DNA of 64,000 bases from Bifidobacterium pseudolongum subsp. globosum. GTDB lineage: Bacteria > Actinomycetota > Actinomycetes > Actinomycetales > Bifidobacteriaceae. Positions 1 to 64,000 of the stretch are shown piece by piece (the stretch's first letter is position 1; every line of letters starts with the position of its first letter). The notes under the pieces were generated by a model. It did no database searches, was not told the DNA's origin, and saw nothing but the letters and a program-made list of their open reading frames with translations. A program made the position numbers and the translations under genes. The stretch covers positions 1-64,000 of the forward strand of contig NZ_JGZG01000005.1 of NCBI RefSeq assembly GCF_000741295.1, read 5' to 3'.

Positions 1-2
1 CC

Positions 3-1355
3 GCCGGTGCCGTGGCCGGCGACCTGACCGATATGATCCCGGGCCCGCTTACCTTGCGGGAAGTCGCACAATCCGAAGTTCACACAAGCGCCACAGTGCT
101 CGAAGGCGGCACGATCACCCCGGCCGCCGACCTGACGCGCACCGTGGACGCCAAACGCGTCGCCGCGCTCGTCGACGCGCTGCGGCGCGCGCCCGGCGTG
201 GGCAAGGACATCTCCGCCGCCGTGATCGACCCGAACGGCACCGTGGTGGCCGCACATGGCGAATCGACGCCTCGCGAGCCCGCGTCCACACTCAAAACGC
301 TGACCGCGCTCGCCGCCGCCTCCGTGCTCGACATGGGCGCCACGTTCACCACGCAGACGTTGTTCGTGCAACAGGCCAACGGCGCCGACACGGTGATCCT
401 CAAAGGCGACGGCGACATGCTGCTCGGCGCCGGCGAAAGCGACCCGCACCACGTCAACGGCCGCGCCGGGCTGGCCACACTCGCCAACGAGACGGCCCGC
501 GCGCTCGAACAGCGTGGCATCTCGTCGATCACGCTCGCCTACGACGACACGCTGTTCGGCACCGACCGCACGCCGCCGGACATCGCGCAGAACAACTCCG
601 GCAACCTCTATTACACACCCGTCTCGTCGATGGCGATTGACGGTGGCCGTCTGCGCGCCACAACCGTGGACCCCGACCGGTTCGCGGACTACCCCGAACT
701 GTCGCAGACGACCGCGCAAGACGTGGCGGCGCGCTTCGCCGCGTTGCTCGCCGAGCACGGCATCATCGTCACGAACACGACGCCGAAGGCCATGCAGGCG
801 CCGGCCGACCGCACCGCGCTCGCCGCTGTGCACTCCGCGCCGCTGAGCGCGGTCATGGGCTTCATGCTGCAGCACTCCGACAACACACTCGCCGAGGAAT
901 TCGGCCGTCTGCTCGCGTTGCGCACACACGCGCAGAACTCGCCGCAGGGCGCGGTCGATGCGGTCACCGCCGAACTGCGCGAGCTCGGCGTGCCGACCGA
1001 AGGCCTGCACATGGCCGATTGTTCGGGGCTCTCACCCGGTTCGCGCGTCACCGTGACGACGCTCGTGGATGTGCAGCAGCGCAACTTCACCGCCGGCGGG
1101 GCGGTGGCCGCCGCCGAGGGCCTCTCCGTGCCCGGGCTTGTCGGCACCGCCGTCGGGCGTCTCGCCAAAGACGACGCCGCCGGCCTGATGCGCGTCAAAA
1201 CAGGCTCGCTCGGCGAAGTCACCTCCATGGCCGGCAACATCTCGCGCATCGACGGCGGTGCGCTCGCGTTCGCCGTCATCGTCAACAACCCCACCGACAT
1301 CGGCAAGGCGCGCGAGGCGATCGACACGTTCATCGCCGGGCTCGCCGCATTGTGA
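3..1355 (+). CDS. dacB: D-alanyl-D-alanine carboxypeptidase/endopeptidase, PBP4 type (5' end outside window)
   Basis: This is the C-terminal part of a class C penicillin-binding protein (peptidase family S13), which trims D-Ala from peptidoglycan stem peptides or cuts cross-links outside the membrane. The reading frame is open to the left edge, so the start and any signal anchor are missing. All three active-site motifs are visible in order: S-T-L-K in PASTLK near the start, S-D-N in HSDNTLAEEF, and K-T-G in RVKTGSL close to the end. It ends 7 bp before tilS, so the two are probably co-transcribed. The order dacB-tilS-hpt-ftsH is common in actinobacteria and supports the call. The exact specificity, carboxypeptidase versus endopeptidase, cannot be read from the sequence. 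Confidence 0.9.
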   Translation, partial: AGAVAGDLTDMIPGPLTLREVAQSEVHTSATVLEGGTITPAADLTRTVDAKRVAALVDALRRAPGVGKDISAAVIDPNGTVVAAHGESTPREPASTLKTLTALAAASVLDMGATFTTQTLFVQQANGADTVILKGDGDMLLGAGESDPHHVNGRAGLATLANETARALEQRGISSITLAYDDTLFGTDRTPPDIAQNNSGNLYYTPVSSMAIDGGRLRATTVDPDRFADYPELSQTTAQDVAARFAALLAEHGIIVTNTTPKAMQAPADRTALAAVHSAPLSAVMGFMLQHSDNTLAEEFGRLLALRTHAQNSPQGAVDAVTAELRELGVPTEGLHMADCSGLSPGSRVTVTTLVDVQQRNFTAGGAVAAAEGLSVPGLVGTAVGRLAKDDAAGLMRVKTGSLGEVTSMAGNISRIDGGALAFAVIVNNPTDIGKAREAIDTFIAGLAAL

Positions 1356-1362
1356 GGCGCCG

Positions 1363-2481
1363 ATGGCGTATTCCGCAGCGATGAAACAGGCGATCGGCGC
1401 CGTGCGCGAACAGCTCGCGGGCGCCGGGTTCGGCTTGGCGGACAGCCGGTTCGCTCACCACGGCGTGCACAGCGTGGACCCGCACGCCCCGCTTGTGCTC
1501 GTGGCGTGCTCCGGCGGCCGCGATTCGCTTGCGCTCGCCGCCGTGGCGCATACCGTGGCTTCGGCATGGGGCATGCGGTGCGGCGCGGTCATCGTCGATC
1601 ACGGCATGCAACCCGGTTCCGCGGTTGTGGCACAGCGCGCGGCCGCACAATGCGAACAGCTGGGCCTCGCGCCGGTGCTCGTGCGCACAGTGCATGTGCG
1701 CGTCGGCGGTGAGGGGGCGGAAGCGGCGGCGCGTGAGGCGCGCTATGAGGCGCTCGCCACAGCCGCCCGCGAGCTCGACGCGGCGGCCGTGCTGCTCGCG
1801 CACACGCGCGACGACCAAGCCGAAGGCGTGCTGATCGGACTGATCCGCGCCGGTGGCGTCGACGCCGTCGCCGGCATGCCGGCACGGCAGACCGTGCATG
1901 GTGTGCGGTTCGTGCGCCCGCTGCTCGCGGTCTCGCGCACGCAGACGACCGCGATCTGCATGGATTTGGGCCTCGAGTGGTGGGACGACCCGACGAACGG
2001 CGATGCGTTCGCGCCCGACGAGCCACTCTCGGCAGACTATCCGCTCCGTTCGCGCGTGCGGCACACACTGCTGCCGTTCCTCAACGAATTCGCTGGGCGC
2101 GATATGGCGGAGCGCCTCGCGCAAGGCGCGCGCGTCGCCCGTCGTGACGTGGAGTGGCTCGACGAGTGCACAAGCCGTGTATTCGACGAATGCGTGCGGC
2201 TCGAGCGGCGGGGCGTCTCATGCGAGGCGCGCATTGACGCCACGCGCCTCGCCACACAACCGCAGGCCTTGCGCTTTCGGGTGATCGCGCGCGTGCTCGC
2301 GATCTGCGCGCCCGGCAGCGGCACCGCGCATGTGGATGCGGTTGAAGCGCTCATCTCGCAATGGCACGGCCAAGGGCCGGTGCAGCTTCCCAGTAAACAC
2401 TCAGCAAACCGCAAGAAACACGTCATTCGGGTGTGCGAAGATGTAACGCATGCGAATCGTCGACATTCAAGACAAGATTGA
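1363..2481 (+). CDS. tilS: tRNA(Ile)-lysidine synthase
   Basis: TilS converts the wobble cytidine of the CAU-anticodon isoleucine tRNA to lysidine using ATP and lysine, so that the tRNA reads AUA and is charged with Ile. The N-terminal PP-loop ATPase motif is clear as SGGRDSLAL, followed by IVDHGMQ and a second conserved stretch around HTRDDQAEGVLIGLIRGG-like residues. At 372 residues it is a short form with a reduced C-terminal domain, as is usual in bifidobacteria. The ATG at 1363 follows the dacB stop by 7 bp; the in-frame ATG at 1381 is an alternative. The last 32 bp overlap the hpt start, which suggests translational coupling. The protein acts in the cytoplasm. Confidence 0.93.
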   Translation: MAYSAAMKQAIGAVREQLAGAGFGLADSRFAHHGVHSVDPHAPLVLVACSGGRDSLALAAVAHTVASAWGMRCGAVIVDHGMQPGSAVVAQRAAAQCEQLGLAPVLVRTVHVRVGGEGAEAAAREARYEALATAARELDAAAVLLAHTRDDQAEGVLIGLIRAGGVDAVAGMPARQTVHGVRFVRPLLAVSRTQTTAICMDLGLEWWDDPTNGDAFAPDEPLSADYPLRSRVRHTLLPFLNEFAGRDMAERLAQGARVARRDVEWLDECTSRVFDECVRLERRGVSCEARIDATRLATQPQALRFRVIARVLAICAPGSGTAHVDAVEALISQWHGQGPVQLPSKHSANRKKHVIRVCEDVTHANRRHSRQD

Positions 2482-3013
2482 CCATGAGCTGCTGAGCCAT
2501 GATCAGATTATGGAGAAGATCAGCGAGGCGGCACAGCAGGCAAGTGAGGATTATGCGGGCCGGGTGCCCCTGCTCGTCTGCGTGCTCAAAGGTGCGGTGA
2601 ACACCCTCACCGCATTCTCGCAGGCCATGTCCATCCCGCTCGAGATGGACTTCATGAGCTTGTCGAGCTACGGTTCCGGAACCTCCACGAGCGGCAAGGT
2701 CACCGTGCGGCAGGACCTGTCGACCGACGTGCGTGGCCGCGATGTGCTCATCGTCGAAGACATCGTCGATTCAGGTGTCACGTTGTCGTGGCTCGTCAAC
2801 GAATTGAAGCGCCGCGGTGCGGCTTCTGTGGAGATTTTCGCGCTGCTGGAGAAACCCGCTCGCCATCAGGTGCAATTGGATGTGAAGTATAAGGGATTTG
2901 TGATTCCCGACGAGTTTGTAGTGGGATTCGGACTCGATTTTGACGAGGAATACCGGAACCTGGATTCCATCGCAGTCCTCAAACCCGAAGTGTATGAAGG
3001 AGAGCTTGCATGA
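2450..3013 (+). CDS. hpt: hypoxanthine phosphoribosyltransferase
   Basis: A purine-salvage enzyme that joins hypoxanthine or guanine to PRPP to give IMP or GMP. The 187-residue length is normal for the family. The PRPP-binding signature VLIVEDIVDSGVTLSWL is intact, and the pyrophosphate-binding LKGAV segment lies upstream. The protein begins inside the end of tilS (32-bp overlap) and its stop overlaps the ftsH start as ATGA, so tilS-hpt-ftsH read as a coupled operon. This trio is conserved across actinobacteria and firmicutes. The enzyme is cytoplasmic. Nothing unusual is seen in the sequence. Confidence 0.95.
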   Translation: MRIVDIQDKIDHELLSHDQIMEKISEAAQQASEDYAGRVPLLVCVLKGAVNTLTAFSQAMSIPLEMDFMSLSSYGSGTSTSGKVTVRQDLSTDVRGRDVLIVEDIVDSGVTLSWLVNELKRRGAASVEIFALLEKPARHQVQLDVKYKGFVIPDEFVVGFGLDFDEEYRNLDSIAVLKPEVYEGELA

Positions 3014-5094
3014 GCGTTCCGCAAGGACCACAAAGCCCGCGCGGCAATGGGGGTAACCCATTCAGTCCGCGCGGCAACGGGAACAATCCCGACCAGAGCA
3101 ACCGGCGCAACCAGAATGCCGGCCCCGGCGGCCCCAAGGGCGTGATGCGCTCGCCGTGGCTGTGGGGCATCATCATCGTGCTGATGGTCGTGCTGCTGTT
3201 CCAAATGCTCAGCGGCAGGGGTCCGCAGACGATCGACACCAAAGACGGCATGGACATCCTGACGAGCCAGGCCTCCGACGTGAAGTTCGCCAACATCGTC
3301 GACAACACGCGCCAGGTGCAGCTTGAGCTGAACAGCGACTACAAGAAGACCGACCCCGAGACCGGCAAGGAACGCAACTACGGCAAGGACGTGCAGTTCT
3401 ACTACACGTACGCCCAAAGCGCGCAGGTGGTCAAGGCCGTGGAGAAGGCGAACCCGAAGAACGGGTGGACCGCCTCGATGAAAGAGACGAGCATGTGGAC
3501 CTACATGCTCACCTCGATCCTGCCGTTCATCATCATCCTCGCGCTCTTCTGGTTCCTCATGAGCCGCATGGGCAGCGGCAGCGGCATGCTGGGCATGGGC
3601 GGCAAGAAGAACGCCGGCAAGCTGTCCGACGGCCAGATCCCCAAGACGAAGTTCTCCGACGTGGCCGGTGAGGAAGCCGCCGTGCAGGAGGTCGAGGAGA
3701 TCAAGGACTTCCTGCAGGATCCGTCGAAGTACAAGGCGCTCGGCGCGCGCATCCCGCGCGGCGTGCTGCTCTACGGTCCTCCCGGCACCGGCAAGACGCT
3801 GCTTGCGCGCGCCATCGCCGGCGAGGCGGGCGTGCCGTTCTACTCGATGGCAGGCTCCGACTTCGTCGAGATGTTCGTCGGCCTCGGCGCCTCGCGTGTG
3901 CGAGACCTGTTCGACGAGGCGAAGAAGAACGCGCCGGCGATCATCTTCATCGACGAGATCGACGCCGTGGGCCGCAAGCGCGGCTCCGGCATGGGCGGCG
4001 GCCACGACGAACGCGAGCAGACGCTCAACCAGCTGCTCGTGGAGATGGACGGCTTCAACAACGACACGAACCTGATCATCATCGCCGCCACGAACCGCCC
4101 CGACGTGCTCGACCCCGCGCTGCTGCGCCCGGGCCGATTCGACCGCCAGGTGGCGGTGGAGGCGCCTGATCTGGAAGGCCGTGAGGAGATCCTCAAGGTG
4201 CACGCCAAGGGCAAGCCGTTCGTGCCCGACATCGACCTGCACGCGATCGCCGTGCGCACGCCGGGCTTCACCGGCGCCGACCTGGCGAATGTGCTCAACG
4301 AAGCGGCGTTGCTGTGCGCCCGCGTCGGCGCCCAGCTCATCGACAACCGCGCGATCGACGAGGCGATCGACCGCGTGATGTCCGGCCCGCGCCGCCGTTC
4401 GAAGGGCATGGCGCTCGACGAGCTGCGCAACACCGCGTACCACGAAGGCGGCCACGCGCTTGTGGCCGCGGCGCTCAACAACACCGACCCGGTGACGAAG
4501 GTCACGATCCTGCCGCGCGGCCGCGCACTCGGTTACACGGCGGTCATGCCCACCGAGGACCGCTATTCGCAGTCCCGCAACGAGCTGCTCGACCAGATGG
4601 CCTACGCTATGGGCGGCCGCACCGCCGAGGAGATCGTGTTCCACGACCCCTCCACCGGCGCGTCGAACGACATCGAGAAGGCCACCAAGATCGCACGCCG
4701 CATGGTCGGCGAGTTCGGATTCACCGACCAGCTGGGTGCGATCAAGTGGATCGACAGCGACGACGAGCAGGGCCTCGACGGCCTGCGCCCGCGCGAATAC
4801 TCCGATGCCACGGCCCAGATGATCGACGAGCAGGTGATGAGCTTCGTGGAGACCGCGCACACCGAGGCGTGGCAGATCATCATGGACAACCGCGAGATCC
4901 TCGACGAGCTGGTGCGCCAGCTGCTCGTGAAGCAGACGCTCAACGAAAAGGAGCTCAAGGAGATCTTCGCGAACATCAAGAAGGCCCCGCAGCGCGAGGT
5001 CTGGCTGAGCAATCCGAACCGCCCCGATTCGGACAAGCCGCCGGTGCCGATCCCCGAGTCGCTCAAGCGGTCGGCGGGTCTGCCGCAGCAGTAG
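3010..5094 (+). CDS. ftsH: ATP-dependent zinc metalloprotease FtsH
   Basis: A membrane-bound AAA+ protease that extracts and degrades membrane and regulatory proteins. Domains in order: a polar Gly/Asn/Pro-rich N-terminus, a first membrane helix at about residues 50-67, an extracytoplasmic segment, a second helix at about 165-185, the AAA module with Walker A GPPGTGKT at 256-263 and Walker B FIDEID, the second region of homology ending in RPGRFDRQ, and the zinc site HEGGH at 478-482. The length of 694 residues is normal. It overlaps the hpt stop by 4 bp. A 24-bp perfect hairpin follows the stop, so the operon probably ends here. In many actinobacteria folE and folP come next; here they are absent. 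Confidence 0.97.
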
Positions 5095-5113
5095 TGGGCA
5101 CGCAGAGCCGCAA

Positions 5114-5166
5114 CCGTATCGCAACGGGCCCGGCCGCATCACGCGGCCGGGCCCGTTGCGATACGG
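5114..5166 (+). terminator. 24-bp perfect hairpin after ftsH
   Basis: The arms at 5114-5137 and 5143-5166 pair without a mismatch around a 5-nt loop (ATCAC). There is no T-tract after it. The position, 20 bp after the ftsH stop, suggests a terminator or 3'-end stabiliser. It also marks the point where folE-folP are missing compared with the usual actinobacterial order. Confidence 0.7.
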
Positions 5167-5215
5167 TGCGAGATCGGGGTGGTCCCAGACATACAGGTGT
5201 ACACAGGGAGTGAAC

Positions 5216-6049
5216 ATGGAGACGAATTCGGTGGCATTGCGCGGCGTGCGCGTAGAGCATGCGCGCGTGGCGCAGATGCCGGGGGAACGGGCAGTGCATG
5301 TGGACGTGTGCTGCGCGCAACCGCAGCGTAGTGCCCCGGTTGATGAGCTGCTTGGCGCCGTTGTGGCATGCGTGCAGCAGGAATCAGGTGAACCCGCCGC
5401 GCGCATCGCGCATGCGGTGGCGGTGCGCATGGCGCAGCTTACCGAAAGCGCGGATGTGCAGGTGACGCTGCGCGTGGCGGGGGATGGCGAAACTCCCGCA
5501 TATGCCGGCGTGGAGTGGAATGTGCACGTGACCGACACCGACGTGCAGCCGGCCGACGACGCCACGCTCCCGGTGCGCACGGCGAGCCATGCGGCCGTCA
5601 TCTCGCTCGAAAGCCGTGTGCCGAACGCCGCCGACGTGTTCCGCACGATGATCGTGGCGCTCGACGGCATACCGGGCAACCAAGTCGAAGGCATCTCGCC
5701 GCTCTACGCTGTGACCCACGCCGACGGGAGCGCCGGCCGTAGCGCCGTCGTCGCGTTGCAGACCACGATGAGCGCGGCCCAGCTCGAACGCGCGCTCACC
5801 GCGCTGCACGCCGCGCACGAGGGCGCCGTCACATGCCACGTCGTGCAGATGAGCGGCATCGGCGACGAGGAGCGCGCGGCGCTCGACACGGGCGACGCAC
5901 AGCACCGCGCCGCCGTGCTCGCCCCGTGGATGGACATGGACCCGCAGGCCACGCTGCAAGGCGATCCGCTCGCGTTCCTGCTGGCTTCGGCGCCCGATGC
6001 CCCATTCGTCGGTATAGAGTCCGACCATTGGATTATCGGAGGCGAATAA
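5216..6049 (+). CDS. degenerate FolB-FolK-like fusion, probably catalytically inactive
   Basis: The 277-residue protein sits where actinobacteria encode dihydroneopterin aldolase (FolB) fused to or followed by the pyrophosphokinase FolK. Residues 1-112 follow the FolB pattern (SVALRGVRVEH...) but lack the Tyr-His-Gly-Val type N-terminal active-site segment and the E-T-L-A-E region; ARIAHAVAVRM stands there. Residues from about 125 follow FolK: VFRTMIVALDGIPGNQVEGI then SPLYAVTH, and later AAVLAPWMDMDP. The R-x-L-D-x-D-L magnesium/pterin motif of FolK is not found. The start at 5216 has AGGGAG six bases upstream. The adjacent DUF3180 gene is the usual folK neighbour. I infer a decayed or repurposed folate protein. 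Confidence 0.65.
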   Translation: METNSVALRGVRVEHARVAQMPGERAVHVDVCCAQPQRSAPVDELLGAVVACVQQESGEPAARIAHAVAVRMAQLTESADVQVTLRVAGDGETPAYAGVEWNVHVTDTDVQPADDATLPVRTASHAAVISLESRVPNAADVFRTMIVALDGIPGNQVEGISPLYAVTHADGSAGRSAVVALQTTMSAAQLERALTALHAAHEGAVTCHVVQMSGIGDEERAALDTGDAQHRAAVLAPWMDMDPQATLQGDPLAFLLASAPDAPFVGIESDHWIIGGE

Positions 6050-6565
6050 ATGAACGCACAACGTACACGCTGGTGGGAATACGCACTGGCGATCATTCTG
6101 GGCCTGCTCGCCGGCATCGGCATCGCCGTCATCGAATCGCACATGACCATCTCACTGACCGGGGCGCCGTGGCCCGTGCCGGTCATCATGGTCATCATCG
6201 CGTTCATCGTGCTGTATTGCGCGTGGCAAGTGCACTGTTACGCCACGACCGAACCGCGCAAACGCGTGGGCATGAAGCGCATCGACCCGCAGCGGGCCGT
6301 CTATACGCTCGTCTTCGCGAAGACATTGGCGATCGCCGGCGCGCTGCTGCTCGGCTGGTATGGCGGTGAGATCATCATGACGCTCGGGCACCTCGACGCC
6401 ACTTACTACCGTACAATCGCCATCCAATGCGCATTCGCGGCGGCGGCGAGCCTGTTCGACATGATCATCGGCATTGTGAGCGAAGGCTTGTGCCAGTTGC
6501 CGCCCACCGAAGGGCCGGAACACCCCAAGATGAAGGAACGGCGCCAACAGCAGGGGATCGCATAG
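6050..6565 (+). CDS. DUF3180 family membrane protein
   Basis: A 171-residue integral membrane protein with four predicted helices: about residues 9-28 (YALAIILGLLAGIGIAVIES), 41-62, 88-110 and 122-145. The C-terminus is charged and cytoplasmic-looking. The ATG directly follows the TAA of the FolB-FolK-like gene, so the pair is translated from one message. DUF3180 proteins in actinobacteria are nearly always encoded right after folK, as in mycobacteria. Their function is unknown. The gene has stayed intact although the folate locus before it is reduced, which suggests its role is not tied only to folate synthesis; that is an inference. Confidence 0.8.
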   Translation: MNAQRTRWWEYALAIILGLLAGIGIAVIESHMTISLTGAPWPVPVIMVIIAFIVLYCAWQVHCYATTEPRKRVGMKRIDPQRAVYTLVFAKTLAIAGALLLGWYGGEIIMTLGHLDATYYRTIAIQCAFAAAASLFDMIIGIVSEGLCQLPPTEGPEHPKMKERRQQQGIA

Positions 6566-6596
6566 CCGGCGCCGCGGGTACCGCGGTCAGGTCCGC

Positions 6597-7514
6597 TCAG
6601 TCCTGGTTGGGGTCAGGCTGCGGCACGCGCACCATCGCCTCCTGCACAATCGCGGCCACAAGCGTGCCGTCCTGCCGGTAGACCTTGGCGGTCGAAAGCC
6701 CGCGGCCATGACCCGCGGTCGGCGTGTCCTGCACATACAAATGCCATTGCGTCACATCCACGTCGCGGTACCACCACATGGAGTGGTCGATGGACGCGAA
6801 CGAGATGCCGGGGGTCATCACCGTCAGGCCGGTGCGGCGCAGGATCGGCTCCAGCATGATCTGGTCACAGCCGAGCGCGAGCATGGCGCGGTGCATCGTC
6901 TGCGAGACCTCGCAAGAGCCATCGGCGCGCATCCACACAAGCTGCTTGCCACTGTCCTCCTCGTGGCTGCGCTTGTCCGGACCGAGCAGGATCGGCTGTG
7001 ACACGTACCGGATGTCAAACGGCGAGTTGTATGCGTAGTACTTGGCGAAGCTCGATTTGTCCGCGAACGGCTCCATGAGTTCCTTGGAGCTCTTGAGCGA
7101 TTCGGGGTCGGGCACATCCGTGGGCATGGGGTCGGCATACTCCACGCCTTCCTGCCCCTTGGCCTGGAAACTCGCAATCGCGGTGAGGATGGAGCCTTGC
7201 GATTGGGTCACGTTGACGCGGCGCGAGGAGAACGAATGGCCGTCGCGCAGCGTCTCCACGTCGAACAGCAGGTCCTGATGGATGTCTCCCGGCGCGATGA
7301 AATACCCGTGGATCGAATGAGGCTCACGGTCGGGGGCCACCGTCTTCGCCGCGGCGATGAGGGATTGCGCGATCACCTGCCCGCCGTAGACGCGGCCGGT
7401 GGGGAAGTACATGCTTTCGCCGTTGATGTAAGTGTGGTCGCGGTATACGGAAGGCGAACCAAGGCTCAACACACTGATCAGGCGTTGCAGCGGGGTTCCG
7501 GTCTCGGTGGTCAT
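6597..7514 (-). CDS. tesB: acyl-CoA thioesterase II
   Basis: A 305-residue double hot-dog thioesterase that hydrolyses acyl-CoA to free fatty acid and CoA. Family features seen: the N-terminal SLGSPSVYRDHTYING segment, GRVYGGQVIAQSLIAA in the first hot-dog, SIHGYFIAPGD, and in the second half FASIDHSMWWYRDVD and TPTAGHGRGLSTAKVY near the C-terminus. The catalytic Asp/Thr/Gln set lies in the second half in TesB; the matching stretch is present. The ATG has AAAGGACC upstream at a slightly long distance. The gene stands alone, convergent with the DUF3180 gene, and is separated from ettA by a hairpin. Confidence 0.9.
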   Translation of the reverse strand: MTTETGTPLQRLISVLSLGSPSVYRDHTYINGESMYFPTGRVYGGQVIAQSLIAAAKTVAPDREPHSIHGYFIAPGDIHQDLLFDVETLRDGHSFSSRRVNVTQSQGSILTAIASFQAKGQEGVEYADPMPTDVPDPESLKSSKELMEPFADKSSFAKYYAYNSPFDIRYVSQPILLGPDKRSHEEDSGKQLVWMRADGSCEVSQTMHRAMLALGCDQIMLEPILRRTGLTVMTPGISFASIDHSMWWYRDVDVTQWHLYVQDTPTAGHGRGLSTAKVYRQDGTLVAAIVQEAMVRVPQPDPNQD

Positions 7515-7638
7515 GGCGGGCAGGTCCTTTCGAATCCAAGCACAGGGTCGTAGTGCGGGTTGCTGTTTGGCAGTCTAACGGGTCGGCGTTAAGAACAATG
7601 CGCGGAATGTTACGCTCAGCTGAAACACGGCACAACGC

Positions 7639-7674
7639 GATGTGGCGCACCACTGGGCAGCGGTGCGCCACATC
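7639..7674 (-). terminator. 13-bp hairpin downstream of ettA
   Basis: The arms at 7639-7651 and 7662-7674 pair perfectly around a 10-nt loop. It lies just after the ettA stop on the minus strand and before the tesB promoter region, so it probably ends the ettA transcript. No T-tract is present. Confidence 0.6.
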
Positions 7675-7703
7675 AAGGTGTTGGCAATGCCTTGCGCGTG
7701 CGG

Positions 7704-9380
7704 TCAGCGTGTGAGCTTGCGGTGCAGGCGGTGCGGGCGGGCCGCGTCCTCACCCAAGCGCGCGATCTTGTTTTCCTGGTACGACTGGAAGTTGCCTTCG
7801 AACCAGTACCAGCGCGCCGGGTTCTCGTCGTCGCCTTCCCACGCGAGGATGTGCGTGGCGATGCGGTCGAGGAACCAACGGTCGTGCGAGATCACCACGG
7901 CGCAGCCGGGGAACTCGATCAGTGCGTTCTCGAGCGATTCGAGCGTTTCCACGTCCAGGTCGTTCGTCGGCTCGTCGAGCAGCAGCAGGTTGCCGCCCTG
8001 CTTCAGGGTCAGCGCCAGATTGAGGCGGTTGCGCTCGCCGCCGGACAGCACGCCCGTGAGCTTCTGCTGGTCGGAGCCCTTGAAGCCGAAGCTCGCCACA
8101 TAGGCGCGCGTCGGCACCTCCACGCCGCCGACCTCGATGAAGTCGTTGCCGTCGGAGACCGCTTCCCACAGGTTCTTGTTGGGGTCAAGGCCGGCGCGGT
8201 TCTGGTCCACGTAGCTGATCTTGACCGTCTCGCCAATCTTGAGGTCGCCGCTTGTGAGCGGTTCGAGGCCCACGATTGTCTTGAACAGCGTGGACTTGCC
8301 CACGCCGTTGGGGCCGATCACGCCCACGATGCCGTTGCGCGGCAGCGTGAAGCTTAGGTCGTCGATGAGCACGCGGTCGCCGAAGGCCTTGTGGATGTGT
8401 TCGGCCTCGAGCACCGTGGAGCCCAGGCGCGGTCCCGGCGGAATCTGGATCTCGGAGAAGTCGAGCTTCTTGGAGTTGCGTGCCTCCTGCTCCATCTGGT
8501 CGTAGCGTTCCAGACGGGCCTTGTTCTTGGCCTGGCGGGCCTTGGGCGACGAGCGCACCCAGTCGAGCTCGTTCTTGAGGCGCTTGGCGAGCTTGGCGTC
8601 CTTGGCGCCCTGGATCTCCATACGCTTCGCCTTCGTCTCCAGGTACGTGGTGTAGTTGCCCTTGTACGGGTAGAGCTGGCCGCGGTCCACCTCGCAGATC
8701 CACTCCGCCACGTTGTCCATGAAGTAGCGGTCGTGGGTCACGGCGATCACGGCGCCGGGGTACTGGTGCAGGAACTTTTCGAGCCACAGGATCGATTCGG
8801 CGTCCAAGTGGTTGGTGGGCTCGTCGAGCAGCAGCAGGTCGGGGGCCTCAAGCAGCAGCTTGCACAGCGCCACACGGCGGCGTTCGCCACCCGAGCACAC
8901 GGAGACTGGGGTGTCGGGGTCAGGGCACTGCAGCGCGTCCATCGCCTGCTCGAGCTGCGAGTCGAGGTCCCAGCCGTTGGCGGCGTCGATCTCGGTCTGC
9001 AACTTGCCCATCTCGTCCATCAGTGCGTCGAAGTCGGCGTCGGGGTTCGCCATCTCCTCGCCGATCTCGTTGAAGCGCGCGACCTTCTGCGCGACGTCGC
9101 CGAACGCCATCTTGATGTTCTCGCCCACGGTCTTGTCGTCGTCGAGCGGCGGCTCCTGCTGCAGGATGCCCACGGAGAAGCCCGGGGTCAGCGTCGCCTC
9201 GCCGTTGCTGACGGTGTCGAGGCCCGCCATGATTTTGAGCAGTGTGGACTTGCCCATGCCGTTGGGGCCGACCACACCGATTTTCGCGCCCGGCAGGAAG
9301 CTCAGCGTGACGTTGTCGAGAATCACGCGGTCTCCGTAAGCCTTACGGGCGTTGATCATCTGATAGATAAACTCAGCCAA
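7704..9380 (-). CDS. ettA: energy-dependent translational throttle ATPase, ABC-F family
   Basis: EttA binds the ribosomal E site and gates the first elongation step according to the ATP/ADP ratio. The 558-residue protein has two ABC cassettes without membrane helices. Walker A motifs are GPNGMGKST and GPNGVGKST, and signature motifs are SGGERRRVAL and LSGGERNRLNLA. The Arg/Lys-rich linker between the cassettes is the P-site-tRNA-interacting region typical of ABC-F proteins. The start codon is TTG at 9378-9380; MAEFIYQM matches the usual EttA N-terminus, so the TTG is preferred over the ATG seven codons later. The 200 bp upstream to 9580 show no gene. Confidence 0.95.
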   Translation of the reverse strand: MAEFIYQMINARKAYGDRVILDNVTLSFLPGAKIGVVGPNGMGKSTLLKIMAGLDTVSNGEATLTPGFSVGILQQEPPLDDDKTVGENIKMAFGDVAQKVARFNEIGEEMANPDADFDALMDEMGKLQTEIDAANGWDLDSQLEQAMDALQCPDPDTPVSVCSGGERRRVALCKLLLEAPDLLLLDEPTNHLDAESILWLEKFLHQYPGAVIAVTHDRYFMDNVAEWICEVDRGQLYPYKGNYTTYLETKAKRMEIQGAKDAKLAKRLKNELDWVRSSPKARQAKNKARLERYDQMEQEARNSKKLDFSEIQIPPGPRLGSTVLEAEHIHKAFGDRVLIDDLSFTLPRNGIVGVIGPNGVGKSTLFKTIVGLEPLTSGDLKIGETVKISYVDQNRAGLDPNKNLWEAVSDGNDFIEVGGVEVPTRAYVASFGFKGSDQQKLTGVLSGGERNRLNLALTLKQGGNLLLLDEPTNDLDVETLESLENALIEFPGCAVVISHDRWFLDRIATHILAWEGDDENPARWYWFEGNFQSYQENKIARLGEDAARPHRLHRKLTR

Positions 9381-9580
9381 AGTTGGTTCCGTTCTCTGTT
9401 GGATTGCTTCCTACATGGAAGCGGGCATACATGCATCGCCCATTATTCCAAAAGAGGTCTACAGCGTCCACCATCGCACTCAAAGACGTATCCCGGACAT
9501 AAGCGCAGTCTAACGTCGAGTCGAATCAGCGCGCCGCTGTAGCCCGATGGCGTTGTTTATGCCAATGTCTCAGCGGTAAC

Positions 9581-10415
9581 ATGGATATGCTTCAGATTCG
9601 GAATACTTACGATGATTATCGGAGCACGGAAGGTGTGGGATTGGCTCGTGTATTTCTTGCTCGGTTAGGCGCAATAGGCATGGTTGTTTGTCTTGCCTGC
9701 GGACTGCTTGCTGGGTGTGCTCCAGTGGGATGGATTCGGACAACGGCGTGGAAGGACAGCGCATTGCATCGTCCATGTCGGACCATGTGCAGTTGTTACT
9801 GGACCTGAATCAGAAGAACCTTGACGGGCAGATGGACGGTACGCCCATGAGTGAGTATCAGGTGGCCATCCTGAAACGAGCACTGGCAGCCGGGGGAAGG
9901 GTTAGCCGGGCCGACTACGAGCAGGCATGGGCGAGCTACCGTCAATGCATTGTCAACAAAGGGTATGCTTCGCCGCCGATTATGAAGGTCGGTGAGTTCT
10001 ACCAAGCACAGTGGTCAATGGCATCTGTTGAAGGGCAGGAGGCGCGGGTGGAAAACTGCGTGAGGATGACATGGCATGTGGCATATCGGAGATGCTGAAC
10101 GTGAACGAGGTATATCAACGCCAGCATTCGAATCCAGCACTGTACAGGAATCCGTCGGAGGGTGTGGTGGATTGCCTGCATCGCAACAATCTGGTGAAGG
10201 CCTCATACACTGCGAAGGAATACGATGAGGAGAACTGCAGATTCGACAAATACTGGAATGATCGCCGTATGGGACGTGCCCCCACCATCGCCGAGACGCA
10301 CGGGCATTTCAGTTTTGATTACAGCGACGTTGATGCGGCCACGTGTCTGGCGAACAATCATGAGGCCATGGATGTCCAAGAATGCAAACCGCCGGAATGG
10401 AAGCTATTCGGATAG
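9581..10415 (+). pseudogene. frameshifted lipoprotein gene
   Basis: Three consecutive open segments in three frames read like one lipoprotein. Segment one (from ATG 9581) ends in a lipobox, GLLAGCAPVG, with Cys at about residue 46. The sense then moves to another frame near 9730 (MDSDNGVEGQRIAS... to ...ARVENCVRMTWHVA) and to a third near 10078 (CGISEMLNVNEVY... to ...PPEWKLFG). The middle and last segments are polar, rich in Tyr, Asn and Cys, and have coherent codon use. Two frameshifts explain the pattern best; the second lies at a repeat of GGCATGTGGCAT-like bases. I do not recognise the family. Sequencing error or two separate small genes are other possibilities. Confidence 0.55.
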
Positions 10416-10423
10416 GGGGCGGA

Positions 10424-10468
10424 GATGGATGGCTCTCGCGATGGGAACCATCACAGAGACCATCCATC
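10424..10468. terminator. hairpin between lipoprotein pseudogene and metY
   Basis: GATGGATGG at 10424-10432 pairs with CCATCCATC at 10460-10468 around a 27-nt loop. The two flanking genes converge here, so it could serve both strands. The loop is long and there is no T-tract. Confidence 0.35.
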
Positions 10469-10481
10469 ATCCGGATAGGAG

Positions 10482-11774
10482 CTAGTTGTTGGAGGGGAGT
10501 ACGGCATCGAGCGCCTGTTTGACGTCCGCGATGATGTCCGCGGCGTTTTCGATGCCGCAGCTCAGACGCACCAGGTCGATGCCGACGCCCGCCTCTTCGA
10601 GCTGCTGTTCGGTCAGCTGGCGGTGCGTCGTGCCCGCCGGGTACAGCACACAGCTGCGCGCGTCGGCCACGTGCGTGGCGATCGAGATCATCTTGAGGTG
10701 GTCGAGGAACGCCGAGACCTTCTTGCGGCCGCCGGGCACGCCGAACGCGATCACACCGCACGTGCCGTTGGGCATGTACTTTTCGGCGAGCGCATGGTAG
10801 CGGTCATCCGGCAGGCCAGGGAAGCTGACCCACGAGATGCGCGGATCGGCCTCGAGGAACTCGGCCACGGCCAGTGCGTTCGCGCAGTGGCGCTCCATGC
10901 GCACGCCCAGGGATTCAAGGTGCATGCCCATGATCCACGAGTTGATCGGCGCCGGGGTGGAGCCGAAGTCGCGCATGAGCTGCGCGGTGGCCTTGGTGAT
11001 GAACGCGGCCTTGCCGAAGTCCTTGGCGTACACCACGCCGTGGTACGAATCGTCGGGGGTCGTCAACCCCGGGAACTTCTCGGCGTGCGCCATCCAGTCG
11101 AAGTTGCCGGAGTCCACGATCGCGCCGCCCACGCATGAGCCATGGCCGTCCATGTACTTGGTGGTGGCGTGCGTCACGATGTCCACGCCGAATTCAATCG
11201 GGCGACAGTTGATCGGCGTGGGGAACGTGTTGTCCACGATGAGCGGCACGCCGTGGCGGTGCGCGGCCTCGGCGAACTTCTCGAAGTCGAGCACGATGAG
11301 CGCGGGATTGGCGATCGATTCACCGAACACGGCCTTCGTGTTCGGCTGGAACGCCGCCTCGAGCTCCTCTTCGGAACAGTCGGGGCTCACAAAGGTGCAG
11401 GTGACGCCCATCTTGCGCATCGTCACGTTGATGAGGTTGAACGTGCCGCCGTAGATCGCGCTCGAGGCGACGATGTGGTCGCCTTCGTTGCAGATGTTGA
11501 ACAGCGCGAAGAAGTTGGCCGCCTGGCCGGACGAGGTGAGCATGGCCGCGACGCCGCCTTCCATCTCGCAGATCTTGGCGGCCACGGTGTCGTTCGTGGG
11601 GTTCTGCAGGCGCGTGTAGAAGTAACCGCTTTCGGAAAGGTCGAAGAGTCGGCTCATCTGCTCGCTCGAGGTGTATTTGAACGTCGTCGCCTGGATGATC
11701 GGCGGCGTGCGCGATTCGCCGTTGCCCGGCTGGTAGCCGCCCTGCACGCAGATGGTGTCAACATGTTCGCTCAT
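10482..11774 (-). CDS. metY: O-acetylhomoserine sulfhydrylase (aminocarboxypropyltransferase)
   Basis: A 430-residue PLP enzyme of the Cys/Met metabolism family that makes homocysteine from O-acetylhomoserine and sulfide, bypassing cystathionine. The PLP lysine is K206 in HATTKYMDGHGSCVGG. Other family hallmarks are the N-terminal DTICVQGGYQPGNGESRTPPI, YTRLQNPTNDTV and LTSSGQAANFFALFNIC. Its length (about 430, not 380-400) fits MetY rather than MetB or MetC. The ATG has GAGGAG upstream. It is monocistronic: a strong hairpin lies upstream and a weaker one downstream. I searched 11775-11889 by eye for a SAM riboswitch and found none. Confidence 0.92.
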   Translation of the reverse strand: MSEHVDTICVQGGYQPGNGESRTPPIIQATTFKYTSSEQMSRLFDLSESGYFYTRLQNPTNDTVAAKICEMEGGVAAMLTSSGQAANFFALFNICNEGDHIVASSAIYGGTFNLINVTMRKMGVTCTFVSPDCSEEELEAAFQPNTKAVFGESIANPALIVLDFEKFAEAAHRHGVPLIVDNTFPTPINCRPIEFGVDIVTHATTKYMDGHGSCVGGAIVDSGNFDWMAHAEKFPGLTTPDDSYHGVVYAKDFGKAAFITKATAQLMRDFGSTPAPINSWIMGMHLESLGVRMERHCANALAVAEFLEADPRISWVSFPGLPDDRYHALAEKYMPNGTCGVIAFGVPGGRKKVSAFLDHLKMISIATHVADARSCVLYPAGTTHRQLTEQQLEEAGVGIDLVRLSCGIENAADIIADVKQALDAVLPSNN

Positions 11775-11810
11775 GGATTCGTCTCCTCAACGGTCGGCCG
11801 CCCATGCGCG

Positions 11811-11861
11811 GGCGGCGTGGATGCCTGTGTGTGGTATTACACCACACACAGGCATGCCGCC
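11811..11861. terminator. hairpin between the metallopeptidase remnant and metY
   Basis: A 15-bp perfect stem (11821-11835 with 11841-11855, loop ATTAC) is extended by GGCGGC (11811-11816) pairing with GCCGCC (11856-11861), leaving a 4-base bulge on one side. It ends the minus-strand metallopeptidase transcript upstream of metY. Confidence 0.65.
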
Positions 11862-11889
11862 GGCGTGCATGTCCGCATAGTGCGGCGGG

Positions 11890-13101
11890 TCAGTCCGCCG
11901 AGATGCTGCAGTGGCCGTCGTGCACGAGCTGCGCGGCGGTGTCGGAGGCGTCGGTCATCGTATACCATGGCGCGTTTTGCACGCCCGAGTTCAGCACGTC
12001 GCGTTCCGCGCCGAAGTACAGGGTGGCGTAGCTGTTGGTGAGCGCCTCGTGATCCACGCGTAGTGCAGGCGCAGTGGTGCCGCAGATGCGGTAGATCATC
12101 GCGTGCGCCAGTTCGTGTTTCACGGCGTTCGGGTAGTACGATCCTGTCACGTCGTACGTCCAGTTGCGGGAGTTCTGGTTGATGTAGATGAGGTTCGGGG
12201 TGGCGGAGCAGAACGCGCCCAATGTGGTCTCGTCGGCAAGGCGCGTGGAGCCGGAGCAGTGGTCGTAGACCGACTTGAAGTCGTAGGTCGGGCTCAGCCC
12301 CACCGAGGCGATGAGCTGTTCGCCGGCGGCGAGGTAGGTGCCATCGGATCCCATCGCAATCGGTACGGCCTTGATCTTCTGCTCCCAGTCCGCGGTGAGC
12401 GTGGGGATGTCCGGCTGGGAAGACTTGAGGTCGAAGGCCCCCGTGTACAGGTCGCGCACATTGCCCTCGGAATCCCGCAGCGTGGCGTGGATGCCAAGGT
12501 CTTCGCCGTGCAGGAACTTCTGTTCCAATTCGTTGAGTGCGGTGGTCTGTGCGTTGTAATAGATGTCGATCTCGTTGGGGTCGGTTGTGGTGCGCTCGCC
12601 GGAGGCTTCGAGCTCCTGTTCGGCAGTGAGGAGGTATTTGAGCCATGCGCCGTAATACTCCACGCCCCGGTCGCTCAGTTCGGGCAGCAGCTTGATTGCG
12701 TCGTCGGGGGATTTGCTGTTGTATTCGCTGGATTTGCCCTCGAGCAACTGCTTGTATTGCGTATAGCTGTCGGCTTCGGAGAACCGGTAGACCTTCTGGT
12801 CCTTCACCGTGCCGTCGTCGTTGAGGTAGTCCTCCGGCTCGTAGCCGCGTGCGCGCAGGTCCTCGAGCGCGCTCTGGTCGTAGTCGTCCGTGTCCATCGT
12901 CTGGTGCGCCGCGCGCCCGGCCGAGGAGACGACCGTGCCGATGCCGAAGAAGACAAGGAGCAGCACCATAACGCCGGCGATGACGCCGATCACCACGGCG
13001 CCGGTGTGCTTGCGCGCCACGGTCGGCGCACCGGCGGCGCGGGGATCCATGGTGCTGGGCCCCATGGGGTAGCCTGGCCTGCTGTTCGCTCCCCATGTGG
13101 G
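11890..13101 (-). pseudogene. 3' part of IS607-interrupted membrane metallopeptidase gene
   Basis: This part holds one membrane helix (GAVVIGVIAGVMVLLLVFF, about residues 22-42 counted from the ATG at 13065) and a long extracytoplasmic domain with a zinc-protease motif HELAHAM followed by IYRICGTTAP. It resembles predicted neutral zinc metallopeptidases. The frame stays open upstream of 13065 (ANSRPGYP...) up to the left end of the IS607 element. The missing N-terminus is at 15042-15344 on the same strand; joining 15042 to 13101 restores one frame of 504 residues. The remnant could still be made from the ATG at 13065 and keep its anchor and active site, so loss of function is not certain. Confidence 0.75.
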
Positions 13102-13162
13102 GTTGTTAGCTGTTTCCTAAACGATTTGCTCTAATATATTTTAATATGCTATGCTATACTGC

Positions 13163-13750
13163 ATGTTAGTGAAGGAATGGGCTGAGCGCGAGCACCTGCA
13201 CCCGCAGACCGTGTGGAAGTGGTGCCGCACCGGAAAGATGCCCGTTCCTGTCGAACGCACGCCGTCTGGCATGTGGCTCGTTCATGACCCCAAGTACGAA
13301 ACACCCGCGCCGTCGGATGCCAAGCAGTCGCGCACCGTCTGTTATGCGCGCGTCTCGTCAGCCGACCGGAAGGCTGACTTGCAGCGTCAGACCGACCGGC
13401 TCAAGGCGTTCGCGCTCAGCATGGGCGTGGAAGCTCCCGAGGTCGTCACGGAGACCGGTTCGGGTATGAACGACAAACGGCGCAAGCTCAACCGTCTGCT
13501 GGCCGACCCGACGGTGGGCGTGATAATCGTGGAGCACCGGGACAGGCTCGCCCGCATGAACGCGGGACTGGTCGAAAGCGCCCTCAAGGCGCAAAACCGT
13601 AAACTTATCGTCGTGGATGACACGGAACTCAACGATGATTTGGTGCGGGATATGACCGAGGTGCTCACCTCGTTGTGTGCGCGCCTGTACGGACGCAGGG
13701 CTGCGAGCAACAAAGCGAAGGCCGCGTTGAAGGCGGTCGAACATGCTTGA
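13163..13750 (+). CDS. tnpA: IS607 serine recombinase TnpA
   Basis: A 195-residue transposase. The N-terminus is a MerR-like helix-turn-helix (MLVKEWAEREHLHPQTVWKW and following GKMPVP), which binds the element ends. The serine-recombinase domain follows with YARVSSADRK, where S65 or S66 is the nucleophile, DLQRQTDRL, and VEHRDRLARM. It cuts and joins at a GG dinucleotide. I prefer the ATG at 13163 because MLVKEWAERE matches family N-termini; an ATG at 13151 is also in frame. A TAATAT-type -10 at 13142-13147 lies just ahead and no Shine-Dalgarno sequence is seen. The stop overlaps the tnpB start. Confidence 0.9.
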   Translation: MLVKEWAEREHLHPQTVWKWCRTGKMPVPVERTPSGMWLVHDPKYETPAPSDAKQSRTVCYARVSSADRKADLQRQTDRLKAFALSMGVEAPEVVTETGSGMNDKRRKLNRLLADPTVGVIIVEHRDRLARMNAGLVESALKAQNRKLIVVDDTELNDDLVRDMTEVLTSLCARLYGRRAASNKAKAALKAVEHA

Positions 13751-15032
13751 GGCGGTGAAAGTGGCGCTCGACCCCACGCCACGGCAGGAGCGGTTGCTGG
13801 AGGGGCACGCGAGCGCGGCGCGCTTCGCCTATAATCTCATGCTTTCACATGTGCAGTCCCAGTTGGCGCGCGGTGAGAAGGCGGATTGGTCGATGTACGC
13901 GCAGCGGCGTTGGTGGAACGAGTGGAAAACCGAGATCGCGCCGTGGTGGGGCGAGTACAGCAAGGAGGCATACAACAGCGCGTTCGAATCATTGGCGGCC
14001 GCGTTGCGGAACTTCTTCGACGCGAAGACCGGCAGGCGCAAGGGCAGGCGCATGGGCTGGCCCAAATACCGGTCGAAGCGTCGCGGCACGCCGCGGTTCG
14101 CGTACACGACCGGATCGTTCGGCCTTGTCGAGGGCGATCCGAAACGGTTGAAACTGCCCCGCGTCGGCCGTGTGCACTGCATGGAGGATATCGCCAGGCG
14201 CGTCGGGGACGCGAAAGTGGTGCGCATGAGCGTATCCAAACGGGCGGGACGCTGGTATGCGTCGCTGACCGTCGAACGCGACACCCCGACCGCACCCGCT
14301 GCACCTAGAGGTGGCGGTGTCGGTGTGGACTTGGGCGTCAAGGCCCTCGCCGCACTCTCCGACGGCACGGTGGTGCCGAATCCTCGTCATATGAGCGGGA
14401 GCCTTCGCCGACTCGCCCATGCGCAACGCGTCCTGAGCCGACGCAGGGAAGGCTCGAACCGTTGGTGGAAAGCCAGAACCCGTGTGCAACGCATCCACGC
14501 ACGCATCGCCGATCAACGACGAGACGGGCTCGACAAACTCACGGACCGGTTGACCCGTACCTACACTGACATCGCCATCGAAGATTTGAACGTGGCCGGC
14601 ATGGTCAAGAACCACAGGCTCGCCCGAGCCGTGGCTGATTGCGGGTTCGCCGAACTGCGCCGACAGCTGGTGTACAAAAGCATGCGCACGGGCGCACGCG
14701 TCCATGTGATCAACCGTTGGTATCCATCAAGTAAGACGTGCTCGAACTGCGGGACGGTGAAAGCCAAACTGTCCCTCAATGAGCGCACGTACCATTGCGA
14801 TGCCTGCGGATTCAGGATTGACCGCGATCTGAACGCGGCCATCAACATCGAGAAGCGAATCGTCGCCCCGAGTGCCGAGGAGACATTAAACGCACGCGGA
14901 GGGGACGTAAGACACGACCGGCGTAAGCCGGCCGCGCAGACCCCGGCGAAACGTGAACCAAGCAGCCACAACAATGGCATGAGACTTGGAGCCAGCCTCG
15001 GCAACGAGACTGTGCAAACTACAACAGACTAG
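13743..15032 (+). CDS. tnpB: IS607 TnpB, RNA-guided RuvC nuclease
   Basis: A 429-residue TnpB, ancestor-type relative of Cas12. It cuts DNA next to a short element-adjacent motif using an RNA made from the element's right end. The RuvC acidic residues are visible: D196 in GVDLGVKA, E280 in IEDLNV and D362 in DRDLNAAIN. The zinc finger is C333-x2-C336 and C352-x2-C355. The N-terminal LDPTPRQERLLEGHASAARFAYN is typical. The C-terminal ETLNARGGDV tail is common to IS607/IS605 TnpB and overlaps the RNA scaffold. Nothing is truncated. It starts with an ATG overlapping the tnpA stop by 8 bp. Confidence 0.92.
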   Translation: MLEAVKVALDPTPRQERLLEGHASAARFAYNLMLSHVQSQLARGEKADWSMYAQRRWWNEWKTEIAPWWGEYSKEAYNSAFESLAAALRNFFDAKTGRRKGRRMGWPKYRSKRRGTPRFAYTTGSFGLVEGDPKRLKLPRVGRVHCMEDIARRVGDAKVVRMSVSKRAGRWYASLTVERDTPTAPAAPRGGGVGVDLGVKALAALSDGTVVPNPRHMSGSLRRLAHAQRVLSRRREGSNRWWKARTRVQRIHARIADQRRDGLDKLTDRLTRTYTDIAIEDLNVAGMVKNHRLARAVADCGFAELRRQLVYKSMRTGARVHVINRWYPSSKTCSNCGTVKAKLSLNERTYHCDACGFRIDRDLNAAINIEKRIVAPSAEETLNARGGDVRHDRRKPAAQTPAKREPSSHNNGMRLGASLGNETVQTTTD

Positions 15033-15041
15033 CTTGCAACG
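14870..15041 (+). ncRNA. putative omega RNA (reRNA) of TnpB
   Basis: In IS605/IS607 elements the guide RNA scaffold overlaps the 3' end of tnpB and ends at the element's right border, with the guide read from the flank. The tnpB stop at 15030-15032 is only about 9 bp before the border, so the scaffold must lie in the coding tail. A hairpin CCGGC-GTAA-GCCGG (14919-14932) with a GNRA-type loop is seen there. The 5' limit is a guess. The guide would begin at 15042. Confidence 0.4.
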
Positions 15042-15344
15042 GTACGGCGTGGTCTGGTATGGGGTGCCGGAGGTGAACGGATTGTGTGCGCGGGGATGCG
15101 CGCCTGGCATCGTGCCGATGGCTGGCGCGGGGTAGACCGGCGTGTGGGGAGAGTGTGGTGACCTTTGTGGTGGGGCCCCGTACGGCGTTGTGTCGGGTGT
15201 TTGCGCGGCGGGTGTCTGCGCAGTGGGGCCTGTGGGGAAGGCGACCGGCGTCGGGCCGGGATGCGGCTGCTGCGTCGGTTGGGGTGCTTGCGGTCGTGCA
15301 TGCTGCTGGTACCGGTGTGGTGAGTTGGTGTTTGGCCCGCTCAT
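15042..15344 (-). pseudogene. 5' part of the interrupted metallopeptidase gene
   Basis: The first 101 codons of the gene whose remainder lies at 11890-13101. The ATG at 15342-15344 has a strong AAGGGGG ribosome site. The encoded segment is rich in Pro, Gln, Thr and Tyr (MSGPNTNSPHRYQQH... to ...SGTPYQTTPY), a cytoplasmic low-complexity leader like those on many actinobacterial single-pass proteins. Reading through the insertion would add Arg-Cys-Lys and run antisense through the tnpB tail. With the element removed, TPY is followed directly by PTWGANSRPGYP, the same composition and the same frame. Confidence 0.75.
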
Positions 15345-15568
15345 CAATCCCCCTTGCTTGTGGTCGGCCGTTCGGCCATGGGCGTGCTCGGCGATGTGGG
15401 CCACATCGTAACAAAACCGGACTGCGGGGTTGTGTGCTTGTTCACGTTTTCCACCGCTTTCAGCGATGCGCGTAGCGCCGCCGGACGCGGCGCGGAGGGC
15501 GGGCGGTAGTGTGAACAGTAGCGGTGCGGGCCATCCACGCCTCGCGCCAACCCGGACAGGAGTGATCA

Positions 15569-16093
15569 ATGAAGACATCGGTGATGGTGTTCCATCCGAA
15601 CATCGCGCGCTCGCGCATCAACGCGGCGCTCATGGAGCGCGCGCAGAACGAACCGGAGCTCGACCTGGTGGTGCGTGACATGTATGCGCTGTACCCGGAT
15701 TTCCATATCAATGTGGAAGAGGAGCAACGTGTGGCCGATGGCGCGGACCGCCTGGTGTTCCAGTTCCCGTTCTACTGGTACAGCGCGCCCGCGCTGATGA
15801 AGCAGTGGGAGGATGAGGTGCTCAGCTCCGGTTGGGCATATGGGCCGGACGCGCGCATCGCCGGCAAGCGCATGATGCTCGCGGTCAGCACCGGTGGCCT
15901 CAAAGACACCTATTCGGTCGAGGGCAAGCACCACGCCGCCATGAGCGAACTGCTGCTGCCGTACCGCATCATGGCGCAGTATCTGGGTCTGGAGTTCGAG
16001 GAACCGTTCATTGTGCACGGCGCCTATGCGCCCGACCTCGACGACGGCGCGCTCGCCGCCGTGGCACAGGAGTACGTGGCCCGCCTGCACTAG
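15569..16093 (+). CDS. NAD(P)H-dependent oxidoreductase, flavodoxin fold (KefF/MdaB type)
   Basis: A 174-residue FMN/FAD quinone reductase of the flavodoxin-2 family. It starts with the flavin-phosphate strand MKTSVMVFHPNIARSRINAAL, followed by VVRDMYALYPDF, the conserved FQFPFYWYSAPALMKQWEDEV and a Gly-rich AVSTGGLKDTYSVEG. These match KefF and MdaB proteins, which reduce quinones or protect potassium efflux systems; the substrate here cannot be told. The ATG is preceded by AGGAGTGATCA. The gene reads away from the interrupted metallopeptidase gene, so 15345-15568 (224 bp) must hold both promoters; I see no clear hexamers there. Confidence 0.8.
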   Translation: MKTSVMVFHPNIARSRINAALMERAQNEPELDLVVRDMYALYPDFHINVEEEQRVADGADRLVFQFPFYWYSAPALMKQWEDEVLSSGWAYGPDARIAGKRMMLAVSTGGLKDTYSVEGKHHAAMSELLLPYRIMAQYLGLEFEEPFIVHGAYAPDLDDGALAAVAQEYVARLH

Positions 16094-16188
16094 CAATCCG
16101 TGCCGTGCGCATATGGAATGATTGCGCCTGGCATGCCACAATGGCCGTAAAACCCAATCATTGCAACGCGACACGCCATTGACGGTTT

Positions 16189-16257
16189 TATAGTTAGACG
16201 ATTTGACAAAGCGCCTATGCGTCGTTTACACTCTCTTTGTAAGACGAATGAACAATA
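16189..16257 (+). promoter_or_regulatory. xylA promoter with two ROK-type operator candidates
   Basis: A -35 TTGACA (16203-16208) and -10 TACACT (16227-16232) are 18 bp apart. Site A, TATAGTTAGACGA at 16189-16201, touches the -35; site B, GTAAGACGAATGAACAATA at 16239-16257, lies just after the -10. Both resemble the palindrome between xylB and the ROK gene (TATAGTTAGATGAATAAAC). Repression by the ROK protein is an inference. Confidence 0.6.
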
Positions 16258-16293
16258 GTTCGTCACAACGCACGATCAACAAAGGAGTGATCC

Positions 16294-17643
16294 ATGGGAC
16301 TGTGGGATATCGACAAGATCGAGTACGTCGGCCGCGGCAACGGCCCGGTCGAGGGGCTCGGCTTCCAGTATTATGACGCCGACAAAGTGGTCGCCGGCAA
16401 GAAGATGAAGGACTGGCTGCGCTTCGGTGTGGCATGGTGGCACACCTTCGACGCGCCGCTCACCGACCCCTTCGGCGATGGCACCGCCCAGCGCCCGTGG
16501 GACGGCAAGTACTCCGACCCGATGGACAACGCGCTCGCCAAGGTGGACTACGCGTTCGAGTTCTTCACCAAGCTCGGCGCCGAGTACTTCTGCTTCCATG
16601 ACCGCGACATCGCCCCGGAAGGCGATACGCTGCGCGAGACGAACGCCAACCTCGACCGCGTGGTCGACAAGATCGAAGAGAACATGCAGTCCACCGGCGT
16701 GAAGCTGCTGTGGAACACCTCGTCGCTCTTCACCAACCCGCGCTTCGTGGCGGGCGCCTCCACCTCGCCGTTCGCCGACGTCTACGCCTATGCCGCGGCG
16801 CAGCTCAAGCACTCCCTCGAGATCGGCAAGCGCCTGGGCGCCGAGAACTACGTGTTCTGGGGCGGCCGCGAAGGCTACGAGAACCTGTGGGTCACCGACA
16901 TGAAGCGTGAGCAGGAGCACATGGCGAAGTTCTTCCACATGTGCGCCGACTACGCCAAGCAGATCGGCATGGACGCCCAGTTCCTCATCGAGCCGAAGGC
17001 CAAGGAACCGACGACGCACCAGTACGACTTCGACGCGGCCACGGCATGCAATTTCCTGCGCGCCTATGACCTGATCGACGTCTTCAAGCTCAACCTCGAA
17101 GGCAACCACGCCAACCTCGCAGGCCACACCTACCAGCACGAGATTCGCGTCGCCCGCGACAACGGCGTGCTCGGTTCGCTCGACGCCAACCAGGGCGACA
17201 TGCTGCTCGGCTGGGACCTCGATGAGTTCCCGACCAACCTGTACGAGACCACCTCCGTGATGTGGGAAGTGCTCGACGAAGGTCAGATCGGCCCTCACGG
17301 CGGCCTCAACTTCGACGCCAAGCCGCGCCGCACCTCGTTCAGCGCCGAAGACCTGTTCCGCGCGCACATCGCCGGCATGGACACGTTCGCCGCCGGCCTG
17401 CTCGTGGCGGACAAGATGCATCAGGACAAGTACATCGAGGACCTTGTGGCCAACCGTTACGGCTCCTACGATTCGGGCATCGGCAAGTCGATCGACGACG
17501 GCACCGCCACCCTCGAGTCGCTCAATGACTACGCCATCGACATGCCGCAGTCCGAGATCATCGCATCCACGCACCCCGATCACCTCGAGGACGTGAAGGC
17601 GACCATCAACAACTACATCATCGACGCCCTGGCCAACGCCTGA
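16294..17643 (+). CDS. xylA: xylose isomerase
   Basis: Converts D-xylose to D-xylulose in the cytoplasm, the first step of xylose use. The 449-residue length fits class II enzymes. Active-site stretches seen are [14 protein letters not shown] (catalytic His and metal shell), [28 protein letters not shown] and [17 protein letters not shown]. The ATG has AAAGGAG upstream. It is monocistronic, with its own promoter and a hairpin after the stop, yet opens a locus of GH43 xylosidases, an oligosaccharide importer and xylB. Bifidobacteria feed xylulose 5-phosphate into phosphoketolase, so this gene links AXOS use to the bifid shunt. Confidence 0.97.
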
Positions 17644-17649
17644 CGCCGC

Positions 17650-17686
17650 ACGGTCCGGCCACCTGCCGCATGGGCGGCCGGACCGT
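17650..17686 (+). terminator. xylA terminator hairpin
   Basis: ACGGTCCGGCC (17650-17660) pairs with GGCCGGACCGT (17676-17686) around a 15-nt loop, 6 bp after the xylA stop. There is no T-tract. Confidence 0.65.
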
Positions 17687-18068
17687 CCATCCAACCTCTG
17701 CGGCGCGTGGCATATGCAGTGCACGCTGTATGGCATATGCCGCCAGTAACTCTTTCCTTCCTTCCAATGAATCGCCGCCTGTTCTTTCCTTTCCTCTGCA
17801 GGCGCGATGCAGGCCCAAGGGCCACCGGGCCACACCGTGCACCCATACGCTCCGCGCGCATCCTTCCCATCAAACACACCGCGCGCGGGGAGCACGGCGG
17901 TTCCCGGAGGCCCATGGGCTTTTTCCATACGGGCGGGCATGACGGTGTGTTCGCCCATTGCTTGCGCAAGGCGCATGGCGCACCGCCGAACCGCCCTTAT
18001 ACCCTCCGGCCATGCTGCTGAACCGAATGTACTGTTATGACCGACCACTACCGATATGGAGGACCGCG
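17687..18068. other. long intergenic region between xylA and GH43 gene
   Basis: No gene is supported here. The stretch holds an imperfect inverted repeat with GGCATATGC-like arms (about 17709-17741), a pyrimidine-rich tract (about 17745-17800) and otherwise GC-rich sequence with stops in the candidate frames. The promoter of the GH43 gene at 18069 should lie in it, but I could not identify convincing hexamers or an operator. Confidence 0.4.
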
Positions 18069-19751
18069 ATGACCGCAACGACCGCGACCATGGACATCAC
18101 CAACCCCGTGCTGCGGGGTATGTACCCCGACCCAAGCTGGATGTGGGACGAGCTCGGGGAGCGCGTGGCCTTGGTGAATTCCTCGTTCGAACTGGTGCCG
18201 GGGCTGCCGATCCACGTTTCAGACGATATCGCGAACTGGGAGCTTGCGGGGAACGCCGTCGACGAGGCGATGGCGCAACGGCTGCTGATCCCCTTCGTGC
18301 TTGATTCTGGGGGATTGTATGCGCCGACATTGCGCATGATCCGCGGGAAGTACGTGATCGCATGCACGGTCGCCCGCATCGATCTGGATGCGGCCGCCGC
18401 AGCTGAGGTCGACCCGGAGTCGATCGAGGGGGCCCGTGCAAGCCAAGGCAACTTCATCATCGAAGCCGATGCGCTTGAGGGGCCATGGCGCGGCCCGTAC
18501 TGGATCGAGGGCGCCGAGGGTATCGATCCAGACATCTTCGAGGACCTTGACGGCTCCGTGTACTGGACGCAGACAAGGCCGGCCGTACGCCCGCGCTGGG
18601 AAGGGCAGACCGAGGTGTGGACCCAGCGGATTGACCCGGAGACGTGGCGGCTGTGCGCGTCGCATGACGCAGACGGCGACTATGGCAAGACGGTCCTCTG
18701 GACGGGATATGGCGTGGAGGCGGTGTGGGCCGAAGGACCACACCTGTACCGCATCGGCGATTGGGTGTATCTGATGACCGCGGAAGGCGGCACAAGCTTC
18801 GACCACAGCGAGATGACCATGCGCGCATGGGCCCCCGACGGGCTCGGGCCGTCGGTCGAAGCCCTGCAGTTCCAGGCGCACGAGGACGGAACCGAGCCGC
18901 GCGCGCCGCGTGCCGACGAACGGTCGGTTGTGGGGCGGTATGCACGCCTGTTCCATCCCTGCAAGAAGAACCCGTTCCTGACGCACCGGCATCTGGGTTT
19001 GGAAGAGCGCGTGCAGTGCGTGGGCCACGCCGATCTGCTGCACCATCCACGGCTCGGCTGGTGGGTCGCGTGCCTGGGCTCGCGCGAAACCCCCACCGCG
19101 GGCCATGGGGCGCTCAGTTTCCTGGGCCGGGAGACTTTTGTGGCGCCTGTCGACTGGCAGCATGATCCGGCGCAATGGTCGCTGGAATCCAATGGGCCCG
19201 CGCAAGGGGAGTCCGATGACCCAGGATGGCCGGTGCTCGCCGGGGGAGCGGGGCGTCTGGCGCAGACATTGCGCATCGATGCGGCGGACGGGACCCTGCT
19301 CGACATGTGCATCGGGCCGTGCGAATCGCAGGCGGTCGTCGATGCACGCGTGCCTTTTGCCGTCGGCGATGGCGAAGGCGCGGCCGTGCGCGCGGATGGC
19401 ACGGTGTACCGGCGTATGCCGGAAGACAGGTGCGTGGTGCTGTGCCCGCCGCGTGGCACGGTGCGCATCCGGCAGGACGGCCGCCATACACTGAGCGTGG
19501 CGACCGATGGGGCGTCGGTGCAGTGGGCGCTCGGCGAGGGGACGGAGCGCAGGGAGGGCATGGTGCCGATCCCCGAGGGGGAGCCGGGATCGGTTATGCT
19601 CGTCTTCGACAAAGGCATGGTGCGTGTGGTCGTGGCGCAGTCCGCGGAACAGGCATGGACGGCGCCGGCCGTCGAGGTGATCGACGTGGCGCCGCTGAGC
19701 ACCGAATGGTCCGGCGGTTTCGTGGGGTGCCTCGTCGGTTGTGACGCGTAG
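18069..19751 (+). CDS. glycoside hydrolase family 43 enzyme, beta-xylosidase-like
   Basis: A 560-residue GH43 protein with an N-terminal five-bladed propeller and a C-terminal beta-sandwich of the XynB type. The three inverting catalytic positions can be placed: the base Asp in MYPDPSW, the pKa-modulating Asp in GIDPDIFED, and the acid Glu in AEGPHLYRIGDW. No signal peptide is present, so it acts on imported oligosaccharides. The start ATG (18069) follows GGAGGA at 18058-18063. It resembles the other GH43_11-like enzyme of the locus but is more diverged, including the missing Gly-Asp in DELGERVALVNSSFE. Release of xylose from xylo-oligosaccharides is the likely role; arabinosidase activity cannot be excluded. 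Confidence 0.85.
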   Translation: MTATTATMDITNPVLRGMYPDPSWMWDELGERVALVNSSFELVPGLPIHVSDDIANWELAGNAVDEAMAQRLLIPFVLDSGGLYAPTLRMIRGKYVIACTVARIDLDAAAAAEVDPESIEGARASQGNFIIEADALEGPWRGPYWIEGAEGIDPDIFEDLDGSVYWTQTRPAVRPRWEGQTEVWTQRIDPETWRLCASHDADGDYGKTVLWTGYGVEAVWAEGPHLYRIGDWVYLMTAEGGTSFDHSEMTMRAWAPDGLGPSVEALQFQAHEDGTEPRAPRADERSVVGRYARLFHPCKKNPFLTHRHLGLEERVQCVGHADLLHHPRLGWWVACLGSRETPTAGHGALSFLGRETFVAPVDWQHDPAQWSLESNGPAQGESDDPGWPVLAGGAGRLAQTLRIDAADGTLLDMCIGPCESQAVVDARVPFAVGDGEGAAVRADGTVYRRMPEDRCVVLCPPRGTVRIRQDGRHTLSVATDGASVQWALGEGTERREGMVPIPEGEPGSVMLVFDKGMVRVVVAQSAEQAWTAPAVEVIDVAPLSTEWSGGFVGCLVGCDA

Positions 19752-19759
19752 GCGGCGAC

Positions 19760-19912
19760 CTAAGCGGATGGTTGGGCCGCTGTTGCGGTGGCCTTGTCCG
19801 GCTCGCCGTGCACCAGCCGCTGCCGTTTGCGCAGCAGCATCGCGAAATTGCCGAGCACCGGTATGAGCAGTCCGCATACCATGCCGATGTCGGAGGCGCG
19901 CTGGGCCGCCAT
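19760..19912 (-). CDS. possible 50-residue membrane peptide coupled to lacI, or transporter remnant
   Basis: An ATG at 19910-19912 overlaps the lacI stop as TGATG and opens a 50-codon frame. The peptide has one hydrophobic stretch (DIGMVCGLLIPVLGNFAMLL) followed by a basic RKRQRL and a polar tail. The frame also stays open upstream inside lacI, so it may be the last helix of a deleted sugar transporter rather than a separate gene. No Shine-Dalgarno sequence is evident; coupling to lacI would be needed. Confidence 0.4.
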   Translation of the reverse strand: MAAQRASDIGMVCGLLIPVLGNFAMLLRKRQRLVHGEPDKATATAAQPSA

Positions 19913-20928
19913 CAGCGCGCCTCCGACGCCAAGCGGGCCGTGCTGCCGCGCACGACGAGCGTCGTCGGGAGGATCACATGGTGTTGCGTGGGGCGCCCCT
20001 CCGCCGTGTCGATGAGCATGCGCGTCGAGACCGCCGCCATGTCGTGCAATGGCTGGCGCACCGTGGTGAGCGCCGGACCCAGGAACGCGGAGGTCTGCAC
20101 GTCGTCGAAACCGACAACCGAAAGGTCTTCGGGGATGCGCAGCCGGTTCTGCCGGGCGGCCTCATAGACGCCCATCGCCTGCAGGTCGCTGCCGGCGAAA
20201 ATCGCGGTGGGGCGGTTCGGGTTCTCCAGCAACGCCATCGCCTGCGCGTAGCCGCCTTCGGTCGTGAAATCGCCTTCGGTCACCAGCTCGGGATCCAGCG
20301 CGATGCCCTGTTCGGCGAGCGCCGACGTGTAGCCGTCGAGCCGCGCACGCGAGCACATCATCTCTTCGGGGCCGGTGATGATGCCGATGCGCGTGTGCCC
20401 CAGGGCGAGCAGATGCCGAGTCGCGAGCACGCCGCCGGCCCAGTTGTCCGCCTGCACGGAGAAATCATCGTTCGACGGCTCGCCCGAAGGGTCGAAGATG
20501 ACATAGGGGATGCCGTTGGCCTGCAATTTGGTTTTTTCTTTTTCGGTGAGATTGGCGAAGATGAAGATGACGCCGAATGGCCTGCGCCTCAGCATGCCGG
20601 TGATCCAGTCGTCGTCGGGGTGTTGGCGGGTGCCACTTTCCGTTGTAATGACGCTGATGTCGGGCGAGTGCCTTGTCTCACGCAGCACGCCGCGCAGCAC
20701 TTCGAGAGCCCAGATTGTGTCGAGGTCCTGAAAGACCACTTCGATGTACCGTTGGCCGGCCGCTTTCTGGCCGCGGCGCTGGTAGCCCGAGGCCTTGAGT
20801 GCCTGATCGATGGCTGTGCGGGCTTCGTCGGAGATGTCGGACCTTCCGTTGAGTGCCTTGGAGACGGTTGCCAACGAGTAGCCGGTGTGTTTTGCGATGT
20901 CCGCCAATCTGACTTTGGATTCCGGCAT
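19912..20928 (-). CDS. LacI-family transcriptional regulator
   Basis: A 338-residue repressor with an N-terminal helix-turn-helix (VRLADIAKHTGYSLATVSKALNG), hinge, and periplasmic-binding-like sugar-sensing domain (VEVVF... to TLVVRGSTARL). The start at 20928 is chosen because AAGGAG lies six bases ahead; an ATG 21 bp further up is in frame but poorly placed. It is transcribed away from the oligosaccharide-importer operon across a 332-bp region with palindromic sites, one of which lies inside its own promoter spacer. I infer that it represses the importer operon and itself, with an AXOS-derived sugar as inducer. Confidence 0.92.
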   Translation of the reverse strand: MPESKVRLADIAKHTGYSLATVSKALNGRSDISDEARTAIDQALKASGYQRRGQKAAGQRYIEVVFQDLDTIWALEVLRGVLRETRHSPDISVITTESGTRQHPDDDWITGMLRRRPFGVIFIFANLTEKEKTKLQANGIPYVIFDPSGEPSNDDFSVQADNWAGGVLATRHLLALGHTRIGIITGPEEMMCSRARLDGYTSALAEQGIALDPELVTEGDFTTEGGYAQAMALLENPNRPTAIFAGSDLQAMGVYEAARQNRLRIPEDLSVVGFDDVQTSAFLGPALTTVRQPLHDMAAVSTRMLIDTAEGRPTQHHVILPTTLVVRGSTARLASEAR

Positions 20929-22538
<1,610 letters not shown>

Positions 22539-22558
22539 TCGCGTCTGAGCAAGGTCCG

Positions 22559-22597
22559 GGATGGCTGGGCTGTTCCACATGGTCCAGCCATCCTTTT
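22559..22597 (+). terminator. hairpin between binding-protein and permease genes
   Basis: GGATGGCTGG (22559-22568) pairs with CCAGCCATCC (22584-22593), followed by TTTT. It probably stops part of the transcription so that the binding protein is made in excess over the permeases. Confidence 0.65.
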
Positions 22598-22642
22598 CCT
22601 TGGATGACGTACAACGAAACTTAGATACATGGGATTGATGAC

Positions 22643-23701
22643 ATGACTGAAATGAATGATGCCGTGGCAGTCGGGCGACCGGTTGCCGAAACGAAGAAGC
22701 GGGGCGGAGAACGCAAACCCTCTAACGGCAAGGGGCGCAGAAATCTCGAAATTTTCATCCTTTCCGCACCCGCGATCATCCTCTTCTGCTGCTTTGTGAT
22801 TCTTCCGATCATTTTGGGCGCCTACTACGGTTTCTACCAATGGAAGGGCTTTGGTACCCCGTCCGAGAACGGCAAGTTCGTCGGACTGCAGAACTACATT
22901 GTGGCGTTGAAGGATCCGAACTTCCAGCAGGCGATCCTGCATACCTTTGAAATCGTCATCGGATCCCTCGTTATCCAGGGTCCGTTGGCCATCCTCTTCG
23001 CTCTCCTGCTCAACCAGAAGTTCAAGGGACGTGGTCTGATCCGTACGCTCATCTTCGTGCCGTATGTCGTTTCGGAAGTCATTGTCGGCACCGGCTGGAG
23101 CCTGCTGCTCCAGAAGAAGGGCGCGGTCAACCAGATCCTTGAATCACTCGGCATGCATGGCGTCGATTGGCTCGCCAACCCCAAGGTCGCGATCTGGACG
23201 CTGCTGCTGCTCATCAGCTGGAAATACATCGGATTCGCCGTCATCCTCATGCTTGCAGGCATGCAGTCGATTCCGGAGGAACTGTATGAAGCGGCAAAGG
23301 TGGACGGTGCAGGGTTCTGGCAGATCCAGAAGAGCATCACACTGCCGTTGCTCGCCCCGACGCTGCGCATCTGGGTCTTCCTGTCGATGATCGGTTCGCT
23401 GCAGCTGTTCGATTTGGTCTACATCATCTGGGGCCAGTACGTTTCCACGACGGCCGGCGTCTCCACGATGGCCACCTACATGGTCCGTGAGGGACGCGGT
23501 GCAGGCAACTACGGATATGGCTCCGCCGTCGCCCTCATCATTTTCGTCATCTCGCTGATTGTGGCGCTGACCTACCAGCACTTTGTGCTCAACCGTGATC
23601 TCGATGGCGCCTTGACCGATAAGAAGGCGTTCAAGAAGCGCAAGAAGAGGCAGACCGCAGAGGATGAGGCCCTGGCGGTCGCCATGGAAGGAGTGAAGTG
23701 A
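22643..23701 (+). CDS. ABC sugar importer permease (first subunit, MalF-like)
   Basis: A 352-residue inner-membrane permease with about six helices, starting near residue 37 (IFILSAPAIILFCCFVILP). The EAA loop that docks the ATPase is EELYEAAKVDGAGFWQIQK. The N-terminus and the C-terminal tail after KKAFKKRKKRQ are charged and cytoplasmic. The next permease begins 1 bp after the stop. With the upstream binding protein it forms a CUT1-type importer for oligosaccharides. The C-terminal extension of about 35 residues is longer than in many homologues. Confidence 0.93.
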   Translation: MTEMNDAVAVGRPVAETKKRGGERKPSNGKGRRNLEIFILSAPAIILFCCFVILPIILGAYYGFYQWKGFGTPSENGKFVGLQNYIVALKDPNFQQAILHTFEIVIGSLVIQGPLAILFALLLNQKFKGRGLIRTLIFVPYVVSEVIVGTGWSLLLQKKGAVNQILESLGMHGVDWLANPKVAIWTLLLLISWKYIGFAVILMLAGMQSIPEELYEAAKVDGAGFWQIQKSITLPLLAPTLRIWVFLSMIGSLQLFDLVYIIWGQYVSTTAGVSTMATYMVREGRGAGNYGYGSAVALIIFVISLIVALTYQHFVLNRDLDGALTDKKAFKKRKKRQTAEDEALAVAMEGVK

Positions 23702-23702
23702 G

Positions 23703-24572
23703 ATGAGTGCTGCAACGGCATATTCCAAGAAAAACAGTTTCCATAAGTCATCAAAGACCCCATGGGGCAACCCGATAGTCTATTTCTTCTCGCTTGTGCT
23801 CGTGGCGATCTGCGTCGTCCCGGTGCTCTACATCATCTTTGGCGGATTCCGCACCAACGCGCAGATCACCAACAACCCTGCCGGTCTGCCGAATCCCTGG
23901 GTGATCAGCAACTACAAGGAAGTCATCACCAGTGACGTCTTCTGGACCGAGCTGGTCAACTCACTGATTGTGGGCATCTGCACGATGATCGGCGTCGTCG
24001 TCCTCGGCATCATGGTCAGCTACGTCATCGCCCGCTACAAGTTCCGGTACTCGACACTGATGTATGCGCTGTTCTCAGCGGGCCTCATGTTCCCGATGAC
24101 CGTCGGCATCACTCCGCTGTACCTGATGATCAGGAACCTAGGTCTGTCGAATTCCCTTGCGGGCATCATCCTTCCACAGATCGCATTCGGTCTGCCGCAG
24201 ACCATCATCATCCTGGTCCCCTTCCTGCAATCCATCCCGATGGAATTGGAGGAGGCGTGCCTGCTGGACGGTTGCTCTCGCCTTGGCTTCTTCTGGCGCA
24301 TGGTCATCCCGCTGTCGATGCCCGGCGTTGCCACGACCGGTATCCTCACCTTCGTGGGAAGCTGGAACGGCTATATGCTTCCACTCTTCGTCCTGAGTGA
24401 TGAAAGCAAGTACACGCTTCCGCTTGGTGTGCAGATGTTCAGCTCCCAGCACTCGGTGGATACGGCCAGAGTCCTCGCGTTCACCTCGCTCGCCATGCTT
24501 CCGGCCCTCATCTGCTTCACGATCTTCCAGAAGAAGATCGTGGGTGGCCTGACAGGCGCGGTCAAGGGCTGA
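23703..24572 (+). CDS. ABC sugar importer permease (second subunit, MalG-like)
   Basis: A 289-residue permease with six predicted helices; the first is at about residues 27-47 (YFFSLVLVAICVVPVLYIIF). The ATPase-docking loop is MELEEACLLDGCSRLGFFWR, and the protein ends with FQKKIVGGLTGAVKG, the usual C-terminus of this subunit class. The ATG lies 1 bp after the stop of the first permease, so the pair is translationally linked. A hairpin with a T-rich tail follows, ending this operon before the next GH43 gene. Confidence 0.94.
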   Translation: MSAATAYSKKNSFHKSSKTPWGNPIVYFFSLVLVAICVVPVLYIIFGGFRTNAQITNNPAGLPNPWVISNYKEVITSDVFWTELVNSLIVGICTMIGVVVLGIMVSYVIARYKFRYSTLMYALFSAGLMFPMTVGITPLYLMIRNLGLSNSLAGIILPQIAFGLPQTIIILVPFLQSIPMELEEACLLDGCSRLGFFWRMVIPLSMPGVATTGILTFVGSWNGYMLPLFVLSDESKYTLPLGVQMFSSQHSVDTARVLAFTSLAMLPALICFTIFQKKIVGGLTGAVKG

Positions 24573-24602
24573 TCCGACCCGCCGCCTGCAACACATGAAG
24601 CA

Positions 24603-24636
24603 CGGCGGCCCGGGCACAACCGGGCCGCCGTTTCCC
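24603..24636 (+). terminator. terminator after importer operon
   Basis: CGGCGGCCCGG (24603-24613) pairs with CCGGGCCGCCG (24620-24630) and is followed by TTTCCCTT. It is a good intrinsic terminator, though some read-through into the GH43 gene 15 bp later is possible. Confidence 0.75.
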
Positions 24637-24650
24637 TTAAGGAGATCGTT

Positions 24651-26276
24651 ATGAAGATCGAAAACCCGGTACTGCCCGGATTCAACGCCGATCCGTCGAT
24701 GATCAGGGTCGGAGACACCTACTACATCGCGAATTCCACATTCGAATGGTGGCCTGGCGTACGTCTGCATGAGTCGAAGGACATGGTGCACTGGCGTCTG
24801 TTGCCGAGCCCGCTGAACCGTCGTTCTCAGATCGATATGCGCGGCAACCCGTCCTCCGGCGGTGTGTGGGCTCCCGACCTGTCCTATGCGGACGGCAAGT
24901 TCTGGCTCGTGTACTCCGATGTCAAAATCGTCAACGGCGCGTTCAAGGACTGCACGAACTACCTCGTGACCGCCGAGGACATCCGTGGCCCGTGGAGCGA
25001 ACCGATCCGGATCAACGGCGTTGGCTTCGATGCAAGCCTGTTCCATGACGATGACGGGCGCAAGTACCTCGTCCAGCAGACTTGGGATTTCCGTGAATAC
25101 AACCATCCCTTCGATGGCATCACGCTTACCGAGTTCGACGTCGAGACCATGCGCCTGCGCCCTGAGACCGAACGCACGATTTGGCGCGGCACTGATGTCA
25201 AACTCGTCGAAGGCCCGCACCTGTACAAAATCAACGGCATGTACTACCTGTTCTGTGCCGAGGGCGGCACTGTCTGGACGCATCAGGAGGTCGTCGCGCG
25301 TTCCTCGACGCTCGATGCGATGTCGTTCGAGGGGAGCCCGTACAACCCGTTCATCAGCAACTTCGACACCCCGCGCAGCTATCTGCAGAAGCAGGGGCAT
25401 GGCGCACTCGTGGATACGCCATCCGGAGAATGGTACTACGCGTCGCTGTGCGCCCGGCCCTGGCACCATGAGAACGAATCGGTGACCGATCCGCGTGGAT
25501 GGTGCACCTTGGGCCGTGAGACATCCATCCAGAAAGTCGAATGGACCGATGACGGCTGGCCTGTCGTCGTCGGCGGCCATGGCGGACAACGCGTCGTCGA
25601 GGCGCCGCAAGACGCCATCGAGACCGAGGCACCGGCCGATCACAGCCAGCATGACGATTTCGAGGCGCCGCAGCTCGCCTTGGATTGGAACACGCTGCGT
25701 GTGCCCTTCGACGAATCGATGGGTTCCGTCGGAGGCGGCACGCTGACCTTGCGTGGGCAGGGATCGCTGTGCAACCTCTTCGACCTGTCCCTCGTCGCCC
25801 GCCGTTGGCAGGCGTTCGATTTCGACGCGTCTGTCGGTGTGCGCTTCGACCCCACCAACTACCGGCAGATGGCCGGCCTGACGAACTACTACAACGACCT
25901 GTGCTGGTCGTGGGCTTTCGTCACTTGGGATGAGAAGCGGCAGTGCCGTGTGATTGAAGTCGCCCAGAACGATTTCAACTCCTACACCTCGTTCCTGCGG
26001 GACCGGGCGGTGCCGGTTCCCGATGATGTGGAGACTGTATGGCTGCGCACGCGTGTGCGCACGCAGACCTATGGTTACGACTATTCGTTCGACGGTGAGC
26101 AGTGGCATGACCTCGGTGTCGAGCTGGACGCGAAGATCCTGTCGGACGACTATGTGAACCAACGGTATGGCGGGTTCTTCACCGGTGCGTTCGTCGGTCT
26201 TGCGGCAGTGGACCTGTCGGGGTATGACGCAACGGCGGAGTTCGTGGACTTCGATTACCGCGAATTGAGTGAATGA
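24651..26276 (+). CDS. glycoside hydrolase family 43 beta-xylosidase (subfamily 11-like)
   Basis: A 541-residue intracellular GH43 enzyme with propeller and C-terminal beta-sandwich. Catalytic residues: base Asp in GFNADPSMIRVGDTYY, modulator Asp in GVGFDASLFHDDDG, acid Glu in VEGPHLYKINGMYY. The C-terminal domain (from about residue 330) contains YNDLCWSWAFVTWDE, a feature of XynB_C2 domains that close the active site and favour exo-action on xylo-oligosaccharides. The ATG follows AAGGAGATCGTT. It lies directly behind the importer operon, so it probably acts on the imported sugars to release xylose. Confidence 0.92.
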   Translation: MKIENPVLPGFNADPSMIRVGDTYYIANSTFEWWPGVRLHESKDMVHWRLLPSPLNRRSQIDMRGNPSSGGVWAPDLSYADGKFWLVYSDVKIVNGAFKDCTNYLVTAEDIRGPWSEPIRINGVGFDASLFHDDDGRKYLVQQTWDFREYNHPFDGITLTEFDVETMRLRPETERTIWRGTDVKLVEGPHLYKINGMYYLFCAEGGTVWTHQEVVARSSTLDAMSFEGSPYNPFISNFDTPRSYLQKQGHGALVDTPSGEWYYASLCARPWHHENESVTDPRGWCTLGRETSIQKVEWTDDGWPVVVGGHGGQRVVEAPQDAIETEAPADHSQHDDFEAPQLALDWNTLRVPFDESMGSVGGGTLTLRGQGSLCNLFDLSLVARRWQAFDFDASVGVRFDPTNYRQMAGLTNYYNDLCWSWAFVTWDEKRQCRVIEVAQNDFNSYTSFLRDRAVPVPDDVETVWLRTRVRTQTYGYDYSFDGEQWHDLGVELDAKILSDDYVNQRYGGFFTGAFVGLAAVDLSGYDATAEFVDFDYRELSE

Positions 26277-26282
26277 CCATGG

Positions 26283-26329
26283 ATGCACGCTGGGCGGGCC
26301 GTCTCCGGGACGGCCCGCCCAGCGTGCAT
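26283..26329 (+). terminator. 21-bp perfect hairpin after GH43 gene
   Basis: Arms at 26283-26303 and 26309-26329 pair without mismatch around loop TCCGG, 6 bp after the stop. No T-tract follows. Confidence 0.7.
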
Positions 26330-26381
26330 CTCCATATCTGCGGTGCAGATGACATGACCGCATGGAAGGCAAGGGGCGCAT

Positions 26382-28307
26382 ATGACATTGACAATGCCAA
26401 AGCTGCTGGATGATGGATGTGTGCTGCAATCCGGCAGACCCGTGAACATCTGGGGATGGTGCACACCGGGGGAGCGTGTCTCCGTACGTATCGGCGAATG
26501 TACAAGGGAAACCATAAGCGCCGCGGATGGCGGCTGGCAGGTGCGGTTGGACGCGTTGGATCCTGGTGGCCCGTATGCCTTTGAAGTGATTGGCGATGGC
26601 GCGACGGTACGGCGCTCATGCTATGCGGGTGAGGTGTTCCTGTGTTCGGGGCAATCCAATATGGAGCTTTCCATGCAATGGGTGCATCCGTACTATCCAA
26701 GCGAGTTCCAGCGGCAGGATGACCCCTTGCTGCGCCAGTTCAAGGTCGTGGACCGATACGATTTCTCCGGGCCGGTGCGTGACCATGAGGAGGCCTCATG
26801 GCTGGGGTGTGCACCCGAGACGTTGGGTCAATTCTCCGCAGTCGCGTATTTCTTTGGGCGAATGGTGCGCCAGTGGTTGCAGGTCCCCGTCGGACTGCTC
26901 AATGTATCGTTGGGTGGTTCCCCCATCGAAGCATGGATGGACGCCGCTTCACTCGATGATTGTCCTGAAGCGTTGGAGGAGCTGGATCCCTATCTGGGTG
27001 ATGGCGTGGCCGAGGCGCGGAGCGAAGAGAGTCTGTCCGCGGTCGCTGGATGGATGGAGGAGCTGCAAGCGCGGCGGATTCCTGCCGACAAGCTGCATTG
27101 GCGCCATGTCGACCTGCCGGCACGTTTTGAGGATTGCGGGTTGCCGGGATTCCAGGGAATGCTCGAATTGCGGCGGACAGTGGTGCTGCCGCCCTATTGC
27201 GAGGGTGCTGAAGGCACGCTGCGGTTGGGGGCATGGGCTGACATCGATGAGACCTACATCAATGGAATCAACATAGGGGGCCGCCCCAACCAATATGAGC
27301 CCCGTGACTACCGGATTCCTGCCGGTATGCTGCGCGCGGGGGCCAACGAGATTGTTGTGCGCCTTGTCTGCAACGCGGGATCCGGCCGGGTGACCGAAGG
27401 CAAGGCGATGACCTTGCAGGTCGGCGATGAGGTCCATGATGTGAGCGGCATCTGGAGGCTTGCCGTCGTGGCGAGCATGGACAGGCCATGTCCGAGTGAG
27501 GATTTCGTGCGTTGGCGCCCCACCGGGTTGTATAACGCCATGCTCGCGCCTTGCTTCCGTTTCCCGGTACGCGCCGCGCTGTGGTACCAAGGGGAATCGA
27601 ACACCGGGACCAGGGCGGCGCAATACGGCAAACTGCTCGCCACGATGATCGATTTGTGGCGGGAGCGTTGGCATGATCTGCATATGCCCTTCCTCATCGT
27701 GCAATTGCCCGGCATCAGCATCGATTGCATCGAGGACGGCGGTTGGCCGCTCGTACGCGCCGGGCAGTGGGCCGTCGGGAAGCAAGTGCCCGACGTGAAG
27801 ACGGTCGTGACGCTGGATGCCGGTGAACCCAACGACTTGCATCCGCATGACAAGAAGCTCGTCGCGTCACGTCTGTTCGACGCGGCATGTGCGCTGCTCT
27901 ATGGAGGCGACAATGTGCAGCCGATGGTGGAGAGGATCGAGGAACGCGATGGGATGCTGTGCGTCTCCTATGCCACTGTTGCCCGCCAAGGGGCCAATCC
28001 GGTCCCTTGCACGCCGTTGACGCTCGATGGCGGCGATCTGGACGAATTCGAGTTCGTCTGGCGCGATGCCATGTGCGCGGTGCCTGCACCTGCGACGGTT
28101 GAGGGGGCGGAAGTGTGCATTCCGCTGCCTGAGCGGCGTCCCGACATACTGCGGTATGCATGGCGGAACAACCCGTCACGTGGTCTGCTTGTGGATGGCC
28201 GGGGCACTCCGATGCCTCCATTTGCCTATGATTTGAAGCGTGGTGCCATGATCGAGCCATCGGTGCGCGCTGGCGGAGACGTCGATGCCGGGACGGGACG
28301 TGCATGA
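26382..28307 (+). CDS. SGNH-type acetylesterase (sialate O-acetylesterase family)
   Basis: A 641-residue cytoplasmic esterase. The SGNH blocks are visible: CSGQSNMELSM with the nucleophile Ser near residue 90, the LNVSLGGSPIEAW Gly block, ALWYQGESNTG with the Asn block, and NDLHPHDK with the catalytic Asp and His. A galactose-binding-like insertion (WADIDETYINGINIGG) splits the catalytic halves, as in the family. In this locus the likely job is to remove acetyl groups from xylo-oligosaccharides. No signal peptide is present. The stop overlaps the carboxylesterase start by 4 bp, so the two are coupled. It could also act on other acetylated sugars. Confidence 0.85.
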   Translation: MTLTMPKLLDDGCVLQSGRPVNIWGWCTPGERVSVRIGECTRETISAADGGWQVRLDALDPGGPYAFEVIGDGATVRRSCYAGEVFLCSGQSNMELSMQWVHPYYPSEFQRQDDPLLRQFKVVDRYDFSGPVRDHEEASWLGCAPETLGQFSAVAYFFGRMVRQWLQVPVGLLNVSLGGSPIEAWMDAASLDDCPEALEELDPYLGDGVAEARSEESLSAVAGWMEELQARRIPADKLHWRHVDLPARFEDCGLPGFQGMLELRRTVVLPPYCEGAEGTLRLGAWADIDETYINGINIGGRPNQYEPRDYRIPAGMLRAGANEIVVRLVCNAGSGRVTEGKAMTLQVGDEVHDVSGIWRLAVVASMDRPCPSEDFVRWRPTGLYNAMLAPCFRFPVRAALWYQGESNTGTRAAQYGKLLATMIDLWRERWHDLHMPFLIVQLPGISIDCIEDGGWPLVRAGQWAVGKQVPDVKTVVTLDAGEPNDLHPHDKKLVASRLFDAACALLYGGDNVQPMVERIEERDGMLCVSYATVARQGANPVPCTPLTLDGGDLDEFEFVWRDAMCAVPAPATVEGAEVCIPLPERRPDILRYAWRNNPSRGLLVDGRGTPMPPFAYDLKRGAMIEPSVRAGGDVDAGTGRA

Positions 28308-29707
28308 TGCGCAGGCAAGTCACATGCGAGCAGGGAACACTCGAGGGATTGGCGGTGGGCGATCCCTCCATCACAGCCTTCCGTGGAGTGCCGTTCGCCG
28401 CTCCACCAGTGGGGCCGCTGCGTTGGCGACCACCCCAGCCGCCGGCGCCTTGGCAAGGTGTACGGTGTGCGTTCGACGATGCCCCGGCCTGCCTGCAACC
28501 CATTCCGGGAGCGTCAAATCCGTTCTATGACAAGGAATGGGGCATGGATCCCGCCATCCCGCTCGATGAGGATTGCCTGTATCTGAACATCTGGACGCCG
28601 GCATTGCGGGGGAGCGGCGCCGATGCGCGCCTCACCGGCGAACCCCTGCCGGTCATGGTGTGGATCCATGGAGGCGCCTACCAGTGCGGGTGCGCGATGG
28701 AGAAGGAGTTCGACGGCACCGCGCTCGCGCGTCAGGGCGTTGTGGTTGTGTCGGTGGCGTATCGGCTGAACGTGTTCGGATTTTTCTCACACCGCTGGCT
28801 GCAGGAGGAAGCGGAGGAAGGCGCCCCGTATGCGAATTTCGGATGGTTGGACCAACAGGCCGCCCTTCGGTGGGTGCGCCGCAACATCACCGTTTTCGGT
28901 GGCGACCCCACGCGCATATGCGTCTTCGGGCAGTCCGCGGGTGCGGCTTCGGTATTGGCGCAATGCTGCGCGCCGGGTAATGCCGGACTGTTCTCCCGGG
29001 CGATCATGCAATCAGGCGCGGGCCTTGGCTACTTTAATGCAACACTGTGCTCATTGGAATCCGCACAGTCGACGGGCGCAAGGTTGATGCAGCGTTTGGG
29101 GGTAGAAAACCTCGATGAGGCACGGGCTGTCGATGCGCAGACCCTGTTCGAGGGAGCATCTAGGCTTGAGGCGCCTGAAGGTGTGGATCATGCCGCATGG
29201 CCGATGATGGTCAATTGGGTGCCATGTGTCGATGGCGTCTTCATGCCACGGCAGGAGCGCGATTTGATACTTGACGGCCAAACCAAGAACATCGATTTGG
29301 TGGTGGGCGATACACAAGACGAATTCATGGTGTCCGACGGGCAAGGCCATCAGGTGCGGGCTGGCCGCGAAGGCAACCGCCGGCTGATCGCAGCATGGCA
29401 GCATGGTGGCGGTCGCGCACCGTATTATTACCATTTCGATGTGCCGATGCCCGGCGATGACGCGGGCTCCTTCCATTCTTCCGACCTCTGGTTCGTGTTC
29501 GGGACCTTGGGCTCATGCTGGCGACCCATGCGTGGATGCCATGTTGAGCTCTCCCAATGCATGTCACGGTATTGGACGCGTTTTGCGGCGATGGGCGATC
29601 CCAGTGGACCGGGTCTTGTACACTGGGACCGCACCGACATGCATGGCGACCGCTTCCTGCATCTGGGTTTCCCTGTGGAAATGCGCAGTGGGCATCGCGG
29701 CGCATGA
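28304..29707 (+). CDS. type-B carboxylesterase
   Basis: A 467-residue alpha/beta-hydrolase of the cholinesterase/carboxylesterase type. Seen are FRGVPFAAPPVGPLRW, EDCLYLNIWTP, the oxyanion-hole WIHGGAYQCG, and the nucleophile Ser in FGQSAGAASV. The acidic member is probably in the stretch after GDTQDEFM and the His near the C-terminus (FHSSDLWFVF). It is cytoplasmic. Overlap with the SGNH esterase gene points to joint action on ester-decorated oligosaccharides, for example acetyl or feruloyl groups; the true ester is unknown. It converges with a GH43 gene, with stops 12 bp apart and no hairpin between. Confidence 0.85.
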   Translation: MMRRQVTCEQGTLEGLAVGDPSITAFRGVPFAAPPVGPLRWRPPQPPAPWQGVRCAFDDAPACLQPIPGASNPFYDKEWGMDPAIPLDEDCLYLNIWTPALRGSGADARLTGEPLPVMVWIHGGAYQCGCAMEKEFDGTALARQGVVVVSVAYRLNVFGFFSHRWLQEEAEEGAPYANFGWLDQQAALRWVRRNITVFGGDPTRICVFGQSAGAASVLAQCCAPGNAGLFSRAIMQSGAGLGYFNATLCSLESAQSTGARLMQRLGVENLDEARAVDAQTLFEGASRLEAPEGVDHAAWPMMVNWVPCVDGVFMPRQERDLILDGQTKNIDLVVGDTQDEFMVSDGQGHQVRAGREGNRRLIAAWQHGGGRAPYYYHFDVPMPGDDAGSFHSSDLWFVFGTLGSCWRPMRGCHVELSQCMSRYWTRFAAMGDPSGPGLVHWDRTDMHGDRFLHLGFPVEMRSGHRGA

Positions 29708-29719
29708 CTACACCTTGGG

Positions 29720-31279
29720 TCAAGCTCCCATATCCGAGGCATCGTGATAACGGAAGCGCATGAAGTCGGCATGTCCTCCAACATGCTGGGTCGCTTGGGT
29801 GAACAGTGCGAACCGGCATCCTGTGAAATGATCCAGTTTGAACCACAGGCGGTGGGGATGTCCGATCGGTATCCACCCGGCGTCTGTCCGCACAAGGAAG
29901 CGCGCGGTATCGCGCATGTCGGCGTAGTCGATCTCCAAACGGAACGTGACCTGCGGTGACGGCAATGGCAGGGACTCCACTTCAACCGGGATCTCGTCGT
30001 AATGGCGCTCGGCGGTGTTGTCCGGGTGCAGCGCATTGCGTTCCGCCATGATCGCATGCCAAGATCCCTGCCTGCGTGTTATGGCGGCGTATGCGTAGCA
30101 GCCTTGGAATGCGCAGAGCCCGGCGATGTCGCCTTCCATGAGTCCGCTGGCGTCGATGGTCACTTCCGCGGCGCACCGTGGGCCGGTCGTGCGTTGCGTA
30201 AGCGTATTGGTCGCCCGCAGCATGGTGGCCGATACGCGGCTTGTGGCGATGCGGAATGCGCCGGGGCGCGCGGTCACCGACCATGTCTCGTCATGTGGTG
30301 TGTGGTTGAACTGCCAATAGGGGGCCAGATGGATGGTTCCCCTGCTATCGGGCGTGTAGCGGAAATCGTCATTGCCGTTGAGCGGCGCATAATGATGGTG
30401 CGGTTCGGCGGAAGGCGCGCTTTCGACGTATGCCGGAACTCGCCCGTTCACGCCCAATACGGGCATGCCGTCTGTATCGAAATGCATCGGCATGAGCACG
30501 GGTGTCCTGCCCAATGCCCCGCGGTCCTGGAACATGAACGCGTACCATTGGCCATCGGGCGTGTCCACCATGCCACCTTGCGCCACACCTTGGTCATGGT
30601 ATCCCAAGTCGTCATCCAGAATGCAGCGGCCCCGGAACTCACCGTCAAGCGAATCCGCGATGAAACAATCCTCAGTTTTGCGGTGGCCACGGGCGAAATG
30701 ACAGGTGAACAGGTAATACCGCCCATCATGCCGTTGCAGATGGGATCCCTCGTATCCCAGATCCTGATTCGGCAAATCCTGCACGAGCACACGGTCGAGT
30801 CCACCGGCCTTCGGTCCGGACAGATCCACCTCCATCTCGGTCAGCCGCAGTGCGGTGTTGCCGTGAACGATGAACACACGCCCATCGTCAAAGAGCAGCG
30901 AAGGATCGTGGTAGAAGCCCTGGACGATATGATGACGCCATGGACCGCGGGCATCCTCAGCGGTGAACAGATGGGTCGTATGGGTGTCATTCGCGGAGAA
31001 CAACACATGGAATCTGCCGTTGTGCCATCGCAGGGACGGCGCCCACATTCCCTGCCCATACAGGTCCTGATCGTCGTCCAGCATATAGGCGCCCGTGTGC
31101 CCAAGTGTGTGGTAGACATGGCCATACGGTTCCCAATGTGTCAGGTCGAACGACCTCAATATGTCGCATCCGGGCATGAAATGCATCGTGGTGCTCGCCA
31201 TGTAATAGGTATGGCCGACCCTGATGATGTCGGGATCGGGAAAATCCGAATTGAGTATTGGATTCTGGACAACGCTCAT
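29720..31279 (-). CDS. glycoside hydrolase family 43 enzyme (subfamily 12-like), arabinofuranosidase or xylosidase
   Basis: A 519-residue intracellular GH43 enzyme. The catalytic Asp base is in SDFPDPDIIRVGHTYY, the modulator in YHDPSLLFDDGRVF and the acid Glu in GYEGSHLQRHDGRYY. The propeller is followed by a beta-sandwich from about residue 320. MASTTMHFMPGCDILRS differs from the WWPG pattern of the other two GH43 enzymes and fits subfamily 12, many members of which remove arabinofuranosyl side groups. The start at 31279 has GGAGG in good position; the open frame further upstream is not supported. It is transcribed with, or just after, xylB on the minus strand, separated by a hairpin. Confidence 0.88.
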   Translation of the reverse strand: MSVVQNPILNSDFPDPDIIRVGHTYYMASTTMHFMPGCDILRSFDLTHWEPYGHVYHTLGHTGAYMLDDDQDLYGQGMWAPSLRWHNGRFHVLFSANDTHTTHLFTAEDARGPWRHHIVQGFYHDPSLLFDDGRVFIVHGNTALRLTEMEVDLSGPKAGGLDRVLVQDLPNQDLGYEGSHLQRHDGRYYLFTCHFARGHRKTEDCFIADSLDGEFRGRCILDDDLGYHDQGVAQGGMVDTPDGQWYAFMFQDRGALGRTPVLMPMHFDTDGMPVLGVNGRVPAYVESAPSAEPHHHYAPLNGNDDFRYTPDSRGTIHLAPYWQFNHTPHDETWSVTARPGAFRIATSRVSATMLRATNTLTQRTTGPRCAAEVTIDASGLMEGDIAGLCAFQGCYAYAAITRRQGSWHAIMAERNALHPDNTAERHYDEIPVEVESLPLPSPQVTFRLEIDYADMRDTARFLVRTDAGWIPIGHPHRLWFKLDHFTGCRFALFTQATQHVGGHADFMRFRYHDASDMGA

Positions 31280-31321
31280 AGAGGCCTCCGGGGGGTAGGA
31301 ATCGACAATAGGGGATGCCGA

Positions 31322-31355
31322 GTGGTGGGCACAATATGAGGATGGTGCCCACCAC
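31322..31355 (-). terminator. xylB terminator hairpin
   Basis: GTGGTGGGCAC (31322-31332) pairs with GTGCCCACCAC (31345-31355) around a 12-nt loop, between the xylB stop and the downstream GH43 gene on the minus strand. No T-tract is seen, so partial read-through is possible. Confidence 0.6.
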
Positions 31356-31376
31356 CCGGCTTGGACACGGCAAGAA

Positions 31377-32906
31377 TCAGCCGCGGGCCTGCACGTAGGC
31401 CTCGTAGACCTGCGGGGTGGGGGTACCGGTCTGCACCGCGTCGATCGAAATCGGCCAGTCGGGCGCGTCATCTACGCCGCTGAGCACCCAGGCAGCCTGC
31501 CTTGCCGCGCCGATCGCCACATATTCGTCGGTCGCCGGGCACGAGACATCCATGCCCAGGATGCACGGTGCGAGCGTGCGGATCGCCATCGACTTGGCGC
31601 CGCCGCCGATGAGCAGAATCCGGTCGATTTGTGCGCCGAGCGAACGGATGAGCTCCATGCAGTCGCGCTGCGAGCACAACAGTCCCTCCACGAAGGCGCG
31701 CGCCACGTTGCGGCGCTCGGTGTTGCGCAGCGTCATGCCGCTCAATGTGGCGGTGGCGTCCGGGCGGTTCGGTGTGCGCTCGCCGTCGAAATACGGCACG
31801 AGCGTCATGCCACCGGCGCCCGGATGCGAATCGAGCGCGAGCGTGGTGAGCTCGTCGTAGTCCACGTCGAGCATCGCGCGCGCCGCGTCCAGGATGCGCG
31901 AGGCGTTGATCGTGCATGCGAGGGGCAGGAAATGCCCGGTGCAGTCGGCGAATCCGGAGACCGAGCCGCTCAGGTCGTAGACGGGCTGCTCACTGATCGC
32001 GGCCGCCACGCCCGATGTGCCGAGCGAAACGGACACGTCGCCCACGGCCATGCCCAAGCCGAGCGAGGCCATGGCGTTGTCGCCGCCGCCGGGCGCGATG
32101 ATGCATCCGCCGGGCACTTGCGCGCCGGCGATGGATGGGTCCGCGTTGACCGGCGCCACTTGGTTCGGCCCAAGCACGCGGGGCAGCACGATGCGTTCGG
32201 CATGTTCGGTGGCGGCGGCGCCCGGTGTGGTGGCGTCGTCGGGCTGCAGGCCCAGCGCGAGCAGGTCGCGCCGGTAGGTGTTGGAGGCGGCGTCGAAGTA
32301 CAGTGTGCCCGAGGCGTCGGAACGGTCGGTGAACAGGGCGTCGAGATGCGCGTTTTCGCCCGGCTGCACGGGGCCGAAGCCGGCGATGCGCCAGCTCAGC
32401 CAGTCGTGCGGCAGGCAAACGGCGGCGATGCGTGCCGCGTTCGCCGGTTCGTGCTGCGCCACCCACTTGATTTTGGTGAGTGTGTACGAGGCGACGGGGG
32501 AGGAGCCCACGGCCTTCACCCAACGTTCGATGCCGCGCTGGTGCGGGTCCTCCGGTTCGCCGTCGGCCGCCGGCGCGGCGCCGAGCTCATCGATGAGCGC
32601 TTCGGCCTGCGGCGCCGAGCTCGTGTCGTTCCACAGCATCGCGTCGCGGATCACCCGGCCCTGTTCGTCGAGCGCCACCATGCCGTGCTGTTGGCCGCCC
32701 ACGGCGATCGCGGACACATCGTCCAGGCCGCCGGCCTGCGAGGCGGCTTCCTGGAACGCGCGCCACCAGTGCTCGGGGTTGACGGTGGATCCGTCGGGGT
32801 GTTTCGCCTGTCCGAAACGCACCAGTTCGCCGGTCGCGGCGTCGGTGACGCGCACCTTGCAGGATTGGGTCGAAGTGTCGACCCCGGCCACAAGAACTCT
32901 GCTCAT
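31377..32906 (-). CDS. xylB: xylulokinase
   Basis: A 509-residue FGGY-family sugar kinase that phosphorylates D-xylulose to xylulose 5-phosphate, the substrate of bifid phosphoketolase. The N-terminus LVAGVDTSTQSCKVRV is the ATP-phosphate loop; AVGGQQHGMVALDEQGRV and DAMLWNDTS are sugar-binding; and the C-terminal domain carries SLGTSGVAAAI and RILLIGGGAKS. The start at 32906 is selected because AAAGGAG lies nine bases upstream. It reads away from the ROK repressor gene over a short control region with an operator-like palindrome. With xylA, 15 kb away, it completes xylose catabolism. Confidence 0.95.
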   Translation of the reverse strand: MSRVLVAGVDTSTQSCKVRVTDAATGELVRFGQAKHPDGSTVNPEHWWRAFQEAASQAGGLDDVSAIAVGGQQHGMVALDEQGRVIRDAMLWNDTSSAPQAEALIDELGAAPAADGEPEDPHQRGIERWVKAVGSSPVASYTLTKIKWVAQHEPANAARIAAVCLPHDWLSWRIAGFGPVQPGENAHLDALFTDRSDASGTLYFDAASNTYRRDLLALGLQPDDATTPGAAATEHAERIVLPRVLGPNQVAPVNADPSIAGAQVPGGCIIAPGGGDNAMASLGLGMAVGDVSVSLGTSGVAAAISEQPVYDLSGSVSGFADCTGHFLPLACTINASRILDAARAMLDVDYDELTTLALDSHPGAGGMTLVPYFDGERTPNRPDATATLSGMTLRNTERRNVARAFVEGLLCSQRDCMELIRSLGAQIDRILLIGGGAKSMAIRTLAPCILGMDVSCPATDEYVAIGAARQAAWVLSGVDDAPDWPISIDAVQTGTPTPQVYEAYVQARG

Positions 32907-32981
32907 GAGATGACTCCTTTGTTCGTCCGTCCGCCGTGTGTGGGGCACTGCGGCGTGCGTGCGCAGCGTGCGGACAGCCTA

Positions 32982-33006
32982 TATAGTTAGATGAATAAAC
33001 TATAAT
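32982..33006. promoter_or_regulatory. palindromic operator candidate between xylB and the ROK gene
   Basis: TATAGTT (32982-32988) and AACTATA (32998-33004) form a perfect 7-bp inverted repeat with a 9-bp spacer. A plus-strand -10 TATAAT (33001-33006) overlaps its right arm, and on the minus strand TATATAG overlaps the left arm. The sequence TATAGTTAGA recurs before xylA, supporting binding by the ROK repressor at both places. Confidence 0.65.
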
Positions 33007-33098
33007 GGGTAGTGTAGCATACGATGTGTTGGCGGGGAAACGCCACGCGGGTCGGAGAGCGGCTGCACTGTCGGGCCGGAGCAAACAAGGAGTGTCTT

Positions 33099-34319
33099 AT
33101 GACGGTTCTCAAGCGCATCAACCAGGATGACCTACGCAACCACAACCTATCCGTGGTGCTCAATACGATGCTCCGTTCCACAAGCGCCTTCAGCCGTGCC
33201 GACCTTGCCAAGGAGACTGGCCTCACGAAAGCCACGATGTCGCTACTCGTCTCCATGCTCCTCTCGCACCACATCGTCAAGGAGGGCGCGCCGCTTGTCC
33301 AGTCGGTGTACGGGCGCCCCAGCACGCCGCTAAGCATCGCGGGCGGCAGTGTGTGCGGCATCGGCATCCAGATTAATACCGATGGTTATGGCTATGTGGT
33401 GCTCGACCTCGATGGCAGTGTCGTGGCCGAACGCTGGATCGCGCGCGACCTGCACGACGCCGACGCCGATGCGCTGTTCGACGAGCTTGACACCATGCTC
33501 ATCGAGCAGGAGAAGACACTGCGCGCGCAGAACTATATGATCGCCGGCGTCGGCCTTGCGTTGCCCGGTCTGGTGACCGAGGACGGCCATCTGCTCATGG
33601 CGCGCAACCTGGGGTGGGAAGACCTCGACCTGAGCCGTTTCGACCTGGTCCGCCGGTTCGACGTGGTGGTGGCGAACGAATCGAACATGGCTGCCGTGGC
33701 GCAGCTGCCGGGGTATGCCACGCAGCGCACCGACGAGGGAATCGTGGGGCCGAACGGATCGTTCCTGTATGTGTCGACCGACATCGGCATTGGCGGCGCC
33801 ATTGTGCGCGGGGGACGCGTGGTCACCGGCGACCATGGCTTCGCCGGCGAGATCGGCCATCTTTCGGTGCAGATGGATGGGCCCGTCTGCCGTTGTGGCC
33901 GCCGCGGCTGCGTCGAAGCCTACGCCGGCCGCCGGTCCATGGTAGAGGCCGCCGGCGTGGCCGAAGGCAATGCCGCTGTCTCGCAGGAGGCGCTCGACGA
34001 ATTCGGCAGGCGCGTGCAGGAAGGCGATCCGGTCGCCACGGCGGTGTTCGCCGACGCCGGGCATGCCATGACGTCGATGCTCACGTCGGTCATCAATCTG
34101 GCCGATCTCGATACCGTGATCATCGGTGGCAGTTGGTCGCGTGTGCCCGCGGATGTGCTGGCGCGCATGGCGGCGCGCATCCAGGAGCGCATCCTCGCGC
34201 GCGGCACGCTCAATGTGCGCCTGCTGCGCGCTTCGGTCATCTCGCGCCCGGCGCTGTTCGGCGCCGCGCAGACCGGATTGCGCAATTTCATCGACGATCC
34301 GCTGCGCTACCTCGGATGA
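33099..34319 (+). CDS. ROK-family transcriptional repressor, XylR-like
   Basis: A 406-residue regulator. The N-terminal winged helix-turn-helix is at about residues 15-75 (AFSRADLAKETGLTKATMSLLVSMLL), and the ROK sugar-kinase-like domain follows with IAGVGLALPGLV, DIGIGGAIVRGG, GEIGHL and the zinc site CRCGRRGCVEAY. ROK proteins with an HTH usually sense xylose or other monosaccharides. The start at 33099 has AAGGAG eight bases upstream. Its position beside xylB and the shared operator-like sites before xylA suggest control of both xylose genes. It is distinct from the LacI regulator that faces the importer. Confidence 0.92.
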   Translation: MTVLKRINQDDLRNHNLSVVLNTMLRSTSAFSRADLAKETGLTKATMSLLVSMLLSHHIVKEGAPLVQSVYGRPSTPLSIAGGSVCGIGIQINTDGYGYVVLDLDGSVVAERWIARDLHDADADALFDELDTMLIEQEKTLRAQNYMIAGVGLALPGLVTEDGHLLMARNLGWEDLDLSRFDLVRRFDVVVANESNMAAVAQLPGYATQRTDEGIVGPNGSFLYVSTDIGIGGAIVRGGRVVTGDHGFAGEIGHLSVQMDGPVCRCGRRGCVEAYAGRRSMVEAAGVAEGNAAVSQEALDEFGRRVQEGDPVATAVFADAGHAMTSMLTSVINLADLDTVIIGGSWSRVPADVLARMAARIQERILARGTLNVRLLRASVISRPALFGAAQTGLRNFIDDPLRYLG

Positions 34320-34482
34320 GCGCGCACGCACTCCATCTCAATATGCAGTTCGCATAGTGGCCGTCTCGCGGTGCGGTGCTACGCTGTCTTGCGGCGTCCC
34401 CGTCCGAGCTGCGCAGGTCAAGGGACGTCGGCAGATCGCCAAAGTCATGCTGTGCGCAGTGCCGTGAGGAAGAGGGACTTCC

Positions 34483-35142
34483 ATGGTCGACCATACCCAA
34501 CAACCAACCCCTGTCCGTTCCCGCGTCCGCCTGCGCTGGACGCCCGCCGACATCGCCGTGGCCGCCGCGCTCGGCGTGGCCGCCGGCATCATCTTCTGGG
34601 GATTCAATTTTGCATACAGTTCGATTTCGCCGGTCCTGGGAGGCCTGCTGCCGGGATTCGCGAGTATCCTGCACGGCGTCTGGTATTTCTCCGGTACGCT
34701 CGCCGTGCTCATCCTGCGCAAGCCCGGATCCGCGATCTTCGTCAACCTGGTGGGCTGCGCGGCCGAGATGGTGCTCGGCAACAGCTTCTCGTTCGGGTTC
34801 ATCTTCTTTTCGGCGGCGCTGCAGGGCCTGTTCGCCGAATTGCCGTTCGCCGTCACGCGCTACCGCGTGTTTAATCTGCCGATGGCCATGCTTTCGGGCC
34901 TGTGTACGGGCATCGAATACGGCGTGTACCTGATGCTGTTCCGTTACCAAGGGGTGGCATGGTTCAGCCCGCGCGGCATCATCCATATGATCAGCGAAGT
35001 GGTGGGCGGTGTGTTGATCGCCGGCGTGTTCTCGTGGTTCCTGTATATCGCCATCGCCAAGACGGGCGTGCTCGACCGCTTCGCCTCGGGGCGCGCGGTT
35101 CGTTTCGCCGACCGACAGAAGGCCGTGCAACCGCTCGACTGA
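34483..35142 (+). CDS. ECF transporter substrate-binding component, YkoE family
   Basis: A 219-residue integral membrane protein with about five to six helices, starting at residue 21 (ADIAVAAALGVAAGIIFWG). It fits the YkoE family of energy-coupling-factor S components, linked to uptake of hydroxymethylpyrimidine or another thiamine precursor. Typical YkoE genes sit beside an ATPase and a T component; none is here, so it must use a shared ECF module encoded elsewhere, or the neighbours were lost. The ATG follows GAGGAAGAGGGA. I saw no TPP riboswitch in the 163 bp upstream. It is not obviously connected with the xylose genes. Confidence 0.8.
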   Translation: MVDHTQQPTPVRSRVRLRWTPADIAVAAALGVAAGIIFWGFNFAYSSISPVLGGLLPGFASILHGVWYFSGTLAVLILRKPGSAIFVNLVGCAAEMVLGNSFSFGFIFFSAALQGLFAELPFAVTRYRVFNLPMAMLSGLCTGIEYGVYLMLFRYQGVAWFSPRGIIHMISEVVGGVLIAGVFSWFLYIAIAKTGVLDRFASGRAVRFADRQKAVQPLD

Positions 35143-35168
35143 GCTGCGTTCCGTTCCATATTGTGCAT

Positions 35169-35201
35169 GCATGACGCCCGCCCCTAAGGTGGGCGTCATG
35201 C
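35169..35201 (+). terminator. hairpin after the YkoE-type gene
   Basis: GCATGACGCCC (35169-35179) pairs with GGGCGTCATGC (35191-35201), 26 bp after the stop. A short T-poor tail follows. Confidence 0.65.
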
Positions 35202-35336
35202 GTACGCGCGTATCACTACGCAAGATGGATTGTGCGCGGAAAGTACGCCCACGGCATACACTGGAGTTGATCGTGCCCATGGCCCAGTGTCTGGGCGCGC
35301 GCCTGAGAATGAGCGGAGAAGAAGTAAGGAAGGCTC

Positions 35337-36245
35337 ATGCTTGACGATCGCACAATCCTGTACGCATCGCACGAACCGGGTACGCAGACCGAGCTGATCA
35401 ATCCCAATGAAATCGCGGCCATGGCAAAGAAGCCGGCCCCACGCAAACCTGACCACGAGGACGACCATCCGATGTATGTGCGCATGGTCCTCGGGTCGCT
35501 CGCTGTGCTCGCGGTCTTCGCGCTGATCATCGTCGGCATCATGTTCGCCAACCAGCGCCGCGAACAGCAGGTCGCGCTGTACCGCACGCAATGCGAACAG
35601 GCGATGAGCGGACTTGAAAGCAAACGCACCGCCTACACCCAGCTGCGTGAGGGCGAAGGTGCGCAGGCCGGCGCCATATCCGATATCCAAGTGGACAACG
35701 CCGCCACAATCCGTGCGCTCGACGAACAGCTCAGCGCAACGATGCCCGAGCTCATCACATGCGACGTGGCCAATGCCGCACAATACCACGACCGTCTGCA
35801 GCTGATCGACGAGCACAGCGAATGGTTCGACACGCATACCGCATCGCTGCAATCCGCGGTGGATGGCGTCACGGCGTCCAAGCGGAGCAAGGATCTGGCG
35901 GACCGCCGCGAGACGTTCAGCGCGACGCTGCGCGAAGTGCAGACGACGCTCGACCTGACGCGCGGCAACGTGGCCGACAACGTGACATGGGACGATTTGT
36001 CGAAACTGCTCGCCTCGGCGCAGCAGGCGCATGACGCGGGCGATATGGAGCACATAGAGGCGCTCGAGGGCGAACTGAGCGCGGCTGTGGACCGTGTGAA
36101 TGCCTCACGCGACCAGAAAATCGCCGACGACGAACGGAAAGCCGCCGAACAGCAGCGCCGCGCCGCCGAAGAGAAAGCGAAGCAGGAGCAGCAACGCGCC
36201 GAACAAGACAAGCAGAAACAACAGAACCAGCAGAAGAAAGACTGA
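35337..36245 (+). CDS. single-pass membrane protein with coiled-coil tail, unknown function
   Basis: I do not recognise a family. The 302-residue protein has a 47-residue polar N-terminus, one helix at about 48-70 (MVLGSLAVLAVFALIIVGIMF), and an extracytoplasmic part that is mostly helical. Two cysteines (in RTQCEQ and ITCDVAN) could form a disulfide. The last 70 residues are an Arg/Glu/Gln/Lys-rich coiled coil (KAAEQQRRAAEEKAKQEQQR). No enzymatic motif is seen. The start at 35337 follows GGAAGG. It is followed by rpmE after 213 bp and is probably its own unit. Composition is similar to cell-envelope scaffold proteins, but that is weak evidence. Confidence 0.7.
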   Translation: MLDDRTILYASHEPGTQTELINPNEIAAMAKKPAPRKPDHEDDHPMYVRMVLGSLAVLAVFALIIVGIMFANQRREQQVALYRTQCEQAMSGLESKRTAYTQLREGEGAQAGAISDIQVDNAATIRALDEQLSATMPELITCDVANAAQYHDRLQLIDEHSEWFDTHTASLQSAVDGVTASKRSKDLADRRETFSATLREVQTTLDLTRGNVADNVTWDDLSKLLASAQQAHDAGDMEHIEALEGELSAAVDRVNASRDQKIADDERKAAEQQRRAAEEKAKQEQQRAEQDKQKQQNQQKKD

Positions 36246-36458
36246 GCAGCCGCACCGGTTCGCTGTGGGGTCGGGAATACCACAGCGGCCAAGCTGTTGG
36301 ATAATAATGGCGAGGCTACAGCGTGTGCCGGCAGGGCATACGAAGTGGCTTTTGCCTGCGGCCCCCGTCCAACGGGGTCGTACAATGGCATGTATCCGGT
36401 TCACGCCTGCCATTGGGGCATGGCGACCCGGGTCCCCCGTATCTTTAGGAGACAAATT

Positions 36459-36671
36459 ATGCAGCAGGGTATCCATCCTGATTATCACGCAGTGCAGGTC
36501 ACTTGCTCGTGCGGTAACACTTTCGTCACCAAGTCGACCGCCAAGGGCGATCACATGACTGTTGACGTGTGCTCGAAGTGCCACCCGTTCTACACCGGCA
36601 AGCAGAAGATTCTCGACACCGGTGGCCGCGTGGCCCGCTTCGAGAAGCGCTACGGCAAGAAGAGCAACTGA
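36459..36671 (+). CDS. rpmE: 50S ribosomal protein L31, zinc-binding form
   Basis: The 70-residue ribosomal protein L31 of the type that binds zinc. The four metal ligands are CSC in VTCSCGNTF and CSKC in [13 protein letters not shown]. The protein begins [13 protein letters not shown], as expected, and ends in the basic [20 protein letters not shown] precedes the ATG. A very strong hairpin follows. A T-rich -10-like element (GGATAATAATGG, about 36297-36308) lies upstream. No zinc-free paralogue is seen in the window. Confidence 0.96.
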
Positions 36672-36683
36672 TTCTTCCGTGTG

Positions 36684-36721
36684 GTATGAAAACGCCAGCC
36701 TTCGGGCTGGCGTTTTCATAC
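36684..36721. terminator. 17-bp hairpin with TTCG loop after rpmE
   Basis: GTATGAAAACGCCAGCC (36684-36700) pairs perfectly with 36705-36721 around TTCG. The arms carry AAAA and TTTT, so it can terminate in both directions. Confidence 0.85.
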
Positions 36722-36953
36722 GCCAGGAACCCATCTCGCGCTTCATCGTGCCCCCATGTGCGTATGCCCACGACGTAGTAGGCCCATAGCCTAAGCCTAA
36801 GTTCCCTGTAAGCCTACGCATGGCTATATTGTCGCGGAAACCGTGCAAGTCGCGTATTTTCAGACAAAATGGGCCGGTTGTCGGTCGTGCTGCTAGACTA
36901 ATGCCGTTGGCCGCATTCGGTCGCGGGGGTCCCCGTACGGCGCGGCGCAACGT

Positions 36954-37027
36954 GGGGCCTTAGCTCAGTCGGTTAGAGCATCGGACTCATAATCCGCCGG
37001 TCCAGGGTTCAAGCCCCTGAGGCCCCA
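36954..37027 (+). tRNA. tRNA with CAT anticodon, Met or Ile2
   Basis: A full 74-nt cloverleaf: acceptor GGGGCCT/AGGCCCC, D-loop TAGCTCAGTCGGTTAGAGC, anticodon loop CTCATAA, T-arm CAGGG-TTCAAGC-CCCTG and discriminator A. CCA is not encoded. There is one mismatch at the base of the anticodon stem (27:43). The anticodon CAT fits elongator Met or the Ile2 tRNA modified by TilS; the GGGGCCTTAGCTCAG start resembles Ile2 tRNAs more, but I cannot decide. A TAGACT-type -10 lies at 36894-36899. Confidence 0.93.
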
Positions 37028-37176
37028 CTTTCCTTTCGCCACCGGTGCAAGCGGTACAGACTACCCACTTGGATAGGATGAAGCAGTTTGGTTATGAACG
37101 CACCGCGCGCACGCATGACGAATGCGGGCATAAGGCCGATTCGCACGGCGCACAGAGAAAAGGCACACAAGACCAT

Positions 37177-38271
37177 ATGGCAGACGAACAATTCCCCGCC
37201 GCACTCACCGCGCTCGAGGAGTACCGCAACATCGAACAGCAGATGGCACAGCCCGAGGCCGCGTCGAACCCAGACACCATGCGCAAGCTCGGACGCCGCC
37301 ACGCGCAGCTCGCCGGCATCGTGACCGCATACCAGCAGTACCGCGCGCTTGCGGACGACCTTGAGGTCGCGCGCGAGATGGCCGCGGACGACGCCGACTT
37401 CGCCGCCGAGGCCAAGCGTCTCGAAGACGAGCTGCCCGCCGCGCAGGAGCGCCTGCGCACGGCGCTCATCCCACGCGATCCGGATGATGCGCGCGACGTG
37501 ATCATGGAAATCAAGGCCGGCACCGGCGGCGAAGAGGCCGCGCTGTTCGCCGGCGATCTGTTGCGCATGTACACGCGCTATGCGGAAAAGCGTGGCTGGA
37601 CCGTGACGATCCAAAACGAGAACACGACCGAATTGGGCGGTGTCAAAGACGTGCAGCTCGCCATCCGGGCCAAGGGCACACCCGCGCCGGAGGACGGCGT
37701 GTGGGCGTCGCTCAAATACGAAGGCGGCGTGCACCGCGTGCAGCGCATCCCCGTGACCGAATCGCAGGGCCGTATCCAGACGAGCGCGGCCGGCGTGCTC
37801 GTGTTCCCCGAAGCCGACGAGGACGACGACGAGATCGAGATCGACCCCAAGGACCTCAAGATCGACATCTTCATGAGCTCCGGCCCCGGCGGACAGTCCG
37901 TGAACACGACATATTCCGCCGTGCGCATGACGCACATCCCGACCGGCATCGTCGTGAGCATGCAGGATGAGAAATCGCAGATTCAGAACCGCGCGGCCGC
38001 GCTGCGCGTGCTCAAGAGCCGTCTGCTCGCGATGAAACACGAGCAGGAGGCCGCCGAAGCCGCCGACATGCGCCATTCGCAGGTGCGCTCGCTGGACCGT
38101 TCCGAGCGCATCCGCACCTACAACTTCCCCGAGAACCGCATCGTGGACCACCGCACGAACTACAAGGCCTACAATCTCGACGCCGTGCTCGACGGTGACC
38201 TGCAGGCGGTCATCGACAGCGATGTGCAGGCCGACGAACAGCAGCGCTTGGCGCAGCAGAGCGACCAGTGA
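37177..38271 (+). CDS. prfA: peptide chain release factor 1
   Basis: A 364-residue class I release factor that reads UAA and UAG and triggers peptidyl-tRNA hydrolysis. The catalytic GGQ is in [14 protein letters not shown], followed by [12 protein letters not shown] and the conserved [21 protein letters not shown]1-type stretches such as [20 protein letters not shown] distinguish it from RF2. The ATG at 37177 has AGAAAAGG upstream. It heads the prfA-prmC pair, as in most bacteria, and prmC methylates the GGQ glutamine. The tRNA gene lies 149 bp before it. Confidence 0.96.
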
Positions 38272-38320
38272 CACACCGCGCGCACGCCTGTACCAACCAC
38301 CTGTGAGGAGACGGACCACG

Positions 38321-39310
38321 ATGAACGAACAGACGCGCCCCACCGAGGGTACCAGCGCATCTCCTGCGGAATCGACCGCGGTCGCCCCGCGTGTGGCGAC
38401 GCTGCTCGACGCCGCCGCCGCGCGTCTCACGAAGGCGGGCGTCGACACAGCGCGCCACGACGCGAAGCTATTGCTCGCGGAGGCGACCGGAAGCACGCCG
38501 TCCGACGTGGACAAGGCCGCGCTGATGGGCGACACGGTCGACCAGTTCGCGTCCGCCGCGGAGGACGGCGAGCATGGCAACCGCCCCGCGCCGCTCGCCG
38601 AATTCGAATCCATGCTCGCCCGGCGCGAGGCACGCGAACCGTTGCAGCACATCGTGGGTCATGCACCGTTCCGCTATCTTGAGCTGGAAGTGGGCCCCGG
38701 CGTATTCGTGCCGCGCCCTGAAACCGAGCTCGCGGTGCAGGAGGCGATTGACTGGATCACCGCACACGGCCTGTACTCGCCGCGCGTCGTCGACCTGTGC
38801 GCGGGAAGCGGTGCGATCGGACTGGCGATCGCCACCGAGGTCCCCGGCGCGCAGGTGTGGGCCGTCGAACTCGACACGCAGGCCGCGCAGTGGACGCGCC
38901 GCAACATGCACAAAGTCGGCGAGTGCTTCCCCGACCTCGTGGCGAACTACCATCTCGAAGTGGCCGACGCGACGTGCCCAGTCACGCTCGCCACACTCGA
39001 CGGCACCGCCGACGTGGTGATCAGCAATCCGCCGTACATTCCGCTCACGAACGTGCCGCAACAGCCTGAAGTGCGCGACTTCGACCCCAACACCGCGCTC
39101 TATGGCGGCTCGGCCGACGGCATGATGATCCCCGAGCGCATCATCGTGCGCGCCGCCGCACTTGTGCGCACGGGCGGCCTGTTCATCATGGAGCATGACA
39201 TCACGCAGGGCGACCGCACCGTCGCGTTCGCGCGCGCGAACGGGTTCACGGAAGCACGCACGCACACGGATCTGACCGGACGGCCGCGCTACCTCGTCGC
39301 CACGCGGTAG
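38321..39310 (+). CDS. prmC: release factor glutamine methyltransferase
   Basis: Methylates the Gln of the GGQ motif in release factors, with S-adenosylmethionine as donor. The AdoMet site is VVDLCAGSGAIGLAIA, the catalytic NPPY motif is VVISNPPYIPL, and EPLQHIVGHAPFRYLELEV is the conserved upstream block. At 329 residues it is longer than the E. coli protein because of an Ala/Glu-rich N-terminal extension and an acidic insert (DQFASAAEDGEHGN). The start at 38321 follows GAGGAG. It lies 49 bp after prfA, its substrate gene, and is followed by tsaC, giving prfA-prmC-tsaC. Confidence 0.95.
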   Translation: MNEQTRPTEGTSASPAESTAVAPRVATLLDAAAARLTKAGVDTARHDAKLLLAEATGSTPSDVDKAALMGDTVDQFASAAEDGEHGNRPAPLAEFESMLARREAREPLQHIVGHAPFRYLELEVGPGVFVPRPETELAVQEAIDWITAHGLYSPRVVDLCAGSGAIGLAIATEVPGAQVWAVELDTQAAQWTRRNMHKVGECFPDLVANYHLEVADATCPVTLATLDGTADVVISNPPYIPLTNVPQQPEVRDFDPNTALYGGSADGMMIPERIIVRAAALVRTGGLFIMEHDITQGDRTVAFARANGFTEARTHTDLTGRPRYLVATR

Positions 39311-39393
39311 CGTTCGGCAGCTGGCGCGTTGGCTGATTGCCGTACTAGGTTGGAATGAGACGCGCGTGCGCACGGTGTGACGAAGGAGGCAGT

Positions 39394-40049
39394 ATGAGCC
39401 AGATACGCAAAGCGGATGAGGAGTCGTTCGCACAGGCGAAGCAGATCTTGGCGCACGGCGGACTCGTGGTGATGCCCACCGACACCGTGTACGGCATTGT
39501 GTGCGACCCATGCAACCCGGAGGCGATCGCGCGCATCTACAAAGCGAAAGGGCGCCCGCAATACAAGGCGCTCCAAGTGATCATGGCTTCGGTGGACGAT
39601 CTGGACGCGCTCGGGCTCGACCTGCCGTCGCCGCTCAACCGGCTCGCCGCGCAATTCCTGCCGGGCGCGTTCTCGCCGATCGCCGTGGCGCGCGACAGCA
39701 GCCCGTTGGCGACTGTGCGTGTGGCCCCGAACGGCGCGCGCACGCAGGGCATCCGCGTGCCGAACAGCGCCACGGCGCTCGCCATGCTGCGCGTGACCGG
39801 CCCGGTCGCCGCGTCGAGCGCGAACCGTTCGGGCGAACAGAGCGCGCATTGCGTGCAGGAGGCGATGGAGTCGCTTGGAGACACCATCGACTTGTACATC
39901 GACGGCGGCGCGACGGCGGGGCATGTGGCAAGCACCGTTGTGGCGGCCGACCCATATGGGCTCGACGGCATCGAGATCCTGCGCGAAGGCGTAATCCCGG
40001 CCGCGGTGATCCGCCGCGCGATCCACCTCAACGGCGGTGGTCTGAGCGC

Positions 40050-40053
<4 letters not shown>
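39394..40053 (+). CDS. tsaC: threonylcarbamoyl-AMP synthase (Sua5/YrdC family)
   Basis: A 219-residue protein that makes threonylcarbamoyl-AMP from threonine, bicarbonate and ATP for the t6A modification of ANN-reading tRNAs. The family pattern is clear: GGLVVMPTDTVYGIVCD, IYKAKGRPQYKAL, and SGPVAASSANRSGEQSA-like VAASSANRSG. It is the short YrdC form without the Sua5 C-terminal domain. The ATG follows GGAGGCAGT. Its stop overlaps the next gene by 4 bp (ATGA), so tsaC and the sugar-phosphate transferase gene are coupled. Confidence 0.94.
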
Positions 40054-42819
<2,766 letters not shown>

Positions 42820-42841
42820 CGGCACAGAGGGACCAATAGAT

Positions 42842-42882
42842 AGGGGCCGCGCACATGCATGCCATGCAAGTGCGCGGCCCCT
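42842..42882 (+). terminator. guaB terminator hairpin
   Basis: AGGGGCCGCGCAC (42842-42854) pairs with GTGCGCGGCCCCT (42870-42882), 22 bp after the stop. No T-tract. Confidence 0.7.
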
Positions 42883-42939
42883 GCCCATATGCCATGTCCG
42901 GCATGCACATATAACAACAATGCAGAGAAGGGAACAACA

Positions 42940-43716
42940 ATGATGCAGAAGCATGTGGTTGGGGACAAGGCCGTTGCGGCGTTACTGGCGGTGGGACTCG
43001 CCGTCTCCATGGGGGCGTGCGGCGGCAACGGCGCGCAAGGCCAGCCGTCCGGCACAGGTTCGGCGAGCACGGCGGGGGAGTCCCGCGTGTCCAAGGCCAC
43101 GGCGGCGTTCTTCGATTCGAAGACGGAGATCCCGGCGGAACAGGCGTTCGGCACGAAGAGCGTGTGGTTCGACAAGGGCAGCGTCACAGCGTACCAGACG
43201 GGGTATTACCCGTCCACGGACAATGGCGAGGTCACCACCACCTACGGCGACCTCCTTGGCCTTTCCGAGGACGAGCTCATCCAGCTCGCCAAGGACCGCG
43301 ACAAGGACTGCTTCGACAACGCGCGCGAAAACTACCTGTCCACGAGCGCGAAGTTCTTCGCGGACAAGGCCGAACAGGACACTGCCAAAGCTGGAGAGAT
43401 CACCAAGAAGGGCGAGGAGTTCCAGAAGACCCTCAGCAAGACGGAGTACGAGGAACCGGCGGCCAAGCCGTTCTACCTGAAGGCCAACAGCTCCGAGGAG
43501 ATGTTGAGTTTCCAGATTCGCCGCTTCAACGAGCAGTATGCGGACTATTACCTGAAAGACAGTAGTAATGCCGGCACATTTGAAACCGTGAACAAAGACC
43601 TCGAGCTCAAGCCGATCGACGCCGTGCAGCTTGATGGCATGCGCCTGCAGGGCTACAGCCGCATCGTCACATCAGCAGGGCCGAACAACAAGGGATTCAC
43701 CGGCATGGAGCAGTGA
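42940..43716 (+). CDS. lipoprotein of unknown function
   Basis: A 258-residue lipoprotein: helix AVAALLAVGLAVSMGAC ends in a lipobox with Cys27, followed by a Gly/Ser/Thr linker. The mature domain is charged and helical (FADKAEQDTAKAGEITKKGEEFQKT), with an N-terminal KSVWFDKGSVTAYQTGYYPS strand pair. I do not recognise a family; no catalytic pattern is visible. AAGGGA precedes the ATG; a second ATG one codon later is equally possible. It is a single gene with a hairpin upstream. The last residues (GFTGMEQ) are polar, so there is no membrane anchor besides the lipid. Confidence 0.7.
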   Translation: MMQKHVVGDKAVAALLAVGLAVSMGACGGNGAQGQPSGTGSASTAGESRVSKATAAFFDSKTEIPAEQAFGTKSVWFDKGSVTAYQTGYYPSTDNGEVTTTYGDLLGLSEDELIQLAKDRDKDCFDNARENYLSTSAKFFADKAEQDTAKAGEITKKGEEFQKTLSKTEYEEPAAKPFYLKANSSEEMLSFQIRRFNEQYADYYLKDSSNAGTFETVNKDLELKPIDAVQLDGMRLQGYSRIVTSAGPNNKGFTGMEQ

Positions 43717-43894
43717 TGCTTTCCGGCACTTGGACGCCGTTTGTTGAGTTTAGGATTGCTATCTGCTACTGTGGGCGCCAACGTATTCGTTCACTATGAG
43801 AGAACGTCTCTGACAACGGAGAATACGCGAAAAGTCTAATAAAACCGCGTAATTGCACCGGTTTGCAACAGTAGAGGCAGTGAAGGAACTGTTC

Positions 43895-46246
43895 ATGGAC
43901 ATCAAATCCACCCAACAACACGGCGCCCGCGGTGCCATCGTTCGCATCGCCGCGGTCGTCGTTGCGGTAGCGATGCTCATCGCGACCGCCATATTCGGCG
44001 TCGGCCGTGCGCAGGCCGCCGAGCTGACGGCCAGCGCTGATCCGACGACGTTCACGCAGTGGACCGAAGGCGTCGGCAATCCGGTCGACCCTCGTTCCAC
44101 CGGCCGCATCTGGACCGACAAGTCGGTCACGACCGGCGATGTGACGCTCGACGCCGGCGACGGCAAGCAGGTCGTCATTGCCAAGGACAAGGCCAGCGAC
44201 TTCCTCGTTGGCCTATCCGCCATGTCGAGCGCCCAGCAAATTACCGGCATGAGCAGCGGCAACAAGCCGCTCGACGTAACGCTCGTGCTCGACGTCTCCG
44301 GCTCGATGTCCTCCTCGATGGGATGGGGATACCGCCCGGCATATGGCGACGACCTCGATTACACGGCTTACGCCAAGACCGATGACGGTAGCTACAAAGC
44401 CGTGTCGTACGATTACACGCTGAGTGTCGACGGCAATGTCGCCTACAAGGACGGCGATACGGTCATCTATGCCAAGACGAGTGCCGAGGATGCGAACCCG
44501 GCTCATGTGCAGCTGTACAACTCGTACCGCATCACGCGTCTCGCCGCGCTCAAGACGGCGGTGAACGGCTTCCTCGGCCAGCTAGCTGCGCGCAACGCGC
44601 AGATCGCCGACCCGGCCGCGAAGAACCGCGCCGGCATCGTCACCTTCGAGAGCAACGCGGAGCTCAAATCACGCTTCACTGATGACACGGCGGCCCTCGA
44701 AGGCATCGTCAACCGTCTGACCGACCTTGGCGGCACCAACTCCGCGAAAGGTCTCAAGCTCGCCCACCAGCTGATTGACGAGGACAAACGCGCGAACGCC
44801 GATTCCGTCGTCATCTTCTTCACCGACGGCAATCCATGGGATGGCGACGAGGCCATCAAGGAAGCAAAATCGCTCAAGGACTCCGGCACATTGATCTATG
44901 CGGTGGGCACGTTCCAGACCGATGACGTCAACGATCTGACCCCGTACTCCAACCGCTACATGCAGGCCGTATCGAGCAACTACCCGAACGCGGCGGGCGC
45001 CACGCTCAGCGAACTCGGAGAGCGCGCGCCGGACTCCGACTACTACATGAACGCCGCGAACGCCGACCAGCTCGCGGGCATCTTCAACGACATCTGGACC
45101 GCCATCTCCAGCAAGCCGAGCTCGCCGATCGCCACCACGACCGAGTCGGGCATGGAACGCGGCACCGTCACCTTCACCGACGAACTCGGCGAATACATGA
45201 CGGTCAAGGACTTCACCAGCGTCGTGTTCGCGGGTGAGCAGTTCACGAAGAAGACCGCCGAAACGAGCGAGGACGGCGCAAAGACCACCTACACGTTCAA
45301 AGGCGAAGTCGCCGGCAACCCGATCTGCGGCACCGCGAACCTCGCCGACCTGGTCGTCACCGTCACGCACGGCGAGCAGACCGACACGGTGAGCGTGCAG
45401 GTGCCCGAGCAGCTGCTTCCGCTGCGTCTGTACTCGGCGACGGTCGACCAGAACGGCGCCCTGTCCACCACAATCAACGACACGTTCCCGATCCGCGTGT
45501 TCTATTCCGTGGCGCTCAAGGACGGCGTCGAAGAGGCGCTGGCGAACCCGGACGAGGCGCTCGCCGCGTACATCGCCGCGAACGGCGAGACGTTCACCTC
45601 GAACAAGTACGAAGCCAATGCGGAGCTCGGCTCCACGATCGCCGTGTTCACTCCGGCCAAGTCGAACGACTTCTACTACTTCGTCAACGACACGCCGCTG
45701 TACAACACGGAGAACACCAACGACCCGGCCAAGTCGGTCGACGCGAACGGCACCTACCACTACATGCGCACGTATTACGCGGACAACGCGAAGCACGAGC
45801 AGTGGATCGCCGTCAGCGGCGCCGACGCGAACGGCAAGACGCAGACCGGTGCGAACGGCAACGTCTACGTGCCGGCCGGCACCGTGCGCATGGGGCTTGC
45901 GAACTACACCGTCGCGAAGCAGTCCAACGTGACGAACACGGCCACGGCCGCGATCGCCCCGCGTTGGGACGGCACCGCCGTCAACGTGGCGCTCGGCAAC
46001 AACGGCCGCCTCGCCTTCGCCGAGGAACCGGCCGTGCCGACCCCGGAACCGAGCGAACCGACCGCGAGCGCGCAGCCTGAGGCGCCGGTCGCCGACGCGG
46101 CACCGCAGACGCCGGCGTCCGAATCGACGGCGAACACCGGCTCGAACGTCGCATTGATCGTGTGCATCGCCGCGGCACTGCTGTGCGCGGGCCTCGGCAC
46201 GCTCAAGCTGGCACGCCGTGGTTCGACCGGCCGCCACGCCGGCTGA
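43895..46246 (+). CDS. large surface protein with von Willebrand factor A domain
   Basis: A 783-residue exported protein. The signal peptide ends at RAQA near residue 41. A VWA domain follows, with the MIDAS motif DVSGSMSSS at 133-141, the Thr in GGTNSAKG and the Asp in FFTDGNPWDGD. The middle (about 410-690) is beta-rich with FTDELGEYMTVKDF, like pilin or adhesin Ig-type domains. The C-terminus is a Pro/Glu/Ala stretch, ANTGSN, a helix (ALIVCIAAALLCAGLGTL) and a basic end. There is no LPXTG before the helix, only STANTG, so sortase anchoring is unclear. It stands alone with GAAGGAA before the ATG. A binding role on the cell surface is an inference. Confidence 0.82.
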   Translation: MDIKSTQQHGARGAIVRIAAVVVAVAMLIATAIFGVGRAQAAELTASADPTTFTQWTEGVGNPVDPRSTGRIWTDKSVTTGDVTLDAGDGKQVVIAKDKASDFLVGLSAMSSAQQITGMSSGNKPLDVTLVLDVSGSMSSSMGWGYRPAYGDDLDYTAYAKTDDGSYKAVSYDYTLSVDGNVAYKDGDTVIYAKTSAEDANPAHVQLYNSYRITRLAALKTAVNGFLGQLAARNAQIADPAAKNRAGIVTFESNAELKSRFTDDTAALEGIVNRLTDLGGTNSAKGLKLAHQLIDEDKRANADSVVIFFTDGNPWDGDEAIKEAKSLKDSGTLIYAVGTFQTDDVNDLTPYSNRYMQAVSSNYPNAAGATLSELGERAPDSDYYMNAANADQLAGIFNDIWTAISSKPSSPIATTTESGMERGTVTFTDELGEYMTVKDFTSVVFAGEQFTKKTAETSEDGAKTTYTFKGEVAGNPICGTANLADLVVTVTHGEQTDTVSVQVPEQLLPLRLYSATVDQNGALSTTINDTFPIRVFYSVALKDGVEEALANPDEALAAYIAANGETFTSNKYEANAELGSTIAVFTPAKSNDFYYFVNDTPLYNTENTNDPAKSVDANGTYHYMRTYYADNAKHEQWIAVSGADANGKTQTGANGNVYVPAGTVRMGLANYTVAKQSNVTNTATAAIAPRWDGTAVNVALGNNGRLAFAEEPAVPTPEPSEPTASAQPEAPVADAAPQTPASESTANTGSNVALIVCIAAALLCAGLGTLKLARRGSTGRHAG

Positions 46247-46273
46247 ACGCGCCAAAACAGCCGAACATGCCCT

Positions 46274-46309
46274 GCGGGGCCGCAACCGGACAGCCGGGTG
46301 CGGCCCCGC
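46274..46309 (+). terminator. hairpin after the VWA protein gene
   Basis: GCGGGGCCGCA (46274-46284) pairs with TGCGGCCCCGC (46299-46309), 27 bp after the stop. Confidence 0.65.
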
Positions 46310-46452
46310 GCGCGTATAGTGAGCAATTGTTTTGCGGTCAGGATAGAACGTGGCGCAATGCGGTAGCGTGAGGTAGTCTCGAATGTTCACAAACGCAGGG
46401 CATGCGCGGCATGAACGCACCGCATGCAACCAGTAAGGAAAAGAGGAACCAC

Positions 46453-47100
46453 ATGGTGGACGCACACGACGACGAAGTGTATTCGGCAACGAACTCACGG
46501 CTCATCTGGATCGACTGCGAGATGACCGGGCTTGACATCTTCCATGACGAGCTGTGCGAGATCTCCGTGGTGCCGACCGATTTCGAACTCAACGTGCTCG
46601 ACGAAGGCATCGACTTCGTGATCAAACCGTCCGACGCCGCCGTGGCCCACATGAACGACTTCGTGCGTGCCATGCACACCCGCTCCGGCCTCATCGACGA
46701 GTGGGCCAATGGGCTTGACGTGGCCGAGGCCGAGCGCCGCGTTGTCGAGTACGTCAAGCGGTTCACCCCCGAAGGAGTCAAGCCGCTGCTCGCCGGCAAC
46801 TCCGTGGGCTCCGACAAGAAGTTCCTCGACCGCTATATGCCCGGGCTCATGGAACACCTGCACTACCGCGTAATCGACGTGAGCACGATCAAGGAACTTG
46901 CCCGCCGCTGGTACCCGGCCGTCTACCGCAACCGCCCCGCCAAGAACGGAGGGCACCGCGCGCTCGCCGACATCATCGAGTCGCTCGACGAACTACGCTA
47001 CTACCGCGCCGCGGTCATGGCGCCCGAACTGGGGCCCGGTGATGTGGAGGCGAAGGAGATCGCCAAAGCGGTGGAACAGTCAAGCATTCTGAACAAGTGA
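46453..47100 (+). CDS. orn: oligoribonuclease
   Basis: A 3'-5' exoribonuclease of the DEDDh class that degrades very short RNAs (nanoRNA) at the end of mRNA decay, including pGpG. The 215-residue protein has the Asp-Glu pair in [11 protein letters not shown], the middle Asp in [12 protein letters not shown], and the His-Asp pair in [12 protein letters not shown]. The length and motif layout match actinobacterial Orn. The ATG at 46453 follows GAGGA; an earlier in-frame ATG has no ribosome site. The stop overlaps a GTG that may start the HAD gene. Confidence 0.95.
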
Positions 47101-47960
47101 CCGAAAGCTGGCATGGTATGACCAATGAACTGAAGGATTGGACCTCAATCGAAACGCCGCAGGACATTCGCCTTGTGGTGGCGGATATGGACGGCACACT
47201 GCTCGACGCGGACAGCGAGCTGCCAGTGGGCTTCTGGCCGCTGCTCGACCGCCTCGAACAGCTCGGCATCGCATTCGTGCCTGCGAGTGGCCGCCAATAC
47301 CAGACGTTGCAGCAGATGTTCGCGCGTGCGGGCCGGCCGATGTCGGTCATCGCCGAAAACGGCAACGTGGTGGCGGTCGATGGCGAGGTCGTGGAGACGC
47401 ACGGTGTGAACCACGAGATCGCTGATGAGACAATCAGCATGGTCGACGCCACGAGCGAAGACCTGGGACTGGTGGTGTGCGGACTCGACAGCGCGTACAT
47501 CCAGCGCACCGACGCGCCGTTCATGGCCGAGGCGAGCAAATACTACAAGGCGCTCACCGAGGTCAAGGACCTGCGCGAAGTGCTGCGGTACCCCGACGAG
47601 AAGATCCTCAAACTCGCCATCTTCGACTTCGGCGACGCCGAAGCCATGGCGCGCAACGAGCTCGGATTCGTGAGCGACCCTTACGAATACGTGGTGTCGG
47701 GCGCCCATTGGGTCGACATCATGGACAAGCATGTGGACAAGGGCGAAGGCGTCAAGGCCATCCAGCGCGCCCTTGGCGTGACCCGCGCGCAGACGGCCGC
47801 GTTCGGTGATTACCTCAACGACATCGGCATGCTCAACGAAGCGGAGTTCTCGTTCGCCATGGCCAATGCGCACGAAGGCGTCAAAAAGGCGGCGCATTAC
47901 CTTGCGCCGGCGAACACTGAAGAAGGTGTGATCCGCGTCGTGGACCGGTTGGTCGGCTAG
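47097..47960 (+). CDS. HAD-superfamily sugar-phosphatase-like hydrolase (Cof/YwpJ type)
   Basis: A phosphatase of the Cof subfamily (C2B cap). Motif I is [12 protein letters not shown] with the nucleophile Asp, motif II is PASGR, and motif IV is [12 protein letters not shown] in [11 protein letters not shown] is the conserved Lys. Substrates of these enzymes are sugar phosphates or flavin nucleotides; which one here is unknown. Two starts are possible: GTG 47097, overlapping the orn stop as GTGA, and ATG 47118. Neither has a good ribosome site, so coupling to orn is likely. The length is 287 or 280 residues. The helicase gene begins 1 bp after its stop. Confidence 0.85.
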
Positions 47961-47961
47961 C

Positions 47962-49368
47962 ATGCGGCAGTCCGAAGCGCTGGGCATCATGGAGGCCGGT
48001 GCCAACGTGTTCCTCACCGGTGCGCCGGGCGCGGGCAAGACCTATACGCTCAACGAGTTCATCCACCATGCGCGCACACACGGCACGTCGGTCGCCGTCA
48101 CGGCGAGCACCGGCATCGCCGCCACACATATCAACGGGCAGACGATCCACGCATGGAGCGGAGCGGGCGTGGCGACCGCGCTCACCGACCAGCTCATCAA
48201 ACTCATCCGCAGCCGCCGGCGCACCAAACTCAACGCGGCGGACGTGCTCGTGATCGACGAGGTCTCGATGATGCATGCGTGGCTGTTCGACATGGTCGAC
48301 CAGATCTGCCGCATCGTGCGGCGCGACAGCCGGCCGTTCGGTGGCCTGCAGGTGGTGTGTTCGGGCGATTTCTTCCAACTGCCGCCGGTCAGCGTCTCAT
48401 CGCGCAACCACGACGTGATCACCCCGAGCCCCGAATATCTGGCCTCGCGTGAGCGGTATGCGCGCGCCGGCCGCAATCCGGAGGGGTTCATCACCGAATC
48501 ATTCGCATGGGGCGAGCTCGACCCGGTGATCTGTTACCTCGACGAACAGCACCGTCAGGACGACGGCCAGCTGCTGCGCGTGCTCACTGACATCCGTCAG
48601 GGCTGTGTGAGCCAGCGGGACCGCGACATGCTCGTCACGCGCCTCGGTGTGCTGCCCGAACCGGGACGGCAGGCGGTGAGCCTGTTCCCGGTGAACAGGC
48701 AGGCTGACCAACTCAACGACCAACGCCTGCGGCAGATCGACGCCGAAGAGCACACGTTCGCGGCGCAGACGGCGGGGCCGGCGAACCTCGTGGAACGGCT
48801 CGAACGCAATATGCTCGCGCCGAAACTGCTCGTGCTCAAAGCCGGTGCGGAGGTGATGGCCGTGCGCAACGACCAGGATCACCAGTACGTCAACGGCTCG
48901 CTCGGCACTGTGCGCGGATTCGCGAACGAGAACAAGGGCGGCTGGCCGATCGTCGAGTTCGAGAACGGCAACACGGTGACGATGAAACCAAGCGATTGGC
49001 AGATGATGGACGGCGAGACCGTGCTCGCCGCGGTTTCGCAAGTGCCGCTGCGGTGTGCATGGGCGATCACGATCCACAAATCGCAGGGCATGACGCTCGA
49101 CTCGGCGGTCATGGACCTCAAGCGCACGTTCGCACCCGGCATGGGCTACGTGGCGCTTTCGCGCGTGGAGCGGCTCGACGGCCTGTATCTGACCGGTGTG
49201 AACGAACGCATGTTCCTCATGAGCGACGACGCAATCCGGCTCGACGGCGACCTGCGCGCCAAGTCGGCCGCAGCGGTGCGGAAGCTGCAGCGCGACGGCG
49301 CCGAATCGTTCGTGCAGCAGCAGCGCGCCCGCGAAGAGGACGAGTTCGTGCAGGATGAGCTGTTCTAG
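47962..49368 (+). CDS. Pif1-like DNA helicase
   Basis: A 468-residue superfamily 1B helicase. Motif I is GAPGAGKTYTLNE, motif Ia ASTGIAATHINGQTIHAW, motif II VIDEVSMM, motif III GDFFQLPPV, and motifs V/VI include WAITIHKSQGMTLDSA and YVALSRVERL. Pif1 helicases unwind 5'-3' and resolve G-quadruplexes and stalled forks; small forms like this are frequent in bifidobacteria and other actinobacteria. The C-terminus ends in an acidic segment (RAREEDEFVQDEL). Its start is 1 bp after the HAD stop, which suggests co-translation with orn and the HAD gene. Confidence 0.9.
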   Translation: MRQSEALGIMEAGANVFLTGAPGAGKTYTLNEFIHHARTHGTSVAVTASTGIAATHINGQTIHAWSGAGVATALTDQLIKLIRSRRRTKLNAADVLVIDEVSMMHAWLFDMVDQICRIVRRDSRPFGGLQVVCSGDFFQLPPVSVSSRNHDVITPSPEYLASRERYARAGRNPEGFITESFAWGELDPVICYLDEQHRQDDGQLLRVLTDIRQGCVSQRDRDMLVTRLGVLPEPGRQAVSLFPVNRQADQLNDQRLRQIDAEEHTFAAQTAGPANLVERLERNMLAPKLLVLKAGAEVMAVRNDQDHQYVNGSLGTVRGFANENKGGWPIVEFENGNTVTMKPSDWQMMDGETVLAAVSQVPLRCAWAITIHKSQGMTLDSAVMDLKRTFAPGMGYVALSRVERLDGLYLTGVNERMFLMSDDAIRLDGDLRAKSAAAVRKLQRDGAESFVQQQRAREEDEFVQDELF

Positions 49369-49511
49369 CGCGGATTGTGCACGGCGCTGGAACGCGCGGC
49401 TACGCTCTGCGGAGTGCGGCCGCGCGCGCCAGTGCGGCGTCACTACAATGGGGTGTTGTAAAACAGCGCGGGTATGCGCCCGCGCCCGCCAATGCCAGAA
49501 GAGGAGACACC

Positions 49512-49937
49512 ATGAAGCACAGGAACGCATACATCATTTCGGGGATTGGCGCGATCGTGCTGTTCGTGGCGTTCATCATGTACAACTCGGCGCCGGTGCC
49601 GCTGTGGAACTGGGTCAAGCTGTCGGATCTGCTCACCATTGTGGGCGGTCTTATGTTCATCGTGCCGTTCTACCAGCTTTCGTTGCGCGCCAAGACGCGC
49701 GAACACGCGCCGAATCCGTGGGTGTGGCAGCTGCTGCCGGTCGTGGGCATGGTCGTCATGGTGATCGGCCTGCTCATCCCCAACGACTTCGTCTCGTTCG
49801 GCGCCGTGGCATTGTGCGATGTGCTGTATTTCATCGGCTGCGTGTGCATGCTCATGATCTTCGTCTACCCGCTGCACACGGTGAACGACGAGATGCTCGA
49901 GGAGGATGTGGAAAGCCGTACCGGCGACGGTAGGTGA
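49512..49937 (+). CDS. small integral membrane protein, unknown function
   Basis: A 141-residue protein with four predicted helices (about 9-26, 38-56, 74-94, 101-122) and a short acidic cytoplasmic tail (DEMLEEDVESRTGDG). I do not recognise the family. GAGGAG precedes the ATG. It lies alone between the Pif1 helicase gene and proS, with about 40 bp to the latter. The topology places both ends in the cytoplasm. There are no conserved charged residues inside the helices, so transport seems unlikely. Confidence 0.7.
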   Translation: MKHRNAYIISGIGAIVLFVAFIMYNSAPVPLWNWVKLSDLLTIVGGLMFIVPFYQLSLRAKTREHAPNPWVWQLLPVVGMVVMVIGLLIPNDFVSFGAVALCDVLYFIGCVCMLMIFVYPLHTVNDEMLEEDVESRTGDGR

Positions 49938-49963
49938 ACCGCCCGCAGATGTCTGGGAATACG

Positions 49964-49969
49964 CATAAT
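49964..49969 (+). promoter_or_regulatory. proS -10 element, leaderless start likely
   Basis: CATAAT at 49964-49969 is 8 bp before the proS ATG. No Shine-Dalgarno sequence is seen, so transcription probably starts at the codon itself. No convincing -35 was found. Confidence 0.5.
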
Positions 49970-49977
49970 TTGACAGT

Positions 49978-51783
49978 ATGACTACTGCACTTCGAATGTC
50001 CACGTTGTTCCTGCGTACGCTGCGCGAAGACCCCGCAGACGCAGATGTCGATTCCGCAAAACTGCTCCAGCGCGCCGGCTATATCCGCAAGGCCGCGCCC
50101 GGCATCTGGACGTGGCTGCCGCTCGGCCTGTCCGTGCTCAACAAGATCGAGGAGATCATCCGCGAGGAGATCAACGGCATCGGCGCGCAGGAGGTGCATT
50201 TCCCCGCGCTGCTGCCGCGCGAGCCGTATGAGGCGACCCACCGTTGGGAGGAGTACGGCGACAACATCTTCCGTTTGAAGGACCGCCACGAGTCCGACTA
50301 TCTGCTCGCCCCCACGCACGAGGAGATGTTCACACTGCTCGTGAAAGACATGTACTCGTCGTACAAGGACCTGCCCGTCACGCTGTACCAGATCCAGACG
50401 AAGTACCGCGACGAGTTCCGTCCGCGCGCCGGACTCATCCGCGGCCGCGAGTTCATCATGAAGGACGCCTATTCGTTCACCGTGGACGAAGAGGGCATGC
50501 GTCAGGCGTACATGGACGAGCGCGGCGCGTACGAGCGCATCTTCCAGCGCCTCGACCTGAAGTATGTGCCAGTGTTCGCCATGAGCGGCCCGATGGGCGG
50601 CTCGGCGTCCGAGGAGTTCCTCGCCCCGATGCCGATCGGCGAAGACACGTTCGCACTTGCGCCGAGCGGCAAGGCGTGGAATGTGGAGGCGCTGCACACG
50701 CCCGAAGTGGAGGAGATCGATGCGTCCGCGACGCCCGCCGCGACGAAGCGCGCCACGCCGAACGCGCGCACGATCGACGAGATGGTGGCGTTCGCGAACG
50801 CCGAATACCCGCGCGAGGACGGCCGTGACTGGGCCGCTGCGGACATTCTGAAGAACGTCGTCGTGGCGGTGAAGCACGCCGAGGACGACGAGCATGACGA
50901 GCCGTGGCGTGAACTGGTCGTTGTGGGCATTCCGGGTGACCGCACGATCGACATGAAGCGGCTTGAGGCGCAGTTCGCCCCGGCCGAACTCGAGGAGGCG
51001 ACCGAAGAGGACCTCAAGGCGCACCCCGAACTCGTGCAGGGCTACATCGGACCGATGGCGTTCGGCCCGCAGAACGACGGCGACGATGCGCTGCGCTACT
51101 TCATCGACGCGCATGTGGCCCGTGGTTCGGCATGGTTCACCGGCGCCGACGAAGTGGACGTGGACTACTACGACCTGGTGTACGGCCGTGATTTCGAAGC
51201 CGACGGCGTGGTGGAGGCCGTCGAGGTGCGCGATGGCGACATGAGCCCGGACGGTTCGGGGCCACTCAGCTTCGAACGCGGTGTGGAGATCGGGCAGGTG
51301 TTCCAGCTCGGCCTCAAGTATTCCGAGGCGCTCGGCCTCAAGGTGCTCGACCAGAACGGCAAGACGGTGCCGGTGTGGATGGGCTGCTACGGCATCGGCG
51401 TGAGCCGTGTGCTCGCGTGCATCGCGGAGACGCACCACGACGACCGTGGCCTGGCATGGCCGGCGAACATCGCACCCGCCCAGGTGCACATCGTGGCCAC
51501 CGGCAAGGACGAGCAGGCGTTCGAAGCCGCCGAAACACTCGTGGCCGAACTCGAGGGCCGCGGCATCGAGGTCATCTTCGACGACCGCAAGAAGGTCTCG
51601 CCGGGCGTCAAGTTCAAGGACGCCGAGCTCATCGGCGTGCCGATCATCGCCGTCGCGGGCCGCGACACCGTCAACAACGGCACGATCGAAGTGCGTGACC
51701 GCAACGGCGAGAACAACCAGGCGGTGCCAGCGGAATCCGCCGCGCAGGTGATTGCCGACCGCCTTGAGGCCATGCTCAAGTAA
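49978..51783 (+). CDS. proS: prolyl-tRNA synthetase, bacterial type with editing domain
   Basis: A 601-residue class II synthetase. Motif 1 is [20 protein letters not shown], motif 2 [29 protein letters not shown], and motif 3 [16 protein letters not shown]. The insertion between motifs 2 and 3 (about 230-400) is the YbaK-type editing domain that hydrolyses Ala-tRNA(Pro). The C-terminal anticodon-binding domain ends in ADRLEAMLK. The length is near the bacterial norm. The start has a -10 element 8 bp ahead and no ribosome site. A strong hairpin follows. Confidence 0.97.
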
Positions 51784-51820
51784 CCGGGTCATAGCTAGGG
51801 CAGCCAGCCAACATATTGTG

Positions 51821-51865
51821 GGCGGGGTGTGGATGGAGCTGACTCCATCCACACCCCGCCTTTGT
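51821..51865 (+). terminator. 18-bp hairpin with T-tail after proS
   Basis: Arms at 51821-51838 and 51843-51860 pair perfectly around CTGA, followed by TTTGT. This is one of the few hairpins here with a T-tail. Confidence 0.8.
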
Positions 51866-51978
51866 CATGGGGCGTCCGACCACAGGGGATCGTTTGATTT
51901 GCCTCGGGCCTGGGCGCTGGGCGACAGTGGATGCAGGCACCATGCACGGACGCATGGTTCTGCACGAAAGGATCCATC

Positions 51979-52578
51979 ATGGCACTGCAACAGGCTCTCG
52001 TCACCATCACCGGCAATGTGGGCAACGACCCCACGCTCTATGGCAAAGACCCCGCCAAACCGGCGTGCGTCTTCAGAATGGGGTGCACGCGCCGGTATCT
52101 CGACAAAACCGGCACATGGCAACAGCTGCCCACCACATGGATTGCCGTCAAAGCGTTCCGTTCGCTCGCGCTCAACATCATGGGCTCCATCCGCAAAGGC
52201 AATCCGGTGATTGTCTGTGGTGTGCTCGGCACCGAGGAATGGGCGGGCGAGGACGGCGAGATGCATTCGCGGCTCGTCCTCGAAGCGAGCAATGTGGGGC
52301 ACGACCTCAATTACGTCACCACGATCTGCCGCAGGATGGCGAAGGAGTCCACAGGTGAGGGCAACGACGAACGCGTGCAGGCGCCCGCGGCGCAGACCAC
52401 GCCGCCGACGCCCGCAGATACAGAAGCGGCCGCACCGGTCGAATTGGTCGGTGCGGCCGCCATACCGCCAAGCCAGGGTGGGGGCGCCCCGGAAACCGCA
52501 CCGCCTGCGCAATCCACGGCAGGAGGTGCGTCGGCCCAGCAACAGGTGGAATTCACCGATGAGAAGCCGCAGTTCTAG
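51979..52578 (+). CDS. single-stranded DNA-binding protein, second copy type
   Basis: A 199-residue SSB-like protein. The OB fold covers about residues 1-110: ALVTITGNVGNDPTLYG, TTWIAVKAFRSLALNI and KGNPVIVCGVLGTEEW. The rest is a low-complexity Pro/Ala/Gln/Thr linker. The C-terminal tip is FTDEKPQF, which keeps the terminal Phe and an acidic residue but not the DDDIPF-type tip that recruits partners in standard SSB. The main ssb normally lies between rpsF and rpsR, so this is probably an accessory paralogue. The ATG follows GAAAGGA; the 3' end converges with pepO, 15 bp away. Confidence 0.85.
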   Translation: MALQQALVTITGNVGNDPTLYGKDPAKPACVFRMGCTRRYLDKTGTWQQLPTTWIAVKAFRSLALNIMGSIRKGNPVIVCGVLGTEEWAGEDGEMHSRLVLEASNVGHDLNYVTTICRRMAKESTGEGNDERVQAPAAQTTPPTPADTEAAAPVELVGAAAIPPSQGGGAPETAPPAQSTAGGASAQQQVEFTDEKPQF

Positions 52579-52593
52579 GGCGTTCAGGCTGGA

Positions 52594-54693
52594 TTACCAG
52601 ATGTGTACGCGTTCTTCGGGCTTGAGCCACATGCGGTCTTCGGGCGTCACGCCGAAGGCCTTGTAGAACAGGTCCACATTGCGCGCGATGCCGTTGGTGC
52701 GGTTCTCGGCCGGGGAGTGCGGGTCGATCTGCAGGTACTGTTCCGCCAGTTCGTCGCGGTTCTTGGTGCGCCAGATGGCCGCATAGCCCAGGAAGAAGCG
52801 CTGCAGACCGGTGAAGCCGTCGAGCACCGGGGCCTCGTCGAGCGCGGCCTCGATGCCGGCGGGCGATCCGTCGATCGGGCGTCCGGCCGCTTCGTCCAAC
52901 GCGAAGGCGTAGGCCTTGAGCGCGATGTTGACGCCGCTCAGATCGCCGATGTTCTCACCGATCGTCAGCGCGCCGTTCACATGCGGAGCTTGCTCGGGGG
53001 AGTCCGAATACTTTTCCTGCAGCTGCACCGGCACGAACTGGTCGTACTGTTCGATGAGCGTCTTCGTGAGCTCCTGGAACCGCTGCTTGTCTTCGGCGGT
53101 CCACCAGTCCTCGAGCTTGCCTTCGCCGTTGAACTGCGCGCCTTGGTCGTCGAAGCCATGGCCGATCTCGTGGCCGATCACCGAGCCGATGCCGCCGTAG
53201 TTGACAGCGTCCTCAGCCTCAGGGTTGAAGAACGGCGGCTGCAGGATCGCTGCGGGGAACACGATGATGTTGAGCGTCGGCTCGTAATACGCGTTCACTG
53301 TTTGCGGGTTCATGAGCCACTCGTCCTTGTCCACCGGCTTGCCGCACTTGGCCATCTGGTAGCCGAACTCGTATGCGGCGGCGGCGCGCATGTTCTCGAC
53401 GAGACCGGAGTCGGCATGCACGTCGAGCGCCGTGTAGTCGCGCCAGTGGTTCGTGTAGCCGATCTTCGCCTCGAAGTGGTCGAGCTTATCGAGCGCCTTG
53501 CGCTTCGTCTCGTCGCCGAGCCAGTCGCTGTTGAGGATTGAGACGTGGTAGGCCTCGATCAGATTGTGCACGAGCTCTTCCATGCGCGTCTTCGACGATT
53601 CGGGGAAGTGCTTGCGCACGTAGATGCGGCCCACGTCCTCACCGCAGATGCCGTTGACGAGCGAGACGCCGCGCTTCCAACGCACGCGCTGCTCCTTGGT
53701 GCCCGAAAGCGTCTTGCCGTAGAACTCGAAATTCGCGGAATCGAAGTCGCGGCTCAGCATGCTCGCGCGGCCCACGATCGTGTGCACACGCGCCCACAGC
53801 TTCAGGTCGTCGAGCTGGGCGTCGCGCCAGAACTCGTTGAGACCGGTGAAGAACGACGGCTCCATCACATTCACATGCGCGAGCGCGCCGAGCACATCCA
53901 CCGCATAGGTGCCGGCCGTGGCGGACGCGTCGTAGGCGTGCTGCACGGCCTGCGCCCACGCCTCGATGCCGAAGTCGGCGAGCATCGCCTTGAGCTCGGC
54001 GAATTCGGTGGGGTTGTTCGTCTTCTGCGAGTCGCGCGTAGACACGTTGTCCCAGTGGTGCGCGGCGATTGCCGTTTCCACGTCGAGCAGCCGCTGGGCC
54101 TGCTCGCGCGCCTCGTCGTCGGCGTGCGCGTAGCCGGCATTGGTGAGCTGGCGCGCCACCATGCGCACATAGGCGTCACGGATCGGCGCGTAATGGTCCT
54201 CGCGGTAATACGCCTCGTCGGGCAGACCGAGTCCGCCCTGGCTCATGTGCATGATGTTCACGTCGGGGTTGTTGAAGTCGCCGAAGACGTCGAACCCGAA
54301 CAGGTCGGGGCCACCGTACGGGCTCATCGCGCCGAGCGCCTCGGTCAGCTCCTCTTTTGATTTGGCGGCGTCGATCGCGTTCAGATCGTCTCGGATCGGC
54401 TCCACGCCGGCCTTTTCCACAGCATCGGTATCGAGGAACGAAGCATACAGCGCCTTCGATTTGGCGGCTTCGTCGCCGCTGGCTTCGAGGATGTCGCGGA
54501 TTTGCTGCTCGGCGTTTTCGGCGAGGCGGTCGAACGAGCCGAAGCGCGAACGGTCGTCGGGCAGGATGTAGGTGTCGATCCACGGGCCGTTCACGTAGCG
54601 GAACAGGTCGTCTGCCGGCCTGATCACCGAAGAGAAGGAAGAGGGGTCAATGCCCGAAGAGAGCAGGGCATGCTCAGTGGTTGTGCTAATCAT
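52594..54693 (-). CDS. pepO: M13-family zinc endopeptidase PepO
   Basis: A 699-residue neprilysin-type metallopeptidase that cleaves oligopeptides. The zinc ligands are HEIGH (about 508-512), with the third Glu in ENIGDLSGVNIAL; NAYYEPTLNIIVFPA is the substrate-binding block and the protein ends in VHIW, as the family does. It has no signal peptide, so it is cytoplasmic, matching lactic-acid-bacterial and bifidobacterial PepO. The start ATG at 54693 follows GGAG. It stands alone, with the DUF308 gene divergent. The peptides are probably those imported by Opp systems. Confidence 0.95.
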   Translation of the reverse strand: MISTTTEHALLSSGIDPSSFSSVIRPADDLFRYVNGPWIDTYILPDDRSRFGSFDRLAENAEQQIRDILEASGDEAAKSKALYASFLDTDAVEKAGVEPIRDDLNAIDAAKSKEELTEALGAMSPYGGPDLFGFDVFGDFNNPDVNIMHMSQGGLGLPDEAYYREDHYAPIRDAYVRMVARQLTNAGYAHADDEAREQAQRLLDVETAIAAHHWDNVSTRDSQKTNNPTEFAELKAMLADFGIEAWAQAVQHAYDASATAGTYAVDVLGALAHVNVMEPSFFTGLNEFWRDAQLDDLKLWARVHTIVGRASMLSRDFDSANFEFYGKTLSGTKEQRVRWKRGVSLVNGICGEDVGRIYVRKHFPESSKTRMEELVHNLIEAYHVSILNSDWLGDETKRKALDKLDHFEAKIGYTNHWRDYTALDVHADSGLVENMRAAAAYEFGYQMAKCGKPVDKDEWLMNPQTVNAYYEPTLNIIVFPAAILQPPFFNPEAEDAVNYGGIGSVIGHEIGHGFDDQGAQFNGEGKLEDWWTAEDKQRFQELTKTLIEQYDQFVPVQLQEKYSDSPEQAPHVNGALTIGENIGDLSGVNIALKAYAFALDEAAGRPIDGSPAGIEAALDEAPVLDGFTGLQRFFLGYAAIWRTKNRDELAEQYLQIDPHSPAENRTNGIARNVDLFYKAFGVTPEDRMWLKPEERVHIW

Positions 54694-54989
54694 GGCTCCA
54701 CACTATAGAGCTTTCCTGACATACCGCCGTTATGCCCAAGGCATGTGCGGTCATGGCAAAACCGGCTCCGCAAGGGGCGGGAGGGCACAGCTCCGCGGAA
54801 TTGTCAAAGAGGATACGCTGACCGTAAAAAATGCAGGAAAGGGGCAGTCTGTCCCAAAAATAAGCGAGACTGGAAGAAGGTTCGACTGGTCGCTGAAACA
54901 TGCGGACAGCCGGGAATCCTCACCACGCGTGCATCCCAGTTGCGGCTGGCGTTGTGCGCACAACAGAAAAGGAAGGAAGGGAACATATC

Positions 54990-55613
54990 ATGTCCGCTCC
55001 ATACCAAGACCCAAACAACAGCTTGTGGGACAGCCCGTTCAAGCTTGTCCAGGAGGCGCTGCCCACCGGTGCCAAGAACGCCGTGCGCATCGCCTACGCC
55101 ATCATCGGCATCGCAGCGCTCGCGCTGGGCATCTGCCTGCTGGTGTGGCCGGGCGCCACACTCAAGGTGGCCTGCATTGTGCTCGGCATCTACTTCCTGG
55201 TCTCCGGCATCGTGCGTATCGTGAGCTCGATCGTTGAGGTCGGCCTGCCGGGCGGCTGGCGTGTGCTCGGCATCCTCATCGGCATCATCCTCGTGGTGGG
55301 CGGCGTCGTCGTGCTCAAGAACGTCACCATCTCCACGGCCATGCTCGCGGTCATGTTCACCCTTATCGTCGGCATCGGCTGGGTCATGGAAGGTGTGATG
55401 TCGCTCGTGGAATCCTGGCAGGTCCAGGGCTCCGGCTGGGCAATCGCCTATGGCATCATCTCGATCCTCGCCGGCTTTGTGCTGCTGTGCATGCCGATCG
55501 CATCCACCGTGTGGCTCATCATCTTCGGTGGCTGCGCCATGATCGTCATGGGCATCTTCGCGATCATCCGCGCATTCACCTTCGGCAAGGCCCCGAAGGC
55601 CCGCGCCAACTGA
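54990..55613 (+). CDS. DUF308/HdeD-like membrane protein
   Basis: A 207-residue integral membrane protein with six helices in three pairs (for example VRIAYAIIGIAALALGICLLVW and CIVLGIYFLVSGIVRIV), a pattern of the HdeD/DUF308 family, some members of which are linked to acid stress. The N-terminus is polar. The ATG at 54990 follows GGAAGGGAA. The 296 bp upstream to pepO hold no gene; TTGTCA near 54800 followed 17 bp later by an A-rich -10-like sequence is a weak promoter candidate. The function is unknown. Confidence 0.82.
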   Translation: MSAPYQDPNNSLWDSPFKLVQEALPTGAKNAVRIAYAIIGIAALALGICLLVWPGATLKVACIVLGIYFLVSGIVRIVSSIVEVGLPGGWRVLGILIGIILVVGGVVVLKNVTISTAMLAVMFTLIVGIGWVMEGVMSLVESWQVQGSGWAIAYGIISILAGFVLLCMPIASTVWLIIFGGCAMIVMGIFAIIRAFTFGKAPKARAN

Positions 55614-55639
55614 TTGCGGCTTGGCCCGCTTCACTTCAC

Positions 55640-55668
55640 AGGCCCGCCGGCATACCGCCGACGGGCCT
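55640..55668 (+). terminator. hairpin after the DUF308 gene
   Basis: AGGCCCG (55640-55646) pairs with CGGGCCT (55662-55668), with further inner pairing GGC/GCC, followed by TTC. Confidence 0.55.
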
Positions 55669-55774
55669 TCGCATACCCGAGGCCTGGCCAGCGGTTGTAA
55701 GGCGCGGGGGATAGGCTGAAAGCGGTTTTGCACACAGGCATACACAAGTCATACGTACAAAGGTGGCATATTCC

Positions 55775-56581
55775 ATGATCGAACTGAAGACCAACACCGA
55801 AATCGAGGAGATGAAGCCGGCAGGGCGATTCGTCGGCGGGATCCTGCACGACCTGCAGGAGTTCACCACAGTGGGCACCAACCTGCTGGAGATCGACGAA
55901 TTCGTGCACCAGCGCATCGTGGACCGCCCGGGCGCCGAATCCTGCTATGTGGATTACGCGCCGGACTTCGGCACCGGTCCCTTCGCGCACTACATCTGCA
56001 CGTCGGTGAACGACGCCGTGCTGCATGGCGTGCCGTACGACTACAACCTCAAAGACGGCGATCTGGTGAGCCTCGACCTCGCGATCAACGTGGACGGCTG
56101 GGTCGCCGACTCCGCCGTGAGCTTCGTCGTCGGCAAAGACAAGGACCCCGAGGACCTGCGCCTGATCAAGAGCACCCAGGAGGCGCTCGCTGCCGGCATC
56201 GCCGCAGCACAACCCGGCAACCGCCTCGGTGACATCTCGCATGCCATCGGCGACGTGGCGCGCGCCTATGGGTACCCGATCAACCTTGAATTCGGCGGCC
56301 ACGGCGTGGGCCGCATCATGCACGGCGACCCACACGTGCCGAACGACGGCCGCGCGCACCACGGCTACAAGCTGCGCCCGGGCCTCGTGATCGCCATCGA
56401 ACCGTGGTTCCTCAAGACGACCGACGAGATCTACCAGGACCCGAAGGACGGCTGGACGCTGCGCAGCGAGGACGGCTCCCGCGGCGCCCACAGCGAGCAT
56501 ACGATCGCGATCACCGAAAGCGGTCCGATTGTGCTCACGCAACGCGAAGGCGATCCGATCTCGGCTGAGTTCCGGGGCTGA
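55775..56581 (+). CDS. map: methionine aminopeptidase type I
   Basis: Removes the initiator Met from nascent proteins. The 268-residue protein has the pita-bread fold and the five metal ligands in DGDLVSLDLAINVDGWVADSA (two Asp), GGHGVGRIMHGDP (His), AIEPWF (Glu) and SEHTIAITESG (Glu). The stretch HAIGDVARAYGYPINLEFGGHG fits actinobacterial MAPs. The start at 55775 is preferred because AAAGG lies at the right distance; a GTG at 55763 is in frame. It is a single gene, ending in a perfect hairpin. A second map gene beside adk is usual in actinobacteria but lies outside the window. Confidence 0.94.
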   Translation: MIELKTNTEIEEMKPAGRFVGGILHDLQEFTTVGTNLLEIDEFVHQRIVDRPGAESCYVDYAPDFGTGPFAHYICTSVNDAVLHGVPYDYNLKDGDLVSLDLAINVDGWVADSAVSFVVGKDKDPEDLRLIKSTQEALAAGIAAAQPGNRLGDISHAIGDVARAYGYPINLEFGGHGVGRIMHGDPHVPNDGRAHHGYKLRPGLVIAIEPWFLKTTDEIYQDPKDGWTLRSEDGSRGAHSEHTIAITESGPIVLTQREGDPISAEFRG

Positions 56582-56592
56582 TCCCATCCAAA

Positions 56593-56634
56593 CCATGCGG
56601 CCGGTCCGCACATCCGTGCGGACCGGCCGCATGG
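56593..56634 (+). terminator. 19-bp perfect hairpin after map
   Basis: Arms at 56593-56611 and 56616-56634 pair perfectly around ATCC, 11 bp after the stop. No T-tract. Confidence 0.7.
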
Positions 56635-56819
56635 TCGTGGCGCCCATATTCCCGCGATGGCGGAGGGCTGGTGCTGCACGCGCTTTTGAGACGCGGGAGC
56701 GCCTCGAAACGCGAATACCCTATAGTGGTCGGCAATGTCCGGAGCCGGACGGCGTGCGGACCATACCCGGTCCCACCGAGGGACCGGTCTGAAGGAATCA
56801 CCAACATACAGGAGGCGGC

Positions 56820-58118
56820 ATGGGCGTAGCGCAGTTGCATGTGGAATCCAATCAGTTCGAATTGCCGGTCGTGCAGGCGAGCGCGGGGCCTGACGGCATC
56901 GTCATGTCGTCGCTGCGCAACGACAATTGGGTGTCGCTCGATCCAGGATTCCTGACGACCGCGCAGTGCGAGTCGAAGATCACCTACATCGACGGCGAGC
57001 ATTCGATCCTGCGGTACCGCGGCTATCCGATCGAACAGCTGTGCGAACGTTCCGACTTCCTTGAGGTCTCGTGGCTGCTGCGCAACGGCGAACTGCCCAC
57101 GGCCGCGCAGTACGAGAGGTTCGTCGACGACATCAACCACCATACGATGGTCGGTGAGGATTTCCGCACCTTCATGGGGTCGTTCCCGCGCGAAGCACAG
57201 CCGATGAGCGTCATGGCGTCCGCGATCAATGCGCTCGCCACCTTCAACCCCGACACGACCGACATCACCGATCCGGACCAGCTGGACGAGGCGGCCACGA
57301 TCATCATGGCGAAGGCGCGCACGGTCGTCAGCTACATCCTGCGCCGCCGGCGCGACGAGCCGATGCTTTACCCGGATTACGCGCGCGGCTATGTCGATGA
57401 TTTCATCCGCATGTGCTTCGCCGTGCCGTACGAGCAGTTCGAATCCGACCCGCTGTACGTGCACGCGCTCGGCCGTCTGCTCATCATCCACGCCGACCAT
57501 GAGCAGAACTGTTCTACCTCTGTCGTGCGTATCGCCGGCTCCGCGCACGCGAACCTGTATTCTGCCGTGGCCGCCGGCATCAACGCGCTGTCCGGGCCGC
57601 TGCACGGCGGTGCGAACGAAGCGGCCCTGCGCCAGCTCATGGCGATCCGTGATTCCGGCATGAATGTGCGCGAATTCGTCGACCGCGCGAAGCTCAACGG
57701 CGACCGCATCTCCGGGCTGGGGCACCGTGTCTACAAGTCCTATGATCCGCGCGCGGCAATCGCGAAGCATTATCTGGGCAAGATCATGGAGCAGACGGAC
57801 ACGCTCAAACTGCTGCCGGGGGACGAGGAGCTGTTCGATGTGGCGCTGGAGCTTGAGGACATCGCGCTGCACGACGACTATTTCATCTCGCGTCACCTGT
57901 ACCCGAACGTTGACTTCTACACCGGCCTGATCTACCGCGCGATTGGTTTCGGCCCTTCGATGTTCACGCCACTGTTCGCCTTGGGGCGCATCCCCGGCTG
58001 GATCGCCCAGTACCGCGAGATGCTCGCCGACCCGATGACGAAGATCGGCCGCCCGCGCCAGGTGTACACGGGCGAGGTACTGCGGGATTATGTGCCAATG
58101 GACGAGCGTGAATCGTAG
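56820..58118 (+). CDS. gltA: citrate synthase
   Basis: Condenses oxaloacetate and acetyl-CoA to citrate. Bifidobacteria have an incomplete TCA cycle, and this enzyme feeds 2-oxoglutarate and glutamate synthesis. The 432-residue length fits the hexameric type. Catalytic stretches are HADHEQNCSTS (His), LSGPLHGGANEAAL (His), GLGHRVYKSYDPRA and the Asp near FYTGLIYRAIGF. The N-terminal YIDGEHSILRYRGYPIEQL is standard. AGGAGG precedes the ATG. A TATAGT -10 at 56721-56726 lies 94 bp ahead without a well-spaced -35. The gene converges with rlmH, 9 bp away. Confidence 0.95.
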   Translation: MGVAQLHVESNQFELPVVQASAGPDGIVMSSLRNDNWVSLDPGFLTTAQCESKITYIDGEHSILRYRGYPIEQLCERSDFLEVSWLLRNGELPTAAQYERFVDDINHHTMVGEDFRTFMGSFPREAQPMSVMASAINALATFNPDTTDITDPDQLDEAATIIMAKARTVVSYILRRRRDEPMLYPDYARGYVDDFIRMCFAVPYEQFESDPLYVHALGRLLIIHADHEQNCSTSVVRIAGSAHANLYSAVAAGINALSGPLHGGANEAALRQLMAIRDSGMNVREFVDRAKLNGDRISGLGHRVYKSYDPRAAIAKHYLGKIMEQTDTLKLLPGDEELFDVALELEDIALHDDYFISRHLYPNVDFYTGLIYRAIGFGPSMFTPLFALGRIPGWIAQYREMLADPMTKIGRPRQVYTGEVLRDYVPMDERES

Positions 58119-58127
58119 CGCTCCTGT

Positions 58128-58607
58128 TTATTTATGGTATGGCTCGTGCGCGTTGATCTTGAAACCGCGGTAGACCTGCTCGAGCAGGATCACGCGCATG
58201 AGCTGGTGGGGGAACGTCATCTTCGAGAAGCTCAACAGCATGTTGGCACGTGTGAGCACGCGCGGGTCGAGGCCAAGTGAGCCGCCGATCACGAATTGCA
58301 CATGGCTCACGCCGTGCAGTCCCCATTGCGCGATGTGCGCCGCGAGCTGTTCGCTTGTCAGTTGCTTGCCTTCGATGGCGAGCGCGACCACGTAAGCGTT
58401 GTCGCGCAGGTGTTTGAGGATGCGGTCGCCTTCTTTCGCCTTGATCTGTTCGTTCACCGCGTCCGAGGCATGGTCGGGTGTCTTTTCGTCGGCCACTTCG
58501 ATGACGCTGATTTTGGTGAAGCGGGACAGCCGTTTGCTGTATTCGGCGATCGCGTCTTTGAGATAGCGTTCCTTGATCTTGCCCACGCAGACGATGTCGA
58601 TGTTCAT
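58128..58607 (-). CDS. rlmH: 23S rRNA (pseudouridine1915-N3)-methyltransferase
   Basis: A 159-residue SPOUT methyltransferase that modifies helix 69 of 23S rRNA on the assembled 70S ribosome. It begins MNIDIVCVGKIKERYLKDAI, and the knot region carries VQFVIGGSLGLDPRV and LLSFSKMTFPHQLMRV-type residues before the C-terminal EQVYRGFKINAHEPYHK, all hallmarks of RlmH. The length is normal. The start ATG at 58607 has GGGAGG upstream. A long inverted repeat separates it from dapD, which is transcribed in the same direction. Confidence 0.96.
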   Translation of the reverse strand: MNIDIVCVGKIKERYLKDAIAEYSKRLSRFTKISVIEVADEKTPDHASDAVNEQIKAKEGDRILKHLRDNAYVVALAIEGKQLTSEQLAAHIAQWGLHGVSHVQFVIGGSLGLDPRVLTRANMLLSFSKMTFPHQLMRVILLEQVYRGFKINAHEPYHK

Positions 58608-58628
58608 AGGGGCGCCTCCCACGGAAAG

Positions 58629-58710
58629 GGCACTCTGCTAAGCGAGATAGGTTTTGCATAATGGCGGAATTGCAACCTTTCGCAAAACCTATCTCGCTTA
58701 GCAGCGTGCC
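58629..58710. repeat. long inverted repeat between dapD and rlmH
   Basis: Arms at 58635-58657 and 58682-58704 pair perfectly over 23 bp; adding GGCAC/GTGCC outside one mismatch extends the stem to 29 bp with a 24-nt loop. The stem starts CTGCTAAGCGAGATAGG. It is far less GC-rich than the terminator hairpins of the window and has no T-tract. It could be a terminator of dapD or a small mobile repeat (MITE/REP-like). Confidence 0.7.
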
Positions 58711-58719
58711 TGTATCGTA

Positions 58720-59709
58720 TTAGTTCTTGTGCAACGCGTCGTTGAGTTCGATGCCGCTCTTGCGCGGGCGGGCCTGGATCGCGCCCGTGAGCGAATTGCG
58801 GATGAACAGGATGTTGTTCTTGCCGCTCAGGTCGGCGCCCTTGACCACGTCGAGGTCCACGCCGGCCGCGGCCTTCTCCCTGTCGAACACCTCGATCTTG
58901 GTGCCCGCGGTCACATAGAGGCCGGCTTCTACCACGCAGTTGTCGCCAAGGGAGATGCCGATGCCCGCGTTGGCGCCCAGCAGCGAATGCTCGCCGATCG
59001 AGTTGCGCAGCTTGCCGCCGCCCGAAAGGGTGCCCATGATCGAGGCGCCGCCACCGACGTCGGAGCCGTCTCCGACGACCACGCCTTGCGACACACGGCC
59101 TTCGATCATGCACGTGCCCAGTGTGCCGGCGTTGAAGTTCACAAAGCCGGCGTGCATCACGGTGGTGCCTTCGCTCAGGTAGGCGCCCAGACGCACGCGG
59201 TCGCCATCGCCGATGCGCACGCCGCTGGGCACCACATAGTCGAGCATGCGCGGGAACTTGTCGATCGCGAGCACGTTCACCTCGGCGCGCATGCCCGGCA
59301 TGCCGGATTCCGCGCCCGCGGCCATCACATCGAGGCGGCGCTGCGTGAAGTCCTCCACGGCGAACGGGCCGTAGTTGGTCCACACCACGTTGTTGAGCTT
59401 GGCGAAGATGCCGTCGAGGTTGAGGGTGTTGGGCTTGGCCAGGCGCATGCTCATCAGGTGCAGGCGCAGGTAGGCGTCGGCCGTGCTCTCAATCGGCTCA
59501 TCCAGATTGGATTCGGTGAACACCGGCAGGCGGCGCACCCCGCGCAGGTCCGGTCCTTCGTGCACGAGCGCGCCGAACCCGTGGTTCGGGCGGTCGGCTT
59601 CGGCGGGCGCCGCGCCCAGCTGCGCTTTCGGATACCATACATCCAGTGTGTTGCCGGCGGCGTCGATGCTCGCCAGACCCCAGCCCCACGCCTTGCGCTG
59701 TTCGGCCAT
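58720..59709 (-). CDS. dapD: tetrahydrodipicolinate N-succinyltransferase
   Basis: A 329-residue enzyme of lysine and diaminopimelate synthesis that succinylates tetrahydrodipicolinate. The left-handed beta-helix of hexapeptide repeats is visible from about residue 165 ([38 protein letters not shown]). The N-terminal [20 protein letters not shown] and the C-terminal [16 protein letters not shown] match the actinobacterial form, which is longer than E. coli DapD. AAGGAGAC precedes the ATG. It is transcribed toward rlmH. I looked for a lysine riboswitch upstream and saw none. Confidence 0.95.
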
Positions 59710-59866
59710 AGTGTCTCCTTCATGCTTATGTGCAGTGCCGCGGCCACTCCGCGCACTTCCAAGGCCCCACGATACAACGCGGCCGGCGCAACCATACCGA
59801 GCCGTCTTACCGCCGCGAGCATAGAACCGTTGGCTCGGGTAGCGGATGCAGTATACTCAGTGAGCT

Positions 59867-60001
59867 GTGAGCGCCAATAAGAACTTTCAAGACCAGCACC
59901 GTGAGGGGCACAGCCATGATGCCACGCGCATCGTGGCCATTGTGGTTGCCGTCGCACTGATGCTGAGCTTCGCCGCGCCGTTCGTATTCGCCGGTCTTTG
60001 A
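59867..60001 (+). CDS. 44-residue single-pass membrane protein, unknown function
   Basis: A GTG at 59867 opens a 44-residue frame: a polar His-rich N-terminus (FQDQHREGHSHDATR) followed by one hydrophobic helix (IVAIVVAVALMLSFAAPFVF) and a short end. The -10 TATACT (59852-59857) lies 9 bp before the GTG and a weak TTGGCT -35 lies 15 bp further up, so it would be leaderless. There is no homologue I recognise. Small membrane proteins of this type are common in actinobacteria; it sits between dapD and prfB. Confidence 0.5.
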   Translation: MSANKNFQDQHREGHSHDATRIVAIVVAVALMLSFAAPFVFAGL

Positions 60002-60143
60002 CCACGCGGGCCACTGTGACGCCCCGCGCGCCAGTCGCCACATTCACCGTCGATCCGTGCCCTATCGGGGCCGTGAGACAGGCCGTAAGGCCCATCACCA
60101 CAGCTGAACAACACGAACGAATCATCATAGAAGCGAGAACATC

Positions 60144-61274
60144 ATGGCAGAATTCGATTACACCCAGGCCATCGCCGACGCGCGCGCGAAGTATGAATCC
60201 ATCGCGCTCGCGCTCGACATCGACCGTATGAAGCAGCAGGAACAGGACCTGGAGGTGGAGGCGAGCGCCCCCGGCCTGTGGGACGACCCGGAGAACGCGC
60301 AAAAGATCACGTCCAAGCTCTCCGCCGTGCAGTCGCAGCTCAAGCGGCTCGCGAGCGCGCAGCAGCGCATCGAGGACGTGGAGACGCTTGTGGAGCTCGG
60401 CCAGGAGGAAAACGACGCCGACACGCTGAGCGAGGCGCAGAACGAGGTCGAGGGCATTCAGAAGGACCTCGACGACATGGAGATCCAGACGCTCATGGAC
60501 GGCGAGTACGACGAGCGTTCCGCCGTGGTGACGATCCGCTCGGGCGCCGGCGGTGTGGATGCCGCGGACTTCGCGCAGATGCTGCTGCGCATGTACCTGC
60601 GTTGGGCCGAGCGCAACGGCTACAAGGCCAAGGTGATGGACACGTCTTATGCCGAGGAGGCGGGCATCAAATCCGCCACGTTCCAGGTGGACGCGCCGTA
60701 CGCGTACGGCCGGCTTTCGGTGGAGGGCGGCACGCACCGCCTGGTGCGCATCTCGCCGTTCGACAACCAGGGCCGCCGCCAGACGAGCTTCGCCGCGGTG
60801 GAAGTGGTGCCGCTCGTGGAAGCGACCGACCATATCGACGTGCCGGAAAGCGAAATCCGCGTGGATACCTACTGCGCGTCTGGCCCTGGTGGCCAGGGCG
60901 TGAACACCACGTATTCCGCGGTGCGCATCACGCACATCCCCACGGGCATTGTGGTGACGATGCAGGATGAGCGTTCGCAGATCCAGAACCGCGCCGCCGC
61001 GATGGCCGTGCTGCAGTCGCGCCTGCTGGTGCTGCGCCATGAGGAGGAAGCGAAGAAGAAGAAGGAGCTCGCCGGCGACATCAAGGCCAGCTGGGGAGAC
61101 CAGATGCGCTCGTACGTGCTGCATCCGTACCAGATGGTCAAGGACCTGCGTACCGGCTATGAGACCTCGCAGACCCAGGCCGTGTTCGATGGCGACATTG
61201 ACGAGTTCATCCAGGAAGGCATCCGTTGGCGCCACGAACAGCGCCGCGAGGCCGCCGAGGAAGCCGACGAGTAA
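60144..61274 (+). CDS. prfB: peptide chain release factor 2
   Basis: A 376-residue release factor for UGA and UAA. The SPF recognition motif is in RISPFDNQG, and the catalytic GGQ in [13 protein letters not shown]. The frame is continuous; the in-frame stop and shift site found near the start of many prfB genes is missing, as is normal for actinobacteria. The ATG follows GAAGCGAGAAC-type purine-rich sequence. It is followed by ftsE after 43 bp, and the order prfB-ftsE-ftsX is the usual actinobacterial one. Confidence 0.96.
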
Positions 61275-61317
61275 CATTGGCCTCAGGAGCCTCGGACCAC
61301 CCGCGAATGGAGATGCC

Positions 61318-62535
61318 ATGGCGTTGATTTCGTTAGACCACGTAGACAAGATCTACCCCAATTCCACACGGCCTGCGCTCAAAGACATAGACCTGCACAT
61401 TGACCGCGGCGATTTCGTGTTCCTCGTGGGTGCGTCCGGCTCGGGCAAAACGTCGTTGCTGCGCCTGCTGCTGCGCGAGGAGGAGGCGACCGCGGGTGAG
61501 ATCCGCGTGGCCGGCTACGACCTGCGGCGCCTGCCCAACCGGCAGGTGCCGCAGTACCGGCGCTCGATCGGCATGATCTTCCAGGACTACAAGCTGCTGC
61601 CCAACAAAACCGTGTGGGAGAACGTGGCATTCGCGCTCGAGGTGATCGGCACGCCGCGTTCCGCCATCAAGTCGCTTGTACCGAAGGTCCTCAAGACCGT
61701 GGGGCTCACCGGCAAGGAGCACAACAAGCCGCAGGAGCTTTCGGGCGGCGAGCAGCAGCGCGTCACGATCGCGCGCGCCTACGTGAACCATCCGCAGATC
61801 CTGCTGGCCGACGAGCCGACCGGCAATCTGGACCCGACGACCTCGTTGGGCATCATGGAGGTGCTCGACGCGATCAACCGCACCGGCACCACCATCGTGA
61901 TGGCCACGCACAACGAGGAGATCGTCAACTCGATGCGCAAGCGCGTGGTGGAATTGCACAACGGCGACATCGTGCGCGACCAGGCGCAGGGTGTGTATGA
62001 TTCCGCCGAATACTTCCCGGACTCGCAGGTGGAGGCCAATGCGCAGCAGGCGCGCGCCGAAGCGCATATCGCCCCCGCCGAGTCCATCACCGTGCTCAGC
62101 GAGGCCAAGGACCGCAAGGAACGGCTCGCCAACGCGCAGTCGGTTGTGGACACCGTGAACCAGCTGTTGGCCAGCGATGTGAGCGACGCCGGCATCGAAC
62201 GGCTCGCCAAGAACATGCACACCGGCAAGACCGGCCGCTACGGCGAGGCGTTCACTCCGGTCGAAGAGACACTTACATGGGGCAGTGGCCTCACGCTGGA
62301 GGAACTGGCCCAGCAAGAAGCCGACCAGAAGGAGGCGGAAGGAAAGGCGCCAGAGGTCGCCGAGCCGTCCGAGAAGTCCGCAGTTTCAGCGGCTTCCGAG
62401 TCCGCTCCAGCCACGCCGCCGGCGCCGCCGACCCCTCCGCAGCCGAAGCATAGGGGCGCCCATGCAGCCCCACTGGCCCCGCCCCAACCACCGAAAACCA
62501 ACCCCACGCCTGACCCTCAGGAGACGCAGCAATGA
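61318..62535 (+). CDS. ftsE: cell division ATPase FtsE with long C-terminal extension
   Basis: FtsE is the ATPase of the FtsEX complex, which links division to wall hydrolysis without transporting a solute. The ABC domain (about residues 1-225) has Walker [10 protein letters not shown], signature [14 protein letters not shown], Walker [13 protein letters not shown] and the switch His in MATHNEEI. Residues about 230-405 are an extra region: an Ala/Glu-rich helical part, then a Pro/Ala/Lys tail. Usual FtsE is about 230 residues. The ATG lies in GGAGATGCC after prfB, and the stop overlaps ftsX by 4 bp (ATGA). Confidence 0.95.
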
Positions 62536-63455
62536 GATTCCGGTTCATACTCACCGAAACATGGACGAGCCTGCGGCGCAATGTGCCGATGCTGCTTTCG
62601 GTCATGCTCGTCACGTTCATCTCGTTCCTGTTCATCGGCGCATCGCTGCTCACGCAGGCGCAAATCACCAAGGCGAAGGGCGATTGGTACGACAAAGTGG
62701 AAGTGGTGGTGTGGCTGTGCCCCGATGGCACGAGCCAATCTGCCAACTGCGCCACGGGCAAGGCCGCGACCACGCAGCAGATCAACGACCTGCAGAAGGT
62801 GATCCAGGACGAACTCGGCGACGACGTCTCTGAAACGCGCTTCCTGAGCCGGGAGGACTTCTACAAGCAATCGTTCACCAAGCAGTACCCGAACGGCGAA
62901 TACCAAGGACGCACGCTCACCGCGGCCGACATGCAGGATTCGCTGTGGTTGCGGCTTAAGAACCCCGAGAAATACAAGGTGGTCTCCGAAGTGCTGTCGG
63001 GGCGTGACGGCGTGGAAGAAGTCGTGGACCAACGCCAGATCTTCGAACCGGTGTTCGCTGTGCTCAACCGTGCCACCGCGGCCACGGCCATGCTGGCTGG
63101 TGTGATGGTCATTGTGGCGATTCTGCTCACCAGCACCACCATCCGCATGTCGGCGGCCTCACGCAGTGAAGAGACCGAGATCATGCGCCTGGTGGGTGCG
63201 TCGAACTGGACGATCCGTCTGCCGTTCGTGCTGGAAGGCGTGGTGGCCGCGCTCGCCGGCTCGATTCTCTCGTGCGTGTCGCTCGGCGTGCTCGTCAAGG
63301 TGTTCATCACCGATTGGCTCGCCAAATCGGTCACATGGATTCCGTACATCAACCAGACCACGGTCTGGATGATCACACCGGTGCTGATCGTGGGCGCCGT
63401 GCTGCTGTCGGTGATCGCCTCGTCGGTCGCTCTGCGCCGTTATCTCAAGGCGTAA
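62532..63455 (+). CDS. ftsX: cell division membrane protein FtsX
   Basis: The 307-residue membrane partner of FtsE. One helix near residues 23-43 is followed by an extracytoplasmic domain (about 44-180, with [11 protein letters not shown] holding two Cys) and three helices at about 190-215, 240-265 and 280-302. The cytoplasmic loop [26 protein letters not shown] is the family signature that docks FtsE. The first ATG overlaps the ftsE stop. The extracytoplasmic domain in actinobacteria activates a secreted coiled-coil hydrolase, and the next gene encodes a protein of that type. Confidence 0.95.
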
Positions 63456-63460
63456 CGTGC

Positions 63461-63496
63461 ACGGCGCGTCATGCTGTACAGCAAGCTGGCGCGCCG
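63461..63496 (+). terminator. nested hairpin after ftsX
   Basis: CGGCGCG (63462-63468) pairs with CGCGCCG (63490-63496), and the inner TGCTGTACAGCA (63472-63483) is itself palindromic. A TTTT run follows a few bases later. Termination is plausible but not strong. Confidence 0.45.
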
Positions 63497-63601
63497 CGTA
63501 TTTTGGAGATTGTGTAAAAGCCTCGGCACGGCTGGCACGAACCCGGGTGTTGCGCGCGGATGGGTGTTAGGGTGTTGACTATCGCAAACGAAAGGGTATG
63601 G

Positions 63602-64000
63602 ATGCTTCACGGTACCAAGAAATCCTCTGTGATCACCTCTGCTCTCTTGAGCATCGCGTGCGCGGCGTCGCTTGCCGTGGCACCGCTCATGCCGGTGCAG
63701 GTCGCACACGCGGACACATACAGCGACCTTATCAACGCGCAGAACTCGCAGCAGGCGAGCGCCCAGCGAGAAAGCGAACTACGTTCCCAGCTTGCAGGTG
63801 TGAGCAGCGACTTGGCTGACACGATTGTGCAGCTCGACGACCTGACGAACAACAAGATCCCGGCCGCACAGCAGAAGGTGTCGCAGGCCAACGCCGCAGC
63901 CGCGGCCGCCAAGAGCGAGGCGGATGACGCCGCTGAGCGTCTCAAGGCCGCACAGAAAGACAAGTCGGACCTCGAGGCGAAGATCAAGCAGACCGGCGAG
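63602..64000 (+). CDS. secreted coiled-coil protein, likely FtsEX-dependent wall hydrolase (3' end outside window)
   Basis: The first 133 codons of an exported protein. A signal peptide (KKSSVITSALLSIACAASLAVAPLM) ends at VAHA near residue 36. The mature part is a long coiled coil with heptad-like Ala/Gln/Leu spacing (NSQQASAQRESELRSQLAGV, KVSQANAAAAAAKSEADDAAERL). This is the architecture of PcsB, RipC and similar proteins, in which the coil binds FtsX and a C-terminal NlpC/P60 or CHAP domain cuts peptidoglycan. That domain would lie beyond the window, so the enzyme type is an inference. GAAAGG precedes the ATG. Confidence 0.75.
   Translation, partial: MLHGTKKSSVITSALLSIACAASLAVAPLMPVQVAHADTYSDLINAQNSQQASAQRESELRSQLAGVSSDLADTIVQLDDLTNNKIPAAQQKVSQANAAAAAAKSEADDAAERLKAAQKDKSDLEAKIKQTGE

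Follow-up and report, generated by a model that had tools for sequence, protein, structure and literature searches.

A probable scar-free insertion of an IS607-family element into a bifidobacterial gene for a putative HExxH membrane peptidase

In the window (the whole stretch of 64,000 nucleotides of Bifidobacterium DNA that was analysed), two minus-strand coding segments flank an insert of 1,940 bp. The 5' piece of the split gene, at 15042-15344, contains the start codon, with a Shine-Dalgarno-like AAGGGGG upstream of the ATG, and a proline-rich leader; it is 101 codons long. The 3' piece, at 11890-13101, contains the end of the leader, a transmembrane stretch and a peptidase-like domain with HELAH and Glu340. 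When the two segments were joined, they formed 1,515 bases and a single 504-residue open reading frame (ORF) with a terminal stop, as an earlier note on this DNA had read from its frames. In other words, deleting 13102-15041 restores one 504-codon ORF on the minus strand, and the residues spanning the join read ...TPYQTTPY/PTWGANSRPGYP.... Two further frames arise from the split. A 391-aa ORF (11890-13065, minus strand) begins at an internal ATG and lacks most of the leader; the HExxH motif of the earlier note is HELAH at its residues 317-321. The 5' piece is predicted to give a chimeric product (14886-15344, minus strand) in which 101 leader residues are followed by 51 translated from element sequence and by a stop.

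Both borders lie in GG, again in agreement with the earlier note. The left border falls within GGGG at 13099-13102, and the right border is GG at 15041-15042. Placing the insert at 13101-15040, 13102-15041 or 13103-15042 yields an identical join. Thus, the border is resolved to within the common GG. We propose that the crossover dinucleotides are GG 13101-13102 on the left, based on the border reads and on the available parts of PMC6188088 and PMC10711439, and GG 15041-15042 on the right, based on the join and the empty site described below.

The insert (13102-15041, plus strand) shows no target duplication beyond the common GG and carries two overlapping genes. The first, tnpA (13163-13750), encodes a predicted IS607-type serine recombinase of 195 aa, or 199 aa from the ATG at 13151. 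Its product matched NF033518 over positions 1-187 of 187 with 199.4 bits (cut-off 110). A Pfam Resolvase domain covers residues 59-190, behind an N-terminal segment, and the candidate catalytic Ser lies within RVSS (residues 63-66), which we take to be the catalytic Ser motif. The second gene, tnpB (13743-15032), encodes a predicted IS607-type RNA-guided nuclease of 429 aa, which matched NF038280 with 398.7 bits (cut-off 350). It contains DLG (196), IAIED (277) and DRDLNA (360), presumably the RuvC D-E-D residues, as well as two CxxC pairs. The Rfam family RF03015 (Transposase-2 RNA) matched 14948-15016 on the plus strand with 73.2 bits (gathering score 42.7), and the same RNA family also lies close to the right end in three sibling copies of this genome. 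Because of its place at the right end, we read it as a presumed reRNA (omega-RNA) scaffold; our literature search found no paper that treats the Transposase-2 RNA family as a reRNA. From its place relative to the right end and the mechanism in the available part of PMC10711439, a guide segment would be read from the flank at 15043-15062 (plus strand), its length of about 20 being a guess modelled on systems in the literature. Together, the IS607-specific models and the RNA scaffold identify the insert as an IS607 element. A rescue of the host gene by splicing, through a group I intron or otherwise, was considered and rejected: Rfam gave six matches in 10000-17000 with E-values up to 1, none of them to a group I intron or another such family, and splicing rescue is therefore not expected.

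An unbroken form of the gene exists. Our genus comparison set comprised 112 genomes, including the window's own, with one genome per species. In a protein search, the joined protein found matches in 29 of these 112 Bifidobacterium genomes (own genome included). The best match outside the own genome, G062:C23:24424-25938, showed 98% identity over residues 1-504 and contained no stop. The same DNA is contained in L038 (NZ_RYUH01000009.1), from Bifidobacterium pseudolongum subsp. globosum strain 2093B. The G062/L038 gene is uninterrupted, has 505 codons and starts at the same ATG as the window gene; the extra codon encodes a Leu within the stretch predicted to cross the membrane. G062 aligned through the join without a gap there, and the letters flanking the join were identical on both sides. 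The sole gap in the 311 bases compared was a 3-base, in-frame gap about 140 bases off the join. Such an orthologue, about 504 residues long and with all its bases present at the join, is what the earlier note had predicted. The same note had labelled the DNA as B. animalis, which our data do not support, and the label is better shifted towards B. pseudolongum: the sole named relative that we found was B. pseudolongum subsp. globosum, with 96.5% DNA identity over a 6.5 kb flank in G062, and we take B. animalis to be more distant from the window. In G061, the next relative, the orthologue likewise has no element. As G061 and G062 are both without it, an insertion in the window lineage is the simplest order of events. 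The direction of change is thus probably an insertion, although the empty site would look no different after a precise excision.

These comparisons bear on the idea that leader and peptidase never formed one gene and that the in-frame join is a coincidence. It is true that the 391-aa ORF has its own ATG, and that one homologue, L031 (383 aa), has no leader and begins directly before the transmembrane stretch. However, in G062/L038 one ORF runs through the join with identical flanking letters, and a P/Q/Y-rich leader is fused to the peptidase part in 9 of 13 homologues in our alignment A1, as judged by eye. We consider separate ancestral genes to be refuted by the unbroken orthologue, and a coincidental join has practically no probability left. 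The single ancestral gene of the earlier note stands.

The window element has relatives in the same genome, where six IS607 TnpA genes scored above the cut-off; at least one IS607 TnpA was present in 25 of the 112 genus genomes. Sibling copies near the window element were 78-81% identical to it in DNA, and the matches listed from other species of the genus were 68-83% identical. In this draft genome, sibling copies have exchanged flanks; the window copy shows no such exchange. For three sibling sites (A, B and C), G061 or G062 has the two flanks side by side with no element between them. At site C, G061 matches the junction letter for letter. For site B, both genomes keep the length and differ by one or two substitutions adjoining the junction. 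Site A is inexact: the G062 junction is shorter by one G, and a further single-base difference lies nearby. The flanks of site A are only 82-85% identical, so the loss or gain of a base there is indistinguishable from ordinary divergence. Exact-length empty sites were thus found for two of the three sibling sites. The copy at site B also interrupts a second gene: it lies at residue 122 of a stop-to-stop frame of 183 residues that resembles a coiled-coil membrane protein.

It could be argued that the draft assembly misjoined the element at the window site. Other copies in the draft do have flanks exchanged relative to G061 and G062, and they have exact runs of up to 360 bases in common. However, both flanks of the window copy correspond to one uninterrupted place in G062, and the longest exact run that the window element has in common with the four other copies or fragments compared is at most 73 bases. 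With a single G062 locus for both flanks and such short common runs, we judge a misjoin at the window site to be very unlikely.

The left borders follow a common rule. All four left borders in the own genome end in GGG, as do all 15 in copies from other genus genomes (L089-L103, read by eye, with borders placed by homology and not by empty sites), giving 19 of 19 overall. The five border letters are GAGGG at sites A and B, TGGGG in the window and GGGGG at site C. The GGG borders agree with the accessible portion of PMC6188088, which describes IS607 insertions at GG, a preference for (G)GG and the absence of a duplication. For the ISXfa1 TnpB, the part of PMC10711439 available reports a GGG target-adjacent motif (TAM) and a right-flanking nucleotide that belongs to the scaffold. 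For another IS607 TnpB group, the part available of PMC11061315 gives AGGAG in 18 of 22 strains and GAGGG in 4 of 22. We presume that the GGG at the left border of the window element also serves as the target-adjacent motif of its TnpB. The TGGGG of the window differs from the GAGGG TAM of the 4 of 22 strains, and its GGG fits ISXfa1.

The host gene encodes a protein of a kind that is patchily distributed among genomes. Profile matches at E up to 1e-5 were found in 48 of 189 genomes of the family, the weakest of which cover the leader and membrane part only. The 3' piece combines a membrane stretch with HELAH and a conserved Glu 19 residues past the second His. This HExxH...E pattern was present in 22 of 28 homologous loci, which had been found without using the motif and were scanned on both strands. 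Five of the 28 fall outside the pattern (L012, L016, L025, L035 and L036). The remaining locus, L010, is the G061 orthologue, which has HGLAH in place of HELAH, along with two frameshifting indels and internal stops; the gene has thus suffered independent damage there. Glu340, four Cys and the HExxH...E pattern itself were invariant across the 14 rows of alignment A1, whose rows were picked by HExxH on the plus strand of each locus. A1 includes 13 of 14 such loci; L029 was excluded because its N-terminal part resembles out-of-frame sequence. Searches of Pfam, NCBIfam and PDB with the host protein returned nothing credible, only scattered weak matches; the best E-values in three separate searches were 0.012, 0.55 and 0.0011, the last to one member only. 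We therefore rejected placing the peptidase in a family of any of these databases. AlphaFold2 run from two sequences gave a mean pLDDT of 39.9, which is unusable. Thus, the label 'metallopeptidase' given in the earlier note stands for a putative activity, read from HExxH and the downstream conserved Glu and not tied to a catalogued family.

What has the insertion done to the gene? It cuts the transmembrane and catalytic part off from the start codon, the ribosome-binding site and the leader. Most likely, therefore, the gene is inactive or, at most, a leaderless form is still expressed. One alternative is that the insertion trims the gene, and that the 391-aa remnant from ATG 13065 works as a leaderless membrane peptidase. 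The remnant retains the transmembrane stretch, HELAH, Glu340 and the four invariant Cys, and the homologue L031 is a precedent for a leaderless form. With G061 as outgroup, the changes in the 3' piece assigned to the window lineage are five synonymous changes, zero amino-acid substitutions and one in-frame Leu deletion; five other differences were assigned to G062, and two more, both synonymous, to neither lineage. Pairwise dN/dS against G062 was 0.0033/0.032 in the 3' piece and 0.037/0.026 in the 5' piece. The 5' piece differs from G062 at 10 codons, 9 of which were assigned to neither lineage because the outgroup leader aligns poorly. However, a recent insertion explains the missing decay of the 3' piece equally well as kept function does, and much of the divergence may predate the insertion. 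In addition, ATG 13065 has only a weak Shine-Dalgarno sequence, whereas the native start has a good one, AAGGGGG. A scan of 12900-15600 found no sigma-70-like promoter, although this says little, as only 0.2 were expected by chance. Finally, the broken G061 orthologue indicates that the gene can be lost. We therefore regard a working leaderless remnant as unlikely.

Based on these results, we propose that an IS607 transposon almost certainly inserted GG-to-GG into a peptidase-like gene of 504 codons, between codons 101 and 102. In our model, TnpA would have exchanged strands GG-to-GG at the G-rich site ATGTGGGGTACGG (plus strand), with no host bases lost and none duplicated. The start codon, the ribosome-binding site and the proline-rich leader would thereby have been separated from the transmembrane and catalytic part. 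The second part of our model concerns the maintenance of the element. The TnpB guide is expected to derive from the flanking sequence at about 15043, and the empty site, in which GGG precedes the guide sequence, would then be a target of TnpB. A chromosome that lost the element would be cut there and repaired from a copy still holding it.

In sum, the insertion is well explained and ordinary in kind: it is a scar-free IS607 insertion in a gene that is dispensable in close relatives. It provides a base-exact example from a genus of gut commensals, in which relatives have unbroken or empty sites for the window copy and three siblings, and the locus offers a convenient natural test of whether TnpB guards the element by cleaving the element's empty site. 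The locus also draws attention to an uncatalogued membrane HExxH protein of bifidobacteria; in two close relatives its gene is broken, each time differently. A broader reading is that this protein represents an uncatalogued bifidobacterial family of membrane HExxH peptidases that is repeatedly lost or trimmed, and that the insertion has left a working leaderless enzyme. We consider this reading quite improbable; if it were true, the proline-rich leader would be a dispensable regulatory tail. The one point of interest is that the 3' piece may persist without the leader.

Compared with known systems, the host protein resembles the HExxH...E membrane metallopeptidases, which we would call 'gluzincin-like', in its HELAH, the conserved Glu at +19 past the second His and one predicted membrane stretch. 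It differs in that Pfam, NCBIfam and PDB contain no family that it credibly matched. Our literature search on IS607 in Bifidobacterium, which covered titles and the starts of abstracts, found no treatment of the window locus. With IStrons, as described in the available part of PMC4227781, the window element has in common that IS transposition genes lie within a host gene; IStrons carry a group I intron, whereas the window element had no such match in 10000-17000 at E up to 1. The resemblance of the predicted window system to the ISXfa1 TnpB-reRNA system, as far as the available part of PMC10711439 describes it, extends to a GGG beside the left end, a fixed G at the right flank and an RNA scaffold at the right end. 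As for the IS607 family itself, the window element has two overlapping genes that score above the cut-offs of NF033518 and NF038280, a GG target, no target duplication and a precise empty site, and it differs from the family in nothing of substance.

The membrane HExxH protein encoded by the split gene belongs to a bifidobacterial family of patchy distribution, as seen in the alignment with 13 homologues and across the homologous loci (L008-L036). Most members carry a proline-rich leader, and four Cys and a Glu are conserved in an alignment whose rows were chosen by the HExxH motif. No credible match to the family was found in Pfam, NCBIfam or the PDB. In G061, the outgroup relative, the orthologue (L010; G061:C12, about 1327-2709) contains two frameshifting indels and internal stops, and HELAH is replaced by HGLAH. 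This damage is independent of the IS607 split in the window.

A long near-perfect hairpin (11797-11877) lies between the split gene and a downstream gene that we take to encode an O-acetylhomoserine-type sulfhydrylase. The hairpin is conserved in G062, the near relative with the uninterrupted gene, and in G061, where the two arms have changed correspondingly; it may act as a terminator or as a leader element. The miRNA-family matches that Rfam gave at this place fall below cut-off, and we regard them as chance.

In the same genome, G000, three sibling IS607 copies at the loci L069 (C2), L070 (C14), L071 (C1) and L074 (C15) have swapped flanks compared with G061 and G062, which pair C1-left with C2-right, C14-left with C1-right, and C2-left with C15-right. 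The swaps reflect either recombination between IS607 copies or draft-assembly misjoins where the G000 copies are identical, over stretches that reach 360 bases. At site B (G000:C14/C1; L070, L071), a sibling copy interrupts another gene at residue 122 of a 183-residue frame that resembles a coiled-coil membrane protein. Additionally, G000 contains two IS607 elements of a distant subfamily (L072, G000:C4:64879-65430; L073, G000:C5:239996-240541), whose TnpA is ~30% identical to that of the window's element.
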